A DNA stretch of 64,000 bases. Origin: Dactylococcopsis salina PCC 8305. Lineage in GTDB: Bacteria; Cyanobacteriota; Cyanobacteriia; Cyanobacteriales; Rubidibacteraceae. The notes under the pieces are model-generated. The model was not told where the DNA came from. It worked only from the letters and a program-made list of their open reading frames with translations, and made no database searches. Positions 1 through 64,000 of the stretch are shown here, in pieces; the first letter of the stretch is position 1, and each line of letters starts with the position of its first letter. Where the stretch lies: the NCBI RefSeq assembly GCF_000317615.1, contig NC_019780.1:3059840-3123839 (forward strand), read 5' to 3'. A program made the translations under genes and the position numbers.

Positions 1-52
1 AAGTGCAAGGAAATTGAACGCTCAATCGTCACGCACCCTGCATCAAAACCTT
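1..52 (+). repeat. Diverged piece of the MITE-associated flank
   Basis: The segment containing CAATCGTCACGCACC followed by GCATCAAAACCTT resembles 49730-49783, where the same order of blocks lies beside the second MITE copy. It is cut by the window edge, so the rest of any element cannot be seen. Positions 53-163 hold a HIP1-like octamer and no gene that I can support; the short open frame crossing here overlaps the adh 3' end and looks accidental. Confidence 0.4.
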
Positions 53-163
53 ATTCCTCTACTGGCGGCGGCGATCGCTAAATTTAATGATGTGGTTGAC
101 TTCCCTTCTCCTAGAACACAGGAACTGACCACTAATGATTTCACGGAGCGAACAAACAAAAGT

Positions 164-1081
164 TTAACGTTTCAAAACGATGCGATAACGGGGTTTTCCC
201 TCCCGTAGTCGATCCATTGCTTCATTAATCTGGTCAAAGGAGTAAAACTCAACCATGGGTTCAAGCTGTTTACGAGCAATAAATTCGAGCATTTGAGCGG
301 TTACGCCTGGACTTCCCACTGGACTAGCAGAGAGGGATTTTTGTCCAAAGAGGAGGGAGAACATAGAAGTTGCAATGGGGTTCGGGGGAACGCCTAAAAA
401 ATGCAAGCGCCCTCTAGGACGTAAAGCGGAAAGATAACCTTCCCAATCTAAATCAGCGTTAACTGTGGATAGGATAACATCGAAGCTGTTTTCTAACCCT
501 TTTAAGGCCTCTGGATCACGAGAGTTGATAAAATGGTGAGCGCCGAGACGTTTCGCTTCTGCTTCTTTGTCGCTACTCCCCGAAAATGCGGTGACTTCAC
601 AGCCCCAAGCATTTAGGAACTGTAATGCCATGTGACCCAAGCCACCAATTCCTAAAACAGCGACGCGATCGGTGCTTTTAATTTGTAACTGAACAATGGG
701 ATTAAAAACCGTAATTCCCCCACAAAACAAGGGACCGGCGGTTTCTGGATTCAGCCCTTCTGGAAGAGAAAACACCCAATTTTCGTGAGCGCGAACTTTA
801 TCCGCAAACCCACCATAACGACCAATAATCGTTTGTTCTGAGTCTTGACAAAGATTGTGATCCCCAGATAGACACCATTCACAGGTCATACAAGAATCAG
901 AAAACCAGCCTAATCCCACTTGCTGACCGATTTTTAGGTTTTTAACCGCATCGCCAACCGCCACAATTTTTCCTACCACTTCGTGACCAGGGACGACGGG
1001 ATATTGAGAAATGCCCCACTCATTATCAACGACACTCACATCGCTGTGACAAATACCACAATATTCGACTTCAATTTCTAC
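164..1081 (-). pseudogene. Zinc-dependent alcohol dehydrogenase, C-terminal 305 codons (split gene)
   Basis: This is the 3' part of a medium-chain zinc alcohol dehydrogenase of the YahK/cinnamyl-alcohol type, which would reduce aldehydes with NADPH in the cytosol. Visible motifs are YCGICHSDV (catalytic zinc Cys), GHEVVGKIVAVG, a structural-zinc cluster beginning CMTCEWC, and the Rossmann motif LGIGGLGHMALQF. The reading frame continues upstream of the first possible start to position 1081, where it is cut by a transposable element. The missing 29 N-terminal codons lie at 5466-5552. Joining 5466 to 1081 gives an in-frame 334-residue protein reading SEQ-VEIEVEYCGIC, close to the usual family length. 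The gene as it stands cannot make the intact enzyme unless the element is lost. Confidence 0.92.
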
Positions 1082-1185
1082 AATACACCAGTCAGAGAGC
1101 CATCCGTTTTGAACGGATGGACGGGGCTTTCAAGGTGCGGAGGAAACCTCCGCACACAGCCCCTCATGAATGGCGAATGAGGACT

Positions 1186-1323
1186 TTAGTCCTCTGTGTC
1201 CAAAGATTTAATGTAGTCTCTTAACACCTCTGCCATAGACAAATTCTTCCTTTCAGCAACTTTCTTCAAAGTTTCATACTCTTGAGTTGTGACATTAAAT
1301 TGCATCTTTTTGGTTCTTGCCAT
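1186..1323 (-). CDS. Small ribbon-helix-helix (CopG/Arc-like) protein inside the IS element
   Basis: This 45-residue protein starts MARTKKMQFNVTTQEYETLK and continues with a predicted two-helix segment ending in LRDYIKSLDTED. The pattern of a short beta strand (MQFNVT) followed by two helices with a turn at RKNLSM is typical of ribbon-helix-helix DNA-binding proteins. It is divergent from tnpB, with 54 bp between the two starts, a placement that would suit a repressor of the shared promoter region. That role is an inference. A stand-alone antitoxin-like function cannot be excluded. Confidence 0.7.
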   Translation of the reverse strand: MARTKKMQFNVTTQEYETLKKVAERKNLSMAEVLRDYIKSLDTED

Positions 1324-1377
1324 ATTCTATTATTGAAGTTACATTTAGAGTATATCTGAACCATCACACTTTAAGCA

Positions 1378-1987
1378 ATGTCATATAGGACGACAAAAAT
1401 CCTTCTTACAGGCAACATCACTGACCAAACTAGGGATGTTTTGGTGTTTCTGTGTCACGAAGCCAATAACTTATGGAACACGGTGGTGTATCAAATTAGA
1501 CAATCTCACTTTGCCACTTGCGGAGTTAGAGAATTTTTCGATAAAAATGACTGCTTTCGTCGTCAATTTAGAGACAAAAAAGTAAAAGTTAGTTATCCTC
1601 AACTTTGTAGTGAGTTTAAGGAAAACCAGCATTATCAATGGCTAGGCGCACAGCAAGGTCAACAAGTCTTAAAATCAGTCGAGGAGGCGTTTAAGTCTTA
1701 TAACGAACTGTTAATAATGTGGTTCAACGGAGAAATTGACCAGAAACCAAAACTCCCAAATTATAGAACAAAAGGAGGGTTATGTAATTTTACTTTTCCA
1801 CGCCAATCTCTTCGTTTTAATCACGAAAATGGCTCTTGGCTTTTGCCAATGAGTAAAATGATTAAAGAACATTGGGTAAAAGGAAAAGAGGAATTTTCAA
1901 TTCCCTCCGTCAATTATATTGGCGATACCAATGTCGCAGAAATCAGAATCCTTCCTCAACACGGGAAAATTTGGGCGGAACTTGTCG
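1378..1987 (+). pseudogene. tnpB: TnpB, N-terminal part (exon 1, interrupted by a group II intron)
   Basis: The first 203 codons encode the N-terminal half of an IS605 OrfB/TnpB protein, a RuvC-fold RNA-guided nuclease. They include the helical and beta-barrel region, with FTFPRQSLRF and the strand ILPQHGKIWAELV that normally leads into the RuvC core. The ATG at 1378 follows the divergent promoter region shared with the RHH gene. The frame runs into a group II intron that appears to start at GTGCG (1988). The rest of the gene resumes at 4647. If the intron splices in RNA, a protein of about 461 residues could be made; otherwise the gene is broken. Confidence 0.85.
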
Positions 1988-2738
1988 GTGCGATTCGTTT
2001 CTGGTGAAATCACTGTAGTTCACTCGAACTGCGGAGTATAAACCAGAGCTTGGTAAAGAACCCTTCGGGGTACAGAACCTTGACAACTTGAATTCCATGT
2101 TGGTGAGAGCCTGTGGAGCTTCGGCTAAGAAACAGGTAGGGTATAACCCGTTAATTCAAGTCCATCCCTCTCAGGGTGTGAGAGGACAGCATAACCCTCA
2201 TCTATAGAGTTGACTACTTGAGGATGAAGCAGGGTTAAATGGGGTCACTGCTGGAAGCCTAAACTGGTAAATCCCTAGCAAAAGGCGATGCCTAGTCAAC
2301 GAACCTATGTTTGAACCATTCGTCATCCGCAACCTGCGTAAAGGCTACCGCAGGGAACAAAATAAGTTCAAAGCAAGAAGATATGGATTTCGCGAAGTTC
2401 ATATCACACCTTCAATTTTGCTCGGTGGAAAGTAGGGGGCTAAGGTCTTAATCAATGGAAATCAGGAACGAAGTAACCCTCGTTCATACTCTTGGAAAGG
2501 TCGATTTCTCAAGTAGTCTGTCGGGACGCAATCTCTGACTCATTTGTCGGGTAGAACGAGGGAAGGATTGGATAAGAAGCAAATGCCTTCTACAACAGGA
2601 AGGATAAGCAGACGTATCCACTTTAGATTACGAAGATAATAAGTGAAGTAGAGTAATGTTATGAACCAAATCAGGTATAAATGTGATGCTCGGACAAAGA
2701 CCTTTTTAATGCTCTGGTTAGGCTTTGGGTTTAATCTC

Positions 2739-4562
2739 ATGGCAGAGACGGAGTGGAGTCAGATTGACTGGAAGGAGATTGAAATACGGGTGTTTAAGCT
2801 CCAAAAACGGATTTATCGAGCTTCTCTAAGTGGTGACGTGGCTAAAGTTCACAAACTCCAAAGATTATTGTTACGGTCTTGGTGTGCCAAACTCTTAGCG
2901 GTACGGCGCATTTCGCAGGATAACCAGGGTAAGAATACTGCGGGGATAGATGGTGTAAAAACCCTAAGTCCTAAGCAAAGATTAAACCTTGCTGAAAACC
3001 TGACTCTTACAGGGAAGGGTAAATCCTTAAGACGGGTCTGGATTCCAAAACCAGGTCGCAAAGAAAAACGTGGCTTGGGTATTCCAGTAATGGAAGACCG
3101 TGCGAGGCAGGCACTTCTCAAATTGGCTTTAGAGCCTGAATGGGAGGCAAAATTCGAGCCTAATTCGTACGGATTTAGACCAGGACGCTCTTGCCATGAT
3201 GCGGAAGAGGCAATTTATAAGACGATTAAAACTAAAGCCAAATGGGTTTTGGATGCTGACATATCTAAATGTTTCGACCGTATAAACCACAATGTTCTCT
3301 TAAGAAAATTAAATACAACCCCGACTATGGCTCGACAAATTCGAGCTTGGTTGAAATCGGGGGTCTTGGATAGAGGCGATTGGTTTCCAACAAATGAGGG
3401 AACACCACAAGGAGGGGTGATAAGTCCTCTATTGGCAAACATCGCCCTGCATGGACTTGAGGAAAACATAAGACAATGGGCTGAAACTTGGAAAGGGAAT
3501 AAACAAGCTAATAGTAAAAGTATCTCTCTTATCAGGTATGCAGATGATTTCGTTGTTCTCCACAAGGATAAATCCATCATCCAACAGGCGAAAACGCTTA
3601 TTGAACAGTGGTTACATGGCTTAGGCTTAGAATTAAGCGAGAGCAAGACGAGAATATGTCACACCTTGCATAATTCTGAGAAAGAAAGAGCAGGGTTTGA
3701 TTTTCTGGGATGGAACATCCGACAGTATGAAGTCGGGAAGAACCATACAGGAAAGAATACAAATGGCAAGTTACTCGGATTCAAGACAATAATCAAACCA
3801 AGCGACAAAAGTATCAAAACACATTACGAAAAGATTGTTTCGGTATTAGATTCAATGAAAGGTAAATCCCAAGAGGTAATCATTGATAAACTTAACCCCA
3901 TAATTAGGGGATGGTGCAACTATCACAAAACAGTCTGCTCTAAGGAAACATTTGCACACATAGATTACATGGTCTATAACAAACTACGTCGCTGGATAAA
4001 AAGCCGTCACTCTAACAAAACCCTCAAATGGTGTGAAGAAAGATACTTTCATTTGACTAAGGAGAAAGATTTAGCAAAAGAAGATAGAAAAGACAAATGG
4101 GTCTTCTCAACTCCTTCTGATACACCAAATTCTCCTATTGCGGGTACGCACGAACTGTGGAAACACGCATGGACACCAATTGAAAGACATATAAAAATCG
4201 AGGGTACAAAGTCTCCTTACGATGGAGATTGGCGGTACTGGAGTAAACGTCGGGGTGAATACCCTGGCACACCGAAACGGGTTGCTACCCTGATGAAGCG
4301 TCAGAAAGGCAAATGCGCCCGTTGTGGACTTTACATCAAGGGTGAAGATGTAGTGGAGGTTGACCACATCGTCCCTAAAGCTGAAGGGGGCAAAGACCAT
4401 TACAAGAATTTACAGTTACTTCATCGTCATTGTCACCATCAGAAAACTGCCGAAGACCGACAACGACAAATGGATAATAAGGGGCAAAAGAAAACCCAAA
4501 AGAAAACCAAGAAAAGTCGTAAATCGGAAACTAAGCAGGGAAGTGCTGTTAACACAGCGTAG
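2739..4562 (+). CDS. Group II intron-encoded reverse transcriptase/maturase with HNH endonuclease
   Basis: This roughly 607-residue protein has the full architecture of a mobile group II intron protein. An N-terminal RT-0/1 region contains GKNTAGIDGVKTLSP. The palm carries YGFRPGRSCHDA and the catalytic RYADDFVVLHK near residue 266, with TPQGGVISPLLANIALHG before it. The maturase X domain includes NPIIRGWCNYHK. The C-terminal HNH nuclease has CARCG, VEVDHIVPKAEGG and LLHRHCHHQKT from about residue 525. An upstream ATG at 2661 would add 26 residues, but MAETEWSQIDWKEIEIRVFK matches the usual family N-terminus, so 2739 is preferred. All catalytic motifs look intact, so retromobility and splicing activity are plausible. 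Confidence 0.93.
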   Translation: MAETEWSQIDWKEIEIRVFKLQKRIYRASLSGDVAKVHKLQRLLLRSWCAKLLAVRRISQDNQGKNTAGIDGVKTLSPKQRLNLAENLTLTGKGKSLRRVWIPKPGRKEKRGLGIPVMEDRARQALLKLALEPEWEAKFEPNSYGFRPGRSCHDAEEAIYKTIKTKAKWVLDADISKCFDRINHNVLLRKLNTTPTMARQIRAWLKSGVLDRGDWFPTNEGTPQGGVISPLLANIALHGLEENIRQWAETWKGNKQANSKSISLIRYADDFVVLHKDKSIIQQAKTLIEQWLHGLGLELSESKTRICHTLHNSEKERAGFDFLGWNIRQYEVGKNHTGKNTNGKLLGFKTIIKPSDKSIKTHYEKIVSVLDSMKGKSQEVIIDKLNPIIRGWCNYHKTVCSKETFAHIDYMVYNKLRRWIKSRHSNKTLKWCEERYFHLTKEKDLAKEDRKDKWVFSTPSDTPNSPIAGTHELWKHAWTPIERHIKIEGTKSPYDGDWRYWSKRRGEYPGTPKRVATLMKRQKGKCARCGLYIKGEDVVEVDHIVPKAEGGKDHYKNLQLLHRHCHHQKTAEDRQRQMDNKGQKKTQKKTKKSRKSETKQGSAVNTA

Positions 4563-4571
4563 TTTGGAGAG

Positions 4572-4646
4572 GAGCGGTATGAAGCGAAAGTTTCACGTAC
4601 CGTTCTGAAGCCGAGTCAAGAGGGCGACCTCTTGGCTTAGGTTAAC
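4572..4646 (+). other. Group II intron domains V and VI
   Basis: Positions 4572-4605 form the 34-nt domain V hairpin, beginning GAGCGGTATGAAGCGAAAG and closing with CACGTACCGTTC; it contains the AGC catalytic triad at 4573-4575 and a GAAA-type tetraloop. Domain VI follows as CCGAGTCAAGAGG/CCTCTTGGCTTAGG, with an unpaired A near its 3' base that could serve as branch point. Confidence 0.85.
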
Positions 4647-5423
4647 TATAAAGTAGAAGAAAAAGAAGCTGTGGGATTAGATTATTCTCAGGCTTTGGGG
4701 TGTGACCCTGGGGTAAATAATCTTCTGACTTGTGTCTCCACTCTCGGAAAAAGTTTCATTGTTGACGGACATAAAATTAAGGGTGTAAATACTAAATACA
4801 ACAAAACAGTTGCTAAATATAAACAAGGGAACACAGACTTTTATTGGGATGAATACTTAGACGAGTTAACCCATAAACGATCATGTTTCATGCGTGATGC
4901 TGTGAATAAGACAGCACGGTTTATTATTAATTATTGCCTCAATCATCGTATCGGTAACATTGTTTTCGGTTGGGGACAAGGAATTAAAACAAATTGCAAT
5001 CTGGGTTCAAAAAATAACCAAAACTTTGTACAAATCCCCACAGCTAGGCTGAAAAATCGAATAAAAGAGTTAGCTGAATCAGTAGGAATTAAGTTTACTG
5101 AAACCGAGGAAAGTTACACCTCTCGTAGCTCGTTTTTGGATAATGATTGTTTACCAGTGTTCGGCGGTGAAAAACCTGCCAACTGGAAAGCATCAGGAAA
5201 GAGAGTGAAAAGAGGTTTATATGAAACTCGTAACGGTAAGTTAATTAATGCTGACTGTAATGGCGCAGCGAACATCTTAAGAAAGGTAAGTACACAGTTA
5301 GGCTTAGGTCTAGCCGAGGTACGTCGGGAATGTTTGAGTGTTCCCAAGCGGTATAACGTTTTCAGTTCGCTGAAAAAATCATATCGTAAACGTGGAGAAA
5401 CGTATTTACAATGCGTTTCGTAA
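4647..5423 (+). pseudogene. tnpB: TnpB, C-terminal part (exon 2) with RuvC nuclease core
   Basis: The frame resumes as YKVEEKEAVGLDYSQALG and encodes the RuvC core: GCDPGVNNLLTC (RuvC-I Asp), IVFGWGQGIKTN at the place of the usual RuvC-II segment, FVQIPTARLKNRIKEL, TEESYTSRSSFLD in place of the usual CxxC zinc finger, and NADCNGAANILRKV (RuvC-III Asp). The canonical Glu of the RuvC-II motif is not seen at its usual position, as in the known TnpB subgroup with a GWxQ-type motif; acidic residues in TEESYTS may substitute. The frame runs to the stop at 5423, 42 bp before the right end of the element. No start codon with a good ribosome site precedes this part, so it probably depends on splicing. 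Confidence 0.85.
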
Positions 5424-5465
5424 CAACGTTTGGAATCCACGTTTTTCAAAACGTGGAGAACTCAA

Positions 5466-5552
5466 TTGTTCCGAACCGAGAGAGCCAGGATCATATTCAA
5501 ACGGTTGTAATTTGCCACCGACTTCGGTCGCTGCGTAAGCATTAATGGTCAT
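5466..5552 (-). pseudogene. Alcohol dehydrogenase, N-terminal 29 codons (other half of the split gene)
   Basis: The reverse strand reads MTINAYAATEVGGKLQPFEY and then DPGSLGSEQ, the typical N-terminus of this zinc alcohol dehydrogenase group. It then enters the IS right end and would continue as unrelated residues. The remaining 305 codons lie at 164-1081. The start ATG is at 5550-5552, and the gene is divergent from the DUF2288 gene with 77 bp between them. If transcribed, it would give only a short nonsense peptide. Confidence 0.9.
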
Positions 5553-5629
5553 TTTGTTTCCTCAGCGCGATCGTTTTCTCCCATATTAATGAAATAATAG
5601 AAGTAATTGCCGAATTATCATGTTTACCA

Positions 5630-5932
5630 ATGACCAGAGATATTAAAACCGCACTCGCCGAAAGTTTAGAACCAGCAAACTGGGATTTTTTACAACCTCA
5701 TGCGAAACGGGATGCTTTGATTATTGTTGCTCCCAGTTTGGATATTGTGGAAGTAGGAAGCGCGATCGCCCATGACCAGACGGAAGCGGTGCAAAAATGG
5801 ATTGAACAGGGACAATTACAGAAACCTTCTGCGGATCAACTTTCCCTTTGGAATGCTCAACCGACCAAAGCCTTTAATACCCTAATCGTCCAACCTTATG
5901 TCCTGGTACAAGAAATCGATTCTGTTACCTAA
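5630..5932 (+). CDS. DUF2288 family protein
   Basis: This 100-residue protein matches the DUF2288 family as I remember it: MTRDIKTALAESLEPANWDF at the start, then HAKRDALIIVAPSLDIVEVG, and a C-terminal FNTLIVQPYVLVQEI. The length is normal for the family, which is common in cyanobacteria and gammaproteobacteria and has no established function. No signal peptide or membrane segment is seen, so it is probably cytosolic. It is divergent from the split adh gene. Downstream of it the sequence becomes repeat-rich, with heptamer-type GGCAAGAGGCTTGCATGCAAAAGG at about 5963-5986. Confidence 0.8.
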   Translation: MTRDIKTALAESLEPANWDFLQPHAKRDALIIVAPSLDIVEVGSAIAHDQTEAVQKWIEQGQLQKPSADQLSLWNAQPTKAFNTLIVQPYVLVQEIDSVT

Positions 5933-6048
5933 GCCAGATCGATCGATATAACTCCGCGCTAGGCAAGAGGCTTGCATGCAAAAGGCAAGAGTAAGGTATA
6001 GGTAAGTTTCAACATTTTGAAATGTCCTAACCTGATTTTGTAGCACTA

Positions 6049-6392
6049 TATCAATTATTATCGTTACTCATTAACAAAAAGTTCGTCTCTTCCCAGCCAT
6101 TAAATAAAATCAATTCTCGTGTAAAATCTATTGATTCTCCTTATCTCTCGAAGCGTTTACATTCCTTCACAATAAACGAATTTTCAGGCTTACAGCTTTC
6201 GAGATTTGACTTTAAAAAATTTCTGTTTTAAGATTCCGTGAGATGGTGGCTATCTCCTGTCAAAATTAGAAATCGATCGATACAACTCCCAACACACCGT
6301 TAAACAGGAAACCAACCGCCTCTTTTTCCTCGGAAGAGATGAGACGAATTTTTAGAGAGACTTTTTACAAATCATTAAGAAGGGGTTGACAC
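6049..6392. repeat. 344-bp direct repeat, copy 1
   Basis: This block begins TATCAATTATTATCGTTACT and ends AAGAAGGGGTTGACAC. It is nearly identical and exactly colinear with 7205-7548 (same length, a handful of substitutions, no indels seen). No substantial reading frame is shared by both copies. Copy 1 cuts into the start of a PIN-type toxin gene at its right edge. I see no terminal inverted repeats, so the means by which it was copied is unknown. Confidence 0.9.
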
Positions 6393-6446
6393 TGTGTTCC
6401 CTTTAATGAGACAGGTTTGATCGGAATCATCGCTCACAATAATCAC
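6375..6446 (-). pseudogene. DUF3368-type toxin gene stub
   Basis: A GTG start overlaps the UPF0175 stop by four bases (GTGA), the usual arrangement of UPF0175/DUF3368 pairs. The first residues, VIIVSDDS, match the conserved MIIVSDTSPI opening of DUF3368 (a PIN-like family). After about eight codons the similarity ends, and the frame runs into the 344-bp repeat and stops at 6375, giving 23 codons. The toxin is therefore lost while its partner remains. Confidence 0.55.
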
Positions 6447-6688
6447 AACCAACCTTTTGCTTTGAGATGTTCGATATCTTGATGGAATTCAGCGACATCA
6501 TAATGGACACAAATCTCGCGTTTGGCAAGCAGACGCTGAAATTGAATTTGACTCATACCAAGTAATTCGCTGGCTTTTCCTAAGCTGAGTTTGTCCTGCT
6601 GAAATAAAACGAGGATCAGTTCTTGTAGGAGTTCAATTTCTGATAAACCACTGGCTTTTACCAGTTCATCAGGGATAGTTAGACTCAT
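6443..6688 (-). CDS. UPF0175 family antitoxin-like protein
   Basis: This 81-residue protein starts MSLTIPDELVKASGLSEIEL and has a helix-turn-helix-like segment LSLGKASELLGMSQIQFQRL, followed by the conserved HYDVAEFHQDIEHLK tail. This is the UPF0175 pattern, small DNA-binding proteins usually encoded just upstream of a DUF3368 PIN-type toxin and thought to act as antitoxins. Here the toxin is reduced to a stub, so the gene is an orphan. The MITE begins about 65 bp upstream of its start, which may have changed its promoter. Confidence 0.8.
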   Translation of the reverse strand: MSLTIPDELVKASGLSEIELLQELILVLFQQDKLSLGKASELLGMSQIQFQRLLAKREICVHYDVAEFHQDIEHLKAKGWL

Positions 6689-6753
6689 GGCTATTTGTCG
6701 ATGTAAATTTGGCAGTTGACAGGAACTGAATTACTATTAATGTCACTATAATA

Positions 6754-7190
6754 GGGGTTGCTGAAAAAGTCCATTGGTTGGTTAGGTAAGGCAAGAGGCA
6801 AAAGGCAAGAGGTAAAAGGCAAGAGGCAAGAGGCAAGAGGCAAAAGGCAAAAGGCAAGAGGCGAAAGGCAAGAGGCAAGAGGCAAGAGGCAAGAGGCAAG
6901 TTGCCTTAGGCAAAAGGCAAGAGGCAAGTTGCCTTAGGCAAAAGGCAAGAGGCAAGTTGCCTTAGGCAAGAGGCAAGAGGCAAGTTGCCTTAGGCAAGAG
7001 GCAAAAGGCAAGAGGCAAGAGGCAAAAGGCAAGAGGCAAGAGGCAATATGCAAGAGGCAAGTTGCCTTAGGCAAGAGGCAAGAGGCAATATGCGTGACGA
7101 TTGAACAATCAATGAACTTGCATTTTTATCTGAACTGAATCGCCTCAAATCCTTATTTGGTAAGACTTTCAGTTTCCCAACAGCAAGCCC
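6754..7190 (-). mobile_element. MITE-like element, copy 1, filled with heptamer repeats
   Basis: The ends are GGGGTTGCTGAAAAAGTCC on the left and CAGTTTCCCAACAGCAAGCCC on the right; read inward they give GGGGTTGCTG and GGGCTTGCTG, nine of ten matching. The element is bounded by a direct duplication TATAATA (6747-6753 and 7191-7197), probably the target-site duplication. It encodes no transposase. The middle is a GGCAAGA/GGCAAAA array, and the right 82 bp (7094-7175) recur exactly, inverted, at 49682-49763. It is non-autonomous; which transposase family moves it is not shown by the sequence. Confidence 0.75.
6787..7092. repeat. Heptanucleotide array (GGCAAGA / GGCAAAA)
   Basis: The array contains about 40 tandem 7-bp units mixing GGCAAGA and GGCAAAA, interrupted several times by AAGTTGCCTTAGGCA. 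This resembles the STRR/LTRR heptamer repeats known from cyanobacteria. It lies inside the MITE. Open frames across it encode only low-complexity LPLASCL-type peptides and are not genes. Confidence 0.9.
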
Positions 7191-7204
7191 TATAATACAA
7201 CTGC

Positions 7205-7548
7205 TATCAATTATTACCGTTACTCATTAATAAAAAGTTCGTCTCTTCCCAGCCATTAAAGAAAATCAACTCTCGTGTCAAACTGATTGATTCTCCTTAT
7301 CTCTTGAAGCGTTTACATTCCTTCACAATAAACGAATTTTCAGGCTTACAGCTTTCGAGATTTGACTTTAAAAAATTTCTGTTTTAAGATTCCGTGAGAT
7401 GGTGGTTATCTCCTGTCAAAATTAGAAATCGATCGATACAACTCCCAAGACACCGTTAAACAGGAAGCCAACCGCCTCTTTTTCCTCGGAAGAGATGAGA
7501 CCAATTTTTAGAGAGAATTTTTACAAATCATTAAGAAGGGGTTGACAC
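7205..7548. repeat. 344-bp direct repeat, copy 2
   Basis: This is colinear with 6049-6392, beginning TATCAATTATTACCGTTACT and ending AAGAAGGGGTTGACAC. The MITE sits immediately beside it on the left. It ends 66 bp before the DUF2301 start, so its right part may hold that gene's promoter (GGGTTGACA could act as a -35-like box); that is speculative. Confidence 0.9.
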
Positions 7549-7614
7549 CTTCGAGAAAAGGAAAAGAAAGTTGATTTGTTACCCTTTCAAGAGAAGTAAT
7601 TAACAATAAAAATA

Positions 7615-8241
7615 ATGGTGTATCAAGGACAGTTTGGGACTTATACAATTACAGAGCGCGATCGAGCGGAAGTCATCATTTATCGTAGTGGGTTAGGAAT
7701 CGCAGCGTTAAGTTTTGCAGTGGGAACACTGCTACTATTTTGGCAAGGAACAACCCCAGTCATCTTACAAACTCTGACCTATTTATATGGATTATTTTCC
7801 CTGGGATTAGGCATTAGTTTAATGACGATTCATATTTATTTACTACCGCTTCATCGTCTCTTACAATTGTTTTGGTTAATCGGAACGATCGCCGCCATGA
7901 TTATTACTCTCCAAGCTGATGTTCCCCTCGCTTTATATGTTTATAATCATCCTCTAACCTTATTCGGAGTTGGCTTTACTTTCGCCGCTTTAACAGGAAT
8001 CTTTTTTAAGGAAGGATTCTGTTTTCATCGCTTGGAAACACAGATTCTCACTCCTCTTGTCCCGATTTTATTATTAGGACATTTAACGGGACTCATTCCA
8101 TCACAAATCGAATCAATATTGTTAGCAACTTGGACAGCGCTTTTCCTCGTTTTTGCTCTCAGAAAAATTCCTCAAGATATTCCCTCTGATATCGGAGATA
8201 AATCTGTGTTTGATTATCTCAAACAGCAACGTGCTTCTTAA
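7615..8241 (+). CDS. DUF2301 family membrane protein
   Basis: This 208-residue protein has a short cytosolic lead ending TITERDRAEVIIYRSG and then about seven hydrophobic segments, among them LGIAALSFAVGTLLLFW, TYLYGLFSLGLGISLMTI, LLQLFWLIGTIAAMIITL, LFGVGFTFAALTGIFF and ILLATWTALFLVFALR. This fits the cyanobacterial DUF2301 integral membrane family, which includes a GIFFKEGFCFHRLE-like motif, seen here. The function is unknown. It is convergent with the decayed SPFH gene and overlaps its 3' end by 23 bp. Confidence 0.8.
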   Translation: MVYQGQFGTYTITERDRAEVIIYRSGLGIAALSFAVGTLLLFWQGTTPVILQTLTYLYGLFSLGLGISLMTIHIYLLPLHRLLQLFWLIGTIAAMIITLQADVPLALYVYNHPLTLFGVGFTFAALTGIFFKEGFCFHRLETQILTPLVPILLLGHLTGLIPSQIESILLATWTALFLVFALRKIPQDIPSDIGDKSVFDYLKQQRAS

Positions 8242-8893
8242 TTGTTATTCCGCGATTGTATAAAATTTCAGCTTGTTTTGCTTCTTGACGCGCAACTTCC
8301 AGGTCAGTTTCTGCTTGTGCTTCTCTTTTTGCTGCTTGTTTAAAGGAGTCTGACCAACCATAATAAGGAATGGTAAAGTCAACGACATTGATATCAAATA
8401 AACGATCGATTTCTTGTTTCACACTTTGATAAACTTTCTGTTCAATTTCTGATCGTTGATCTGCTAATTTATCCATTTCGATGTTCCCTAATTCATTTTT
8501 AAATCGACTGGTCGCAACCACTTCCATACTTTCTTGATAGTCGGGAACATTACGATGAATCTCCTCTAATTTTTCTTCTGGTAAGCGATAGAGAAGAACG
8601 ATCGTGGCGTTAATGGCATAATTATCTATGGTTGAGATACTGACACCTTGAATCCTCATTTTTTCAATGCTTACTGGATATTGACGATGACCTTGTTGAA
8701 AGGGAATTTTCCAGTGCATTCCAGGGCCGGTGGTTTTAATATATTCTCCAGAACTGGTGACGATCGAGCGCTCGGTTTCATCGTTAACATAAACCGATTA
8801 TGCAATGACAATGCCAATCATGGAAAATCCCACGATCGCGCTACCAGCAATGAAAGCAATTTTTCCGTTTAATTTCGATAAAACTTGAGACAT
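8219..8893 (-). pseudogene. SPFH/Band 7 (prohibitin-like) protein with internal stop and lost C-terminus
   Basis: From the ATG at 8893 the frame reads MSQVLSKLNGKIAFIAGSAI and a membrane anchor, then meets an in-frame TAA after IGIVIA, then continues in the same frame as SVYVNDETERSIVTSSGEY and the SPFH domain (QGVSISTIDNYAINATIVLL, QEIDRLFDINVVDFTIPYYG). The C-terminal coiled coil (AKREAQAETDLEVARQEAKQ) stops abruptly with RGITIKKHVAV, short of the usual length, where the convergent DUF2301 gene begins. SPFH proteins scaffold membrane complexes. With a nonsense codon and a missing tail this copy is most likely dead; a restart at the ATG at 8719 would lack the anchor. Confidence 0.8.
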
Positions 8894-9059
8894 AACTAAC
8901 TAATGATAGATGTGGAATTTAGGGACGATTTTAACAGAGACTTCCTGCCATCAAGTAACATTTTAGAAATAAGTTGATTAATTCTTCATCATTTTGGCGA
9001 AAAACAGATACAATAGAACCACACTGCTTAAATAACCTCATAGCGAGTCTGTTACCACA

Positions 9060-10157
9060 ATGGCATCAACTACAACAATCACGAATAATCCCGATAAAGA
9101 AAAAGCTCTAAACCTCGTTCTCAACCAAATTGAGCGCAATTTTGGCAAGGGAGCAATCATGCGGTTAGGGGATGCCGCGCAGATGAAGGTGGAAACCATC
9201 CCCACTGGAGCGCACACCCTCGATATTGCTTTAGGAGGTGGCTTACCGAAAGGAAGAATCATTGAAATCTATGGTCCAGAAAGTTCAGGGAAAACGACTT
9301 TAGCTCTCCACGCGATCGCAGAAGCACAGAAAGGAGGAGGAGTCGCTGCCTTTGTGGATGCAGAACACGCCCTCGACCCCACTTATTCCGATGCGTTGGG
9401 GGTTGACATTGAGAACCTTTTAGTGTCTCAACCAGACACAGGGGAATCGGCATTAGAAATTGTGGATCAACTGGTTCGATCGGCGGCGGTTGATATTGTG
9501 GTCGTCGATTCTGTGGCGGCGTTAACCCCTCGTGCGGAAATTGAAGGGGAAATGGGGGATACTCAAGTCGGTTTACAAGCTCGTCTGATGAGTAAGGCTT
9601 TACGGAAGATTGCAGGAAATATTGGTAAATCAGGCTGTACGGTAATTTTCCTCAATCAACTCCGACAAAAAATTGGTGTCACCTACGGTAGTCCAGAAGT
9701 GACAACGGGAGGAAACGCGCTCAAGTTTTATTGTTCGGTACGACTCGATATTCGACGCATTCAAACCTTGAAGAAAGGAAGCGAGGGAGAATATGGGATT
9801 CGTGCGAAAGTAAAAGTGGCGAAAAATAAAGTTGCTCCTCCTTTTCGGATTGCTGAGTTTGATATTATTTTTGGACATGGTATTTCTCAGCTTGGGTGTT
9901 TGGTGGATATTGCTGAACAAACTGATGTCATTAACCGTAAGGGAGCGTGGTATAGCTATCAAGGTGATAATATTGCCCAAGGACGAGATAACACGATCAA
10001 ATACTTAGAAGAAAATCCAGAAAAAGTGGCTGAAATTGAAGCCGCTGTTCACGAAAAAATTGAGATGGGAGCGTTAGTTCCTGCAAATTCTGCGACGAAT
10101 AAGAAGTCGAAGAAAAATAATGATGCTAATGAGTTAGAGTCAACGGAAGAAAAATAA
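9060..10157 (+). CDS. recA: RecA recombinase
   Basis: This 365-residue RecA forms filaments on single-stranded DNA, catalyses strand exchange and stimulates LexA cleavage. Walker A GPESSGKT lies at residues 72-79, Walker B is [20 protein letters not shown], loop L1 is [20 protein letters not shown], and the L2 region is [19 protein letters not shown]. The acidic, Lys-rich C-terminal tail ([18 protein letters not shown]) is typical. The start at [15 protein letters not shown] fits cyanobacterial homologues. It is followed by a strong hairpin and faces the channel gene convergently, so it appears monocistronic. Confidence 0.98.
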
Positions 10158-10171
10158 GAATAAGGGAAAAG

Positions 10172-10200
10172 CGCGATCGATTTTAGTGGTTTCGATCGCG
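10172..10200. terminator. Bidirectional hairpin between recA and the channel gene
   Basis: A 9-bp perfect stem CGCGATCGA/TCGATCGCG with an 11-nt loop lies between two convergent genes. A-rich sequence precedes it (AAGGGAAAAG) and TTATTT follows, so it could terminate transcription in both directions. Confidence 0.65.
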
Positions 10201-10221
10201 TTATTTGTCTGTTTGCCATGA

Positions 10222-12114
10222 TTAAAAGTCTTCCCCAATCACAATTAACCGATCGCGCTGTGTTAATTTTATGGGCGCTAATTTGATCGGATTTAAAACA
10301 ATGCCATAGCCTTGAAACTCTTTTGTTCCTTGATTAGAACAGCGATAACCGATCGCGATCTCACCTCGTTTTTGTGCGGCTTTCATTAGGGTATAAAAAG
10401 AAACAGATTCATGGATTTGGATATAATTAGAAATCGGTTTTAGATAAATTTCGCAACCATTCGGTTCTAATAATTCATTAATCACATCACTACATAAAGG
10501 ATTTTCTGCAATTTGAGAAATCATTAAACTGGTGAGACGATCGCTGACAATAAAATCATCCACTTGTGCGATCGTTGCTAACTGTTGATTCCGACTATCC
10601 ATCATCTCGCTAGTAATAGAAAAATGATATCCTCCCTCCTTCGCAATTTGTCTTAAATGTAAGAGAGATGTTAATGTAATCCCATCCGCTTCTTCTGCGT
10701 CTAAATCATCAGAATAAGCCAGTAAAATAATATGATCAATGACTTGTAAAGGAAGACGATTTAAGAGTTGACGATCGGTAATATCTCCCTTTTCAAATAA
10801 GACACTGAGATGTTGTAATCGTTGTAACTTCGGATTAGAATCTTGGCAAATTATACTTTCATCTGCGATAACTGTCGCCACTGATCCTAAACAAACATAA
10901 GCATCTAGTTTTTCAATGATGGTTTCTGCTTGTTCATTCCAACCTAAAATCAAAAACTTCTCAGGCTTTTTTCCCACCGTTTTATTGCTTAAAGACGTTT
11001 CTAAAAACTTAACCCGTTCGCGGTTTTCCCAAAACTTCATTTCTCGAAAATTATCAGCGATGACAATCATTTGATCGCCTTCTCTTAAAATAGTATCAGG
11101 AGGAGGTTTCAAACAAGGCGCACCATTTTCAGGACAATAACCAATGACGATCGCGTTTTCATAAGCAAAGATACTCTCCGAAAATGTCTCACCAGCGAGA
11201 GTAGTTACAGCATCAAAATAAATCTCATTTCCCGCAAAAGAAAGTAACTCTAAATAGACTCTAGATAAACCAGGTTGGCGACAAATTTGAGCAATCACTC
11301 GCGCAATAAAATCTCCTGTTAAAACAAATTCTACTCGATCTTTTCCGACAGTTTCTGCAATTTGTAGGTTTTTCGGATTTTGAATTTCGGTGACAATTCG
11401 ATAAGGTTCTAAACGACGTTCTGGATTATTAGAAAGGGCTAATAAAGTTTTAATGACACTGGTATCAGGATTATTATTTTGTTCAGGAGGAAGAATAATA
11501 ATTGATTTAGCGCGATCTAAATTTGTAATTTTTAAATCAATTAAATCAGTGGCGACTCCTTGACGACAAATGACTCGGATCCGACGGTTTTTCCGAATCC
11601 GAGTTCGCACTTCCTCTTCCATTTCCACTTTATCTTTATCACCGAGAATAACCACTGTTACTGGAACTCGATCGTCATCAATTAAAAGTAATTCTGAAAG
11701 AATTGGAAACACTTGTGTTGACCAACCTAAAATTACAATATGGTCAGACTCTAAAACTTGCGATCGACCGCGACGAAGTTGATAAAGTTTCCCCTCAATT
11801 CCCGCAACAATCACACCAATAATAATGCTGACAGTAAACAAATTAAAGAGAATTAAAATTAGCATACTAATTCGGGTGGGCCAGGGTAAACCTTCTGTGG
11901 GGTCCCAAGAAATTAAAGTTGTTACTAAAAATGTCCAAATCTGATCCGCAAAAGTGGGTTGTGAAGCGTAACCCGTTTCCCAAGTAATAAAAGAGACAGT
12001 TAGAACAACCACCGCGCCAATAATAATTAACCATCCTAAAAGTGCGATCGAACCTCTAGAGAGGATATTATCAAAGGCATATCTTAAGCGTTCACGCCAG
12101 GGAGGATTTTTCAT
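10222..12114 (-). CDS. CASTOR/POLLUX-like ion channel with RCK/TrkA-N domains
   Basis: This 630-residue protein has an N-terminal pore module with membrane segments at about residues 22-46 and 84-107, and a pore-loop-like stretch between them (TFLVTTLISW). Two cytosolic Rossmann/RCK-type domains follow: DHIVILGWSTQVFPILSELL with DDRVPVTVVILGDKD, and KFLILGWNEQAETIIEKL. The domain order and the GWLIIIGAVVVLTVSFI start match the CASTOR/POLLUX-related family, cation channels of plant and bacterial membranes. Ion selectivity cannot be read from sequence. The gene is monocistronic and divergent from the membrane-fusion gene at 12254. Confidence 0.85.
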   Translation of the reverse strand: MKNPPWRERLRYAFDNILSRGSIALLGWLIIIGAVVVLTVSFITWETGYASQPTFADQIWTFLVTTLISWDPTEGLPWPTRISMLILILFNLFTVSIIIGVIVAGIEGKLYQLRRGRSQVLESDHIVILGWSTQVFPILSELLLIDDDRVPVTVVILGDKDKVEMEEEVRTRIRKNRRIRVICRQGVATDLIDLKITNLDRAKSIIILPPEQNNNPDTSVIKTLLALSNNPERRLEPYRIVTEIQNPKNLQIAETVGKDRVEFVLTGDFIARVIAQICRQPGLSRVYLELLSFAGNEIYFDAVTTLAGETFSESIFAYENAIVIGYCPENGAPCLKPPPDTILREGDQMIVIADNFREMKFWENRERVKFLETSLSNKTVGKKPEKFLILGWNEQAETIIEKLDAYVCLGSVATVIADESIICQDSNPKLQRLQHLSVLFEKGDITDRQLLNRLPLQVIDHIILLAYSDDLDAEEADGITLTSLLHLRQIAKEGGYHFSITSEMMDSRNQQLATIAQVDDFIVSDRLTSLMISQIAENPLCSDVINELLEPNGCEIYLKPISNYIQIHESVSFYTLMKAAQKRGEIAIGYRCSNQGTKEFQGYGIVLNPIKLAPIKLTQRDRLIVIGEDF

Positions 12115-12253
12115 TACTTTTTTCCAATCGCTATTTAATCAAAATTTAGCAAACATTTCCAGATTAAATTCCCCAAAGGGACAGATTTCTAAAAATATCA
12201 TCTAGGATAGGATAAAGGAAGAAAAATGATTAGTTACAATATAAACTTGACTA

Positions 12254-13696
12254 ATGGGATTACCTGGTGGGGTTGGTAAAGTGAAGCGTCCCTTATTGTG
12301 GGGAGTCGGAATAATTACTGTCGGTGTCTTGACAGTGGGATCAGTTTCTTATTTCCTCAATCGGGGAAAGCAGGATTATAATTTAGAAGCGTTGACCGTT
12401 CCTGTCAAACAAGAGAATTTACAGGTGACGATCGAAGCCAGTGGTACAATACAGCCTATCCAGAGTGTTAATGTCAGTCCAAAAACCTCTGGACGTTTGG
12501 AAGAACTGTATGTGGAACAGGGAGATCGCATCGAACAAGGAAGCGCGATTGCTCGCATGGAAAATGATCAGTTTCAATCACAATTCGAGCGGTTTCAGAG
12601 TAATCTAGAAGAAGCCCAAGCGCGGTTAGCGGAAGCAAAAGCAGGGCCACGCATTGAAGAAATTGAGCAAGCTCGTGCTAATCTAGAACAGGCAAAGGCT
12701 CGTTTGGCAGAAGCACAAGCCAGAATCCCTGAAAATATCGCACAATTAGCGTTTCAGGTGGAATCGGCTCAATCTCGGTTTGACCTAGCACAAGAACGGT
12801 TAAATCGCAATGAGCAATTACTCACAGAAGGCGCGATCGCCCAAGACCGTTTTGATGAAGTCCGCAACGAATATCGTAACGCACAAGCTGCCCTCTCAGA
12901 AGCCCGACAACGCCTTCAAGAAGCAAGAAACACTGATCAACCCGAAATTCAACGTTTAGAAGCAGCAGTGGCGCAAGCAAGAGCAAATCTGCAACAATTA
13001 GAAAGCGGGACGCGGCAAGAAGAAATCGATCGCTTAGAAGCGTCAGTTCGATCGGCAAAAGCACAACTAAAAGAAGCAGAAATTCAACTTCAAGATACAT
13101 TAGTTAAAGCCCCATTTACAGGAATTGTTACTCAAAAATACGCCACAGAAGGGGCTTTTGTTACTCCCACGACTTCCGCATCCAGTACCGCCGCTGCTAC
13201 TTCTACTTCTATTATCGCCCTTGCTGAAGGATTAGAGATATTGGCAAAAGTTCCCGAAGTTGATGTTACGCCCCTGAAAAAAGGACAAGCGGTAGAAATT
13301 ATTGCGGATGCGTTTCCTGATCAAGTGTTTAAGGGTGAGGTAAAATTAATCGCACCCGAAGCAATTGTGGAACAAAATGTGACATCTTTTGAAGTGAGAA
13401 TTGATTTACTTTCAGGGTTACAACAGCTTCGATCGGGGATGAATGTTGATGTTACTTTTTTAGGAGAAGAATTAGAAAAAACTATCGTGATTCCCACTGT
13501 CGCTGTCGTCACTCAAAAGGGAGAAACTGGTGTCATCGTGGTTAATGAAGAAGAAAAACCAACGTTTCAACCCGTAACTTTAGGTTTAACCATAGATAAT
13601 CAAACCCAGATTTTAGAAGGTTTAGACAACACCGATCGCGTTTTTATTGATTTACCAGAAGAGTTGAGAAGACAAACCGAACTCAATAATCAATAA
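12254..13696 (+). CDS. HlyD/MacA-type periplasmic membrane-fusion protein
   Basis: This 480-residue protein is an efflux-pump adaptor. A single N-terminal anchor lies around residues 12-33 (LLWGVGIITVGVLTVGSVSYF), followed by a beta-barrel/lipoyl start (VTIEASGTIQPIQSVNVSPK, GRLEELYVEQGDRIEQG). A long coiled-coil hairpin spans about 95-270, rich in QARANLEQAKARLAEAQ-type heptads; the second lipoyl half is DTLVKAPFTGIVTQKY and the C-terminal barrel is GQAVEIIADAFPDQVFKGEV. It would link an inner-membrane transporter to an outer-membrane channel. No transporter gene lies next to it, unlike most MacA/DevB loci, so the partner must be elsewhere. Confidence 0.88.
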   Translation: MGLPGGVGKVKRPLLWGVGIITVGVLTVGSVSYFLNRGKQDYNLEALTVPVKQENLQVTIEASGTIQPIQSVNVSPKTSGRLEELYVEQGDRIEQGSAIARMENDQFQSQFERFQSNLEEAQARLAEAKAGPRIEEIEQARANLEQAKARLAEAQARIPENIAQLAFQVESAQSRFDLAQERLNRNEQLLTEGAIAQDRFDEVRNEYRNAQAALSEARQRLQEARNTDQPEIQRLEAAVAQARANLQQLESGTRQEEIDRLEASVRSAKAQLKEAEIQLQDTLVKAPFTGIVTQKYATEGAFVTPTTSASSTAAATSTSIIALAEGLEILAKVPEVDVTPLKKGQAVEIIADAFPDQVFKGEVKLIAPEAIVEQNVTSFEVRIDLLSGLQQLRSGMNVDVTFLGEELEKTIVIPTVAVVTQKGETGVIVVNEEEKPTFQPVTLGLTIDNQTQILEGLDNTDRVFIDLPEELRRQTELNNQ

Positions 13697-13704
13697 TTAA
13701 CTTT

Positions 13705-16149
13705 ATGAATGCTGAATTTATCGCAACTGAATCCTTATCAGAAGGAGGAATAACCGCAGAAAAAAAGGTTTGGGAGGTGATAAAAGTTGCCTTTTCAGAA
13801 CGAGAATGTGTCGCTTATTGGCGTTATCCGATCTTTTCGACGGTGGGAAAGTTTCGCAAAGAACCTGATATTTTGTTGCTCGATCGCGCTTGGGGAATTA
13901 TAATTATTGAAGTCAAGGCTTTGCTCATTGATCAAATCCAAACCATTACGGGACATCTTTGGCGTTATCAAAACTTTTACACCGCTCAAGGAAACCCTTA
14001 TCAACAAGCAGAAAATCAACTGTTTTCTCTCCTCAATTATTGTCACCATGAACCCAGTTTAAGAAACAAAATTACCAGTCGTGTTTTAGTGGCTTTACCA
14101 AACATTACCCAAGCAGAATGGGAAAAACGAGGCTTTCATTTACTCCCCAGTCAACCCCCTTTATTACTCCAAACCGATCTCGATTCCACATCAGATTTAT
14201 GGGGGAAAATTCAACAAACCAGTTTCCTTTCACAAGGAGACAAACTCACCGCAAAACAATGGCAGCTTCTCCTCTCTATTATTAGTGGAACACCGCTTTA
14301 TCAAAAACCAAATTATCGAGTGCTTTCTCCTCCAGAAAGTCGCGGAAAAGTGCTACAAAAACTCAATCAATCCATCTCAGAATTTGATCAGCAACAGGAA
14401 AGAATCGGGAAACAAATTCCTTCAGGTTTACAACGGATTCGAGGGATTGCTGGTTCTGGAAAAACTGCTATTTTATGCCAAAAAGCGGCGCAAATGCACT
14501 TAAAACATCCGCAATGGGATATTGCTCTCGTTTTCTTTTCTCGTAGTCTTTATTCTGTCATCATTGACCAACTCAATCAATGGTTAAATCGCTTCAGTGA
14601 GAAGGAAATTAAATTTAATCCTTCAATCTCTAAATTACAAGTATTTCATGCTTGGGGAGCAAAAAATCAGCCTGGATTGTATCGTGTAATTTGTGAAGGC
14701 GCTGGTGTTTCTCCTCTCACTCTTCAAGATATCCCCAAGAGCGATCGATATCAGCCCCAAAGAGCGATCGCGCTGGCGTGCGATCGACTATTAGCCCAAA
14801 CCTCGATCCCACAACTATTTGACGCGATTCTGATTGATGAAGGACAAGACTTATTAGTTGATGAGAAAAGCAACTTAACAACCAGACAACCCTTTTACCA
14901 ATTAGCTTACCAAGCACTGCGTCCAGTTCATCCCACGCAACCGCAACAGAAAAGATTAATTTGGACGTATGACGAAGCACAAAGTTTAGATCATCTTTCC
15001 CTTCCCACCCCCGCCGAAATTTTTGGCGAGAAATTAGCCCATCTGCTAAACGGGGAGTATAGCGACGGAATCAAAAAAACAGAAATTTTATCTCGATGTT
15101 ACCGTCTTCCCCATCCCGTGATTACTTTGGCTCATGGCATTGGTATGGGATTATTAAGACGAGAAGGAATGTTAACTGGTGTCACCCATCCCAGAGACTG
15201 GGAAGCATTGGGGTATGAAGTAACAGGAAGTTTTCAACCCCAAGAAACGATCACCCTGAAACGCCCTCCGAAAAATTCTCCTCATCCTCTTCCTAGTTTA
15301 TGGAAAGGAGAGATTATCCGTTTTCAAAGTTATCCCACCCGTCAAGAAGAATTAACCGCTTTAGCCAACAACATTTTAGTTAATTTGCGTCACGAGGGAT
15401 TACGCCCTTGTGGTAATATCTTAGTCTTAGTTTTGGGGAATGGGTTTGAGGGGAAACAGTTAGAGACAGAAGTGGCAAAATTCCTTTATCAGCAAGGAAT
15501 TGATATTTATCTCCCTAGCGCACCCGATTGTAATATTTTTGATTTTTCTTCCTCTCAACGCAACCCGAATCAGTTTTGGTGTCAAGGAGGGGTAACCGTG
15601 TCACGAATCCCTCGATCGAAAGGACAGGAAGCTGATATGGTGTATATTGTGGGGTTAGATCAGGTGGGGAAAGCAGAAGCCAACATCTATTTACGCAATC
15701 AATTATTTACTGCGATCACTCGCACTCGTGCTTGGGTAACCTTAAGTGGTATTGGCGACTATCGATTTTATGATGAGTTACAAGCAGTGATGAGGAGTGG
15801 GGATACGTTTCGCTTTGTTTATCGTCAACCGCCATTAAGGGAGATTCCCATTACATCAATCGGGGAATTTTTAACTCGATATGCAGCCGGAGAGCGCAAT
15901 TTTCAAAACATTGATTTATCTGGCGCAGACTTGAGCTATTTTAATCTTAAGGAATGTAATTTTGTTGGGGCAAATCTAAAAGGAACAAATTTGAGTTACA
16001 GTTGTTTAGAGTCAGCAAAATTAGTGGTCGCTAATTTAGAAGGGGCGAATTTATTTGGAGCAAATTTACGCAAAGCCAAATTAGTGGGAGCAGTTTTAAG
16101 AGATTGTTTTTGGGAAGAGGCTGATCTCACTCATGCTGATTTAGAATGA
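13705..16149 (+). CDS. NERD nuclease-related domain + UvrD-like helicase + pentapeptide repeats
   Basis: This 814-residue three-part protein begins with a NERD domain, containing RKEPDILLLDRAWGIIIIEV with the D...EVK-type nuclease signature. Next comes a superfamily 1 helicase: Walker A RIRGIAGSGKTAIL near residue 247, Walker B AILIDEGQDLL near 374, motif IV-VI region ILSRCYRLP, SRIPRSKGQEADMVYIVGLD and FTAITRTRAWVTLSG. The C-terminus from about residue 730 is a pentapeptide-repeat solenoid (LSGADLSYFNLKECNFVGAN, EGANLFGANLRKAKLVGA). NERD-helicases are thought to process DNA, but their role is unproven. The start lies 8 bp after the membrane-fusion gene, suggesting cotranscription. The universal stress gene follows 27 bp later. 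Confidence 0.85.
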   Translation: MNAEFIATESLSEGGITAEKKVWEVIKVAFSERECVAYWRYPIFSTVGKFRKEPDILLLDRAWGIIIIEVKALLIDQIQTITGHLWRYQNFYTAQGNPYQQAENQLFSLLNYCHHEPSLRNKITSRVLVALPNITQAEWEKRGFHLLPSQPPLLLQTDLDSTSDLWGKIQQTSFLSQGDKLTAKQWQLLLSIISGTPLYQKPNYRVLSPPESRGKVLQKLNQSISEFDQQQERIGKQIPSGLQRIRGIAGSGKTAILCQKAAQMHLKHPQWDIALVFFSRSLYSVIIDQLNQWLNRFSEKEIKFNPSISKLQVFHAWGAKNQPGLYRVICEGAGVSPLTLQDIPKSDRYQPQRAIALACDRLLAQTSIPQLFDAILIDEGQDLLVDEKSNLTTRQPFYQLAYQALRPVHPTQPQQKRLIWTYDEAQSLDHLSLPTPAEIFGEKLAHLLNGEYSDGIKKTEILSRCYRLPHPVITLAHGIGMGLLRREGMLTGVTHPRDWEALGYEVTGSFQPQETITLKRPPKNSPHPLPSLWKGEIIRFQSYPTRQEELTALANNILVNLRHEGLRPCGNILVLVLGNGFEGKQLETEVAKFLYQQGIDIYLPSAPDCNIFDFSSSQRNPNQFWCQGGVTVSRIPRSKGQEADMVYIVGLDQVGKAEANIYLRNQLFTAITRTRAWVTLSGIGDYRFYDELQAVMRSGDTFRFVYRQPPLREIPITSIGEFLTRYAAGERNFQNIDLSGADLSYFNLKECNFVGANLKGTNLSYSCLESAKLVVANLEGANLFGANLRKAKLVGAVLRDCFWEEADLTHADLE

Positions 16150-16176
16150 TTAGTAATTATGTAGAAATAATGGATT

Positions 16177-16605
16177 ATGAGTTTATTTAAGCGCGATCGA
16201 GTTTTAGTTCCCATTGACTTTTCCGAGTCCTGTTTCTATGCTTTAGAAGAAGCAATGAAGGAAATGGACAGTGGCGAGAAGGTTCATATTTTGCACGTTT
16301 TGCGTCCCCTGAATCCAGGTGATCCTGGAATGATTTGGCATACAGTAGATAACGAAACTCGTCGTCGTCATGTGGAAAAAGTGTTTTATAAACGCTATCC
16401 TGATCCCGAATATAAAAAAGCACCATTTAATGTTGTTGTTGGTAAACCCGCGAGAAAAATTATTGATTACGCTAAAAAAAATCAGATTGAACTAATTATA
16501 ATTCCTTCTCACGCTCATCAGGGTTTAAATCGTTTTGCTTTGGGATCAGTCGCAGAAAGAGTAGTTCGTCAAGCGCCTTGTCCAGTGCTAGTTTTACGGG
16601 ATTAA
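16177..16605 (+). CDS. Universal stress protein (UspA family)
   Basis: This 142-residue single Usp domain begins RVLVPIDFSESCFYALEEAM and ends with the nucleotide-binding signature LNRFALGSVAERVVRQAPCP followed by VLVLRD. The residues IIIPSHAHQGLNRFALGS correspond to the G-2X-G-9X-G(S/T) ATP loop, with the first glycine replaced by His/Gln, so ATP binding is possible but not certain. Length is normal. It lies 27 bp after the NERD-helicase and may be the last gene of that transcript. Function in stress survival is a family statement. Confidence 0.88.
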   Translation: MSLFKRDRVLVPIDFSESCFYALEEAMKEMDSGEKVHILHVLRPLNPGDPGMIWHTVDNETRRRHVEKVFYKRYPDPEYKKAPFNVVVGKPARKIIDYAKKNQIELIIIPSHAHQGLNRFALGSVAERVVRQAPCPVLVLRD

Positions 16606-17201
16606 AGCCATAAAAAAGTAGAAAAGTAGGTTGGGTGAAGAGAAACGAAACCCAACACAAATTAGTCATTGGTCATTGGTCATTGGTCATTAGTCATTAG
16701 GTAGAGACGTTCCATGGAACGTCTGTACATTAGTCATTGGGAAAACTACTCTCTGACTGAATCACGAAGGACAAAGGTGTTCCTGAGCCTGTCGAAGGAC
16801 AAAGGACAAAGGACAACCATGTAGGTTGGGTGGAGAGAAACGAAACCCAACACCAATAGAGTTCATCTATTAATGCTCTTAGAAGATGGTGACGAAATTC
16901 CAAAACCTAAATCAATTCTAGTTAGCAAGTTACAATAAATCCCCCCTAGCCCCCCTTGGAAAGGGGGGGGACAAGAAAGAGGTGGGTGTGGTGTGAAATT
17001 CGATCGATGGTTGATCTCGTAAAATGAATTAATCCTTTTTCTTTTTGAGCAGCCCTGTGACTCGTCATCCTTTTGATCAACTAGCCAAACAACTCTTATT
17101 ACCTTTTGTCCTTTGTCCTTCGACAGGCTCAGGAACACTTTTGTCCTTCGTCTTTAGTTTCAATCACTAATGACTAATGACCAATGACTAATGACTAATA
17201 G
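16606..17201. repeat. Repeat-filled intergenic region
   Basis: This holds two copies of the GTAGGTTGGGTGGAG...GAAACCCAACAC hairpin family (16628-16660, 16822-16855), runs of CATTGGTCATTAGT (16665-16699; inverted at 17163-17200), the perfect 20-bp palindrome AGACGTTCCATGGAACGTCT (16705-16724), and an inverted pair of the block with CCTGAGCCTGTCGAAGGAC (16779-16815 and 17104-17150). It also has a CCCCCCTAGCCCCCCTT...AAGGGGGGGG hairpin (16940-16970). Apart from a HicB-like remnant no gene is seen. Confidence 0.8.
16873..16938 (+). pseudogene. HicB-like antitoxin remnant
   Basis: Twenty-one codons read MLLEDGDEIPKPKSILVSK then LQ and stop. The motif EDGDEIPKPKS matches the conserved C-terminal part of the HicB RNase-H-like domain (usually EEGEPIPEPS). 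Everything upstream is replaced by repeats. This is a fragment only, and the assignment rests on one short motif. Confidence 0.4.
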
Positions 17202-17522
17202 TTAAGATTGTTATCAGTATGGAAAATCATCGTCGAAGCTAATCCAGAACTCCCAGAAGGGGGGGAGGTAACTATGCCCTTGCCACAAGCCTTTTTAGAA
17301 TGGGAACAACAAGTTGAAGAACGCGGGAAAAAAGCAGAAGCCCAATCGCTAGTCTGGCGACTAATTTCACGGCGCTTTGGAGACATTCCTTCCTCCGTTC
17401 AAACCCAGATTGAGGAGTTAGAGATTGAGGAAACTGAAGCCCTTGCGGAAGCTCTGTTGGATTTTACCTCGATCGATAATCTTCAGCGTTGGTTACAACA
17501 GAATGAGGGAGGAACAGAATAA
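17202..17522 (+). pseudogene. DUF4351 domain fragment (C-terminal part of an Rpn-type nuclease gene)
   Basis: About 105 codons without a convincing start: the frame opens just after the TCATTAGT-type repeat at 17163-17200 and would need TTG as initiator. The C-terminal half (LVWRLISRRFGDIPSSVQTQ, IEELEIEETEALAEALLDF, NLQRWLQQ) is a DUF4351 domain, which normally follows a PD-(D/E)XK domain in Rpn/transposase-like nucleases of cyanobacteria. The nuclease domain is missing. It is most likely a 5'-truncated remnant; a small expressed protein from a TTG start cannot be ruled out. Confidence 0.6.
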
Positions 17523-17525
17523 TAA

Positions 17526-18707
17526 TTATTTCTGAATTAAAGCAATGATTTTTTTCGCGGCTCGATCGACCACTCCCCTTCCTCCTAATCCCTCTCGCAC
17601 TCGTTGATATTCGGTTAACATTTTCTCCCGTTTTTTATCATCAGTTAATAAAGTTATCGCTTCTTCTACAACGCGAGAAACCGTTGCTTTTTCTTGTAAT
17701 AATTCAGGGACAATTGCTTGATTTAAGACTAAATTAGTGGGGGAAATAAAGGGAACGGAAAAGTTTAAAAACGTTCGTCCTAGCCACATTGTCATCGGAT
17801 TAACCCGATATAAAACCACTTGCGGCACATTTAATAAGGCTAATTCTAAGTTAACTGTTCCTGATTTTGTAATTGCTAAATCCGCAGCGGCGATCGCGCT
17901 TAAGGTATCTTCTGGAATAATCTTGATAGAGAGAGCATAGGCTTTAATCGCTTTTTGAATCACCCTTGCCAATTCTGGCGTTGATAAAGGCAACAGAAAC
18001 TGTATCTCTGGCAATTTTTGCTGTAATACTGCTGCTGCTTCTAAAATCACTGGCAATAGATATTCAATTTCTTGCTGACGAGAGGCTGGAACTAAGGTGA
18101 CAATCTTCTCTGATTGCCCAATTTCTAGCGTTTGTCGGGCTTCTTGGCGAGTGGGTGCGGTTGCCATGCGATCGAGCAATGGATGACCCACCCAAGTCAC
18201 ATTCACCCCTTGCTTTGCAAAAAATCGCGCTTCTTCTGGAAAGACTGCCAATAAGTAATCACTCACATCCGCGATCGCTTTCGCATCACCCAAAAAAGGC
18301 GACCAAACCCACGCTTGGGGAGCGATATAATAAACAATTGGTAACTGTGGGAGATACCGACGAACATAATTCCCGATCGCCAGATTCGGTCCCATATAAT
18401 CAATCAACACCAACACATCAGGGGGAGATGCTCTTAAAAACGCCTTTGCTTTTCGTTGAACTTGCCAGGTGGGAATCACAAACGGAAGCGACTCCAAAAG
18501 CCCAACCGAACCAATATTGGTGGTATTTCCCAATAAAGTTGCACCCGCTTTCGCCATGCGTTCCCCTCCCAAAGCAAAGATTTCTAGGGGGAAATTAGAG
18601 GCTTGGGCTTGTTGATAAAGGGATTCTACCAGTAACGCCCCCTGTAAATCCCCAGATACCTCTCCTGTGCTGATAAATATCCGTAAAACAGACCTATCGG
18701 TTGCCAT
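17526..18707 (-). CDS. lpxB: Lipid-A-disaccharide synthase
   Basis: This 393-residue GT19 family enzyme joins UDP-diacylglucosamine and lipid X to the lipid A disaccharide. Typical stretches are RIFISTGEVSGDLQGALLVE at the start, LVLIDYMGPNLAIG, YYIAPQAWVWSP, SDYLLAVFPEEARFF and the C-terminal donor-site region DLAITKSGTVNLELALLNVP with VVLYRVNP. The ATG overlaps the lpxA stop (TAATG), indicating translational coupling. It is the last gene of the lpxC-fabZ-lpxA-lpxB cluster. Confidence 0.95.
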   Translation of the reverse strand: MATDRSVLRIFISTGEVSGDLQGALLVESLYQQAQASNFPLEIFALGGERMAKAGATLLGNTTNIGSVGLLESLPFVIPTWQVQRKAKAFLRASPPDVLVLIDYMGPNLAIGNYVRRYLPQLPIVYYIAPQAWVWSPFLGDAKAIADVSDYLLAVFPEEARFFAKQGVNVTWVGHPLLDRMATAPTRQEARQTLEIGQSEKIVTLVPASRQQEIEYLLPVILEAAAVLQQKLPEIQFLLPLSTPELARVIQKAIKAYALSIKIIPEDTLSAIAAADLAITKSGTVNLELALLNVPQVVLYRVNPMTMWLGRTFLNFSVPFISPTNLVLNQAIVPELLQEKATVSRVVEEAITLLTDDKKREKMLTEYQRVREGLGGRGVVDRAAKKIIALIQK

Positions 18708-19498
18708 TATCCCCCTTTTGGGGTTAATCCCCGACGATTGTTATCTCTTGCCTTCTGTATGAAATTATAGAGATGTTGGGTCGGTTCTGAAGAACCTTCT
18801 AGGTGTTCTAACGCTTCTTCTAAACCATAGCCCGATCGATATAAAATTCGGAAGGCTTTTTTGAGTTCCGTAATCTCCTCACTGCTGTAACCGCGTCGTT
18901 TCAGACCAATTAAATTGAGCGATCGCACTCTGGCGGGGTTTCCCGCAACCAATAGAAAAGGAGGAACATCTCGATCGATGCGACTCATCCCACCAATCAT
19001 CGCCAACCGTCCAATATGAACAAACTGATGAATCCCCAACACACCGCCGATCGTCGCCTTTTCCTCAATGTGAACATGACCTGCTAACGCCACATTATTC
19101 GCAATCACCACTTCATCCCCAATTACACAGTTATGGGCAACATGAACACAAGCCATTAGTAACGTGCGATTACCCACTTGTGTGATTTCTCCCTGATCCG
19201 TTGCCCGATTAATGGTGACATATTCTCGAATCAGATTATCATCACCGATTCTCACCCAACTTTCAGCCCCTTGATACTTTAAGTCTTGAGGCTCTAAACC
19301 GATAACAGCGCCTGGAAAAATGCGATTATTTGCGCCAATTTCGGTGGGGCCTTCAATCACCACATGAGACCCAATTGTTGTTTGAGCGCCAATTTTAACC
19401 TTGTCTCCAATGACCGCATAAGCGCCAATTTTGACATTCGGTGCAATTTCCGAGTCCTCAGAAATTACAGCAGTGGGATGAATTAATGATGTACCCAC
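18707..19498 (-). CDS. lpxA: UDP-N-acetylglucosamine acyltransferase
   Basis: This 263-residue acyltransferase adds the 3-hydroxyacyl chain from ACP to UDP-GlcNAc, the first step of lipid A synthesis. It consists of left-handed beta-helix hexapeptide repeats (IAPNVKIGAYAVIGDKVKIG, THIGSHVVIEG-like units) with the catalytic His in MACVHVAHNCVIGDEVVIAN, and a C-terminal helical domain ending in a KARDNN region. Length is standard. It is separated from fabZ by 11 bp and overlaps lpxB by one base. Confidence 0.95.
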   Translation of the reverse strand: MGTSLIHPTAVISEDSEIAPNVKIGAYAVIGDKVKIGAQTTIGSHVVIEGPTEIGANNRIFPGAVIGLEPQDLKYQGAESWVRIGDDNLIREYVTINRATDQGEITQVGNRTLLMACVHVAHNCVIGDEVVIANNVALAGHVHIEEKATIGGVLGIHQFVHIGRLAMIGGMSRIDRDVPPFLLVAGNPARVRSLNLIGLKRRGYSSEEITELKKAFRILYRSGYGLEEALEHLEGSSEPTQHLYNFIQKARDNNRRGLTPKGG

Positions 19499-19509
19499 AA
19501 ACCCTCCCC

Positions 19510-20013
19510 TTATTCAAACAAGGAAAATAGCATCACTCCTTCCGCCGCTACTTGGTCATCCACAGTAGCGCGTCCCTGCATTTTTCCAAAGCCTCGTCTG
19601 AAAGATAACAACTCTACCGTCATTATTAACTGATCACCTGGAACAACAGGACGACGGAAACGGATTTTATCAATTCCCGCAAACGCAAAGAAACTCCCCT
19701 CCATTCCTGGCAATTGAGTTAAGACAACTCCTCCCACTTGCGCCATTGCTTCCACAATCAAAACCCCTGGCATAATCGGACGATTGGGAATATGTCCTTG
19801 AAAATGAGGCTCATTAAATGTGACATTTTTCAGTCCGACCGCACTTTCACCTGGAACATAATCAATAATACGATCGACGAGAGCGAACGGATAACGATGG
19901 GGAAGGAGTTTTTGGATTTCCTCAACGGTATAAACTGTTTTCGCTTTAGCTTGGGATGCGGCGGAAGTGTTCTCAGAGTCGAGATGAGTCGGTTCGGAAG
20001 TTACTGAAGACAT
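19510..20013 (-). CDS. fabZ: 3-hydroxyacyl-[ACP] dehydratase FabZ
   Basis: FabZ dehydrates 3-hydroxyacyl-ACP in fatty acid elongation and competes with LpxA for the same substrate, which explains its place in this cluster. The hot-dog fold signature includes [20 protein letters not shown] (catalytic His) and [20 protein letters not shown] (catalytic Glu), then [20 protein letters not shown]. An upstream ATG at 20064 would add 17 residues of unlikely character; [18 protein letters not shown] from 20013 is preferred. The roughly 30-residue Ser/Thr/Ala-rich lead before the domain is slightly longer than in E. coli. Confidence 0.94.
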
Positions 20014-20119
20014 GGTAATGGTTGATCTAAAAAGAATGAATAATTTACGATTTGCAGTTAACAATGGAGTGACCCATTAGATTCAGACAAGCGCTCAATG
20101 GATTATTTACTCTATCGTG

Positions 20120-20971
20120 TTAGTTGTCTATTGTACAGGTGGACGTGGCTAACTGTTGCGCCAAACGAATGTGTAAACGATGACTGGCTTTGTAGGCGAA
20201 AATATGCGCTTGAGGAAGTGTTCCCAAAAGACTTAAATCGCCCACTAAATCTAACAGTTTATGACGAACTGGCTCGTTTGCAAACCGTAACGGCGGATTT
20301 AACCACCCAGTCTCATTACACACCAAAGCATTTTCGAGGCTTCCTCCTTTGATTAATCCCCCTTGACGCAATGCTTCGATTTGTTCGGCGAGGACAAAGG
20401 TTCTTGCGGGTGCGATCGCGCTGTGATAGCTTTCTCGGTGGGGATGCCAGGTTTTCCACTGTTCACCAATCGCAGACACGGGAAAATCAATGCCATAACT
20501 CAATTGTGTTTCGGTTGCAGGAAAAGCCGCCACGATCGCATCTTTTTCTTGTACCCAGACGGGAGAGTTTAGACGTAGAGGGGAGAGTTTTTCCTTCTCC
20601 CCATAAGTTAACCCCGCTTGTTGAATCTTCTCCACCCAGGTTTTCGCTGATCCGTCCAATAAGGGAACTTCTGAACCATTAATTTCGATTCTGGCGTTAT
20701 CAACTCCCTCTCCAACCAACGCCGAAAGTAAATGTTCCACCGTCCGTACTTTTGCCTGACCATTCGCCAATTCTGTTGACATTTCGGTGCGACTAACCGC
20801 GTTCACTGTCGCTGTAATCATAGGATGTTCGGGTAAATCAGTGCGAACAAAATAGCGCCCTTCATTTGCTGCTGCTGATTTTACGGTTACGGTAATTGCT
20901 TCTCCACTGTGTAGCCCAATTCCTGAAACAGAAAAAGACTGATCGATCGTTGTTTGTTGTTCCTGATTCAT
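20120..20971 (-). CDS. lpxC: UDP-3-O-acyl-N-acetylglucosamine deacetylase
   Basis: This 283-residue zinc deacetylase catalyses the committed step of lipid A synthesis. The motifs are [40 protein letters not shown] (zinc His), [38 protein letters not shown], and [19 protein letters not shown] (zinc His and Asp) followed by the [12 protein letters not shown] helix. It heads the lpxC-fabZ-lpxA-lpxB cluster, 107 bp upstream of the fabZ start. The ABC permease gene ends 18 bp upstream on the same strand, so read-through from there is possible. Confidence 0.95.
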
Positions 20972-20989
20972 GGGTGATTTATCCTACTT

Positions 20990-22015
20990 TTAGTATCGAA
21001 TCCGAGGATCAATATAAGCGTTAATGATATCAATTAAAATACTGGCTAAAACCACGATCGCGCCGAAAAAGACCATAATTCCTTGAACGGTGGGATAATC
21101 TCGTAAGGAAATCGCCTCATACAACCGATTTCCTAATCCTGGCCAAGAAAAGGTAACTTCCGTTAAAACCGCACCACTGAGTAACGCAGCAAAGGTTAAT
21201 CCTAAGACAGTAATCACAGGAATTAAAGCATTGCGGAACGCATGAGCGAATAAAATCCGTCTTTCTGATAATCCTCGCGCTCTCGCAGCCTCCACATAAT
21301 CCGCTTGTAAGGTTTGTTTGAGATTAACGCGGACAATGCGTTCAAAAATCCCACTGAGGAGTAATCCTAATGTCAAACTTGGGAGTGTCAAATAGTAAAG
21401 TGCGGTGAAAAACTGTTCTAGATTTCCTTGTAAAAGACTATCAATGGTGTAAAGCCCTGTGATATCGGAAGGAGTGGGGGCGCTAATGGGAAAGCGTGTT
21501 CCCAGAGGAAACCAACCCAGTTGAACCGCAAACACTAATTGTAGGAGCATTCCCACCCAAAATAAAGGGAGTGCATAGGTAATGACACCAAATAATCGTC
21601 CCATTGCATCTATGATAGTTCCCGATCGAGCTGCTGCGATCATTCCCACTCCCACACCAATTAACAGCGCGATCGCCATACTAAACAAAGATAATTCCAC
21701 TGTTGCTGGAAAATAATCTTGGATCACCCCCCAAACTGATAAACCGCGACTGGTGAGGGAGTTTCCTAAATCTAACTGTAATAAATCCCCTAAATAATTC
21801 AAATATTGCCATAATAATGGCTGATTTAGTCCTAATTGTTCTCTCAATGCTTCTTTCGCTGCTTCTGGCGCTCTTGCTCCTAAAATCGCATCTGCGGGAT
21901 CGCCCGGTGTGGCTCGTAGTAAGAGGAAAACAAGGGTGGTAATTGTCCACAACATTAAAGGAGCAAGGAGCAGACGGACGAAAATGTAATAGCGAAGGGC
22001 TTTGGCGCGAGACAT
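20990..22015 (-). CDS. DppB/OppB-type ABC transporter permease
   Basis: This inner-membrane permease has six predicted transmembrane segments, starting RLLLAPLMLWTITTLVFLLL, then LFSMAIALLIGVGVGMIAAA, ITYALPLFWVGMLLQLVFAV, and further helices to the end. The family signature RATPGDPA follows the first helix, and the EAA loop is YVEAARARGLSERRILFAHA with FRNALIPVITVLG. It is typical of oligopeptide, nickel or glutathione importers. ATG at 22081 would add 22 residues; MSRAKALRYYIFVR from 22015 looks natural. No ATPase, partner permease or binding protein is adjacent, so the rest of the transporter is elsewhere. Confidence 0.9.
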   Translation of the reverse strand: MSRAKALRYYIFVRLLLAPLMLWTITTLVFLLLRATPGDPADAILGARAPEAAKEALREQLGLNQPLLWQYLNYLGDLLQLDLGNSLTSRGLSVWGVIQDYFPATVELSLFSMAIALLIGVGVGMIAAARSGTIIDAMGRLFGVITYALPLFWVGMLLQLVFAVQLGWFPLGTRFPISAPTPSDITGLYTIDSLLQGNLEQFFTALYYLTLPSLTLGLLLSGIFERIVRVNLKQTLQADYVEAARARGLSERRILFAHAFRNALIPVITVLGLTFAALLSGAVLTEVTFSWPGLGNRLYEAISLRDYPTVQGIMVFFGAIVVLASILIDIINAYIDPRIRY

Positions 22016-22131
22016 ATTGATTGATCCTACTACGGTTAATCTGTGACCAGTTCTAGGTGGAGTTAAATGATCAGATTTCACACTCTGGCATATAGCATAA
22101 TAGAACTGAATGCAATCTCAATAAAATAACT

Positions 22132-22296
22132 ATGCCTACAGTTGAATTTAAAAATGGTGAGATCAAAGACATCCCTGATGATCAGATGAGAGCTTTTCTT
22201 GATGAGAACAAACATTTGATCCGTGAGCGTCGATCGCCCAGAAGACGAGCAATGCTTGGAGACACTTCCGTTAGACGGGCTAGTACATCAAAATAA
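22132..22296 (+). CDS. Small hypothetical protein, 54 residues
   Basis: The frame reads MPTVEFKNGEIKDIPDDQMR and continues AFLDENKHLIRERRSPRRRA to a stop at 22296. A short acidic N-terminal beta-type segment followed by a basic, Arg-rich tail suggests a real product rather than noise, but I do not recognise the family. It is divergent from the ABC permease gene. There is no clear ribosome binding site (AATAAAATAACT precedes the ATG). Confidence 0.45.
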   Translation: MPTVEFKNGEIKDIPDDQMRAFLDENKHLIRERRSPRRRAMLGDTSVRRASTSK

Positions 22297-22493
22297 CGTT
22301 TACATTTCTATCAATAAACTGAGAAATTCCCTGTTGACATTCGTCTATTGTGTCTGAATACTCAACTTTACAGTTTCTAAAAAAACGATAATTCGTTTTT
22401 AAATCATCATTTGGGCGTTCTCGGTATTCTTCTTCTTTACCCAGTAGGGTGGGCAATGCCCACCCTACAAGGCGGCGGTGAATTTTTCTGGGT
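22280..22493 (-). other. Unrecognised open segment and GC-rich palindrome
   Basis: On the reverse strand about 50 codons are open (KEEEYRERPNDDLKTNYRFF, then RNCKVEYSDTIDECQQGISQ and a stop at 22280), with no start of its own. It may be the tail of a lost gene. At 22442-22470 lies the palindrome GTAGGGTGGGCAATGCCCACCCTAC, a repeat type often seen in cyanobacteria. The trpF stop follows at 22494. Confidence 0.35.
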
Positions 22494-23135
22494 TCAAAGC
22501 TCGTATTCTTTTTTCCATATCACCTTAAACAAATTTGCGACTAAGTGTAAGTCTTTATTACCTGGAGATTGTTCGACACCACTAGAAAGATCAATTCCGT
22601 CAGGTTGTGTCATTTTTAAAGCACGTTGGATGTTATTGGGATTTAAACCACCAGCCAGAAACCAAGGACGAGGGGAGGTAAAACCTTTGAGTAGTTCCCA
22701 GTTAAAAGTCTTCCCTGTTCCTCCTAACTGTTGTGGCGCATAAGCATCAAATAAAAATGTATCTACTACGTCAGCGTAGATTTTAGTTTGATCAAGAGAG
22801 TCTGAGGTTTTCACCGCGATCGCTTTAATCAGTTCTACATCAGGGAGTTGAGAGCGCAATTGTTGACAAAATTGGGGAGATTCCAGTCCATGTAATTGTA
22901 CCCCTGTTAACTGGGTTTGTTGTACGATCGAGATGATTTCTGGGAGATCAGTATTGGCAAAAACACCAATACGAGAGACAGTAGGAGGGAGATTAGACGT
23001 AATCGCACCGATCGTTTCAGGAAGAAGATAACGGGGAGATTTTCTCACACAAATAAATCCCAGCGCTGTTGCTCCCAACTGCGCGATCGCGCGTCCTTGT
23101 TCGAGGTTAGTTATGCCACAGATTTTAATTCGCAT
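22494..23135 (-). CDS. trpF: Phosphoribosylanthranilate isomerase
   Basis: This 213-residue TIM-barrel enzyme of tryptophan synthesis catalyses the Amadori rearrangement of phosphoribosylanthranilate. Typical motifs are MRIKICGITNLEQGRAIAQL (catalytic Cys), GFICVRKSPRYL, IGVFANTDLPEI, LTGVQLHGLESPQFCQQL, DTFLFDAYAPQQLGGTGKTF (catalytic Asp) and PWFLAGGLNPNNI, ending DGIDLSSGVEQSPGNKD. No other trp biosynthesis gene is adjacent, as is usual in cyanobacteria, where these genes are scattered. Confidence 0.96.
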   Translation of the reverse strand: MRIKICGITNLEQGRAIAQLGATALGFICVRKSPRYLLPETIGAITSNLPPTVSRIGVFANTDLPEIISIVQQTQLTGVQLHGLESPQFCQQLRSQLPDVELIKAIAVKTSDSLDQTKIYADVVDTFLFDAYAPQQLGGTGKTFNWELLKGFTSPRPWFLAGGLNPNNIQRALKMTQPDGIDLSSGVEQSPGNKDLHLVANLFKVIWKKEYEL

Positions 23136-23257
23136 TTGTTCAGAAATATGAATTAGTGTAAATAGATCGTTACTTTAAGCGGGTCAAAAATAGTTTAATG
23201 AATAAATTTCTTTATAATTTCCTTAATTATCAAGTTTTAGGAGTAAAAAGTTAATAA

Positions 23258-23530
23258 ATGTTAAATTTAATTGCCGCTATTCAATCTAGCACGCCAACAA
23301 CGGTTTCTTGGAGTCCCAATGTCGCTCTTGTAATGATTCTCTGTAATGTGTTTAGCATTGCGATCGGTCGTTTTGCCATAAAAAACTATGGTGGGGGTCC
23401 AGAACTTCCCTTTCCTAAACCTGCAATTTTACAAGGATTTGGCGTACCAGAACTTCTCGCCACTGTTAGTTTTGGTCATGTTCTCGGCGCTGGAGCAATT
23501 TTAGGATTAGCGAACGCCGGCGCCCTTTAA
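23258..23530 (+). CDS. psaK: Photosystem I reaction centre subunit PsaK
   Basis: This 90-residue thylakoid membrane subunit of photosystem I binds chlorophyll at the periphery of the complex. Two transmembrane helices are visible: VALVMILCNVFSIAIGRFAI near residues 22-42 and VPELLATVSFGHVLGAGAIL near 63-85, joined by the conserved stromal loop KNYGGGPELPFPKP. The short N-terminal stretch MLNLIAAIQSSTPTTVSW resembles the cleavable leader of cyanobacterial PsaK. It is monocistronic. Confidence 0.95.
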   Translation: MLNLIAAIQSSTPTTVSWSPNVALVMILCNVFSIAIGRFAIKNYGGGPELPFPKPAILQGFGVPELLATVSFGHVLGAGAILGLANAGAL

Positions 23531-23706
23531 CATCTCAAAAGTAGGTTGGGTGGAGCGAAGCGAAACCCAACACCAATTAATCATCATTGTACAGACGTTC
23601 CATGGAACGTCTGTACATTAGTCATTGGAAAACAAATAACAAAGGATAAAAATGTAGGTTGGGTGGAGCGAAGCGAAACCCAACACCAACCTACAAGGTG
23701 GAACTC
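23531..23706. repeat. Intergenic repeat cluster after psaK
   Basis: Two copies of the GTAGGTTGGGTGGAGCGAAG...GAAACCCAACACC hairpin family lie at 23541-23577 and 23653-23687, with the perfect palindrome AGACGTTCCATGGAACGTCT at 23593-23612 between them. Open frames here arise only from the repeats. Confidence 0.8.
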
Positions 23707-23844
23707 TGGTTGGGTTTCGTCTCCTTCTGCGCTTTGGCGTTTCATCGCCGCGATCACCTTTCCACCAATGACAAAACAGCGAATATCCGCACCTTTCGCC
23801 TCTTTAATCAACTCTTGCACCAGAATGTTTGCATCTAAACCCCA
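23707..23844 (-). pseudogene. RimK-like ATP-grasp gene fragment
   Basis: About 46 codons read [20 protein letters not shown] then [20 protein letters not shown], a clear match to the ATP-grasp core of RimK-type ribosomal protein S6 modification ligases (usually ANILVQEFIKEAxGxDIRCFVV). Similarity ends at one side in the GTAGGTTGGG repeat cluster and at the other in unrelated sequence upstream of the antiporter gene. It is a fragment with no chance of activity. Confidence 0.7.
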
Positions 23845-23941
23845 CTCAGTAATAATATTGATTTTGTTGGTTGACTTGAACCAGTTGTAAAATCTCAACT
23901 TTTCAACTCCCGTTCTTACGCCTCACTTTTCTTTTGATATT

Positions 23942-25510
23942 ATGGCACTCGAAAATGTTGTCGGTGAAGCGCCCCTTCAGGAACATTTAAAACAGTTTCT
24001 ACTGGTTCTTTCTGTTGCTTTAGGTGTAGCGGCTGCGTCTCGTTCTTTCTCTCGCTTTCGTGATATTCCCTACACCCTTTTATTAGTCATTGTTGGTTTA
24101 ATTCTGGCTCTATTAGATGTACGATTAATTAATGTTCCGCCAGAAGTCACACTGTTTATTTTTCTCCCTCCTCTATTATTAAAAACTGCTCTCGATTTAA
24201 ACTGGTCTTTAGTTAAACATGACATAACTATTGTTTTTCTTTGTTCCACGATCGGGGTTTTCTTAACCATTACTGGGGTGACAATTACCCTCACCAGTTT
24301 AACAGAAATCTCCCCTTTAATTGCCCTTTTAGCTGGAGCAAGTTTGTCCGCCACCGCGCCAGCGCCAATTACTGCTTTGTTCGGACGTTTAGGGGTAAAT
24401 CAGCGTTTAGTTGCTCTGACTGATGGGGAAAATTTATTTAGTGTTGCGATCGCAATTGGCGCATTTGTTTTAGTAATGGACTTACCCACTGACTTAAATT
24501 TCGCCTCAATTAATCTCATTCCCATCTTAGAAAATGTGGCAAAATTAGCAGGAATTGGTTTAGTGATGGGGGGAATAATTGGACTGATTTTTTCTTATCT
24601 CATTCATCGTTCTGACTTGCGATTTATTGGACGTTCTCTGCTTCTCGTTGCGTCTTATGGAACGTATTTGTTAACCGAAGAATTAGGTGGATCAGGAGTA
24701 GTCGCTGTAATTGTGACAGGTTTTATTTTAGGAACGTATGGCGTTTCGGAAATGAATCCGCATAAGAAGGAGGTATTATCAGAGTTTCTCGGATTTGTTG
24801 CTTTCTTGGTGAACTCGATCGTGTTTTTACTCATCGGGGATAAGATTAATTTTAGTAACTTAGGCGATAATCTCTATCCAATTCTGATCGGAATTGTTAC
24901 GGTTTTAATTACCCGCGCGATCGCGATTTATGGAACTACCTATTTCGGAAATCAATTGGGATATAGTAACATTAAACTATCAGAACAAACCGTTCTTTGG
25001 TGGTCAGGTTTACGGGGATCAATTTCGATCGCCCTTGCGTTAAGTGTTCCCATTGTTTTAGTACAAAGTCAGACCTTAGAAGCTGTCGTTTTCGGAGTCG
25101 TTTTATTTACGTTATTAGTTCAGGGATTAAGCAGTAAATGGCTGTTGAAACGTTTAGGTTTTTTATACGAAGAACATTTGCAAGAAAAGTATTTACAACT
25201 GATTGCGCGAACCGTCGCCTTAAAACAGATTTTAACTCATCTCAATGAAGAAGAAATGACTCAACGCTGGGAAGTTGATCCACGATTTCATCAATATCGG
25301 AACTGTGTTGAAGAAGAATTAAAGCGACTGGAAAAAGAAATTGAAGATTATACCAATCAAAATCCTTCCCTAAAACAAGTCGCAAACGAACAACTGAAAC
25401 GAGAATTAATTGCCATGGAAACTGGAATTTATTCTGCGTTTGTCCAAAGCGGCTTACTCAGTGATCCACCGCCATTATTATTACCAGAAGTGCTACAAGA
25501 TCGAGCCTAA
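23942..25510 (+). CDS. Na+/H+ antiporter, CPA1 (NhaP) family
   Basis: This 522-residue protein has about twelve hydrophobic segments through residue 415 and a cytosolic C-terminal tail with predicted helices (EEELKRLEKEIEDYTNQNPS). Motifs include FLPPLLLKTALDLNW, LLAGASLSATAPAPITALFG, LTDGENLFSVAIAIGAFVLV (ion-binding ND-like position), GFVAFLVNSIVFLLIG and TVLWWSGLRGSISIALALSV. It would exchange Na+ (or K+) for H+ in the plasma membrane, useful for salt and pH homeostasis. It is convergent with the Uma2 gene, overlapping by four bases. Confidence 0.9.
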   Translation: MALENVVGEAPLQEHLKQFLLVLSVALGVAAASRSFSRFRDIPYTLLLVIVGLILALLDVRLINVPPEVTLFIFLPPLLLKTALDLNWSLVKHDITIVFLCSTIGVFLTITGVTITLTSLTEISPLIALLAGASLSATAPAPITALFGRLGVNQRLVALTDGENLFSVAIAIGAFVLVMDLPTDLNFASINLIPILENVAKLAGIGLVMGGIIGLIFSYLIHRSDLRFIGRSLLLVASYGTYLLTEELGGSGVVAVIVTGFILGTYGVSEMNPHKKEVLSEFLGFVAFLVNSIVFLLIGDKINFSNLGDNLYPILIGIVTVLITRAIAIYGTTYFGNQLGYSNIKLSEQTVLWWSGLRGSISIALALSVPIVLVQSQTLEAVVFGVVLFTLLVQGLSSKWLLKRLGFLYEEHLQEKYLQLIARTVALKQILTHLNEEEMTQRWEVDPRFHQYRNCVEEELKRLEKEIEDYTNQNPSLKQVANEQLKRELIAMETGIYSAFVQSGLLSDPPPLLLPEVLQDRA

Positions 25511-26238
25511 TTTTCTTCGGGTTCAATCCCGAAAGCGCGTAATTGAGCCGTGAGACGTTCCGCTCGATCGCGCTCTTTTTGTGCAATCTCGCGCTCTTTT
25601 TGTGCTAATTCTGTTCCCCACAATAATAACTCTTCTTGTTCATTCCACCAGCGCAACCAGTACCCTGTACGATGGCGGCGCGAACCTTCCCACACTCCCA
25701 AATATAAGTTTAATCCTGTAATCCAATAGCGTCCATTTTCATCAGGTTGTTGTATCTCATAAACTTGAGATGAATTTAACCGATAAACTTCTAATTCACC
25801 TGTAGCAATATCGAAAATAACATAGTGAGGAACTTGTAAAACTTGCTCATAAAAAAACCATTTTCCAGGGGGATAAGTGGGTTTGATAGAGTATTCTGTT
25901 CCCTCAGTTTCCGAGAGAAATTCCATCACAATTTTTGGAATCTCTCCCTGTAATTTTGGGGTATAGCTTCTTTCAATTGTTTCACGAGAGACCCAAGTTT
26001 GCGCTACATAAGCCCAATCGGGGGCTTTAACGACAATTTTGCCATCAACTACCGCACAGATGCCGTAATTGGTGCAAGTGAAACTGGTTTCCCCGAGATA
26101 GCCAGCAACGTCTAAACTATCACTAAGGGCTTCGGCGAGGGCGGGTTGAGCGATATTATCCACAGGATCATCGGGGAGAATGTAGTCTTGGGGGAGTTTT
26201 TCCCATTTTACTTCAGTGGGCGCGATCGGGCGATTCAT
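25507..26238 (-). CDS. Uma2 family (DUF820) PD-(D/E)XK nuclease-like protein
   Basis: This 243-residue protein belongs to the Uma2 group, abundant in cyanobacteria, with a restriction-endonuclease-like fold. Visible are VDGKIVVKAPDWAYVAQTWV with the PD motif, PKIVMEFLSETEGTEY for the E.....EY strand, and PGKWFFYEQVLQVPHYVIFD. A C-terminal charged helix (LAQKEREIAQKERDRAERLT) is common in the family. Family members are often suspected to be nucleases, but activity is largely untested. It ends four bases inside the antiporter gene on the other strand. Confidence 0.88.
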   Translation of the reverse strand: MNRPIAPTEVKWEKLPQDYILPDDPVDNIAQPALAEALSDSLDVAGYLGETSFTCTNYGICAVVDGKIVVKAPDWAYVAQTWVSRETIERSYTPKLQGEIPKIVMEFLSETEGTEYSIKPTYPPGKWFFYEQVLQVPHYVIFDIATGELEVYRLNSSQVYEIQQPDENGRYWITGLNLYLGVWEGSRRHRTGYWLRWWNEQEELLLWGTELAQKEREIAQKERDRAERLTAQLRAFGIEPEEN

Positions 26239-26288
26239 GGTTTAGTTTGTACTACAAGCGTGGTCAGTTTAATTGTATTCTCCATCTA

Positions 26289-26343
26289 TTGACGCTCTCC
26301 CGTTAAATCAAAGATTATAACGGGAGATTCTTGCTTCTAACTA
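26289..26343 (-). mobile_element. Right-end remnant of a TnpB-type (IS1341-like) element
   Basis: On the reverse strand the segment reads TAGTTAGAAGCAAGAATCTC followed by the hairpin CTCCCGTT/AACGGGAG and GAGCGTCA. The same sequence with two substitutions is at 33031-33084. This type of end follows tnpB in many cyanobacterial elements. Only the end and perhaps some tail (up to about 26460) remain; the word GGGAGTCTTCTCAGAA at 26437-26452 recurs at 31353-31368. Confidence 0.55.
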
Positions 26344-26472
26344 CTAGAAACCAGGTTTCCAGCAGACGAGTCCGCTTGCTCCAATTGTTCGGAAACAACT
26401 AAAGTAGACGTTGTAATCGACATAACAGAGATGATCTTGGGAGTCTTCTCAGAACGCTAGATAAAGCGGCGA

Positions 26473-27696
26473 CTACTCAGGATCAACCCAGCGTCCGTCC
26501 GCTTTAATGAGATTGATTAACTCTTCTACGCCTTTTTCTTCGGGAACTCGTTTAATTTCTTCTCTTCCCCGATACAAAGCAATATAACCAGCTTGTTTAC
26601 CCACATAGCCATAATCCGCATCTGCCATTTCCCCAGGACCATTGACAATGCAGCCCATAACGGCGATATCTAATCCTGTAAGATGACTGGTGGCGGCGCG
26701 AACTTTCTCTAAAACTTCCTCTAGGTTAAAGAGAGTGCGTCCACAGGATGGACAAGCTACATATTCAACCATGGTTTTACGCAGTCCCAATGATTGTAAA
26801 ATGCTGTAGCAAACGGGGATTTCTTTCTCTGGCGGTTCGGTGAGGGAAACGCGAATCGTGTCGCCAATGCCTTCTGCTAATAAAGTGCCAATCCCCGCTG
26901 TCGATTTAATCCGTCCATATTCGCCATCTCCAGCTTCAGTTACGCCTAAATGCAGGGGATAATCCATGCCTAAGTCATCCATGCGTTTAACCATGAGACG
27001 ATAAGCTGCCAGCATCACAGGAACGCGAGAGGCTTTGAGAGAAATAATTAGGTTGCGATAGTCTAGGGATTCACAAATCTTGATAAATTCTAGCGCTGAC
27101 TCCACCATTCCTTCTGGGGTGTCACCATAGGTAAACAGCATCCGTTCGGCGAGAGAACCATGATTAACCCCGATTCGCATTGCTTTTCCTTGATCACGGA
27201 GGGAAATCACTAAGGGTTCTAAAGTTTCTCGGATTTTCTGTCCAATTTCGTTAAATTCGGCTTCGGTGTATTCGGTTCGATCGGGTTTGGGTTTTTCAAA
27301 CACATATAATCCTGGATTAATCCGAACCTTATCTACGTGCTTGGCAACTTCGAGGGCGATTTTCAAGCCATTGTGATGAACATCCGCCACTAATGGCACA
27401 GGTTGATAAGTTTCTTGAAGACGAGCCTTAATATCCGCTAAAGCTCTCCCGTGAGCCATACTGGGAACAGTGACGCGGACAATTTCACATCCGATTTCGT
27501 GAAGGCGACGAATCCCCGCCACTGATCCTTCAACGTCGAGGGTGTCTTCATTAATCATCGACTGGACAACCACGGGATGACCGCCACCAATGGTAACATT
27601 ACCAACAGGCACTGGTCGCGTTTGACGGCGGTGAATTGTGGTATCAAACGCAGGTGTGGTTTCTGGGGTGGTTTGAGGGTTGGATAGGGTTTGCAT
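26473..27696 (-). CDS. ispG: (E)-4-hydroxy-3-methylbut-2-enyl-diphosphate synthase
   Basis: This 407-residue iron-sulfur enzyme performs the penultimate step of the MEP isoprenoid pathway. The TIM-barrel half holds [40 protein letters not shown] and [20 protein letters not shown]. The 4Fe-4S half has [20 protein letters not shown] near residue 315 and the third Cys in [20 protein letters not shown]. Cyanobacterial IspG uses ferredoxin as electron donor, per the family. dxs of the same pathway is 7 kb away on the same strand. Confidence 0.96.
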
Positions 27697-27730
27697 GGCG
27701 AATAACGGTTGTTTGCGAAGTTGTTATTGG

Positions 27731-28807
27731 TTAATTAACAAAGCCCAGTTGAGTGATTAGGCGTTCTACATCAAAGTGTTGCGCCATTAACTCCTGGATA
27801 AATTGAACTTTAATCGGTTCTTGAATGCGAACTTGTTTAAAAGTCCGTTCTGCAATCTCTACAGTTGTCAGGGTATCAGATTCAACGGCAAGAATTGGGA
27901 TTTCTAAGGTTTCAGCACGGGAGAGAACAAAGTCTTGTGGAGGGACATGACCCGTTAGAATTAAGCAGTGAGCAGAGGTTTCGAGGGCGGCGAGTTGTAA
28001 GTCGCTGCGATCGGCGCCAGTAACAACTGCCAAATTTCTCCCTTTCCGAAAGTATCTCAGGGCGGAATTAACATTCATTGCTCCAATTGTCAAGCGTTCC
28101 ACCATTAAATCGAGTCGATCGCGCCGACATAACACTTTCGCTTCTAGCTGTTTCGCTAATTCTCTGACGCTAATACTGTGGAGGAGAGTGCTTTGTGGTA
28201 AAACACCAAAAACAGGTAATCCTTCTCGCTCTAAAAACGGTTGAATCTGATCACTCATTTCTGTGCTTGCTTCTGGGGGAACATCATTGATCACCACCCC
28301 AAACAAACGATTTCCTAACTGTTTTCGCGCTCCCAAAATTTGATCGAGCATTGATAAGGAATGATAGCGCAACACTAATAAAATCGGTGCGTCTAATGCT
28401 TCTGCCATCTCCATTGTCGAAAGATTAAATAAACTTCCTTCTGTGAGGGTGGGAGGCGCTTCTAATAGGAGTAATTGGTTGTTAGTCTCTTCAAGATAAT
28501 CTTTGAGGCGTTGGGAATAATCACAGGGATAATCACTTTTAATTCTCTCTTCGATCGCCGCGTGAGATAAACTGACTAAAGGAGTTTTGATCTGCTCCTG
28601 CGATAACTGTAACGCTTCGGCGATCAATTGAACATCATCTTCGATCGTTTCGGTTTCCTTTTCATGGAAAAAGTTTCCCACTGGCTTACCATAACTGAGC
28701 GTAAGCCCTTTCTTTTTTAACTGATGAGCAACCCCTAAAATGGTTGCTGATTTCCCAGTATATGCTTCCACTGATGCAATAATCAGAGATTTGGCAGATT
28801 TTACCAC
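27731..28807 (-). CDS. BioD-like P-loop/DRTGG domain protein (phosphotransacetylase-like family)
   Basis: The N-terminal half is a dethiobiotin-synthetase-like P-loop domain (SLIIASVEAYTGKSATILGV with a GKS Walker A, LLLLEAPPTLTEG). It is followed by a DRTGG domain (IGAMNVNSALRYFRKGRNLA, VTGADRSDLQLAALE). This is the cyanobacterial family annotated as phosphotransacetylase-like, since DRTGG occurs in Pta; the acetyltransferase domain itself is absent, so the name does not imply that activity. I place the start at GTG 28807 (MVKSAKSLII); TTG at 28825 would also be open. Function is unknown. Confidence 0.75.
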   Translation of the reverse strand: MVKSAKSLIIASVEAYTGKSATILGVAHQLKKKGLTLSYGKPVGNFFHEKETETIEDDVQLIAEALQLSQEQIKTPLVSLSHAAIEERIKSDYPCDYSQRLKDYLEETNNQLLLLEAPPTLTEGSLFNLSTMEMAEALDAPILLVLRYHSLSMLDQILGARKQLGNRLFGVVINDVPPEASTEMSDQIQPFLEREGLPVFGVLPQSTLLHSISVRELAKQLEAKVLCRRDRLDLMVERLTIGAMNVNSALRYFRKGRNLAVVTGADRSDLQLAALETSAHCLILTGHVPPQDFVLSRAETLEIPILAVESDTLTTVEIAERTFKQVRIQEPIKVQFIQELMAQHFDVERLITQLGFVN

Positions 28808-28879
28808 ACCCAATACTGTCCTCAATTCAGAACTTTCTTTAATTAAGACTTTAACATATCTCCTGTAGAAGGAACGTCC

Positions 28880-30478
28880 CTACGATTGGGAATTGCGGTT
28901 AAACATTGCTTTCAAGCGTTGCCAAATTTTAATCAGTTTCCCTTCTAACCAAGCTAAAACGCGATCGAGCGCTTCTAAAATTTGGGTTAAAATGTGCTTT
29001 TCGTATCCCATTGGAATCGCTTCAGTTTGCCATTCCTCACCTGTCTTTTCTGATTCCTCGCTGATAGAAACCTCACCCGTTAATTCATAGGCGATCGCTG
29101 TCGAAAAATCTTGATTGGTTGCGGTTGCTGGTGTTAATGCTTTGGGAGAAGCGTTACTCGCAAAGACATCGGTTTTTGTTAACCAAGGCTCATTGTTCGA
29201 TTCTATTTCTTCAGCTAGGGAAGGAATCCGATCGGTTGAGTTGCCAAAAAAATGTTCGATCGCGACTTGAATTAAGTTTTTAATCTGATCGAATTCTGTC
29301 ACCTCTCCTGTTTCGGAATCTACCTTTCCTTTCCCCTTACTCACAGGATGAATTATAGTTTTCGTTCCTTGAACTAAGTTAGAAATTGGTTGGGGAAGAG
29401 AAGGAGAAGCAGAGCTTTCGTTCGGATTCGTTTCTCCTTTTAAGCTTTTTTGTGATGTTCTCCCATAAAAGTAATCCACCGCCGATCGAATCAAGTTCAT
29501 GATCGGATTATTGGGAGCATCAGTTTGCTTTCTAATCTGTTTAATCACAGGAGCAAGTTGACTATTTTCCCAACCCGCGAGAGCGCGATGCTCGAAGAGC
29601 GGTCGCTTCGCGACATCGAGTTTTTCTATGATTCCTAATTTTGGCTTGACGGGAGGAGTTTGGGAGATTTCTTCATAACCACTTCTAAAACTCAACTGTG
29701 ATTCTTGAAACCAATTTAACCGTTTGGCTAAGGAACTTTTTTGCACCCAAATCATCAGCTTGGCAAGCCAAGATAAAGGATTCAAACCCGCTGGTTTTCC
29801 TTGCGCTGAAATACGCCACCACCAAGGTTGTTGTATATTCTCATAACATTCTAAAACAACTTTCATCCGTTCTTTCAGTTGCGCTTGTTGCGCTTCTGAT
29901 AACAAGTCAATTACCTGATTTTCAGTCGTCACTAACACTAACTCTCCTGTTTCTAGATAGGTAGCAACTCCCTGAATCAGATAATTTTCTTCGATTCCAG
30001 ATGTTGCTGAGAAAACAGGAATTTTACTGAGGAAGCCAGTTTTTTGAGAAGGAGAAGGAAACTTAAATTTAGGCTGTGTTTCTTCATCAGGAGAAGGTTT
30101 CCGCCAAACTTGTAATCTTTCCCAAAAACTGCGGGGAGATTGAGGGAGAGGAAACAATTGATAATGGGTATTTTTCAACCAAGGTCGAATGCTACTTAAA
30201 ACAACTGTGGTGGGTTGGCTTCCCACAGAAGAAGTTTTTTCCTCATCGGCTGGAGAAAGCAGCTTTACTGTTTTCGATTTTAATTCCTTCCCTAACTGTG
30301 TTGATGTTTGCACCAACAAATAAATCGGATAGGCGATAATTTGTATTCCCCAAACCGTAGCCATTTGGAGTTTTCTTAACCCCGTTTGAGCGCGATCGCC
30401 CAAACGCAAGTATTGACGATTGATAAAGTTTAAAACCCGACTTTTATAGGGAGAATCTGAATTAGAAAGAGGGGACAT
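28880..30478 (-). CDS. Conserved cyanobacterial protein of unknown function
   Basis: This is a roughly 532-residue protein (MSPLSNSDSPYKSRVLNFIN start; ATG at 30496 would add six residues). The N-terminal part has a helical, possibly membrane-associated stretch TVWGIQIIAYPIYLLVQTST. The centre is FEEN-type mixed sequence with YLIQGVATYLETGELVLVTT, and the C-terminus a basic amphipathic region EALDRVLAWLEGKLIKIWQR. Two similar DYFYGR/EHFFGN motifs (IRSAVDYFYGRTSQ, IQVAIEHFFGNSTD) suggest an internal repeat. I do not recognise a named domain. A 33-bp palindromic cassette sits in frame at 29586-29618. Confidence 0.65.
   Translation of the reverse strand: MSPLSNSDSPYKSRVLNFINRQYLRLGDRAQTGLRKLQMATVWGIQIIAYPIYLLVQTSTQLGKELKSKTVKLLSPADEEKTSSVGSQPTTVVLSSIRPWLKNTHYQLFPLPQSPRSFWERLQVWRKPSPDEETQPKFKFPSPSQKTGFLSKIPVFSATSGIEENYLIQGVATYLETGELVLVTTENQVIDLLSEAQQAQLKERMKVVLECYENIQQPWWWRISAQGKPAGLNPLSWLAKLMIWVQKSSLAKRLNWFQESQLSFRSGYEEISQTPPVKPKLGIIEKLDVAKRPLFEHRALAGWENSQLAPVIKQIRKQTDAPNNPIMNLIRSAVDYFYGRTSQKSLKGETNPNESSASPSLPQPISNLVQGTKTIIHPVSKGKGKVDSETGEVTEFDQIKNLIQVAIEHFFGNSTDRIPSLAEEIESNNEPWLTKTDVFASNASPKALTPATATNQDFSTAIAYELTGEVSISEESEKTGEEWQTEAIPMGYEKHILTQILEALDRVLAWLEGKLIKIWQRLKAMFNRNSQS
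29586..29618. repeat. Palindromic cassette inside a coding sequence
   Basis: The cassette is CGATG, then hairpin GCTCGAAGAGC, then hairpin TCGCTTCGCGA, then CATCG: two small stems inside an outer inverted pair, a cloverleaf-like shape. It is kept in frame in the gene at 28880-30478 and encodes part of LFEHRALAG. Such cassettes look like mobile small palindromes; only this copy was noticed in the window. Confidence 0.5.
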
Positions 30479-30562
30479 CAGCTTACACAACAACAAACAA
30501 CGGAATCATCTCTCTATTTTGTCATCTTTGCCGCATCTTCAACCCAATTCTTTGTAAATCTT

Positions 30563-30817
30563 GTGTCCTTAAACTTTAAAGATTCTCGAAGCATTCATTA
30601 CGGAAACTGGACATCAATTTACTGGAATTACCAATCCGATGAATGCTCTATCGGTTGTTATCGAAAAAAGCCTGATTTGATTTTTCTAGATTTAGTGATG
30701 CCCATATTAAATGGTTATGAATTGTGCAGTAAAATTCGACAGGTAAAAAGCATGAATTCTGTGCCGATCGTGATTCTGACGGGAAATCTGACACTTTCCC
30801 TTCTCAACCTCAGTTGA
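30563..30817 (+). pseudogene. CheY-like response regulator remnant with a frameshift
   Basis: In one frame (about 30572-30660) the sequence reads ILEAFITETGHQFTGITNPM then NALSVVIEK. In the next frame it continues KPDLIFLDLVMPILNGYELC with SKIRQVKSMNSVPIVILTGN. Together these make the receiver core of a PatA-type response regulator, including the phosphoacceptor Asp in LDLVMP. A frameshift near 30664, a missing N-terminus and loss of everything after ILTGN show that the gene is dead. Confidence 0.8.
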
Positions 30818-30963
30818 ATCTTGCTAACTGATTGGCGCTACCTCCCTTTCTCTAGAAGGGGAGGGTTTTCAGGATTAGTTAAACTTATCATCTGCTTGAA
30901 CATCAATTAATTTTTTATATACAAAACCAGAGTTACATTTCTTAACGAGTTTCCTTGTCACCA

Positions 30964-31162
30964 AAATATTGACGAGAATGCGCCCTTTCAGGTATGCTGT
31001 AAAAAACAATAATCCCACGGGATGTTCTGTCTTTTTATTGATTTAGCCCTTTCAATTGCCTGATTTTTCGTTGCGATCATTTAAATCTTGTCAAGTTTTT
31101 TGACCACAACTCGCATTGATTTTTGTAAAGGAATCGTAAGGTTTGTAACGAAGGGTTGACAG
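30964..31162 (-). ncRNA. Conserved ~195-bp intergenic element, copy A (candidate RNA or regulatory region)
   Basis: Read on the reverse strand, it shares three blocks with 38094-38288 in the same order and at nearly the same spacing: CTGTCAACCC, AAAAACTTGACAAG, and ATACCTGAAAGGGCGCATTC followed by TCGTCAATATTT. The parts between the blocks have diverged. No reading frame is shared. Conservation of ends and total length without coding potential suggests a structured RNA or regulatory element. The rest of 30818-31422 holds the palindrome AGACGTTCCATGGAACGTCT (31276-31295) and CACTGGTCACT-type repeats. Confidence 0.4.
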
Positions 31163-31422
31163 ATTCACGAATTTATGCGTCCAAGAAATCAGCTTAAACA
31201 AACCTAACCTCTAGCATAACACTTTGAACCGTTATTCGTTATTCGTTATTTGTTATTTGTTCACTAGTCACTGGGAGACGTTCCATGGAACGTCTCTACA
31301 TTGGTCACTGATCACTGGTCACTCGATTCCCGACTCCTAAACCCGACTTAGGTTGGGAGTCTTCTCAGAATGCAAGATAAAATATAGTCTGGAAAAAAGA
31401 ATTAATAACAACAAAAAATCTT

Positions 31423-32433
31423 ATGCCTAAACAGCGCATCCTCTCAGGAGTTCAACCCACTGGAAATCTTCATCTCGGAAATTATTTAGGTGCGATTCGT
31501 AACTGGGTAGAAACACAAAAAGACTATGAAAACTTTTTTTGCGTGGTCGATCTTCATGCGATTACAGTTCCTCACAATCCTGAAACTCTCGCTCAAGATA
31601 CTTATACGATCGCGGCGTTATATCTAGCTTGTGGAATTGACTTAAATGACTCCACAATTTTTGTTCAATCTCATGTTACCGCTCACAGTGAACTGGCGTG
31701 GTTATTAAATTGTGTCACCCCTTTAAACTGGTTAGAACGAATGATTCAGTTTAAAGAAAAGGCCGTTAAACAAGGGGAAAATGTCAGCACAGGTTTATTA
31801 GATTATCCCGTTTTGATGGCAGCGGACATTCTGCTTTATGATGCAGATAAAGTGCCTGTGGGAGAAGACCAAAAACAACATTTAGAACTAACTCGCAACA
31901 TTGCGCTACGGATGAATGATCAGTTTGGGAAGAAAGATCAACCCGTTTTGAAACTTCCCACTCCTTTGATTCGCAATGAAGGAGCGCGGGTAATGAGTTT
32001 AATTGATGGGACGAAAAAAATGTCGAAGTCTGATCCCTCGGAGATGAGTCGGATTAATTTACTTGATTCACCTGACGAGATTGAGAAGAAAATTAAACGT
32101 TGTAAAACTGATCCGATTAGAGGGTTAACCTTTGATGATCCCGATCGTCCTGAATGCAATAATTTATTAAGTCTTTATTTGTTGCTATCGGGAAAAACGA
32201 AAGAGACAGTCGCAGCGGAATGTCAGGATATGGGATGGGGACAATTTAAGCCTTTACTAACAGAAACCACGATCGAAGCCTTACGTCCGATACAAGAAAA
32301 GTATCAAGAGTTAATGACGGAGAAAGGTTATCTTGATTCAATTTTAAAAGAGGGACAAGAAAAAGCAAGTTCGATCGCTCAAGAAACGCTTTCACGGGTT
32401 AAAAATGCGTTGGGTTATTTACCTCCTTTTTAA
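31423..32433 (+). CDS. trpS: Tryptophanyl-tRNA synthetase
   Basis: This 336-residue class I synthetase charges tRNA-Trp. The HIGH-type motif is PTGNLHLGNYLGAIRNW near residues 12-28, the KMSKS motif is DGTKKMSKSDPSEMS near 195-210, and the substrate pocket includes MAADILLYDADKVPVGEDQK. The length is normal for bacteria. It stands alone, between an intergenic repeat cluster and another one downstream. Confidence 0.97.
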   Translation: MPKQRILSGVQPTGNLHLGNYLGAIRNWVETQKDYENFFCVVDLHAITVPHNPETLAQDTYTIAALYLACGIDLNDSTIFVQSHVTAHSELAWLLNCVTPLNWLERMIQFKEKAVKQGENVSTGLLDYPVLMAADILLYDADKVPVGEDQKQHLELTRNIALRMNDQFGKKDQPVLKLPTPLIRNEGARVMSLIDGTKKMSKSDPSEMSRINLLDSPDEIEKKIKRCKTDPIRGLTFDDPDRPECNNLLSLYLLLSGKTKETVAAECQDMGWGQFKPLLTETTIEALRPIQEKYQELMTEKGYLDSILKEGQEKASSIAQETLSRVKNALGYLPPF

Positions 32434-32810
32434 TCAAGTAGATTGTAATTACTGATTACTAATTACTGATTACTGATCATAATCAAGTTTGGGTAATTGC
32501 TTAGAATTGGTGTTGGGTTTCGTTTCCCTCCACCCAACCTACATTTTTGTCCTTTGTTTTCCAATGACTAATGTACAGACGTTCCATGGAACGTCTCTAC
32601 CTAATGACTAATGACTAATTGGTGTTGGGTTTCGTTTCCCTCCACCCAACCTACTTTTTATCTAAATCCGCAAGAAGACTCCCATCATAATCGGCATCTG
32701 AGCTTGTCGAAGATTTGATTTGATGGGTTGATGAATTGCGGTCAATAAGTTACAATTTTCTAAAATTGGTTTGAATCCCAAAGGTGGTGGATTGTTAAGA
32801 CTCCTAGAGC
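32434..32810. repeat. Intergenic repeats after trpS
   Basis: There are two inverted copies of the GTAGGTTGGGTGGAG family (about 32508-32543 and 32622-32654, reading GTGTTGGGTTTCGTTTCCCT on the plus strand). The palindrome AGACGTTCCATGGAACGTCT lies at 32577-32596, and TTACTGATTACTGATTAC and CTAATGACTAATGACT runs surround them. No gene is seen. Confidence 0.8.
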
Positions 32811-33084
32811 CTAAAAGGTGCGCTTAAGGTATCAACAAGAGGTGCGAAAAACCTCTATAAAAACGTTAGCACTTTAACGAGTGTACCAGTAAAAAGCAAA
32901 AATACTTAAAAACTGTAGGATCGGGCGGATCCAAACAGGATAATCTACGCTTGTGGAGATTGACCCACTGGGACTGAAGCAGCGAGTTTGTGGATGTTTT
33001 AAGGTTGGTCGTCTGCTGAACTTGGTTCAGTAGTTAGAAGCAAGAATCTCCCATTATAATCTTTGATTTAATGGGAGAGCGTCA
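32811..33084 (+). mobile_element. Decayed 3' end of a TnpB-type element
   Basis: In one frame the sequence reads IIYACGD, stop, PTGTEAASLWMF, the kind of tail found at the C-terminus of cyanobacterial IS1341-type TnpB proteins. It is followed by TAGTTAGAAGCAAGAATCTC and the hairpin CTCCCATT/AATGGGAG, then GAGCGTCA. The same end occurs at 26289-26343 on the other strand. The last three bases coincide with the stop codon of mltA. Only the 3' portion remains; the hairpin AGAGGT/ACCTCT lies at about 32840-32858. Confidence 0.6.
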
Positions 33085-34221
33085 ATTCTTCAAGAAGAGA
33101 TAATAAAGCTGTCCCGTCCAATCCACAATTCCCGCACGACGACCAGCGCTTTCCCCTGTTCCCATAAAAATATCAACTCGTCCCGCACCTGTAATCGCGC
33201 TGCCCGTATCTTGATCTAACACATAGTGACTGACGAGAGGAGTTTCAATTTGATCCGCCTCTGTGATTTGGGGAAACTTTGTATGAAGTAATGCCAGCGC
33301 CCCTCGTGGCATAATTGATTTATCGGTAGCGATGCTGCGTTCCCCAGTGACAGGAACGCCTAAACTCCCTGTTGCTGGTGCGCCTTCTGTTTTCCGAAAG
33401 AAGACAAAACTTTTATTTCGAGGTAAGTAACGGCTTAATTGTGCGGGATGCTGACGAAAATAAGTGATTAAACGCGGTAAGGAAAGCTCTTCTCGTTCTA
33501 AAATCCCATCACGGATTAATTCGCCACCGATACTCGTGTACGGATGATCGGTTTTTCCCGCGTACCCGATCGAGATCGTTTTTCCATTTCGTAATTTTAG
33601 CCTAGCAGACCCTTGGACGTGGATTAAAAACGCTTGCAATCTATCGGACAACCAGGCAATTTCCCTCCCCTTTAAGGGGCTATTTTCCCCCTCTCCGTTA
33701 ATTCCCTCTAATGTGGCGCGAGTGGGATGAGGAGATGACCACTGTTGAAAGTTGGGAGGACGTTGATAAATGGGATAACGGTATTTTTCCGTCCGCGTGA
33801 GACTCGCTTCATAAACGGGTTCAAAATAGCCTGTAAAATGAACCTTTCCCTCTCCATCATTACCGAGCGATCGATAAAAAGCAAATTCCTGTTTTACCGC
33901 CGTTGCTAGTGCTTCTGGGGTGGGAGAGGTGCGAACTAACTGACGGAAGCGAAGTAAAGATTGTAAAGCGCGATCGATCTCGATATCTTGATTATGATAG
34001 GCTCTTCTGGCGCTCGGTGTCTGCAAATAACGTAAACTATGATTAATCGCCTCAATCAGCGCTTGTTTCTCTTCAGGGGAGTCTAACCGTTTCTCAAGTC
34101 CTAACTCTGGCGGTAACTGTTGCGAAGACACCTTAACCAAAGGAAAAGCCAAAGCCGCCGTTGAACCAGAAAAAAGCAATCCCACCATCACCGAAAGCGT
34201 CACTGTCAAAGAACGTATCAT
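33082..34221 (-). CDS. mltA: Membrane-bound lytic murein transglycosylase A
   Basis: This 379-residue MltA cleaves peptidoglycan glycan strands to 1,6-anhydro products in the periplasm. A signal peptide is present (LTVTLSVMVGLLFSGSTAALA, cleaved after about residue 25). The MltA domain includes KVHFTGYFEPVYEASLTRTE and DRLQAFLIHVQGSARLKL, and the 3D domain contains IVDW at the end, with YVLDQDTGSAITGAGRVDIF and MGTGESAGRRAG, including the catalytic Asp region. The stop codon overlaps the tip of an IS remnant. The small gene at 34236 lies 14 bp upstream and may be cotranscribed. Confidence 0.93.
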   Translation of the reverse strand: MIRSLTVTLSVMVGLLFSGSTAALAFPLVKVSSQQLPPELGLEKRLDSPEEKQALIEAINHSLRYLQTPSARRAYHNQDIEIDRALQSLLRFRQLVRTSPTPEALATAVKQEFAFYRSLGNDGEGKVHFTGYFEPVYEASLTRTEKYRYPIYQRPPNFQQWSSPHPTRATLEGINGEGENSPLKGREIAWLSDRLQAFLIHVQGSARLKLRNGKTISIGYAGKTDHPYTSIGGELIRDGILEREELSLPRLITYFRQHPAQLSRYLPRNKSFVFFRKTEGAPATGSLGVPVTGERSIATDKSIMPRGALALLHTKFPQITEADQIETPLVSHYVLDQDTGSAITGAGRVDIFMGTGESAGRRAGIVDWTGQLYYLFLKN

Positions 34222-34235
34222 CTTTTATCTTCTCC

Positions 34236-34487
34236 TTAAAACCGTTCCACACTACCCGCAAATAAAGGTTCGACTCTAATCGCAACAATACTCGACGGAC
34301 GCACTACCATATATTCCCCCTGAATATTTTTAATGGGAACACTAATAAAATCATGGGATTCCCCATTCGGTTTTAACTCTCCCTTGTACCATTTTTGAAA
34401 CTCTTGAATCGTGGGAAATCGTACCTCTTCACGATGACCACTACTTAAAAATAAATAAACCGCATACTCATCAGGGGTGCGTGGCAT
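34236..34487 (-). CDS. Conserved small cyanobacterial protein of unknown function
   Basis: This protein has about 83 residues, MPRTPDEYAVYLFLSSGHRE at the start (an ATG nine bases upstream is also possible), then VRFPTIQEFQKWYKGELKPN and YMVVRPSSIVAIRVEPLFAG. A compact alpha/beta composition and intact ends suggest a real gene. I do not recognise a named domain. It is 14 bp upstream of mltA on the same strand. Confidence 0.65.
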   Translation of the reverse strand: MPRTPDEYAVYLFLSSGHREEVRFPTIQEFQKWYKGELKPNGESHDFISVPIKNIQGEYMVVRPSSIVAIRVEPLFAGSVERF

Positions 34488-34530
34488 AAAAATCACTCCA
34501 ACATCAAATCGCTACCTAATCATAAAATAA

Positions 34531-34554
34531 AGAGACGTTCCCGAGAACGCCTCT
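34531..34554 (-). terminator. Rho-independent terminator downstream of dxs
   Basis: On the reverse strand AGAGGCGTTC/GAACGTCTCT forms a 10-bp stem (one G-U pair) with a CTCG-type loop, followed at once by TTTATTTTATG. It lies 24 bp past the dxs stop. Its sequence is a relative of the AGACGTTCCATGGAACGTCT palindrome found elsewhere in the window. Confidence 0.75.
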
Positions 34555-34577
34555 TTCAAATTAATCAATCGATCGAG

Positions 34578-36491
34578 TTACACCACAACGGAAGGGGTTT
34601 TTTCCTGCTGAAAGAAGGCGGCTAAAACCTGTTCTGCAATTTGAGAACTGCTTAACCCTAAATCTGCTTTTGCTTCTTCTGGTTTCGCATGATCTACCAA
34701 TTGGTCGGGAACACCAAACCGTTTCACGGGTACAAGAAGATTATGATCCATAAATGCTTCCGTCACCGCCGAACCGAAGCCACCCATCAAGCAACCTTCT
34801 TCTAACGTCACCACACGCCCAATTTGTTTGGCGAGAGGAAAGATTAACTCCGTATCTAACGGCTTCACAAAACGGGCATTAACCACCGTCGCTTCGATGC
34901 CATGTTCACTGAGAATTTCTGCGGCTTGTAATGCGGTTGGCACCATTGCGCCATAGCCTAAAACTAGCACATCATCACCGTTACGGAGGATTTCACCTTT
35001 GCCAATTTCAACAGGGTCCCAACCTTCTTCCATGAGAGGAACACCAATGCCATTACCCCGAGGATAACGCATCGCGATCGGTCCGTCTGTGTAATTAACT
35101 CCCGTCACCGTCATCCGTTGTAATTCCGCCTCATCTTTGGGGGCCATAATCACCATATTGGGAAGACATCGCAAATAAGCAATATCATACATTCCCTGAT
35201 GAGTGGGACCATCAGCGCCAACAATGCCAGCGCGGTCTAAACAGAAAAACACTGGTAAGTTTTGGATACAAACATCATGGATAATCTGATCATAAGCCCG
35301 TTGGAGGAACGTCGAGTAAATTGCTGCCACAGGACGCATCCCTTCACAAGCTAAACCAGCGGCGAGAGTTACTGCGTGTTGTTCCGCGATGCCAACATCC
35401 ACATATTGATCTGGAAGTTTTTGTTGCAGTTTATCCAAACCCGTTCCCGTCGCCATGGCTGCGGTAATGCCGATGATTTTGGGATTGTTTTCGGCAAGTT
35501 GCGTTAGGGTATGGGCAAAGACTTTACAGTATTTCGGAGGCTTCGGTTTGCTAGAAGGTTGGGCTTTTCCAGTGGCGATATTAAAAGCACTTTGGGCATG
35601 ATAACCCACCTGATCTTTTTCTGCGATACTATAGCCTTTTCCTTTCGTTGTCGCCACATGAACTAACACGGGTCCGGGGACTTGATGTGCCTGTTGGAAA
35701 GTATGAATCAACTCGGTTAAGTTATGTCCATCAATGGGACCAAAATACTTAAAGCCTAATTCTTCAATTACCGCACCCACTTTCGGAACAGCTAACCGTT
35801 TCATTCCTTCTTTCATCCGTTCCATCTCTGGGGTTAAAGACTCACCAAAGAAGGGAAGATGTTTAAATTGTTCTTCTAAATTGTCGGTTAAAAATTGCAT
35901 CGGTGGCGAGAGACGGACTTTATTGAGATAGCGAGAAATCGCCCCCACGTTGGGAGAAATGGACATCTCGTTATCATTGAGAACCACCATTAAATTTGTA
36001 TCAGGAATATGTCCCGCGTGATTAATTGCTTCTAGCGCCATGCCTCCCGTTAAAGCGCCATCACCAATAATGGAAACCACTTTGAAGTTTTCTCCTTTGG
36101 CATCTCGGGCTAACGCCATTCCTAAACCAGCAGAAATGCTTGTGGAAGCATGACCAGCACCGAAATGATCAAATTGACTTTCACAGCGTTTGAGATAACC
36201 AGCAATGCCATCTTTTTGGCGGAGGGTGTCAAAGCGATGATATCGTCCTGTAATTAATTTGTGGGGATATGCTTGGTGTCCCACATCCCAGATGACTTTA
36301 TCACGATCTAAATCAAGGGTTTGATATAATCCGAGGGTTAATTCCACAACTCCTAAACCAGGTCCGAGATGTCCGCCACTGGTGGAAACGGTTTCTAAAT
36401 GTTTTTCCCGAATTTGTCGGGCAATGGTTTCCAGTTGACGAACGGATAACCCGTGCAATTGGTTGGGATGGGTGATTTCGCTAATGTGCAT
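34578..36491 (-). CDS. dxs: 1-deoxy-D-xylulose-5-phosphate synthase
   Basis: This 637-residue thiamine-diphosphate enzyme opens the MEP isoprenoid pathway by condensing pyruvate and glyceraldehyde 3-phosphate. The motifs are [57 protein letters not shown] with the ThDP-binding GDG...N pattern, [18 protein letters not shown] (catalytic Glu) and [20 protein letters not shown]. The C-terminal transketolase domain ends with [15 protein letters not shown]. Length is typical. It is followed by a terminator, so it is likely monocistronic. Confidence 0.97.
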
Positions 36492-36635
36492 AGGTTGCTT
36501 TGTTTTCCAAGTGCTACCGTTTGGTTTTGCCTAATATCTCTACTGTAAAGGATTTATACCCACTGTTTCTTTATCGTTGTTGCAAATTGCAATATCATGT
36601 TCGTTTAACGATGATTGTGATTAAATGTGAGAGTT

Positions 36636-37505
36636 ATGTGGACAGAAATCGCAAAACAAATTTCCCACGCAACGGGAAAGCCGTTTGAAATTAAAGATCG
36701 TCGTTCCGTTGGCGGTGGATCAATTAGTCAGAGTTATGCGGTGACGGATGGGACGGAAAGCTATTTTGTGAAGCTGAACCGCGCTTCTGAGTATGAAATG
36801 TTTGTGGCGGAAGCGTTGGGATTAAAGGAAATGTATGAAACGCGAACGATTCGCGTCCCACAACCGATTTGTTGGGGAACAACAGCAGATTCTGCTTATA
36901 TTGTGATGGAGTTGTTAGAGTTGGGACGCGGTGGCGGTTCGCAGGTTTGGGAAACGATGGGTGAACAGTTGGCGTTGATGCACTATCAGGGTATCGCGGA
37001 ACAGTTTGGTTGGCATCGCAATAATACGATCGGTTCGACTCCTCAAATTAATCATTGGATGGACAGTTGGGCGGATTTTTTCGCGGAACATCGCATTGGT
37101 TATCAAGTTCGTCTCGCGAAACGACGCGGCGCAAATTATCCTGATGTCAAAAAGGTGGTGGAGAGGGTGCGATCGATTCTAGGTGACCATCATCCCCAAC
37201 CGTCGCTGGTACATGGTGATTTGTGGGGAGGGAATGCTGCTGTCACGGAAGCGGGAGAACCAGTCATTCTTGACCCAGCAACTTATTATGGCGATCGAGA
37301 AGTGGATATTGCGATGACTGAATTGTTTGGTGGCTTCCCAGCGTCGTTTTATCAAGGCTATAGGGCAACTTGGGAACTGGATGCAGGTTATCAACGGCGC
37401 AAAGACCTTTATAATCTTTATCACATCCTTAACCACTTTAATCTCTTTGGTGGGGGTTATGGTTCCCAAGCGGGTCGAATGCTCGATCGATTATTCAAAG
37501 ATTAA
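36636..37505 (+). CDS. Fructosamine kinase family protein
   Basis: This roughly 289-residue protein has the APH-like kinase fold of fructosamine/ketosamine-3-kinases, which phosphorylate and so remove sugar adducts from proteins. The motifs are RRSVGGGSISQSYAV (nucleotide loop), YFVKLNRASEYEMFVAEALG, SLVHGDLWGGNAAV (catalytic loop HGD) and PVILDPATYYGDREVDIAMT (metal-binding D). ATG at 36627 would add three residues; MWTEIAKQISHATG at 36636 fits homologues. It overlaps the next minus-strand gene by four bases at the stop. Confidence 0.92.
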   Translation: MWTEIAKQISHATGKPFEIKDRRSVGGGSISQSYAVTDGTESYFVKLNRASEYEMFVAEALGLKEMYETRTIRVPQPICWGTTADSAYIVMELLELGRGGGSQVWETMGEQLALMHYQGIAEQFGWHRNNTIGSTPQINHWMDSWADFFAEHRIGYQVRLAKRRGANYPDVKKVVERVRSILGDHHPQPSLVHGDLWGGNAAVTEAGEPVILDPATYYGDREVDIAMTELFGGFPASFYQGYRATWELDAGYQRRKDLYNLYHILNHFNLFGGGYGSQAGRMLDRLFKD

Positions 37506-37702
37506 ATATCCTCTGGAATCACCCATTTCGGGGGTTCTTCTCGTTTCTTTTTCACGGCTTCTTCTGCCATGTCTAACATTTGGTCGAGGGATGTATTATT
37601 AATGAATTTTGAGGCTTGGGCCGCGTATTCTTTATGAGGACATTGATTGCCGAGAACGCAGCCGTTAACACAGGCTTCCGCACAGTTGATTTGGGTTTGC
37701 AT
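37502..37702 (-). CDS. Small Cys-rich conserved cyanobacterial protein
   Basis: This 66-residue protein has four cysteines near the N-terminus (NCAEACVNGCVLGNQCPH), spaced in a way that could bind a metal. A helical segment follows (LDQMLDMAEEAVKKKREEPP), with a conserved-looking WVIPED end. I have seen similar small proteins in cyanobacteria but know no function. It is convergent with the fructosamine-kinase gene, sharing four bases. Confidence 0.65.
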   Translation of the reverse strand: MQTQINCAEACVNGCVLGNQCPHKEYAAQASKFINNTSLDQMLDMAEEAVKKKREEPPKWVIPEDI

Positions 37703-37797
37703 GGGACTCCTCTCTTAATGTTGATGTCCGTTTACAGTCGGTGTTCTAATCACAGCTTAACTTAAGCTCGATCGAGCGTATGATCACAGGAAGAACC

Positions 37798-37977
37798 ATG
37801 TACAGTAATTTATTCTCAGGTTTAATGGTGGGTTTTCTCGTTCTCACGATCGCTCTCTATCTCCTACGGGGCATTGGGATTTTAACCTTTATCCCTGGGG
37901 GGATCATCTATCTCTCATTTATCGCCGCGATCGTCTTTCTGCTTCTCTCGAAAGTGGCGCGTCGTCAGCGATGGTAA
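37798..37977 (+). CDS. Small membrane protein, two predicted helices
   Basis: This 59-residue protein reads MYSNLFSGLMVGFLVLTIAL then YLLRGIGILTFIPGGIIYLS and a second helix, ending in a basic tail SKVARRQRW. An ATG at 37780 would add six residues, but ACAGGAAGAACC just before 37798 is a good ribosome binding site, so the later start is preferred. Function is unknown. Confidence 0.65.
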   Translation: MYSNLFSGLMVGFLVLTIALYLLRGIGILTFIPGGIIYLSFIAAIVFLLLSKVARRQRW

Positions 37978-38093
37978 TCCTCTCGCTTCGATCGAGTTTT
38001 CCTGATTGAGCGGCGGCATAATTCAGTTATAATGATGAGAAAGATGATAGTAATCAAACTGTTGTTCTTTCCTACTACACATTTCCTTCTCGC

Positions 38094-38288
38094 TGTCAAC
38101 CCCTCTTAACACTTCTTCTCGTTTTGCAACAAAAATACATACGACTTGTCCTCTAAAAACTTGACAAGTTTCTCGCTCTTAAAACGCAGTGATGCAGGTT
38201 TTAACTCCCAATTTTGCAATTTAAACAGACTGCCCCTGGATTTTCGTTTTTAGTATCATACCTGAAACGGCGCAATCTCGTCAATATT
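38094..38288 (+). ncRNA. Conserved ~195-bp intergenic element, copy B (candidate RNA or regulatory region)
   Basis: This shares three ordered blocks with 30964-31162: CTGTCAACCC, AAAAACTTGACAAG and ATACCTGAAACGGCGCAATC followed by TCGTCAATATTT. It lies upstream of the CPA2 antiporter gene on the same strand, about 120 bp before the ATG. It could be a leader, an independent RNA or a promoter module. TTGACA in the second block could be a -35 box; no good -10 box at the right distance is evident. Confidence 0.4.
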
Positions 38289-38405
38289 TGCGCTCAAATT
38301 TTTTCATTAAGAACTGTAAAGTTGCTCAATTCATAGAAATATCCAATCAATTAGCGGAATAAGCCTAGACTTTAATCTATGGTACGGTGTCGCTTATAAT
38401 TCAGA

Positions 38406-40460
38406 ATGAATGAATCATTAATTATTTCCATGTGGCTAAATATCATCGAGAGTCCATTATTTTCCTTCACAATTTTATTACTGGTTGTGCTGACTGTACC
38501 ACCGATTTTTGAGCGTTTCAAACTACCAGGATTAGTGGGATTAATTGTCGCGGGAATTGCTTTGGGTTCAGACGGATTAGGATTACTAGATGCGGAATCA
38601 GAAACGATGAAACTGCTTTCTGATGTGGGAAAAATTTACCTGATGTTTGTCGCGGGACTGGAAATTGATCTCAATGAATTTCGCAAAGCAAAAGGGAAAG
38701 CAATTGGCTTCGGGATGCTTACATTTGTCTTACCGATTCTGACAGGAATCATTATCGGTTCGATTTTTGGTTATGGTATCAATGCAGCGGTTTTAATGGG
38801 GTCTTTAATGGCTTCCCATACTTTATTAGGGTATCCCATTGTCACCAGTTTAGGTGTCGAAAAAAAACCCGCGATCGTCGCCACGATCGGAGCAACGATT
38901 TTTACAGATATTACCTCTTTATTGGTGTTAGCGATCTGTTTGTCGATTCATCAGGGAGACTTTTCCGCAGCCAGTCTCGCCTTACAATTATTTGCTTTAT
39001 TTGCCTATTCAATTCTGGTTTTATTTGGCTTAGATTGGAGTGGAAAATACTATTTTCGCCGCACTGGAGACGAAGAAAGCAATCAGTTTCTCTTTGTATT
39101 GTTAGCTGTATTTCTCGCTTCTGTGGGAGCGCAAATTATCAATGTTGACAAAATTGTTGGGGCATTTCTTGCTGGTTTAGCGGTGAATGATGTGGTGGGA
39201 AGAAGTCCAGTTGAGGAAAAGGTTACTTTTGTCGGTAGCACGCTTTTTATTCCCTTCTTTTTTGTGGGCATGGGATTACTATTAGACTTATCGAGTTTGC
39301 GAGAAACTCTCACCACTAACTTAGCATTAACCGCCGCTTTAGTGGGAGGATTATTCTTAAGTAAAGGATTAGCCGCCACGATCGCGCAGTGGTTGTATAA
39401 ATTCAGTTATACCGAAGGCTTAACCATGTGGTCATTATCCTTACCACAAGTCGCCGCCACTCTTGCCACTGCATTAGCAGGATTAAATCAAGGACTATTA
39501 GATCGAGCGCAATTTAATGCTGTAATTGTTTTAATGTTAGTGACAGCAATTGTTGGACCGATTCTCACGCAACGCTTTGGTCGTCAATTACAATCTCCTC
39601 CTCGTAACCCAAACCTTACTGTTCCTACTATTCCTAAAACCTTTGTTACTTATCCTCCTTCTCGCGTTTTGGTGTCTGTTTCTAATCCGAATACAGAAAC
39701 ATATTTAATCGAAATGGCAGCGTTATTAGCTCGTCAAGGAGACGGAAAAATTATCTGCTTAAAAGTTGTTCTGGATGGGATGGGTGCTACTCAAGATGTA
39801 CGAGAAGCAGAATCTTTATTAAAGCATACTGAACAATTAGGAAATGAATTAAATATCAGCACCATTCCGCTATTACGATTAGACGATAAAATTGCTCAAG
39901 GAATTACTCGCACTGCTAGAGAACAAAATGCGACTTGGGTGGTGATGGGTTGGAGTCCAACCACACTCAAACAGCGCTTTTTAGGAAGTACCATTGATGA
40001 TGTTTTTTGGTCGGCTCATTGTCCAGTGGTGGTAATGAGTTTGACCCAAGCACCAACAGAGATTCATAACATTTTAGTTCCTGTAGAAAATTTAAGTCCT
40101 CCCAGTTGGCGCACGATCGAATTTGCACAATTATTAGCACAAACCAATCAGGCAAAAATTACACTGCTTCATGTTGTTCCCTGGGAAGAATCTGCTGCAG
40201 AAATGGAACGATTTGAAGCAACATTGAAAGAGTGGTTACTTTGGCACAATTTCCGTCTTCCCATTCATATTCAAACCATGATTAATGAGAGTATTCCGAA
40301 AGCAATTGTACAGGTTTCTCAAGATTATGATTTAACAGTTTTAAGGGCGTTACGTCGTCAAACGGCGGGAGGATTAGCAGTGAGTAACATTACAACAAAA
40401 ATTGTTGCTGATTCTCAAGGATCATTAGTGTTGGTAGCAGAACCCCAGTTTAATAATTAA
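38406..40460 (+). CDS. CPA2-family cation:proton antiporter with C-terminal Usp-like domains
   Basis: This 684-residue protein has an N-terminal transporter half of about twelve hydrophobic segments (residues 15-395), including IFERFKLPGLVGLIVAGIAL, LMFVAGLEIDLNEFRKAKGK and VGAFLAGLAVNDVVGRSPVE. The C-terminal half contains two universal-stress-like units, the first around 415-550 (ATWVVMGWSPTTLKQRFLGS, CPVVVMS) and the second 555-680 (NILVPVENLSPPSWRTIEFA). KefB/NapA-type transporters exchange K+ or Na+ for H+. The Usp part probably regulates activity by nucleotide binding, an inference from the family. Confidence 0.9.
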   Translation: MNESLIISMWLNIIESPLFSFTILLLVVLTVPPIFERFKLPGLVGLIVAGIALGSDGLGLLDAESETMKLLSDVGKIYLMFVAGLEIDLNEFRKAKGKAIGFGMLTFVLPILTGIIIGSIFGYGINAAVLMGSLMASHTLLGYPIVTSLGVEKKPAIVATIGATIFTDITSLLVLAICLSIHQGDFSAASLALQLFALFAYSILVLFGLDWSGKYYFRRTGDEESNQFLFVLLAVFLASVGAQIINVDKIVGAFLAGLAVNDVVGRSPVEEKVTFVGSTLFIPFFFVGMGLLLDLSSLRETLTTNLALTAALVGGLFLSKGLAATIAQWLYKFSYTEGLTMWSLSLPQVAATLATALAGLNQGLLDRAQFNAVIVLMLVTAIVGPILTQRFGRQLQSPPRNPNLTVPTIPKTFVTYPPSRVLVSVSNPNTETYLIEMAALLARQGDGKIICLKVVLDGMGATQDVREAESLLKHTEQLGNELNISTIPLLRLDDKIAQGITRTAREQNATWVVMGWSPTTLKQRFLGSTIDDVFWSAHCPVVVMSLTQAPTEIHNILVPVENLSPPSWRTIEFAQLLAQTNQAKITLLHVVPWEESAAEMERFEATLKEWLLWHNFRLPIHIQTMINESIPKAIVQVSQDYDLTVLRALRRQTAGGLAVSNITTKIVADSQGSLVLVAEPQFNN

Positions 40461-40573
40461 AGGCAAGAGGCAAAAGGCAAGAGGCAAAAGGCAAGAGGTA
40501 AGAGGTAAGAGGTAAGAGGTAAGAGGTAAGAGGTAAGAGGTAAAAGGCAAGAGGCAAGAGGCAAGAGGCAAAA
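40461..40573. repeat. Heptanucleotide array (GGCAAGA/GGCAAAA/GGTAAGA)
   Basis: About sixteen 7-bp units follow directly after the antiporter stop, with GGCAAGA, GGCAAAA and a homogeneous internal run of GGTAAGA. It is the same repeat family as the MITE arrays at 6787 and 49866 but lacks the MITE ends. It lies just downstream of the four-helix-bundle gene, which has a related stretch on its other side. Confidence 0.9.
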
Positions 40574-40577
40574 GTAT

Positions 40578-40940
40578 TTAATAATTTAATTTTTTGATAA
40601 GAGCAGAAATCATTCTAGTTTCTTCTTTTAAGTTGTTAATAATTATTTCCATATCTTTAAGTGTACATAAGCCTACTCTTGCGGATAAAAGAAGATGAGT
40701 TTCTGTTTCATTTACAGAACCTTGGGCTATGTTTAAAAAACGCTTATAATCTCCCGAAGCTCTTCTTCCATAACCTTCAGATATATTTGCTGGTATGGAT
40801 GATGATGATTTTCTAACTTGTAAAACCATCCCATATAGTTCCTCTTTTGGAAATTTTTTGGTCACAAAATAACATTGTTCAGCAATTTCCATACCTTTTT
40901 GCCAAATTATTAAATCCTTAAAGTCTTTGATCTCTGACAT
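40578..40940 (-). CDS. Four-helix-bundle protein (S23/Avd-like family)
   Basis: This protein of about 120 residues begins MSEIKDFKDLIIWQKGMEIA, with the conserved KFPKEELYGMVLQVRKSSSS, IPANISEGYGRRASGDYKRF and NIAQGSVNETETHLLLSARV pattern of the four-helix-bundle family. Relatives are encoded in 23S rRNA intervening sequences and as Avd accessory proteins of diversity-generating retroelements; most solitary ones have unknown function. The frame is open 18 codons further upstream, but MSEIKDFKDL is the usual start. Heptamer repeats flank it on both sides (40461-40573 and 40975-41012). No diversity-generating reverse transcriptase or template repeat is nearby. Confidence 0.88.
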   Translation of the reverse strand: MSEIKDFKDLIIWQKGMEIAEQCYFVTKKFPKEELYGMVLQVRKSSSSIPANISEGYGRRASGDYKRFLNIAQGSVNETETHLLLSARVGLCTLKDMEIIINNLKEETRMISALIKKLNY

Positions 40941-40974
40941 CTTGAAATCTTTAAAATAAAAAAATACTTTAACA

Positions 40975-41012
40975 CTTTTGCCTTTTGCATGCAAGCCTTT
41001 TGCCTTTTGCCT
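40975..41012. repeat. Short heptamer-type repeat with GCATGC core
   Basis: The segment CTTTTGCCTTTTGCATGCAA followed by GCCTTTTGCCTTTTGCCTC is the reverse form of the GGCAAAAGGC heptamers around the palindrome TTGCATGCAA. Similar GCTTGCATGCAA junctions occur at about 5971-5982 and 49383-49394, each at the edge of a heptamer or tandem array. Confidence 0.75.
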
Positions 41013-41053
41013 CGACTTTAACTATTAATTTATCATGCTGACTGTAAAAGAGC

Positions 41054-42406
41054 CTAATTAATCTGACAAATCTGTTCTAAGGTCTCAAAGAAATCTGGGT
41101 AAGAAATTGAAGCAGCTTGTGCGCCATTAATTGTCGTTTTTCCTTTTGCCATTAAAGCCGCGATCGCGCAACTCATCGCCACCCGATGATCATTGTAGGC
41201 TTCAATTTCTGTTCCGATTAAGTTCCCCTTACCAATGATTTCTAAACCATCTGGGCGTTCGGTTACATTTGCGCCCATTTTACTTAATTGGGAAGCCATG
41301 ACAGCGATCCGATCGCTCTCTTTCACCCGTAATTCTTCTGCATCTTTAATCACTGTTTTCCCCTGAGCAAAAATCGCCGCCACTGCTAAAATTGGAATCT
41401 CATCAATTAGTCTGGGAATTAACTGACCACCAATTTCTGCGCCTTTTAACTGACAAGAACGCACCCGTAAATTTGCGATCGGTTCTCCTGCAATTACCTG
41501 TCGATTTTCGATCGAAATCTCAGCATCCATTCGGTTTAACGCTTCTAAAATGCCAGTACGGGTGGGATTAATCCCAACATTTTCAATCACTAATTCTGAG
41601 TCGGGAACAATAATTGCAGCCACCAACCAAAAAGCAGCGGAACTAATATCCCCAGGAATAAAAACGTCTCTTCCTGTGAGCGTTGATCCGCCTTGAATCG
41701 TCACTGATTTTGTTTCTGCATCTGTGCTAATTTTTGCACCAAATGCTTTTAACATTCGTTCGCTGTGGTCTCTAGAAATTGCGGGTTCAATAACGGTCGT
41801 ATTGCCTTCTGCATTCAGTCCCGCCAGCAAAATACAAGATTTGACTTGTGCCGAGGCAATGGGAGAACAATATTCAATCCCTTTTAGGGTTTTGCCTTGA
41901 ACTGCTAAGGGAGCGCGAGAATTGTTTTGTCTCCCCCAGATTTCTGCCCCCATTTGCATCAAGGGCAGAACGACACGAGACATGGGACGCGATCGAAGCG
42001 AATCATCGCCACTGATGACAAAAAACCGATCGGGGTGAGAAGCGAGTAACCCCAACATCAAACGGACGGTTGTTCCTGAATTGCCAGCATCTAGTACCGC
42101 CGTTGGTTCTTGGATGTTACCTAAGCCAATGCCTTCTACAACTACCTCTTGGGAATTTAAGTCTGAAATTTCTGCTCCCATGGCTCTTAAACAGTGAGCG
42201 GTACTGAGAGGGTCTTCCCCTAATAATAACCCTTGAATGCGCGTTTCTCCCTGCGCGATCGCCCCAAACATCAACGCACGATGAGAAATTGATTTGTCTC
42301 CAGGGACGGTTAAATTTCCTTGTAGGGTTAACCCCTGATTTGGGCGTTCAATCACTAATTGTTGCTGAGAAGCAACTGATTTAATCGTAATGATAGAATC
42401 CGACAT
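41054..42406 (-). CDS. aroA: 3-phosphoshikimate 1-carboxyvinyltransferase (EPSP synthase)
   Basis: This 450-residue enzyme of the shikimate pathway joins phosphoenolpyruvate to shikimate 3-phosphate. Motifs are [88 protein letters not shown] (catalytic Asp) and [26 protein letters not shown] and the RPM sequence are intact. The N-terminal 25 residues before the domain are a slight extension. It appears monocistronic, with a 106-bp gap to the psiE-like gene upstream. Confidence 0.96.
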
Positions 42407-42512
42407 ATTTTTAGTAAGAATAATTAATAAACTCTGACCTATGGCGACCAGATCAAGCTCTATTTTAGCATTTTATGAAAAATGTTCTAAATCAATTTTT
42501 CGAGTTATACCA

Positions 42513-42980
42513 TTAGTTATCTTTATTCAGACGACGCACCAGCCAATAACTAATTGACAGGGCAAAAATAGCGACAGCTAGCGAAATTAAATCCGTGTTG
42601 GAGTATTTTTTTAAGTCGAAAATAATAATCTTTCGTGCGACAGCAATCAGGGAAGTGGCAATCACTAACTCCACTTGAAAGATATGTTTTCGTAAATAAG
42701 CGGTGATGTTATCTAGCAATTCTAAAGCAATTAAGATATTCAGGAATAAACCAAATATTTCTAAAAGGGTTTCATTAAAAAATCCTGACGGTGGCGAAGT
42801 AAATAACAGTCTTGCTAAAACGAAAACCAGGTCAATCAAAGCGACAATAATCACGATTAACAAAGCAATTGTTAACACCTTAGACACCACTGTTTCTACG
42901 GATTCAGTGATTTGTAAAAACCGTTCATCTTCTTGCCATAATCGTTTTAAAATTCGGGTGATCTTTCGTGGTTTTTTCAT
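42513..42980 (-). CDS. PsiE-family membrane protein
   Basis: This 155-residue protein has about four transmembrane segments: VLTIALLIVIIVALIDLVFV, IFGLFLNILIALELLDNI, the amphipathic VELVIATSLIAVARKIIIF and LAVAIFALSISYWLV. The motif LDNITAYLRKHIFQVELVI is characteristic of the phosphate-starvation-inducible PsiE family, whose biochemical role is unknown. It lies 32 bp downstream of the SNF2 helicase gene on the same strand and may be cotranscribed with it. Confidence 0.82.
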   Translation of the reverse strand: MKKPRKITRILKRLWQEDERFLQITESVETVVSKVLTIALLIVIIVALIDLVFVLARLLFTSPPSGFFNETLLEIFGLFLNILIALELLDNITAYLRKHIFQVELVIATSLIAVARKIIIFDLKKYSNTDLISLAVAIFALSISYWLVRRLNKDN

Positions 42981-43012
42981 AAGATTTTTTTCTTTGATAT
43001 TTGGGTAACTGA

Positions 43013-46000
43013 TTACTGATCACTGTCCATCACCGCTTGACGATCAAGCAACACTAAATCTCGTAATTGTTCAGTATCCAATTGGGTTAACCAATCTTCA
43101 CCTGCATCAACGGTTTGTTCAGCTAACTGTTTCTTACTCTCTATCATCTCATTAATGCGCTCTTCTAATGTTCCCGTACAAATAAATTTATGCACCTGTA
43201 CATTTTGTTTTTGTCCAATGCGAAATGCCCGATCGGTGGCTTGATTTTCTACGGCTGGATTCCACCAACGATCGACATGAAACACATGATTGGCGCGAGT
43301 TAAGTTTAATCCTGTTCCACCTGCTTTAATGGAAAGAATAAAAATCGGAGGTGCATCGGGATCATTTTGAAATTGATCCACCATTGCTTCTCGTTGTTGT
43401 TTACGAGTCGCACCATAAAGGAAGGGAATATTGCAGTGAAAATGTTGTTCTAAATAGGCTTTAAGTTGTTTTCCCCATTCTGCAAATTGAGTAAAAATTA
43501 AAGCTCGATCGTTTTCTGCGGTTAACTCTTCCAACATCTCAGTTAATCGTAATAATTTACCCGATCGTTGCGGTGTAATCAACTGTTTTTCCTTCTGTAA
43601 TAAAGCAGGATGATTGCATAACTGTTTCAGTTTCACCAACAGGGTTAAAATCTTACCGTGACGTTTAATTCCTTCCGCCGCTTCAATGTCTTTTAATGCT
43701 TTCTCGACAATCTCCTGATACAATTGCGCTTGTTCTTGGGATAATCCACAATAAACATTCATCTCCTGTTTTTCGGGTAAATCTTGGATGATTGTTCGAT
43801 CGGTTTTTACCCGTCGTAAAATAAACGGTTGAACTAAAGAACGTAGCGTTTGTAAAGAATCTCGATCGTTATATTTCTCAATGGGAGTCGCAAAGCGCCG
43901 TTGAAAAAATTGTTGTGATCCTAAATAACCAGGGTTCAAAAAATCAAGAATCGACCATAATTCCGACAAACGATTTTCTAACGGAGTTCCCGTTAAAGCA
44001 ATCCGAAAATTTGCCTCTAATTCTCGCACCGCTTTCGACTGTTTCGCTTGCGGATTTTTAATGTTTTGTGCTTCATCTAAAATCACCGCTTCCCATGACA
44101 CATTTTTCAGAGTCGTTGCGTCTCTTTGTGCTAAGGCATAGCTGGTAATAACTAAATCATAGCCTTGAACTTGTTTAACAAATGGTTTCCCTTTTTTTCG
44201 TTTCTCTCCATGATGAACCAGACTGGAAAAATTACGAGAAAACTTTGCCACTTCTCGTTCCCAATTTCCTAAAACTGAAGTTGGACAAACCAAGAGAGTT
44301 GGCGCATTTAGTTCCTCTTTTTCCTTAAGATGTAACAGTAGCGCGATCGTCTGGATTGTATTGTGACAGATGATATTATTAGCGATAAAGTTATGATGTT
44401 CGGCGATTTCAAAATCATAAACCCAACCCTCATAATTGATTTCCTCAATTGATTCAATTCGAGAGTAAAATAATTGTTCTTCCCTTTCCTTCACCAGAGT
44501 AGAAACAGATGCTTCTTCAAATTGAGAACTTTGATTGCTTTGATTTTCGGTTTCCCAACCCAGATAACGACTCAAAATTCTTGCTGAGTTGCCAGCAAAA
44601 CTTCCCGCATAATATGTTCTCTCACGATTTCCACCATCAGTTACACAATTTGGTTGTTGAGACACTTTTAGCCAGATACCAAAACGTTTTAGTAACACCG
44701 AGAGTTGTTTCATTACCATCAAAGAATCACTCGCAAATTCTATACTTCCTGTTTCCTCATTTACTGAACCTTTAGCCTTAAAATAGTGACACAGAAAGTA
44801 ACTCACTCCTTCTAAGTCAGCATTCATAATTAAGTTTGGAATTACTTGATCCTGAGAGTTCAAAGATAGTTCCTTAGCCATTTGCCAAGCGATCAACTCG
44901 ACTAATTCCAGATCAACTGATTTTCCTTCCCAAGAATACTTAGCAGGAACTGCCACATAATCTCCCACTTGTAACTGATTCGTCCATCCTTGAGAAGTTA
45001 ATAATTTATGTTGTTGAGTAATGGTGATGGTTTCCCCATCTTGTAAGCGAATTTTGCGTAACTTTTCCTGAACCTGCTGCCGATACAGTCGAGTAATTAA
45101 AGCGGGAACAATTTTGTTAGTAGAATGATCGATCGAATTCACCCACAAAGATTGAGAAGGTTGCGCCCAAACCCCTTCCCCATCCTCAATGGTTTCAATA
45201 CCAAATTCCTCCCAAATTTTTTCCGCCGTCCATAAATTACCATTCAGAAAAATCAGAGTCTCAGGAGAAACACATTTTCCTAAACCCATATCATCCGCTA
45301 AACATCCCCCTAAACCCCATTTTTGTAAAAACGCCAGCCAGCTAACGCCTCGCGCTTGATAGGGACGTAAATCACCGCAGAAGTCTTGAGGAGTTGCAAC
45401 AGGGGTTAAAGATTGATTCCCACTTAAATTTGTAATCAATTCTTGCAGCGCACCAGAGGCTTCAAAATCCACAATCGGAAGTTTTCCCATCGTCTGACTT
45501 TCCCCACTGGTAAGTCTCACCGCATCTTCCACAGAAAGATTCATTTCCGCATCGCTACCCTTGAGTAAGGTTTGCGCCGCTTTCACATCACTGGGTTGTA
45601 AAGCTAACCATTTGCCATTGACTTCCACTAGAGGAGATTGTTGATCTAATAACTGCTTAAATTCTTGAGGAGAGAGGGTTTCCTCATCAACGGCTAACTC
45701 CCACTTATAATTTAATAAACTCTGTAGCCCCAGTTTTTGCCCTTTTTTAGGCGCTTGTGCTTTCACCTTCACCCCTAAACGTCTTTCTCCGCTTCCAGGG
45801 GCTAAACCAGGGGGTAAAATGACACCAAAGCCATTTTCTGATAAACGCCAGGCACTCGCGCGAATAAACTCATAGGCTTGAATCGGATCAAGGGAACAAC
45901 CAGTGGGTGTAGAATGTTGTAAACTGTCGTGGATGGTGGGATATAATCGCAACGCTAACCCTAATCCTTGTAGTAAGGTTTCTTGAGGTTGCTTGATTGT

Positions 46001-46987
46001 CTTCCCGTCTTTTATGATTTCATCTGTGGCGGTATTCCAGATCGTTTCTGCGTCGAGAAAGTTCTCTTCATCGTCACGAGATTGTAAGCCATATTCTAGA
46101 TACCAATTTTCGTTACTTTCAGAAGGGGGAAGCAAACGAAAACAAGGACGAAAGGGTTTATGAACGATCGTTTCGAGGTAATTTTTCCCTAAATAATTTT
46201 CTACTGGTGCGATCCAAATTTTTAACGCCTTTTCTAAACGACGCAAACTGACTTCATCTGTGGAGAAACTGGAATCATCGCTAGAAAGCGCCAGAAACCA
46301 TTGTTTGAGAAGAGGAGTGGTAACGGGAGGAAAAGCAGGAGTAGAACTGTCACGAATACGGGTATTGATAACAGCGCTGAGAAAGTCGATAACGATCGCT
46401 TCTGGGGAAAGGTTAAAGTTGTAAGAACGACAACTTTCTGGGATATGTTGGGCAAAAGTTTGTAAACGTTCTTGATCTATGGGAGCATCAAATAAAGGCT
46501 GCCAAGCGGTTATGGCTTTTCCTTGAGGTTGAACCTCCAATTGTGGTAACAGCTTCGATCGAGCTAACAGTTGATCACTCCAACGGAAAAGATGTGACCA
46601 AAATTTGATACTATCGCTTTCTGTGGTAGTGGATAACAACGGAAAAAGCGACGCAATGGGGAGACGATATCCCCAAACCTGCCAAGTTTGAAAAGACACC
46701 TTTTCTGGCGATTGGGGAGTCTGTTGCGACAAAAGAGGAAGGACAGATTTTTTCTTAATTTCTTCCGTTGGAAGCGTCAAAGATTGGCTGCTGTAATTCG
46801 TGAGTTGGTCACGGGAAATTTGCTGTTGGACTAACAGATTACTCAGTTCACTTTCACTGAGGAGAAAGGGATGATCTTGGGGAAGGTCTGGTTTTAAGAT
46901 TCCTTCACAACTCCGCCAAGTTTCTCCCCAAATAAAAAACGTCTGTTCTTGTGATGATGACAGCCAAATTCCGTGTAACTTTGTCAT
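43013..46987 (-). CDS. SNF2-family helicase interrupted by an intein
   Basis: The 1324-residue precursor contains a 305-residue intein (residues 572-876); removing it leaves a 1019-residue bacterial SNF2 helicase. The first ~500 residues form the helicase-associated N-terminal region with [20 protein letters not shown]. The motor begins [32 protein letters not shown]|T (Walker A, split by the intein), [40 protein letters not shown], then [19 protein letters not shown] and [20 protein letters not shown]. All motor motifs look intact. Such proteins translocate on DNA; their physiological role in cyanobacteria is unclear. Activity requires protein splicing. Confidence 0.93.
   Translation of the reverse strand: [1324 protein letters not shown]
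44360..45274 (-). other. Intein in the Walker A site of the SNF2 helicase
   Basis: The intein starts with Cys in [15 protein letters not shown] (block A). Block B is [20 protein letters not shown] followed by VGDYVAVPA. Block F is [20 protein letters not shown], and it ends IICHN before Thr+1 (block G). All residues needed for protein splicing (Cys1, block B His, terminal His-Asn, Thr+1) are present. The middle has weak traces of a LAGLIDADG endonuclease ([25 protein letters not shown]), but I see no intact catalytic acidic motifs, so homing is probably lost while splicing persists. Confidence 0.92.
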
Positions 46988-47212
46988 TCCAAATTTATCC
47001 CAACTTAAAATTAATCATAAACAACACAACAGATGCCTTTAAACCTTCCTCAGACATCTGTATTAATTCGTATCTCCCACCTTACCGCGAAAAATGGAGA
47101 GACGTTCCACGACAGGTTTCAATCCCCGTCTGAAACAAATAACAAACAACAGTGTTAGCATTGCCACAGAGAAAGAGCATAATAGCATAGTCAAGGAAAA
47201 GAAACGATAATG

Positions 47213-49366
47213 ATGGAATTTGAACAGTCAATATCCTTTGATGGTCGGGATATTCGGCTTAAGGTGGGACGGTTCGCACCCCAAGCCGGCGGTTCGGTTT
47301 TAATTGAATGTGGAGACACTTCGGTATTAGTCACGGCTACTCGTAGTCGTGGACGGGAAGGAATGGATTTTTTACCTCTAATTGTGGATTATGAGGAAAG
47401 ACTTTACGCGGCTGGTCGTATCCCAGGCGGTTTTTTGCGTCGAGAAGGTCGTCCTCCTGAAAAAGTCACTTTAACCAGTCGTTTGATCGATCGACCGCTA
47501 CGTCCTTTATTTCCTCAATGGATACGGGATGATATTCAAGTCGTAGCGACAACGTTATCAATGGATGAGTTAGTTCCTCCCGATGTTTTGGCAGTAACAG
47601 GCGCTTCTTTTGCGGTAATCTGCGCGGGGATTCCGTTTTATGGCCCAATGGCAGGTGTGCGTGTCGGTTTAGTGGGAGATGATTTTATTATTAACCCCAC
47701 CTATGATGAAATAAAAAATGGTGATTTAGATTTAGTGGTCGCTGGAACGCCAGATGGCGTGGTCATGGTGGAAGCGGGTGCGAATCAGCTACCCGAACAA
47801 GATGTCATCGAAGCCATTGAGTTCGGTTATGAGGCGGTTCGAGATTTAATTGAAGCCCAAAAGCAGTTAATGAAGGAACAAGGGATTAGCATCGCAACGG
47901 AAGAACCACCCGCCGTTGATCCGACATTAGAAGAGTTTATTAAGTCTAAGGCAACTGAACCGATTAAGAAGGTGTTACAACAGTTTGATCTCGATAAGAA
48001 AGGACGGGATGAACTGTTAGATGAGATTAAGGAAACAGAAATTGAAAGCGCGATCGAGGCACTCCCTGAAGATGATCCGTTACGAGTCACGGTGACAGAA
48101 GACCCGAAAGCCATTGGTAAAGTATTTAAAGAGGTCACTCGCCATCTCATGCGTCGCCAAATTATTGAAGATGGGGTGCGTGTGGATGGACGGAAACTGG
48201 ATCAGGTGCGTCCCGTGAGTTGTGATGTGGATGTACTACCGAAACGAGTTCATGGTAGTGGTTTATTTCGTCGCGGTTTAACACAAGTGCTGTCTTTAGC
48301 CACGTTGGGAACGCCAGGAGATGCCCAAGATTTAGCCGATGAACTCCATCCCAATGATGAAAAGCGTTATCTCCATCATTATAATTTTCCGCCCTATTCT
48401 GTAGGAGAAACGAAACCGCTACGATCGCCCGGACGACGGGAAATTGGTCATGGGGCTTTAGCAGAACGGGCAATCATGCCAATTTTACCTTCTAAAGAGG
48501 ATTTCCCTTATGTGTTACGAGTGGTGTCGGAGGTGCTTTCTTCCAACGGTTCGACTTCTATGGGATCGGTGTGTGGATCGACGTTAGCGTTGATGGATGC
48601 GGGTGTTCCTCTCACCAAACCCGTCAGTGGCGCGGCGATGGGTTTGATTAAGGAAGAGGACGAAGTTCGCGTTTTAACCGACATTCAAGGAATTGAAGAT
48701 TTCCTCGGTGATATGGACTTTAAAGTAGCGGGAACTGATAGCGGCATTACGGCGTTACAGATGGATATGAAAATTACGGGACTCAGTTTGGATGTGGTGC
48801 GTCAAGCCATTGAACAAGCACTCCCCGCGCGGTTGCATATCTTGGAGAAAATGCTGGCAACCATTGATAAGCCGAAATCAGAGTTATCGCCGTTTGCACC
48901 GCATCTGATTAATTACAGAATTGATCCTGATATGATTGGTTTAGTGATCGGTCCTGGGGGTAAAACCATCAAGAATATTACGGAACAAACGGGCGCTAAA
49001 GTTGACATTGAAGACAGTGGCGCGATGACAATTTCTGCCCCCGATCGAGATAGCGCGATCGCGGCTTTGAATCACGTTAAAGGCTTAACTCGTAAAATTA
49101 GCGAGGGAGATGTCTGCGTTGGTCGTGTTACCCGTATCATCCCGATCGGTGCGTTTGTAGAGTTAATGCCTGGCAAAGAAGGCATGATTCACATTTCTCA
49201 GCTTGCGGAATACCGTGTCGGTAAAGTCGAAGACGAAGTGGCTGTGGATGATGAAATCGTCGTGAAAGTGCGGGAAATTGATAATAAGGGACGTTTAAAC
49301 CTCACTCGCCTTAATATCCATCCTGATGAAGCTGCCGCCGCCCGTGTTGCCGTTGAAAGCGAATAA
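47213..49366 (+). CDS. pnp: Polyribonucleotide nucleotidyltransferase (PNPase)
   Basis: This 717-residue trimeric 3'-5' phosphorolytic exoribonuclease acts in RNA decay and tailing. Two RNase PH domains are present ([20 protein letters not shown] near the start; [20 protein letters not shown] in the second, catalytic one). Then comes a KH domain, [20 protein letters not shown], and an S1 domain, [20 protein letters not shown] then [20 protein letters not shown]. Two adjacent ATGs (47210, 47213) exist; the second gives the usual [19 protein letters not shown]. The gene is followed by a dense repeat region. Confidence 0.97.
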
Positions 49367-49401
49367 CTGATCGTTCACGAAGGCTTGCATGCAAGAGGCA
49401 A

Positions 49402-49556
49402 GATGGGGGGAGATGGGGAAGATGGGGGAGATGGGGAAGATGGGGAAGATGGGGAAGATGGGGAAGATGGGGAAGATGGGGAAGATGGGGAAGATGGGGG
49501 AGATGGGGAAGATGGGGAAGATGGGGGAGATGGGGAAGATGGGGGAGATGGGGAAG
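49402..49556. repeat. 9-bp tandem array (GATGGGGAA / GATGGGGGA)
   Basis: About seventeen tandem 9-bp units follow the GCTTGCATGCAAGAGGCAA junction just after pnp. Because the unit is a multiple of three, all frames stay open and produce artificial GDGEDG or HLPHLP peptides on both strands; none is a gene. It replaces the 5' part of the gene remnant that begins at about 49594. Confidence 0.9.
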
Positions 49557-49668
49557 AAAAATTGCTCCCTTGTCTCCCATTTCTCCCTTGCACTTTTTTG
49601 AGGATTTAAGAGCATTAAAACCAGATGGTACGCGAGTTTTAGCTTTCTTGACTCAAGCCCTAATTATA

Positions 49669-50187
49669 GCTTGAGTCAAGAAAACTGAAAGTCTTACCAA
49701 ATAAGGATTTGAGGCGATTCAGTTCAGATAAAAATGCAAGTTCATTGATTGTTCAATCGTCACACACCTTGCATCAAAACCTTGAACTCCTACCGATCAA
49801 TCAACCCTAAGGCAAGAGGCAACTTGCTGATTGGTGTTGGGTTTCGTAAACTTCACCCAACCTACTTGCCTACTTGCCTCTTGCCTTTTGCCTCTTGCCT
49901 TTTGCCTTTTGCCTCTTGCCTTTTGCCTCTTGCCTTTTGCCTCTTGCCTTTTGCCTTTTGCCTCTTGCCTTTTGCCTCTTGCCTTTTGCCTCTTGCCTTT
50001 TGCCTCTTGCCTCTTGCCTTTTGCCTCTTGCCTTTTGCCTCTTGCCTCTTGCCTCTTGCCTCTTGCCTCTTGCCTCTTGCCTCTTGCCTTTTGCCTCTTG
50101 CCTCTTGCCTTTTGCCTCTTGCCTCTTGCCTCTTGCCTCTTGCCTTTTGCCTTACTTAACCAACCAATGGACTTTTTCAGCAACCCC
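49669..50187 (+). mobile_element. MITE-like element, copy 2 (inverted relative to copy 1)
   Basis: The right end is GGACTTTTTCAGCAACCCC, the reverse of the left end of copy 1, and positions 49682-49763 are identical, reversed, to 7094-7175. It is flanked by the direct duplication TAATTATAG (49661-49669 and 50188-50196), and excision restores a reading frame. The left tip GCTTGAGTCAAGAAAACTG is diverged and happens to form a 12-bp inverted pair with the flanking CTTGACTCAAGC (49648-49659). Inside are a GTGTTGGGTTTCGTAAACTT repeat and a long heptamer array. No transposase is encoded. Confidence 0.78.
49866..50152. repeat. Heptanucleotide array (reverse orientation)
   Basis: About 40 units of TCTTGCC and TTTTGCC (reverse of GGCAAGA and GGCAAAA) form the interior of MITE copy 2. 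Unit order differs from the array in copy 1, and the AAGTTGCCTTAGG spacers of copy 1 are absent, so the arrays have rearranged since the copies separated. Confidence 0.9.
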
Positions 50188-50558
50188 TAATTATAGAAGA
50201 GGGCGATCGCTTAACCTTGTGGTATGAAAGCTCAGAAGCCAAACGATTAGCACCGCATCAAAATCAATACTTCTCGGATTTTATCTCTACCATTGACCTG
50301 AATCAACTGGCCTTTAAAATGCGTGGCGAAAACGGTGTTCCCATGAAAATGAGGCGTAGAGGCTTCAGAACCTTCCGTAATTGCTTTTCTGGACGAGAAG
50401 GTTTAAATTGGTTGCAACAACACCTTAAAATTAGTCGCAACGACGCAATTCGAGTGGGAGAACGTTTAATCAAAGAGAATTGGCTTTCCTCACTCACTCA
50501 CAATACAAACTCCTTTCAAGATGGAGATGTCCTCTACCGCTTCCACCTCGACGAATAG

Positions 50559-50984
50559 CCGAAAATCCCCTTAAATCCATACTGAGGATAGGGGTAAACT
50601 CCTAGTAGATAAATTATTGTACATTTTTTGACTTAGCTTTACTTTTTAGTGGAAAGGGAAATGGGTCTTAGCCCATCTCCCTTTCCTAAACGGCTTCTTA
50701 AGCCAATCTGATTTCTCAGTAAAGTGTGCCTCGACAAACTTCAAATCGCTTTTTACATCTGTAACACGACCTTATAAAGCATCGGTACTTAGTTTAATCA
50801 CAGACCACAGAAGCTCACGGCTGGCGTTCACCGAGAGGTGTGATGACGAAATGAAGGTAGCCTACCTTGTTACAGGTTTGTTAAAGGCTGAGTCTGCACG
50901 CTCGTACCTTTCTAGGTCAACAAAAATCGGACTATGTCAATTAATGTCTAGCTTTTAACGAGCGGATTAACTTTTCGATGGTAA
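50559..50984. other. Intergenic region downstream of apcC with a long hairpin
   Basis: At 50651-50687 GGAAAGGGA and TCCCTTTCC enclose an inner GGG/CCC pair, a strong stem-loop without a clear T-run on either side; it may act as a processing or stability element at the end of the apc transcript. The short palindrome AGGTAGCCTACCT lies at about 50867-50879. No gene is seen. Confidence 0.5.
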
Positions 50985-51188
50985 TTAAACTAAACCAGTA
51001 TTTGTTCCTGGTTTTCCAGTCGCTAACTGAACTTTGACAATTTTGCCGCCCATTTTCATAATGCGTTGCTGTTCAGTAAACCAGTTTTCGTAGGGAACGA
51101 GCTTGGTAAAGTAAGTATTTTGTAACTCACGCTGTGTGCGAATCCGAGTTTGACTGGGAACACAAGCGGTTATTTTAAACATTCTCAT
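50985..51188 (-). CDS. apcC: Allophycocyanin core linker ApcC (LC 7.8)
   Basis: This 67-residue small core linker caps allophycocyanin cylinders of the phycobilisome. It begins MRMFKITACVPSQTRIRTQR and contains ELQNTYFTKLVPYENWF and MKMGGKIVKVQLATGKPG, the typical CpcD-like fold sequence and length. It is the last gene of apcA-apcB-apcC, 180 bp after apcB; that gap contains a hairpin that may make it a less abundant read-through product. Confidence 0.97.
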   Translation of the reverse strand: MRMFKITACVPSQTRIRTQRELQNTYFTKLVPYENWFTEQQRIMKMGGKIVKVQLATGKPGTNTGLV

Positions 51189-51368
51189 TGGTGATTAACT
51201 CCCAAAATTATGATTCCTTTAAACACACTTAGTTCGGGAGTGAGCCAGTCAATACTAGATCATTAAAACCTATCCTTAATTTTTGATAAGTCTTGAACCT
51301 CCTAGCACTCACTCGCCACTACCCGAACTGAAGTCATCATGGATTTATTCTCTCAGACGGTTTCCGAG
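51189..51368 (-). terminator. Stem-loop between apcB and apcC (possible attenuator)
   Basis: The segments AGTTCGGG (51230-51237) and CCCGAACT (51318-51325) pair over a long loop, with GTGAG/CTCAC pairing just inside. Linker genes downstream of abundant antenna genes are commonly expressed at a fraction of the level, and stem-loops at this place are known in other apc operons. No strong T-run follows, so partial termination or RNA processing are both possible. Confidence 0.5.
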
Positions 51369-51854
51369 TTAGCTTAAGCCAGAGCAGATGTAATCGAAAT
51401 AAACACCCATTTCTTTACCCGCATCAGGGCCAACGAGACCTGCGGTTACTTCTTTCATCGCTTGAATCGCTTGGACAGTGGCGTTAATAGGAACACCTAA
51501 AGAGTTATAGGTTTCTTTTAAGCCATTGAGAACACGCTCATCGAGAATAGAAGGATCACCTGCGAGCATCGCGTAGGTAGAGTAACGGAGATAATAGTCT
51601 AAGTCGCGAATGCAAGCAGCATAACGACGGGTAGTGTACATATTACCGCCAGGACGGGTAATGTCGGAATAGAGTAAAGATTTCGCAACCGCTTCTTTGA
51701 CGATGGTCGCAGCGTTAGCACTAATGATATTAGCAGCACGAACTCGCAGTTGACCCGTTTGGAAATAGCCTTTGAGCTTTTCCATGGCAACATCATCAAG
51801 GTATTTTCCTTGAACGTCAGCAGAGTTAATGACAGAGGTAATTGCGTCTTGCAT
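51369..51854 (-). CDS. apcB: Allophycocyanin beta subunit
   Basis: This 161-residue globin-like phycobiliprotein forms the phycobilisome core with ApcA. The chromophore-binding Cys is at residue 81 in [20 protein letters not shown], and Asn 71 in [11 protein letters not shown] is the site that is usually methylated. It starts [20 protein letters not shown] as in other cyanobacteria. It lies 82 bp downstream of apcA in the same direction. Confidence 0.98.
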
Positions 51855-51936
51855 TGTTATTTTCCTTTCCTAAGTTCAGTTTATAGAGAATAGTGTTTGA
51901 TTAAAAAAATCAATGGAGAACAGAAACCGCAACGGT

Positions 51937-52422
51937 TTACTGCATAGCGCCGATGACATAATCGAAGTAGGAAGCCGCCTCGCCAGCATCTTCAGCAGAC
52001 ATCATGGAGCAAGCCACATCTTTCATGCAACGGACACTTTCCGCAACTGCGTTAACAGGAGTACCGAGAGAGTTGTACATTTCCCGAACGCCTACTAAAC
52101 CAATTTCTTCAATCGGAGTGACATCACCAGCAACGACACCATAAGTCACGAGACGGAGGTAATAATCCATATCTCGTAAGCAAGTCGCAGTCATTTCTTC
52201 ACCATAAGCGTTACCGCCAGGAGAAACCACATCAGGACGTTTTTGGAAAAGTTGGTCGCCAGCTTGCTTAACGATACGCTCACGAGCGCCAGTGAGAGTT
52301 TGAGCAATGCGGAGGCGTTGATCTCCACCTTCAACAAAGGCTTTAATACGGTCTAATTCGCCAGGGCTGAGGTAACGGGCCTCAGCATCAGCATTCACGA
52401 TGGACTTCGTGACGATACTCAT
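51937..52422 (-). CDS. apcA: Allophycocyanin alpha subunit
   Basis: This 161-residue phycobiliprotein pairs with ApcB to form the core cylinders that pass energy to photosystem II and I. The phycocyanobilin-binding Cys is residue 81 in [19 protein letters not shown]. It starts [20 protein letters not shown], the standard N-terminus. It heads apcA-apcB-apcC. The 258-bp gap to the divergent xisH gene contains the long AT-rich leader usual for this strongly expressed operon. No apcE is adjacent in this window. Confidence 0.98.
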
Positions 52423-52680
52423 GTTTTAAAATCCTCCAACGGATAAGTTTTGATTTTGAGTTTAGGCTGGTGTTCCCTGCCATACTGATTAGAGTATCAG
52501 CAAAGGGGACAGCTTGATTGTTTTTGATAACCTTCTCCGATTTATTTTGCGATATTTCTCTCAGTTTTCCTCGCTATTTTTTATATTTTGTAATATTTCT
52601 CATCATTTGCCTCGATGTTCACGACGAGGCGTTGCTAATCTGCAGCAAGTATAATAAAGCTAAGACTCTTATCACTGCCC

Positions 52681-53094
52681 ATGAATCGTGATCTTTACCA
52701 CAACGAAGTTCGCCATGCTCTAGAAAAAGATGGATGGTTAATTACTGATGATCCGTTCCGTTTGCGTTGGGGAAAAAAAGATATGTATGTTGACTCAGCC
52801 GCAGAAAAATTGCTACTAGCAGTTAAAGATAAGCAAAAAATAGCGGTGGAAATTAAAACCTTTGGGGGAGCTTCTTCTGTTGCTGATGCTCAAAAATCTT
52901 TGGGGCAATACTTTATTTACCTTTCGGTTATTAAACGCTTGTTTCCTGAACGTCATCTTTACCTAGCACTCCATGAAGAGGCTTACGAAGATTTTTTTAA
53001 TGAACCCCTGGGTGAAATCATTCTCACAGATTATCAAGTTCCCCTTCTCATCTTTGATCCTAATCAGGAGGTTATTATTCGATGGATAAATTAA
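52681..53094 (+). CDS. xisH: XisH family protein
   Basis: This 137-residue protein is typical of XisH: MNRDLYHNEVRHALEKDGWL, then LRWGKKDMYVDSAAEKLLL and QKIAVEIKTFGGASSVADAQ. The D...ExK arrangement (DMYVD, VEIKTF) indicates a PD-(D/E)XK nuclease-like fold. XisH and XisI were found as accessory factors for fdxN element excision in Anabaena, but the pair is widespread in cyanobacteria that lack that element, so its general role is unknown. Its stop overlaps the xisI start by 13 bp. Confidence 0.9.
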   Translation: MNRDLYHNEVRHALEKDGWLITDDPFRLRWGKKDMYVDSAAEKLLLAVKDKQKIAVEIKTFGGASSVADAQKSLGQYFIYLSVIKRLFPERHLYLALHEEAYEDFFNEPLGEIILTDYQVPLLIFDPNQEVIIRWIN

Positions 53095-53417
53095 CTCATT
53101 ACCGAAAGTTGATTCGAGAAATTTTGAGTAATCATGGGAAGATTCCTTACCCACAGGGAAACATCAAGTTTGAAACCGTTTTTGACCCTGAATCCGATCG
53201 CTATCTTTTAATGATTCTAGGTCACGAAAACAAGCGTTATGAGCATGGTTGTCTAATTCATGTTGATATTATCAACGACAAAATTTGGATTCAACGAGAT
53301 GGAACAGAAATCGGAGTAGCCAACGAACTGGTAGAAGCAGGGATTCCGAAAGAAGAAATTGTTTTGGGATTTAAGTCACCTCAGCGCAGAAAGGACACAG
53401 AATTTGCAATAAGCTAA
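53082..53417 (+). CDS. xisI: XisI family protein
   Basis: This 111-residue protein starts MDKLTHYRKLIREILSNHGK and contains the family pattern ETVFDPESDRYLLMILGHEN, HVDIINDKIWIQRDGTEIGV and NELVEAGIPKEEIVLGFKSP. It overlaps xisH by 13 bp, so the two are translationally coupled and likely act together. An upstream GGAGG-like sequence (AATCAGGAGG) inside xisH serves as ribosome binding site. Confidence 0.92.
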   Translation: MDKLTHYRKLIREILSNHGKIPYPQGNIKFETVFDPESDRYLLMILGHENKRYEHGCLIHVDIINDKIWIQRDGTEIGVANELVEAGIPKEEIVLGFKSPQRRKDTEFAIS

Positions 53418-53520
53418 ATTTGATTCCCTCCAATGTAGGTTGGGTGATAACCCAACCTTCAAACCTTTTAGGCTTCGATCGAGCAGGGGATTGCGTCAAC
53501 TCCACCTAACCTATAAGCGG

Positions 53521-54057
53521 TTACTGTTGCAACTCATCGAGACGAGCTAAAACTTGTCGGCTGTGGATGGGAGGTTTCACCCCAAGAAAGATTTCCCGAA
53601 GCATCCCATCAGGATCAATAAGATAAGTGTGACGCAACGATCGAATCCCTAACCATGATCCATAAGCCTTGCTCACAGAGCCATCGGTATCCGCTAACAA
53701 GGGAAACTCAACCCCAGTGGCATCACAAAAGGCTTCGTGAGACTGTACATCATCCGCACTCACCCCGATAATTTGAGCGTTACGAGCCTGATATTTGCTT
53801 AAATCTTGTTGGAAGCGTTTGGCTTCGAGGGTACAACCAGAGGTAAAGTCTTCAGGATAAAAATATAAAACCACCCATTTTCCTTGATAATCAGACAAGG
53901 AAATTTTCCCGTCTCCTGTGTTAGTGGGAAGCGTAAATTCTGGGGCTGGTTCATTCAGCGACGGTTGTTTTCCCCCTAATGCTTCAGCGTTAGGGATGAG
54001 ACAAAAAAGAGCCAAACAGAGCGTTAAGGAAAGGGTGAGAAAATGGCGACGGAACAT
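53521..54057 (-). CDS. Exported peroxiredoxin (Bcp/PrxQ type)
   Basis: This 178-residue thiol peroxidase has a cleavable signal (LTLSLTLCLALFCLIPNAEA), so it should act in the thylakoid lumen or periplasm. The mature domain has PAPEFTLPTNTGDGKISLSD, WVVLYFYPEDFTSGCTLEAK with the peroxidatic Cys, and IGVSADDVQSHEAFCDATGV. The resolving Cys usually found five residues after the first in PrxQ is replaced by Lys, so it is either a 1-Cys type or uses the Cys in EAFCDATG. It ends 33 bp from glpK's start side and reads the same way. Confidence 0.88.
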   Translation of the reverse strand: MFRRHFLTLSLTLCLALFCLIPNAEALGGKQPSLNEPAPEFTLPTNTGDGKISLSDYQGKWVVLYFYPEDFTSGCTLEAKRFQQDLSKYQARNAQIIGVSADDVQSHEAFCDATGVEFPLLADTDGSVSKAYGSWLGIRSLRHTYLIDPDGMLREIFLGVKPPIHSRQVLARLDELQQ

Positions 54058-54090
54058 AATTAATTGTTTTTTTCTTAAAGTGGGAGAGTG

Positions 54091-55602
54091 TCAATCCATC
54101 CAATTTTTAGCACGTCCAACGGCTTTTTGCCAGATACTAAATTGATCTTGCGCTTGCTGTTGATTTTTACTGGGGATAAAACTTCGATCGCGCTTTCTTT
54201 TCGCCACTAACTCATCATAATCATTCCAGAAACCAACCGCTAATCCTGCACCAAAAGCGGCCCCTTGTGCGGTAGCATCGAGAATCGCGGGACGTTCCAC
54301 AGGGATTCCTAAAACATCCGCTTGAAACTCCATCAAAAAGTTATTTTGGGAAGCGCCCCCATCGACTTTTAACAAAGAGATCGGCGTATCGCTATCTTTA
54401 TTCATCGCATCCACCACTTCTTTCACTTGGTAAGCAATGGACTCTAAAACCGCCCTCACCATATGTTCTCGTTGCACACCGCCAGTAATCCCTAAAAACG
54501 CCCCTCTAGCATTCATATCCCAGTGAGGCGCACCTAACCCACTTAAAGCAGGAACAAAATAAACGCCGTCGGTATCTTTCACCTGACGGGCTAAGGTTTC
54601 CGTTTCGGGTGCGGATTTAATCAGTTTCATCCCATCTCGCAACCATTGGATACAAGCGCCAGTGGTGAACATTGCTCCCTCTAAGGCGTAGTTCGTGACG
54701 GGTTGACCGCCATTGGCTTCACTCCAAGCTACTGTTGAAAGCAGTTGATGCTTCGATCGCGTCAATTCTTGTCCGCTTTGAGAAATCAGGAAACAACCCG
54801 TTCCGTAAGTACACTTAAGCATTCCTTTTTGATTACAACCATGAGCATAAAGCGCCGCTTGTTGATCACCGAAGACCGATCGAACGGGAATTTCTGTCCC
54901 TAAAATCTCGGCATCGATCGCGCCAAAATCTCCCAAACTAGGACGAATTTCCGGCATCAAATGGACTGGAATCCCAAATAAATCTAATAACTCAGCGTCC
55001 CACTGTTGCGTTGCCAAATTCATCAACATAGTACGGCTGGCGTTGCTGTGATCTGTACTATGAACTCGTCTTCCCGTTAAATTCCAGAGAATCCAGGTGT
55101 CAATTGTTCCCGCTAAAACATGGTCAAGATTCATCTCTGGCTGATTTTGTTTCACCCAATCCAACAACCAAGACAACTTACTCGCCGAGAAATAAGCATC
55201 TAAAACTAAACCCGTGCTATTTTGAATCTTCTCAGCATACCCTTTTTTCGTTAATTCCAGACAGTAATGAGCCGTGCGCCGATCTTGCCAAACGATCGCC
55301 CGATGTAACGGTTTTCCTGTGGTTTTATCCCATAATAAACAGGTTTCTCGTTGTACCGTTAACCCCGTCGCCGCAATTTCTGAAGGAGCAACATCGGTAC
55401 TTCTTAAAACCTGTTCCATACAGCTACGAGTATCATGCCAAATTTCCATCGGGTCATGTTCTAACCACCCTGGCTGCGGATAATATTGGGTTAATTCTCC
55501 ATAAGATTGTCCCACAACTTCACCGTTTCGATCGAAGATAATAGCACGATTTCCAGTTGTTCCCAAATCGAGGGCGAGGACGTATTTTTGCTTAGTTTCC
55601 AC
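54091..55602 (-). CDS. glpK: Glycerol kinase
   Basis: This 503-residue FGGY-family kinase converts glycerol to glycerol 3-phosphate. Motifs include YVLALDLGTTGNRAIIFDRN, TVQRETCLLWDKTTGKPLHR, IVWQDRRTAHYC, GIPVRS-like EIPVRSVFGDQQAALYAHGC, KCTYGTGCFLISQSG and LLKVDGGASQNNFLMEFQAD. The length is standard. The peroxiredoxin gene follows 33 bp downstream on the same strand and may be read through. In a halotolerant cyanobacterium it could feed glycerolipid or compatible-solute metabolism, an inference. Confidence 0.96.
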   Translation of the reverse strand: METKQKYVLALDLGTTGNRAIIFDRNGEVVGQSYGELTQYYPQPGWLEHDPMEIWHDTRSCMEQVLRSTDVAPSEIAATGLTVQRETCLLWDKTTGKPLHRAIVWQDRRTAHYCLELTKKGYAEKIQNSTGLVLDAYFSASKLSWLLDWVKQNQPEMNLDHVLAGTIDTWILWNLTGRRVHSTDHSNASRTMLMNLATQQWDAELLDLFGIPVHLMPEIRPSLGDFGAIDAEILGTEIPVRSVFGDQQAALYAHGCNQKGMLKCTYGTGCFLISQSGQELTRSKHQLLSTVAWSEANGGQPVTNYALEGAMFTTGACIQWLRDGMKLIKSAPETETLARQVKDTDGVYFVPALSGLGAPHWDMNARGAFLGITGGVQREHMVRAVLESIAYQVKEVVDAMNKDSDTPISLLKVDGGASQNNFLMEFQADVLGIPVERPAILDATAQGAAFGAGLAVGFWNDYDELVAKRKRDRSFIPSKNQQQAQDQFSIWQKAVGRAKNWMD

Positions 55603-56010
55603 GATAATCTCTCTAAGTTTTCATTGTGTTTTAGTTTACCATTTCTCCTGAACTGTTTTCAGCTTCTAATTGTTGTTGGGTTTCGCGTAGAGACGTTCCA
55701 TGAAACGTCTCTACCCAACCTACTTTTTATCTCGGAGATAAAGTTAAGAAGTCGGAAACCAACACAGAAGAAAAAGGAATGAAACGGACTGAATTTCGTT
55801 ATGAAACATTCCAAAGAGTGATTCCTTCAACAATTAGAAGTAGGTTGGGTGGAGGAAACGAAACCCAACATCAATCAGTGACCAGTTAAGCAGTTACCAG
55901 TTACCAGTAGTTCTCAAACTTAATTAGTAAAAGTGAAAGATTGATCGATTATTAATTCACTGTTTACTGATCACTGATCACTGATCACTGGTCACTGGTC
56001 ACTGGTCACT
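55603..56010. repeat. Repeat-rich intergenic region upstream of glpK
   Basis: It holds the one-mismatch palindrome AGACGTTCCATGAAACGTCT (55691-55710) inside a split GTTGGGTTTCG...CCCAACCTAC repeat, another GTAGGTTGGGTGGAGGAAAC copy (55842-55871), and runs of CACTGATCACTGGTCACT (55967-56010). No gene is supported apart from the HicA remnant that follows. Confidence 0.8.
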
Positions 56011-56115
56011 GTAACTGTCCCAGTTCCTAATTACTCTGAAATTAAGAAAGGGACATTGCAATCAATTATTCGTCAATGTTCTTTACCTCGTAGTCTTTTT
56101 GAAAGTGATGAATAA
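56011..56115 (+). pseudogene. HicA-like toxin remnant
   Basis: The frame reads VPNYSEIKKGTLQSIIRQCS then LPRSLFESDE and stop, matching the conserved C-terminal part of the HicA mRNA-interferase fold (HSGKEIKPGTLRSIIRQ-type). Its 5' end is replaced by the CACTGGTCACT repeats. It is a fragment without the catalytic His region. No HicB gene is adjacent; an unlinked HicB-like remnant is at 16873-16938. Confidence 0.65.
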
Positions 56116-56142
56116 AACGATCGCCTTGAGGATAAATTTAAC

Positions 56143-57165
56143 TTAACTTTCCCCAAAAAAGGCGGGATAAACAAACGCAAAAGCAGGAGAACTAGGAATC
56201 CGTGTTTCGTCCATTTCTTCGACAATAACCGTTTCTAATTCTTCATCCCAACGGGCTTGAATTTTACGTCCATTAAATTGAACCGTTTTCTCTCCCACTT
56301 GCTTCATTTCTTGGTGAGGAAACTGTTGACTTGCGCCAGAAAATTCACCTTTGGGAGTTCCATTCCCACTTTCCCAAATGTAACTAACAATGGCTTTGGG
56401 ATGTAACTCTCTTTGGTCTTGATTGCGAACGGAAAAAATGATTCGATCGTCCGTATAATAACTTCCGTAGGGATATCTTTGATAGTTGCGATCGTATCCC
56501 GTCTCAGTAGAAAGAATTTCACTATCAGGATGTTTTTCTAACCAGTCTCCTAAACTGGTTTTAACCGAGGGAAGACGTTCCAAACTCTGATTCACTCTCG
56601 AACCGACGATTCCTAATGTCCAAGGTTGGGCGTAGAGAGTATCGTCAGCGCGATCGTACATGACGAGACAGCTTTGATAAAGTTTCCCTGAAACCCCAAA
56701 GGTGGTGTTACCGCGAGTAAACGTGGCGATCGTGTCGCATAATGGACAATAAGTCACGCTAACATTAATTCCGCCGATGGTATCATTAACAATTTCGTGC
56801 CAGTTCATAATTTTATAAGGATAGGCTTTCGCTTCCCCATTAATCACCACACCAATCACGGTTTCGTCTTTGTCAAAAGGAGTAGTTTCGGCTGTATCAA
56901 ACTTAGGATCATCAATGCTAGGAATCCCATCTTTTGGGGGGCCACCATTAAATAAATTATTCAGATCAATGCGTGCGGTGTCTTTGGGTTTGTTATTCTG
57001 TTTCTTAATATCTTCTAACTCTTGACTTTGATCATGGAAAACTGATGTCAGGTGAAAGTATTGGAGTTTAAAGTTATCCCAGCCACCTGCTTGAACCACC
57101 ATTCCGCCTAAACTGAGGGTGAGAAGGGAAATTGTACCAAGGGTAATTTTTGCGATCGGTTTCAT
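56143..57165 (-). CDS. DUF3179 domain-containing exported protein
   Basis: This 340-residue protein has an N-terminal signal or anchor (ITLGTISLLTLSLGGMVVQA). The DUF3179 domain follows: IPSIDDPKFDTAETTPFDKD, ETVIGVVINGEAKAYPYKIM, NWHEIVNDTIGGINVSVTYC and CPLCDTIATFTRGNTTFGVS with the conserved Cys pair, then RADDTLYAQPWTLGIVGSR. Family members are widespread and uncharacterised; the CPLC motif suggests metal or thiol chemistry outside the cytoplasm, which is an inference. Confidence 0.85.
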   Translation of the reverse strand: MKPIAKITLGTISLLTLSLGGMVVQAGGWDNFKLQYFHLTSVFHDQSQELEDIKKQNNKPKDTARIDLNNLFNGGPPKDGIPSIDDPKFDTAETTPFDKDETVIGVVINGEAKAYPYKIMNWHEIVNDTIGGINVSVTYCPLCDTIATFTRGNTTFGVSGKLYQSCLVMYDRADDTLYAQPWTLGIVGSRVNQSLERLPSVKTSLGDWLEKHPDSEILSTETGYDRNYQRYPYGSYYTDDRIIFSVRNQDQRELHPKAIVSYIWESGNGTPKGEFSGASQQFPHQEMKQVGEKTVQFNGRKIQARWDEELETVIVEEMDETRIPSSPAFAFVYPAFFGES

Positions 57166-57333
57166 GGTTATAATAGTTGAACAACGTTTATTTTAATCAT
57201 GGTTATATTCTGTAAGCAGAACCTTAATTTAAAATGAAACTTAAATGAGAATTTTTCGTCGGCAACAATCTTACTGTACTTTGATTTATTATATGAAATG
57301 CACAAATATTTGCTACAAATTACTGGTTAAACG

Positions 57334-58159
57334 ATCCCCCCTAGCCCCCCTTAAAAAAGGGGGGGAAATAAGTCTAGCCTCTTAAAAAAGGGGGGAAAAA
57401 AAGTCTAGCCCCCCTTAAAAAAGGGGGGGAAAAAAGTCTAGCCCCCCTTAAAAAAGGGGGGAAAATAAGTCTAGCCTCTTAAAAAAGGGGGGAAAATAAG
57501 TCTAGCCTCTTAAAAAAAGGGGGGAAAAGAAGTCTAGCCTCTTGATAAAGTGGGAAAATAAGTCTAGCCTCTTAAAAAAGGGGGGAAAAGAAGTCTAGCC
57601 TCTTGATAAAGTGGGAAAATAAGTCTAGCCTCTTAAAAAAGGGGGGAAAAGAAGTCTAGCCTCTTAAAAAAGGGGGGGAAATAAGTCTAGCCTCTTAAAA
57701 AAGGGGGGGAAATAAGTCTAGCCTCTTAAAAAAGGGGGGGAAATAAGTCTAGCCTCTTAAAAAAGGGGGGAAAAGAAGTCTAGCCTCTTGATAAAGGGGG
57801 GAAAAGAAGTCTAGCCTCTTAAAAAAGGGGGGAAAAGAAGTCTAGCCTCTTGATAAAGGGGGGAAAAGAAGTCTAGCCTCTTAAAAAAGGGGGGAAAAGA
57901 AGTCTAGCCTCTTGATAAAGGGGGGAAAAGAAGTCTAGCCTCTTAAAAAAGGGGGGAAAAGAAGTCTAGCCTCTTGATAAAGTGGGAAAAGAAGTCTAGC
58001 CTCTTGATAAAGGGGGGAAAAGAAGTCTAGCCTCTTGATAAAGTGGGAAAAGAAGTCTAGCCTCTTAAAAAAGGGGGGAAAAGAAGTCTAGCACCCCTTA
58101 AAAACGGAGGAAAGTAGCATAAGCATAGCCCCCCTTAATAAGGGGGGTTGGGGGGATCA
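57334..58159. repeat. 31-bp tandem array derived from a CCCCCC/GGGGGG palindrome
   Basis: About 24 copies of a 31-bp unit, typically AAGTCTAGCCTCTTAAAAAA followed by GGGGGGAAAAG, with variants CTTGATAAAG and AGTGGG. The outer edges are the inverse of each other: GATCCCCCCTAGCCCCCCTT on the left and AAGGGGGGTTGGGGGGATC on the right. Units near the left edge still pair (CCCCCCTT/AAGGGGGG), while inner units have lost the pairing arm. Alternating variant units show higher-order 62-bp duplications. Only short spurious frames cross it. Confidence 0.92.
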
Positions 58160-58231
58160 TTCTCTAGCCAGCTTTCTTAGATTTCATATTAAAACACCTG
58201 TCGAAATCATAACAATTATAAAAGCAAAAAC

Positions 58232-61200
58232 GTGCAATTTACTTCCCAATTTCTAGATAAATTCAAAAAGAATAATGCTACCGAAAGCAAACAGCGAGAA
58301 AAATTTTTAATCAGTGCTAAAAATTGGTTAAAATTACTACCTTTACTGATTATATTAATCCCTTTCGGAGAAATTATCACTCGTTTATTAGTGGAATGGT
58401 TTTGGTTTCAGGAAGTAAATTATCAAGGAGTTTGGTTAAAACGATTAATCACACAATTAGGATTAGGTGGAGGCGTTTTCCTGATTTCAGCATTATTTTT
58501 AGGAATCAACTTTAATCTCGCGCAAAAATTACAGTTCACTGACTCAGAAGAAGATTCCCCATCAAAACTCGTATTGGGTAAAATGAATTTGCGCTCTCTC
58601 TTAATTGTAATTGGGTTAATTTGTTTACTGATTAGTTTAATGTTAATCCATTACTTACAAGTGAGCGTTTATCTCATAGAGTCGGGGTTTAATCTGCCTT
58701 TATTAGAGAACATTGTTGATATTTCTGGATTATCTGAGAATTATGAAGTTAATAATTTAAATCCGTTTTTATCATCCCCGTTTAAGTTACAACTGGTTAA
58801 ACCGTTACTAGAAAGAGTGATGACATCGCAATGGCAAATTTTATTAATCCTTGCCATTTTTGCCATTTTACTAATGAGGATTAGCTTTTGGCTAAAAAGT
58901 TTTGCTGTGATCATTAATGTTTTCTTTACCGTAACGATCGCGCTAAACTGGACAAAAGTTTTACCCTTTCTTTATCGGACAAATTTTGAGTTATTTGATC
59001 CATTATTTAATAAAGATATTGGCTTTTATATTTTTAGTCTTCCCATTTGGGAACTTTTAGATTTTTGGTTGGGAGGACTATTTTTATACAGTTTATTAGC
59101 AGTGAGTTTGATGTATCTCTGTTCTGGAAATAGTATCTCTGATGGCAAGTTTCCAGGATTTTCTTACCCGCAACTCCGTCATTTGTACACTTTGGGAGGG
59201 ATGGTTTTTCTTACCTTATCTCTCCGTCATGGTTTAGCACGGTACGAATTGTTATATTCAGAGCGTGGGGCAATTTATGGCGCAAGTTATACTGATGTTC
59301 AGGTGCAATTGCCGATCGAAACGTTGTTAAGTATTGTGGCGGCGGTAACTGCAGTTTGGTTATTTTGGCACGCTTTAACCCACTCGATGCGGTTTCGGAT
59401 TAAAGGACGTTCTCATTGGTTGGGATTTATTCTTTACATTGGGGCAGTAATTTTAGGGATAACTTTAAGTCCGATTGCCCAAAGGTTTGAGGTTCTCCCC
59501 AATGAACTGGAACGAGAACAACCCTACATCGAACGATCGATCCAGTTAACTCGCGCCGCCTTTGGGTTAGATCAGATTGAGGAACAACGATTTGATCCTG
59601 AAGATACACTCACCAGAGAAGAAGTAGAAGCGAATCAACAAACCATCAGTAATATTCGCTTGTGGGATGCCCGTCCTTTGTTGCAAACCAACCGTCAACT
59701 GCAACAGATTCGATTATATTACGAGTTTGCGGATGCAGATATCGATCGATATACCCTCCGAGTCAACATTGATGATCCTGAAAATGTGAGTAAACGAACT
59801 GAACGTCAGCAAATGATTATCGCCCCACGAGAATTAGATTTTAATTCTGTTCCGAAACAAGCGCAAACTTGGGTGAACAAGCATTTAGTTTATACTCATG
59901 GCTATGGCTTTACTCTCTCCCCAGTGAATCAGGTAGGAGAAGGAGGGCTACCCAAATACTTTATTAAAGATATTGGCACGGGACAAGAAGAAGCAGCAGG
60001 AGATTTAAGAACCAAGAGTCCACAAATTCGAGACAGTATCCCCATTGGTAAGCCGAGAATTTATTATGGGGAACTTACCGATAATTATGTGATGATTCAG
60101 ACCAAACAGCCAGAATTGGACTTTCCCACTGGCGAGGATAATGCGTATAACACTTATGACGGGAAAGGGGGAATTCCCATTGGTAGTTGGTGGCGAAGAA
60201 GTATTTTTGCACAGTATCTCAAAGATTGGCAAATGCTGTTTACGCAGAATTTTACTCCTGAAACAAAGTTATTAATGCGGCGAGATATTAAAGAACGAGT
60301 GAAGGCGATCGCGCCGTTTTTACAGTTTGATAGTGATCCTTACTTAGTCACAGCAGACACAGAAGACACAGCCCTTGGCCCCCCTGAAAATTCTTTGCAT
60401 TGGGTGATTGATGCTTATACCATCAGCGATCGTTATCCTTATTCTGATCCTGGCAGTTATCGGTTTAACTATATTCGTAATTCGGTGAAAGTGGTTGTGG
60501 ATGCTTATGACGGCGATGTACAGTTTTATATTGCCGATCTCAATGATCCGATTATTCAATCTTGGGAAAAGGTATTTCCGAATTTATTTCAGCCCCTGTG
60601 GCAAATGCCAATCACCTTAAAAGCACATATTCGCTATCCCGTAGATTTGTTTAAGGTGCAGTCGGAACGTTTACTAACCTATCACATGATTGACCCCCAG
60701 GTGTTTTATAACCGTGAAGATCAATGGCAAATTCCCCAAGAAATTTATGCCAACGAAGCGCGATCGGTTGAACCCTATTATCTCACGATGAAACTACCCA
60801 CAGAACAACGTGAGGAGTTTATTTTATTGCTTCCTTTTACCCCCACAGAACGCAATAATCTCACCGCTTGGTTAGCGGGTCGATCGGACGGTCAGTTTTA
60901 CGGAAAACAGCTACTATACCAATTTCCGAAACAAAGATTGATTTTCGGACCCGAACAAATTGAAGCGTTAATCAACCAAGACCCTGTGATTTCACAACAG
61001 ATTTCCTTATGGAATCAACAAGGATCACGGGCGATTCAGGGGAATTTATTGGTGATTCCCATTGAACAGTCGTTATTGTATGTAGAACCCGTGTATTTGG
61101 AAGCAGAACGAAATAGTCTTCCCACCTTAATTCGCGTGATTGTGGTGTATGAGAATCGGATTGTGATGGCGAAAACCTTACAGGGGGCGATCGATGCGAT

Positions 61201-61288
61201 TTTCTTACCAGAAGATAGCGACACCCCAGCAATTATCCGTCCAGTGGAGGAAGTGACTCCTTCTTTAGAAATAGAAACCCAAGAATAA
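58232..61288 (+). CDS. UPF0182 family large membrane protein
   Basis: This 1018-residue protein starts with GTG at 58232. About seven transmembrane segments lie in the first 400 residues (for example LLPLLIILIPFGEIITRLLV, LGGGVFLISALFLGINFNLA, ILLILAIFAILLMRISFWLK, LPIWELLDFWLGGLFLYSLL). A large extracytoplasmic-type domain follows with LNSVPKQAQTWVNKHLVYTH-like DFNSVPKQAQTWVNKHLVYT, GYGFTLSPVNQVGEGGLPKY and FLQFDSDPYLV. This is the UPF0182 pattern, conserved in cyanobacteria and actinobacteria and without known function. rsmB appears originally to have followed it directly. Confidence 0.92.
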   Translation: MQFTSQFLDKFKKNNATESKQREKFLISAKNWLKLLPLLIILIPFGEIITRLLVEWFWFQEVNYQGVWLKRLITQLGLGGGVFLISALFLGINFNLAQKLQFTDSEEDSPSKLVLGKMNLRSLLIVIGLICLLISLMLIHYLQVSVYLIESGFNLPLLENIVDISGLSENYEVNNLNPFLSSPFKLQLVKPLLERVMTSQWQILLILAIFAILLMRISFWLKSFAVIINVFFTVTIALNWTKVLPFLYRTNFELFDPLFNKDIGFYIFSLPIWELLDFWLGGLFLYSLLAVSLMYLCSGNSISDGKFPGFSYPQLRHLYTLGGMVFLTLSLRHGLARYELLYSERGAIYGASYTDVQVQLPIETLLSIVAAVTAVWLFWHALTHSMRFRIKGRSHWLGFILYIGAVILGITLSPIAQRFEVLPNELEREQPYIERSIQLTRAAFGLDQIEEQRFDPEDTLTREEVEANQQTISNIRLWDARPLLQTNRQLQQIRLYYEFADADIDRYTLRVNIDDPENVSKRTERQQMIIAPRELDFNSVPKQAQTWVNKHLVYTHGYGFTLSPVNQVGEGGLPKYFIKDIGTGQEEAAGDLRTKSPQIRDSIPIGKPRIYYGELTDNYVMIQTKQPELDFPTGEDNAYNTYDGKGGIPIGSWWRRSIFAQYLKDWQMLFTQNFTPETKLLMRRDIKERVKAIAPFLQFDSDPYLVTADTEDTALGPPENSLHWVIDAYTISDRYPYSDPGSYRFNYIRNSVKVVVDAYDGDVQFYIADLNDPIIQSWEKVFPNLFQPLWQMPITLKAHIRYPVDLFKVQSERLLTYHMIDPQVFYNREDQWQIPQEIYANEARSVEPYYLTMKLPTEQREEFILLLPFTPTERNNLTAWLAGRSDGQFYGKQLLYQFPKQRLIFGPEQIEALINQDPVISQQISLWNQQGSRAIQGNLLVIPIEQSLLYVEPVYLEAERNSLPTLIRVIVVYENRIVMAKTLQGAIDAIFLPEDSDTPAIIRPVEEVTPSLEIETQE

Positions 61289-61296
61289 AATGTCAA

Positions 61297-61442
61297 ATGA
61301 GTGAGTCTAATCCCCGACAGGTTGTATTTAACGCCCTTTATGATGTGATCTTGAAAGATGCTTATACTGAGGTGACGCTCAATTCTGCTCTCTGAGACCA
61401 CCAAACTATGGACTTGTTAAGTAATTAGTTCCTCACATTATC
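61297..61442 (+). pseudogene. Duplicated, decayed 5' end of rsmB
   Basis: From ATG 61297 the frame reads MSESNPRQVVFNALYDVILK then DAYTEVTLNSAL and a TGA at 61393-61395. The following bases (ACTATGGACTTGTTAAGTAA) continue the similarity to rsmB with small deletions. The intact gene at 62721 begins MTNANPRQVVFNALYDVILK. The two are almost identical at DNA level over about 65 bp. This copy sits 8 bp after the UPF0182 stop and is dead. Confidence 0.85.
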
Positions 61443-61571
61443 TCCCAACAAGCATAAGATGATCAATCTTGAAAAATCGGGAAATTAAGAAGTATTAAAC
61501 AAGGAAACATTGACCAGAGAAATCCGTTCAAACAAAGCGCAGCAGACAAGGCAAAAAATGCCTCATTAATA

Positions 61572-62636
61572 ATGCTAAATCGGAAAATTTCCTCAACACT
61601 TGTTCTTTTTACAGCAACCTCTTCTATCCTCGGATGGAACTTAGGAAACGCAGCTTTCGCTCAAAACCGAGAATGTCAGCAAGAAATTGTTATGCAAAAA
61701 GTGGAAGTTTTAGATGGTCAAGGTGGTGGTGAAGGAAAATTAGAAATGCAGATTCAAGTAGAAAGTGGAAGCCTAAACGAAGAAGTAAAAGTGTGGAAAC
61801 TTCCCCCAAACCAGAGTCAAAGATTACAAGAAAAAATTGGTTCATTTCCCATTCCAGAAGGCTCTTCCGTACAACAACGGTTAAGAACATCTATCGTTGA
61901 GCGTGAAGTCGGTAGCGACTGGCTGGTTGGCGCAGATGATCATGGCGACGATGAAAGCACGCTCACCCTCCGATGTGGCGAACCCCAAGAAATTACCCAT
62001 AACGTGATTATTCAAGGGAAAAACGATGCAAAAGTGAGAGTAACTTACGACATTCAAGATACCACACGAGGAACGGTTCAACAGCCTCTCATTCCCATGA
62101 ATCAAACCATTAACCTCCTCAAACTTTCCTCCGAAGCTCGTTGGCAGTCCGGTCGCCTTGTTAGCGCGAATAATGTCACCAACACTGAACAATTGTCTTG
62201 GATGGGAAGCCCCAGTAATGATAATGGGTTTGTCCGTTTAGAGGAAGTAACTCTAGAAAATGGTAAAACCACTAACGCTTTACGCACGCATCCGAAATGG
62301 GTTTCTAATGGTACGATTAAAGGATGGCATCCAGAAGTAGAACTTCCTGAAAAAGCCGTGTTTTCTGCTGATGTTGGCTTTGTTGAAGGGGCGCAAAACA
62401 CCGATGGTGTCACTTTCCAAGTGTGGGAACATCACCAAGAAGGAGGGCGCAGAGTTTGGAATAAAGTTGCTGAAGTCGAAAAAGATTACACAGGTAACTT
62501 AAGACAGATTGAAGCTGATCTCTCCCACCTAGCGGGAAAAGAAGTCAAAATCGAGTTAAGAGTGGATGCGGGAGAATCATCGGGTCAAGACTGGGCAGCC
62601 TGGAGTGATGTTAAAATTAATTCTGCATCAAACTAA
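61572..62636 (+). CDS. Secreted protein of unknown function with beta-sandwich-like C-terminus
   Basis: This 354-residue protein has a clear signal peptide (ISSTLVLFTATSSILGWNLG, cleavage near AFAQ-NR). The middle is beta-rich with VEVLDGQGGGEGKLEMQIQV and ITHNVIIQGKNDAKVRVTYD. The C-terminal 180 residues, including RTHPKWVSNGTIKGWHPEVE, ADVGFVEGAQNTDGVTFQVW and KIELRVDAGESSGQDWAAWS, resemble NPCBM-type carbohydrate-binding sandwiches. I do not recognise the family. It lies between two copies of the rsmB 5' end, so it may have arrived with the duplication. Confidence 0.75.
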   Translation: MLNRKISSTLVLFTATSSILGWNLGNAAFAQNRECQQEIVMQKVEVLDGQGGGEGKLEMQIQVESGSLNEEVKVWKLPPNQSQRLQEKIGSFPIPEGSSVQQRLRTSIVEREVGSDWLVGADDHGDDESTLTLRCGEPQEITHNVIIQGKNDAKVRVTYDIQDTTRGTVQQPLIPMNQTINLLKLSSEARWQSGRLVSANNVTNTEQLSWMGSPSNDNGFVRLEEVTLENGKTTNALRTHPKWVSNGTIKGWHPEVELPEKAVFSADVGFVEGAQNTDGVTFQVWEHHQEGGRRVWNKVAEVEKDYTGNLRQIEADLSHLAGKEVKIELRVDAGESSGQDWAAWSDVKINSASN

Positions 62637-62720
62637 ATCTTCATAAAAATTCAGATACATGGAGGGTGCATTCCATCCCCCTTCAGTTGTCGGGGAAGAT
62701 TCTTATATAAAATGAAAATC

Positions 62721-64000
62721 ATGACAAACGCCAATCCTCGACAAGTTGTATTTAACGCCCTTTATGATGTGATCTTGAAAGATGCTTATACGGAAGTGGC
62801 GATCGATCGCGCTTTCCAGTCTTCCCATTTCTTACCACAAAACTATGGATTTGTCAAGGAATTAGTCTCTGGCATTGTCCGCCGTCAACGCACCCTCGAC
62901 GCACTAATCAGCCAATTCGCCAAAAAACCGCAACAACCGCCAAAACTCCGCCTCATTCTCCAAATTGGACTGTATCAGTTACGCTATCTCACCCAAGTTC
63001 CCCCCTCCGCCGCCGTCGATACCAGCGTCGAACTCGCCAAAAACAATGGTTTAAGCAAACTGTCTGGGGTGGTTAATGGCATTTTACGCCAATACATTCG
63101 CCAAGCCGAAACTGTAGCTGATCCTCTGATTTTACCCGATGACCCGATCGAAAAATTAGGAGTTAAACATAGCTTTCCCAATTGGATTATAAAACTGTGG
63201 CGGGACGAATGGGGACAAGAAACGGCGGAAAAACTAGCAGCCTGGTTTAATCAGTCTCCCACCATTGACCTAAGAATTAACCCCTTAAACGTCTCAAAAG
63301 AAGCCGTAGAAAAAGCCTTTATGGAAGCGAACATTAATTACGAGTTTCTTTCTCTTCCCTATGGTTTAAGACTTACTTCTAGAGTTGGGAACATTCAGCA
63401 ACTGCCAGGCTTCTCAGAAGGATGGTGGACGGTTCAAGACTTCAGCGCCCAACTGGTGAGTTATTTACTTAATCCACAGCCTGGAGAAACCATCATTGAT
63501 GCTTGTGCCGCCCCAGGAGGAAAAACCACTCATATTGCCGAATTAATGGGAGATGATGGATTAATTTGGGCGCTCGATCGCGCTTCTAGTCGCCTAAAAA
63601 AAGTGATTAGTAACGCAGAAAGATTGCAACATAAATCTATCAAAACTTGTGTAGCAGACGTGCGAGAAATGAAGCAATTTCAGCAAGCCGCCAACCGAGT
63701 CTTAGTAGATGCCCCTTGTTCTGGACTGGGAACACTCCACCGCAGAACCGACCTCAGATGGCGACAAACCCCCGAAAACCTAGTAGAATTATCGCAACTG
63801 CAACAAGAAATATTAACCACTGCTGCCACTTGGGTGAAACCTAAAGGAACATTAGTTTATGCCACCTGCACCCTGAACCCTTTAGAAAACGAAGATGTCA
63901 TTCAAACCTTTCTCAGCAACCATCCGCAATGGGAAATTGACCTTCCCCCAGACAACTTTCCTAGCAAGTCTCTTGTCTCTGCTTCAGGTGGGATAAAACT
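62721..64000 (+). CDS. rsmB: 16S rRNA (cytosine-967-C5)-methyltransferase RsmB, 3' end outside window
   Basis: The first about 426 codons are present. An N-terminal NusB-like domain (PRQVVFNALYDVILKDAYTE, LRLILQIGLYQLRYLTQVPP) is followed by a SAM-dependent methyltransferase domain with IIDACAAPGGKTTHIAELMG, NRVLVDAPCSGLGTLHRRTD (catalytic Cys of motif IV) and LVYATCTLNPLENEDVIQTF (motif VI Cys). RsmB methylates C967 of 16S rRNA. ATG 62721 is chosen by similarity to the duplicated copy at 61297; ATG 62712 would add three residues. The frame is open to the window end. Confidence 0.95.
   Translation, partial: MTNANPRQVVFNALYDVILKDAYTEVAIDRAFQSSHFLPQNYGFVKELVSGIVRRQRTLDALISQFAKKPQQPPKLRLILQIGLYQLRYLTQVPPSAAVDTSVELAKNNGLSKLSGVVNGILRQYIRQAETVADPLILPDDPIEKLGVKHSFPNWIIKLWRDEWGQETAEKLAAWFNQSPTIDLRINPLNVSKEAVEKAFMEANINYEFLSLPYGLRLTSRVGNIQQLPGFSEGWWTVQDFSAQLVSYLLNPQPGETIIDACAAPGGKTTHIAELMGDDGLIWALDRASSRLKKVISNAERLQHKSIKTCVADVREMKQFQQAANRVLVDAPCSGLGTLHRRTDLRWRQTPENLVELSQLQQEILTTAATWVKPKGTLVYATCTLNPLENEDVIQTFLSNHPQWEIDLPPDNFPSKSLVSASGGIK

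Follow-up and report, generated by a model that had tools for sequence, protein, structure and literature searches.

Inteins of P-loops, degenerate homing domains, and inteins of Snf2 helicases are all described in published work (PMC5874633, PMC8966425, PMC11219805), and insertion into the P-loop is known as a habit of these elements (PMC5874633). The mini-intein of Pyrococcus horikoshii (Pho) RadA is described as a P-loop insertion without a homing domain (PMC5790916); its host is an archaeal recombinase, and only a short loop is found at the former place of the endonuclease. The P. horikoshii VMA intein is reported to have both LAGLIDADG helices without acids, one of them partly truncated, and its endonuclease architecture is called retained (PMC8966425). 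The intein of the Deinococcus radiodurans Snf2 protein, a SNF2 helicase, is reported to splice (PMC11219805). According to the homing-cycle account, the endonuclease decays after fixation, and selection on the host protein maintains splicing (PMC8966425). The uptake of inteins by the sll1366 family of helicases is already on record, since the NCBIfam model of the family (NF058636) is named 'sll1366 family intein-prone helicase'. No title on an intein of the host genus of our locus was present among the literature matches listed; subscription journals were mostly outside the coverage, so this absence is unproven.

The window analyzed here is a stretch of 64,000 nucleotides from Dactylococcopsis salina PCC 8305, the genome of which was a single contig of 3,781,008 bases. 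This strain is a halophile, as is Halothece PCC 7418. A helicase gene of the sll1366 family with an intein was encoded in the window (Table 1); its product matched NF058636 with 724 bits (cut-off 550), and the Pfam domains of the host protein were SNF2-rel_dom, Helicase_C, and DUF3670. The inserted region matched Pfam Intein_splicing (E 3.3e-23) and comprised residues 572–876 of the precursor, i.e., exactly 305 codons, with the flanks ...GGCLADDMGLGK on the N side and TIQTIALL... on the C side. The Lys and Thr of the Walker A motif were split by the insertion (ADDMGLGK/C...HN/TIQTIALL). In the 26 empty-site relatives with a readable junction, K was followed by T in 25 cases and by S in one; the boundaries of the intein are real because K is directly joined to T or S in these relatives. 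The sequence-only reading had placed the intein at 44360–45274 within a SNF2 helicase, which was right to the base, and the insertion point it had given, between GLGK and T of the P-loop, was confirmed by the junctions and the empty-site relatives.

Table 1. Features of the intein-containing helicase gene (window coordinates)
Feature	Position	Strand	Description	Basis or remark
SNF2 helicase gene with intein	43013..46987	(-)	sll1366 family; precursor of 1,324 aa	ORF, Pfam, NCBIfam
N-extein	45275..46987	(-)	residues 1-571, ending in Walker A ...ADDMGLGK	junction reading, NCBIfam
Intein	44360..45274	(-)	305 aa, C1 ... HN	junction reading, Pfam, NCBIfam
Intein splicing domain, N half	44942..45274	(-)	residues 1-111; C1 and block B TITQQH	alignment, structure model
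Homing endonuclease remnant	44492..44941	(-)	residues 112-261; deletions and lost acids	right edge approximate
First LAGLIDADG helix	44861..44911	(-)	predicted at 122-138 (low confidence); acid-bearing end Lys or deleted	model, alignment
Second LAGLIDADG helix	44771..44815	(-)	predicted at 154-168 (low confidence); KAK in place of DAE of relatives	model, alignment
Intein splicing domain, C half	44360..44491	(-)	residues 262-305; block F VYD and HNF, block G ICHN	alignment, model
C-extein	43013..44359	(-)	starts with Walker A Thr (+1 nucleophile); SNF2 ATPase and Helicase_C; stop included	junction, Pfam

The terminal residues of a class 1 intein—C1, N305, and T+1—were found in the window intein, as were the Thr and His of block B (TITQQH), the Asp of block F (VYD), and the penultimate His (CHN). 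These splicing-block residues were common to the other 15 same-site copies, which agrees, as far as sequence can tell, with the earlier statement that the splicing residues are intact. Class 3 inteins are without Cys1 and carry Cys at position 4 of block F; in the window intein, Cys1 was present and F:4 was occupied by Asp, and the intein therefore belongs to class 1. In this, it differs from the D. radiodurans Snf2 intein, which, judging from the title of the 2010 paper by Brace et al., is reportedly of class 3. The AlphaFold2 model, for which two sequences were given, had block-mean pLDDT values of 72–91 over both splicing halves, with a confident Hint fold at intein residues 1–111 and 268–305. 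A Foldseek search gave 47 matches with E <= 0.001, and those among the matches listed were all inteins or intein-like; ranks 1 to 3 were homing-endonuclease VMA inteins. The Pho RadA intein was matched with a target TM-score of 0.76–0.80 and was also the best PDB sequence match of the window intein.

Thirteen of the 16 same-site copies were 466–474 aa in length; the reduced ones were the window copy (305 aa), that of genome G116 (265 aa), and that of a Pleurocapsa MAG (L069, 234 aa). In the window intein, Pfam LAGLIDADG_3 was found with E 8.7e-8 and 32.8 bits over only profile positions 4–54 of 82, whereas the nearest full-size copy (genome G002) reached 54.2 bits over positions 5–82. Motif 1 of the full-size copies was AWQ(I/V)AEG in 12 of 13, the other (G054) having AWQIAAG, with AAG at its end; motif 2 was YFDAE(G/S) in all 13 (DAEG in six and DAES in seven). 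Both catalytic acids were thus retained in 12 of the 13. The corresponding motifs of the window copy were AWQMAK, followed by a deletion, and YFKAKG, with Lys where the relatives bear the acid, and an alignment gap covered much of the first LAGLIDADG half. Neither an acid at each helix end nor two complete halves, as expected of an active LAGLIDADG homing endonuclease, was present. This is the exact form of what had been described from the sequence as a degraded homing domain with unrecognizable catalytic acids: neither acid remains, and a large part of one half is missing. The loss of homing endonuclease activity in the window copy is strongly supported by these missing acids and deletions. 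The deletion of much of one LAGLIDADG half also distinguishes the window intein from the P. horikoshii VMA intein, whose host is an archaeal VMA protein.

Over the remnant, most pLDDT values of the same two-sequence model were 25–46. The predicted elements, all of low confidence, were a helix at 122–138 and then a helix at 154–168, two strands, a helix, two strands, and a helix; they resemble a single LAGLIDADG helix and, after it, a complete half, with a confidence too low to serve as evidence. The remnant could have a role in folding or splicing because its frame is open and its identity to three full-size copies is 43–58%.

Two other copies showed endonuclease changes of their own. The full-size copy of G054 (L082:2622-4022) has Ala in place of the motif 1 acid, which may mark the beginning of endonuclease decay. 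In the copy of G116 (L090:2684-3478), the LAGLIDADG core is gone, and about 110 residues before the C-terminal splicing half align with the full-size copies.

Same-site copies were counted with the intein and 16 residues of its N-flank as a query, a match having to start in the flank and to run >100 residues into the intein. They were found in 15 of 386 cyanobacterial genomes, the window's included, and all 15 carriers were among the 120 genomes (of 386) with the helicase above the family cut-off; one further same-site copy was that of the Pleurocapsa MAG. The closest named loci by identity were cyanobacterial. The copies of the 14 further genomes and the MAG share with ours the host family, the site, and a homologous intein; 13 of the 16 keep a full-size homing domain, and the window copy is one of the three that do not. 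Within the genus, the intein was present in two of six species, and the other four had the helicase with an empty site. A comparison of relatives at the same site, as the sequence-only reading had suggested, shows a minority of carriers both among the 386 genomes and among the congeners.

The helicase tree included 26 empty-site relatives, 24 from one search and two from another; G023 and G010, whose loci were unmatched by the motif pattern, and genomes without a fetched locus were left out, and the tree was also without L070, L072, and L073. The intein tree contained three long rows (L069, the window genome G000, and G340), with a warning that two of them join. The three reduced copies stood apart from each other on both trees, and well-supported branches forced three changes of state. 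Three separate losses would be the natural reading, with the limit that a count of changes alone cannot separate loss from gain. The window copy and that of G002 were separated from all other copies with 100/100 support in the intein tree, their branches being 0.77 and 0.10 long. The helicase tree did not settle how G000, G002, and G003 branch relative to one another within the genus.

There was no clear sign that the intein had recently passed between the window species and G002: synonymous differences were found at 63 of 206 identical-residue codons in the intein and at 312 of 783 in the extein. They were thus somewhat fewer in the intein than in the extein (Fisher p 0.015), and the windowed synonymous difference had no dip centred on the insertion. 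Either vertical descent from long ago or an early exchange between members of the genus would agree with this pattern. A phage or plasmid carrier was considered and rejected: with the intein as a single-sequence query, viral contigs yielded no confirmed relative, phage records were without a match, and 72,556 plasmid records gave only two distant matches.

Six outgroup copies were used to polarize the positions at which the window copy differs from its nearest copy (G002), and the changes were counted as window-only to G002-only. The ratio was 38:6 in the homing region versus 10:14 in the splicing halves (Fisher p 2e-4). The contrast weakened under stricter counting. Restriction to the ungapped core 140–233 gave 18:4 (p 0.007). 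When the outgroup was enlarged to all 12 other full-size copies, the ratios were 36:9 for the whole homing region (p 0.008) and 17:5 for the ungapped core 140–233 (p 0.07). A recount of the splicing halves gave 12:13. Pairwise dN was about two times higher in the homing region (0.26–0.28) than in the splicing halves (0.12–0.13) by both NG86 and YN00. The NG86 dN/dS was 0.38 in the homing region versus 0.15 in the splicing halves, and 0.13 and 0.09 in the exteins, the value of 0.09 belonging to the C-extein. With YN00, which gave no estimate for several pairs, this contrast was almost gone because the values were 0.18 for the homing region (0.24 for its core) and 0.17 for the splicing halves. 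The splicing halves look constrained under either method. The counts suggest that change was concentrated in the homing domain, the strength of the contrast being method-dependent. The endonuclease probably changed faster in the window lineage, a conclusion supported more by the lost acids and deletions than by the ratios.

Taken together, we consider it about 90% probable that the window intein is of the ordinary class 1, cis-splicing type and has reached a late stage of the homing cycle, with a dead endonuclease and with splicing kept. The mechanism described for class 1 inteins matches its catalytic positions (PMC5222942, PMC4031507). With 305 residues between its Walker A Lys and Thr, the precursor should not bind ATP properly. 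By analogy with the RadA P-loop intein, cited as a precedent (PMC6195587), it would be inactive and without ATPase until splicing, a deficiency that should be expected of any P-loop intein precursor. Splicing would proceed via a thioester at Cys1, transfer to Thr+1, cyclization of Asn305, and an acyl shift, yielding the intact helicase. Because the Walker A Thr doubles as the +1 nucleophile, excision would restore the P-loop without a scar; Msm DnaBi1 is described as similarly economical, its P-loop Ser being one of the catalytic residues (PMC6195587).

The homing endonuclease would formerly have copied the intein into empty alleles and, in the window lineage, would have died by deletion and the loss of both catalytic acids. 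From its residues, the intein probably still splices, and its endonuclease presumably no longer cuts. Splicing would be kept because the helicase depends on it; the intein could be retained without any benefit, given that splicing is needed for the helicase and an intein is rarely removed precisely. We infer that this need is the reason for its persistence. A decayed endonuclease next to retained splicing residues is the state predicted by the homing-cycle account. At this one site, the cycle can be followed as a series: empty sites, 12 full-size copies with two acids, one full-size copy that lost a single acid, and three reduced copies. The window copy and that of G002 form a pair with a decayed and an apparently intact endonuclease within one genus.

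The sequence-only reading had also proposed a splicing-dependent switch, in which splicing waits for a signal—redox, salt, or a DNA substrate—and times the helicase activity, the remnant serving as a possible hinge. There are precedents for such control. In Pho RadA, the vestigial endonuclease loop is reported to be needed for splicing in the native exteins, and ssDNA speeds splicing (PMC5790916); splicing of Msm DnaBi1 is stopped by oxidation (PMC6195587); an N-extein Cys of the P. abyssi MoaA intein traps Cys1, and salt activates splicing in halophilic archaea (PMC10663303). The conditional splicing of Pho RadA was measured, while the window intein is known from its sequence alone. Candidate redox partners of Cys1 in the window protein were an N-extein Cys at -10 and Cys303, located before the terminal HN; C1 and Cys303 were the only Cys positions invariant among the 16 copies. 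However, Cys -10 was also found in the empty-site relatives whose motif was read and is therefore a feature of the helicase. The Cys at -35, kept in the other 15 copies, was replaced by Ser in the window copy, from which Cys108, present in 13 of 16 copies, was also absent. No charge signature was found in the splicing domain: its net charge per residue was -0.071 in the window copy, within the range of -0.084 to -0.019 of the 16 copies, so a salt adaptation was rejected. Although YN00 did not show the remnant as clearly relaxed, most window-only changes fell in it, and in four of the six species within the genus, the helicase lacks the insertion. The proposal is thus left without support, and a conditional switch appears unlikely. 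Its more specific form, in which the remnant is now a hinge or sensor and completion of the Walker A motif depends on redox, salt, or DNA binding as in archaeal RadA, is a little more doubtful still. If the remnant did control splicing, the helicase would join the P-loop motors in which an endonuclease loop has been repurposed, here as a bacterial case.

It is very improbable that the intein is splicing-dead, with the helicase lost in this strain and its gene becoming a pseudogene. The window copy is unlike all other copies at some positions, the Ser at -35 among them, but all 1,324 codons are open, the splicing residues are complete, the splicing halves are not accelerated relative to G002 (10:14 or 12:13), and the C-extein, 87% identical to that of G002, has the low dN/dS given above. 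That the homing endonuclease is still active through some unusual chemistry is hardly credible: one LAGLIDADG half is still recognizable at 32.8 bits, but both acid positions are lost, much of one half is deleted, and the profile score is well below the 54.2 bits of G002.

The only two matches in the plasmid records were inteins of an SNF2-related protein from Arthrobacter caoxuetaonis and an AAA family ATPase from Miltoncostaea oceani. Both (L098:2322-5489 and L099:3760-6519) were inserted as GK/C...HN/T in a Walker A-like motif. They differ from the window intein in having other ATPase hosts, in belonging to Actinomycetota, and in an identity to it of 32–37%. Since these two plasmid inteins sit at GK/T, this type of intein occurs at the same motif in different ATPases, which suggests spread between the P-loops of different motors.

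Several other inteins were found in the genome of D. salina PCC 8305. A second Walker A intein (G000:C1:832500-836500, L110) was located in a DnaB frame, with the start GRPSMGK/CLGKGTK... and the end IIVHN/S. Intein-domain matches were also found in frames passing the cut-offs of GyrB, DnaX, adenosylcobalamin-dependent ribonucleotide reductase, and ThyX, at loci 3257000-3263500, 2707000-2711500, 2559000-2566500, and 1449000-1453000 of contig C1, making this genome intein-rich; the GyrB frame contained three intein-domain stretches. Short intein-domain matches at 2653235 and 2786645 may represent a split DnaE. An intein-like frame of 1106 aa was identified at G000:C1:2283000-2287500 (L100:2044-4500); its C-terminal part weakly matched a UDP-xylose synthase model (44.6 bits, cut-off 294), and its host may be an unusual one with no part in DNA metabolism. 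Similar matches were also obtained for frames of about 1,100 aa in G003, G006, and G009.
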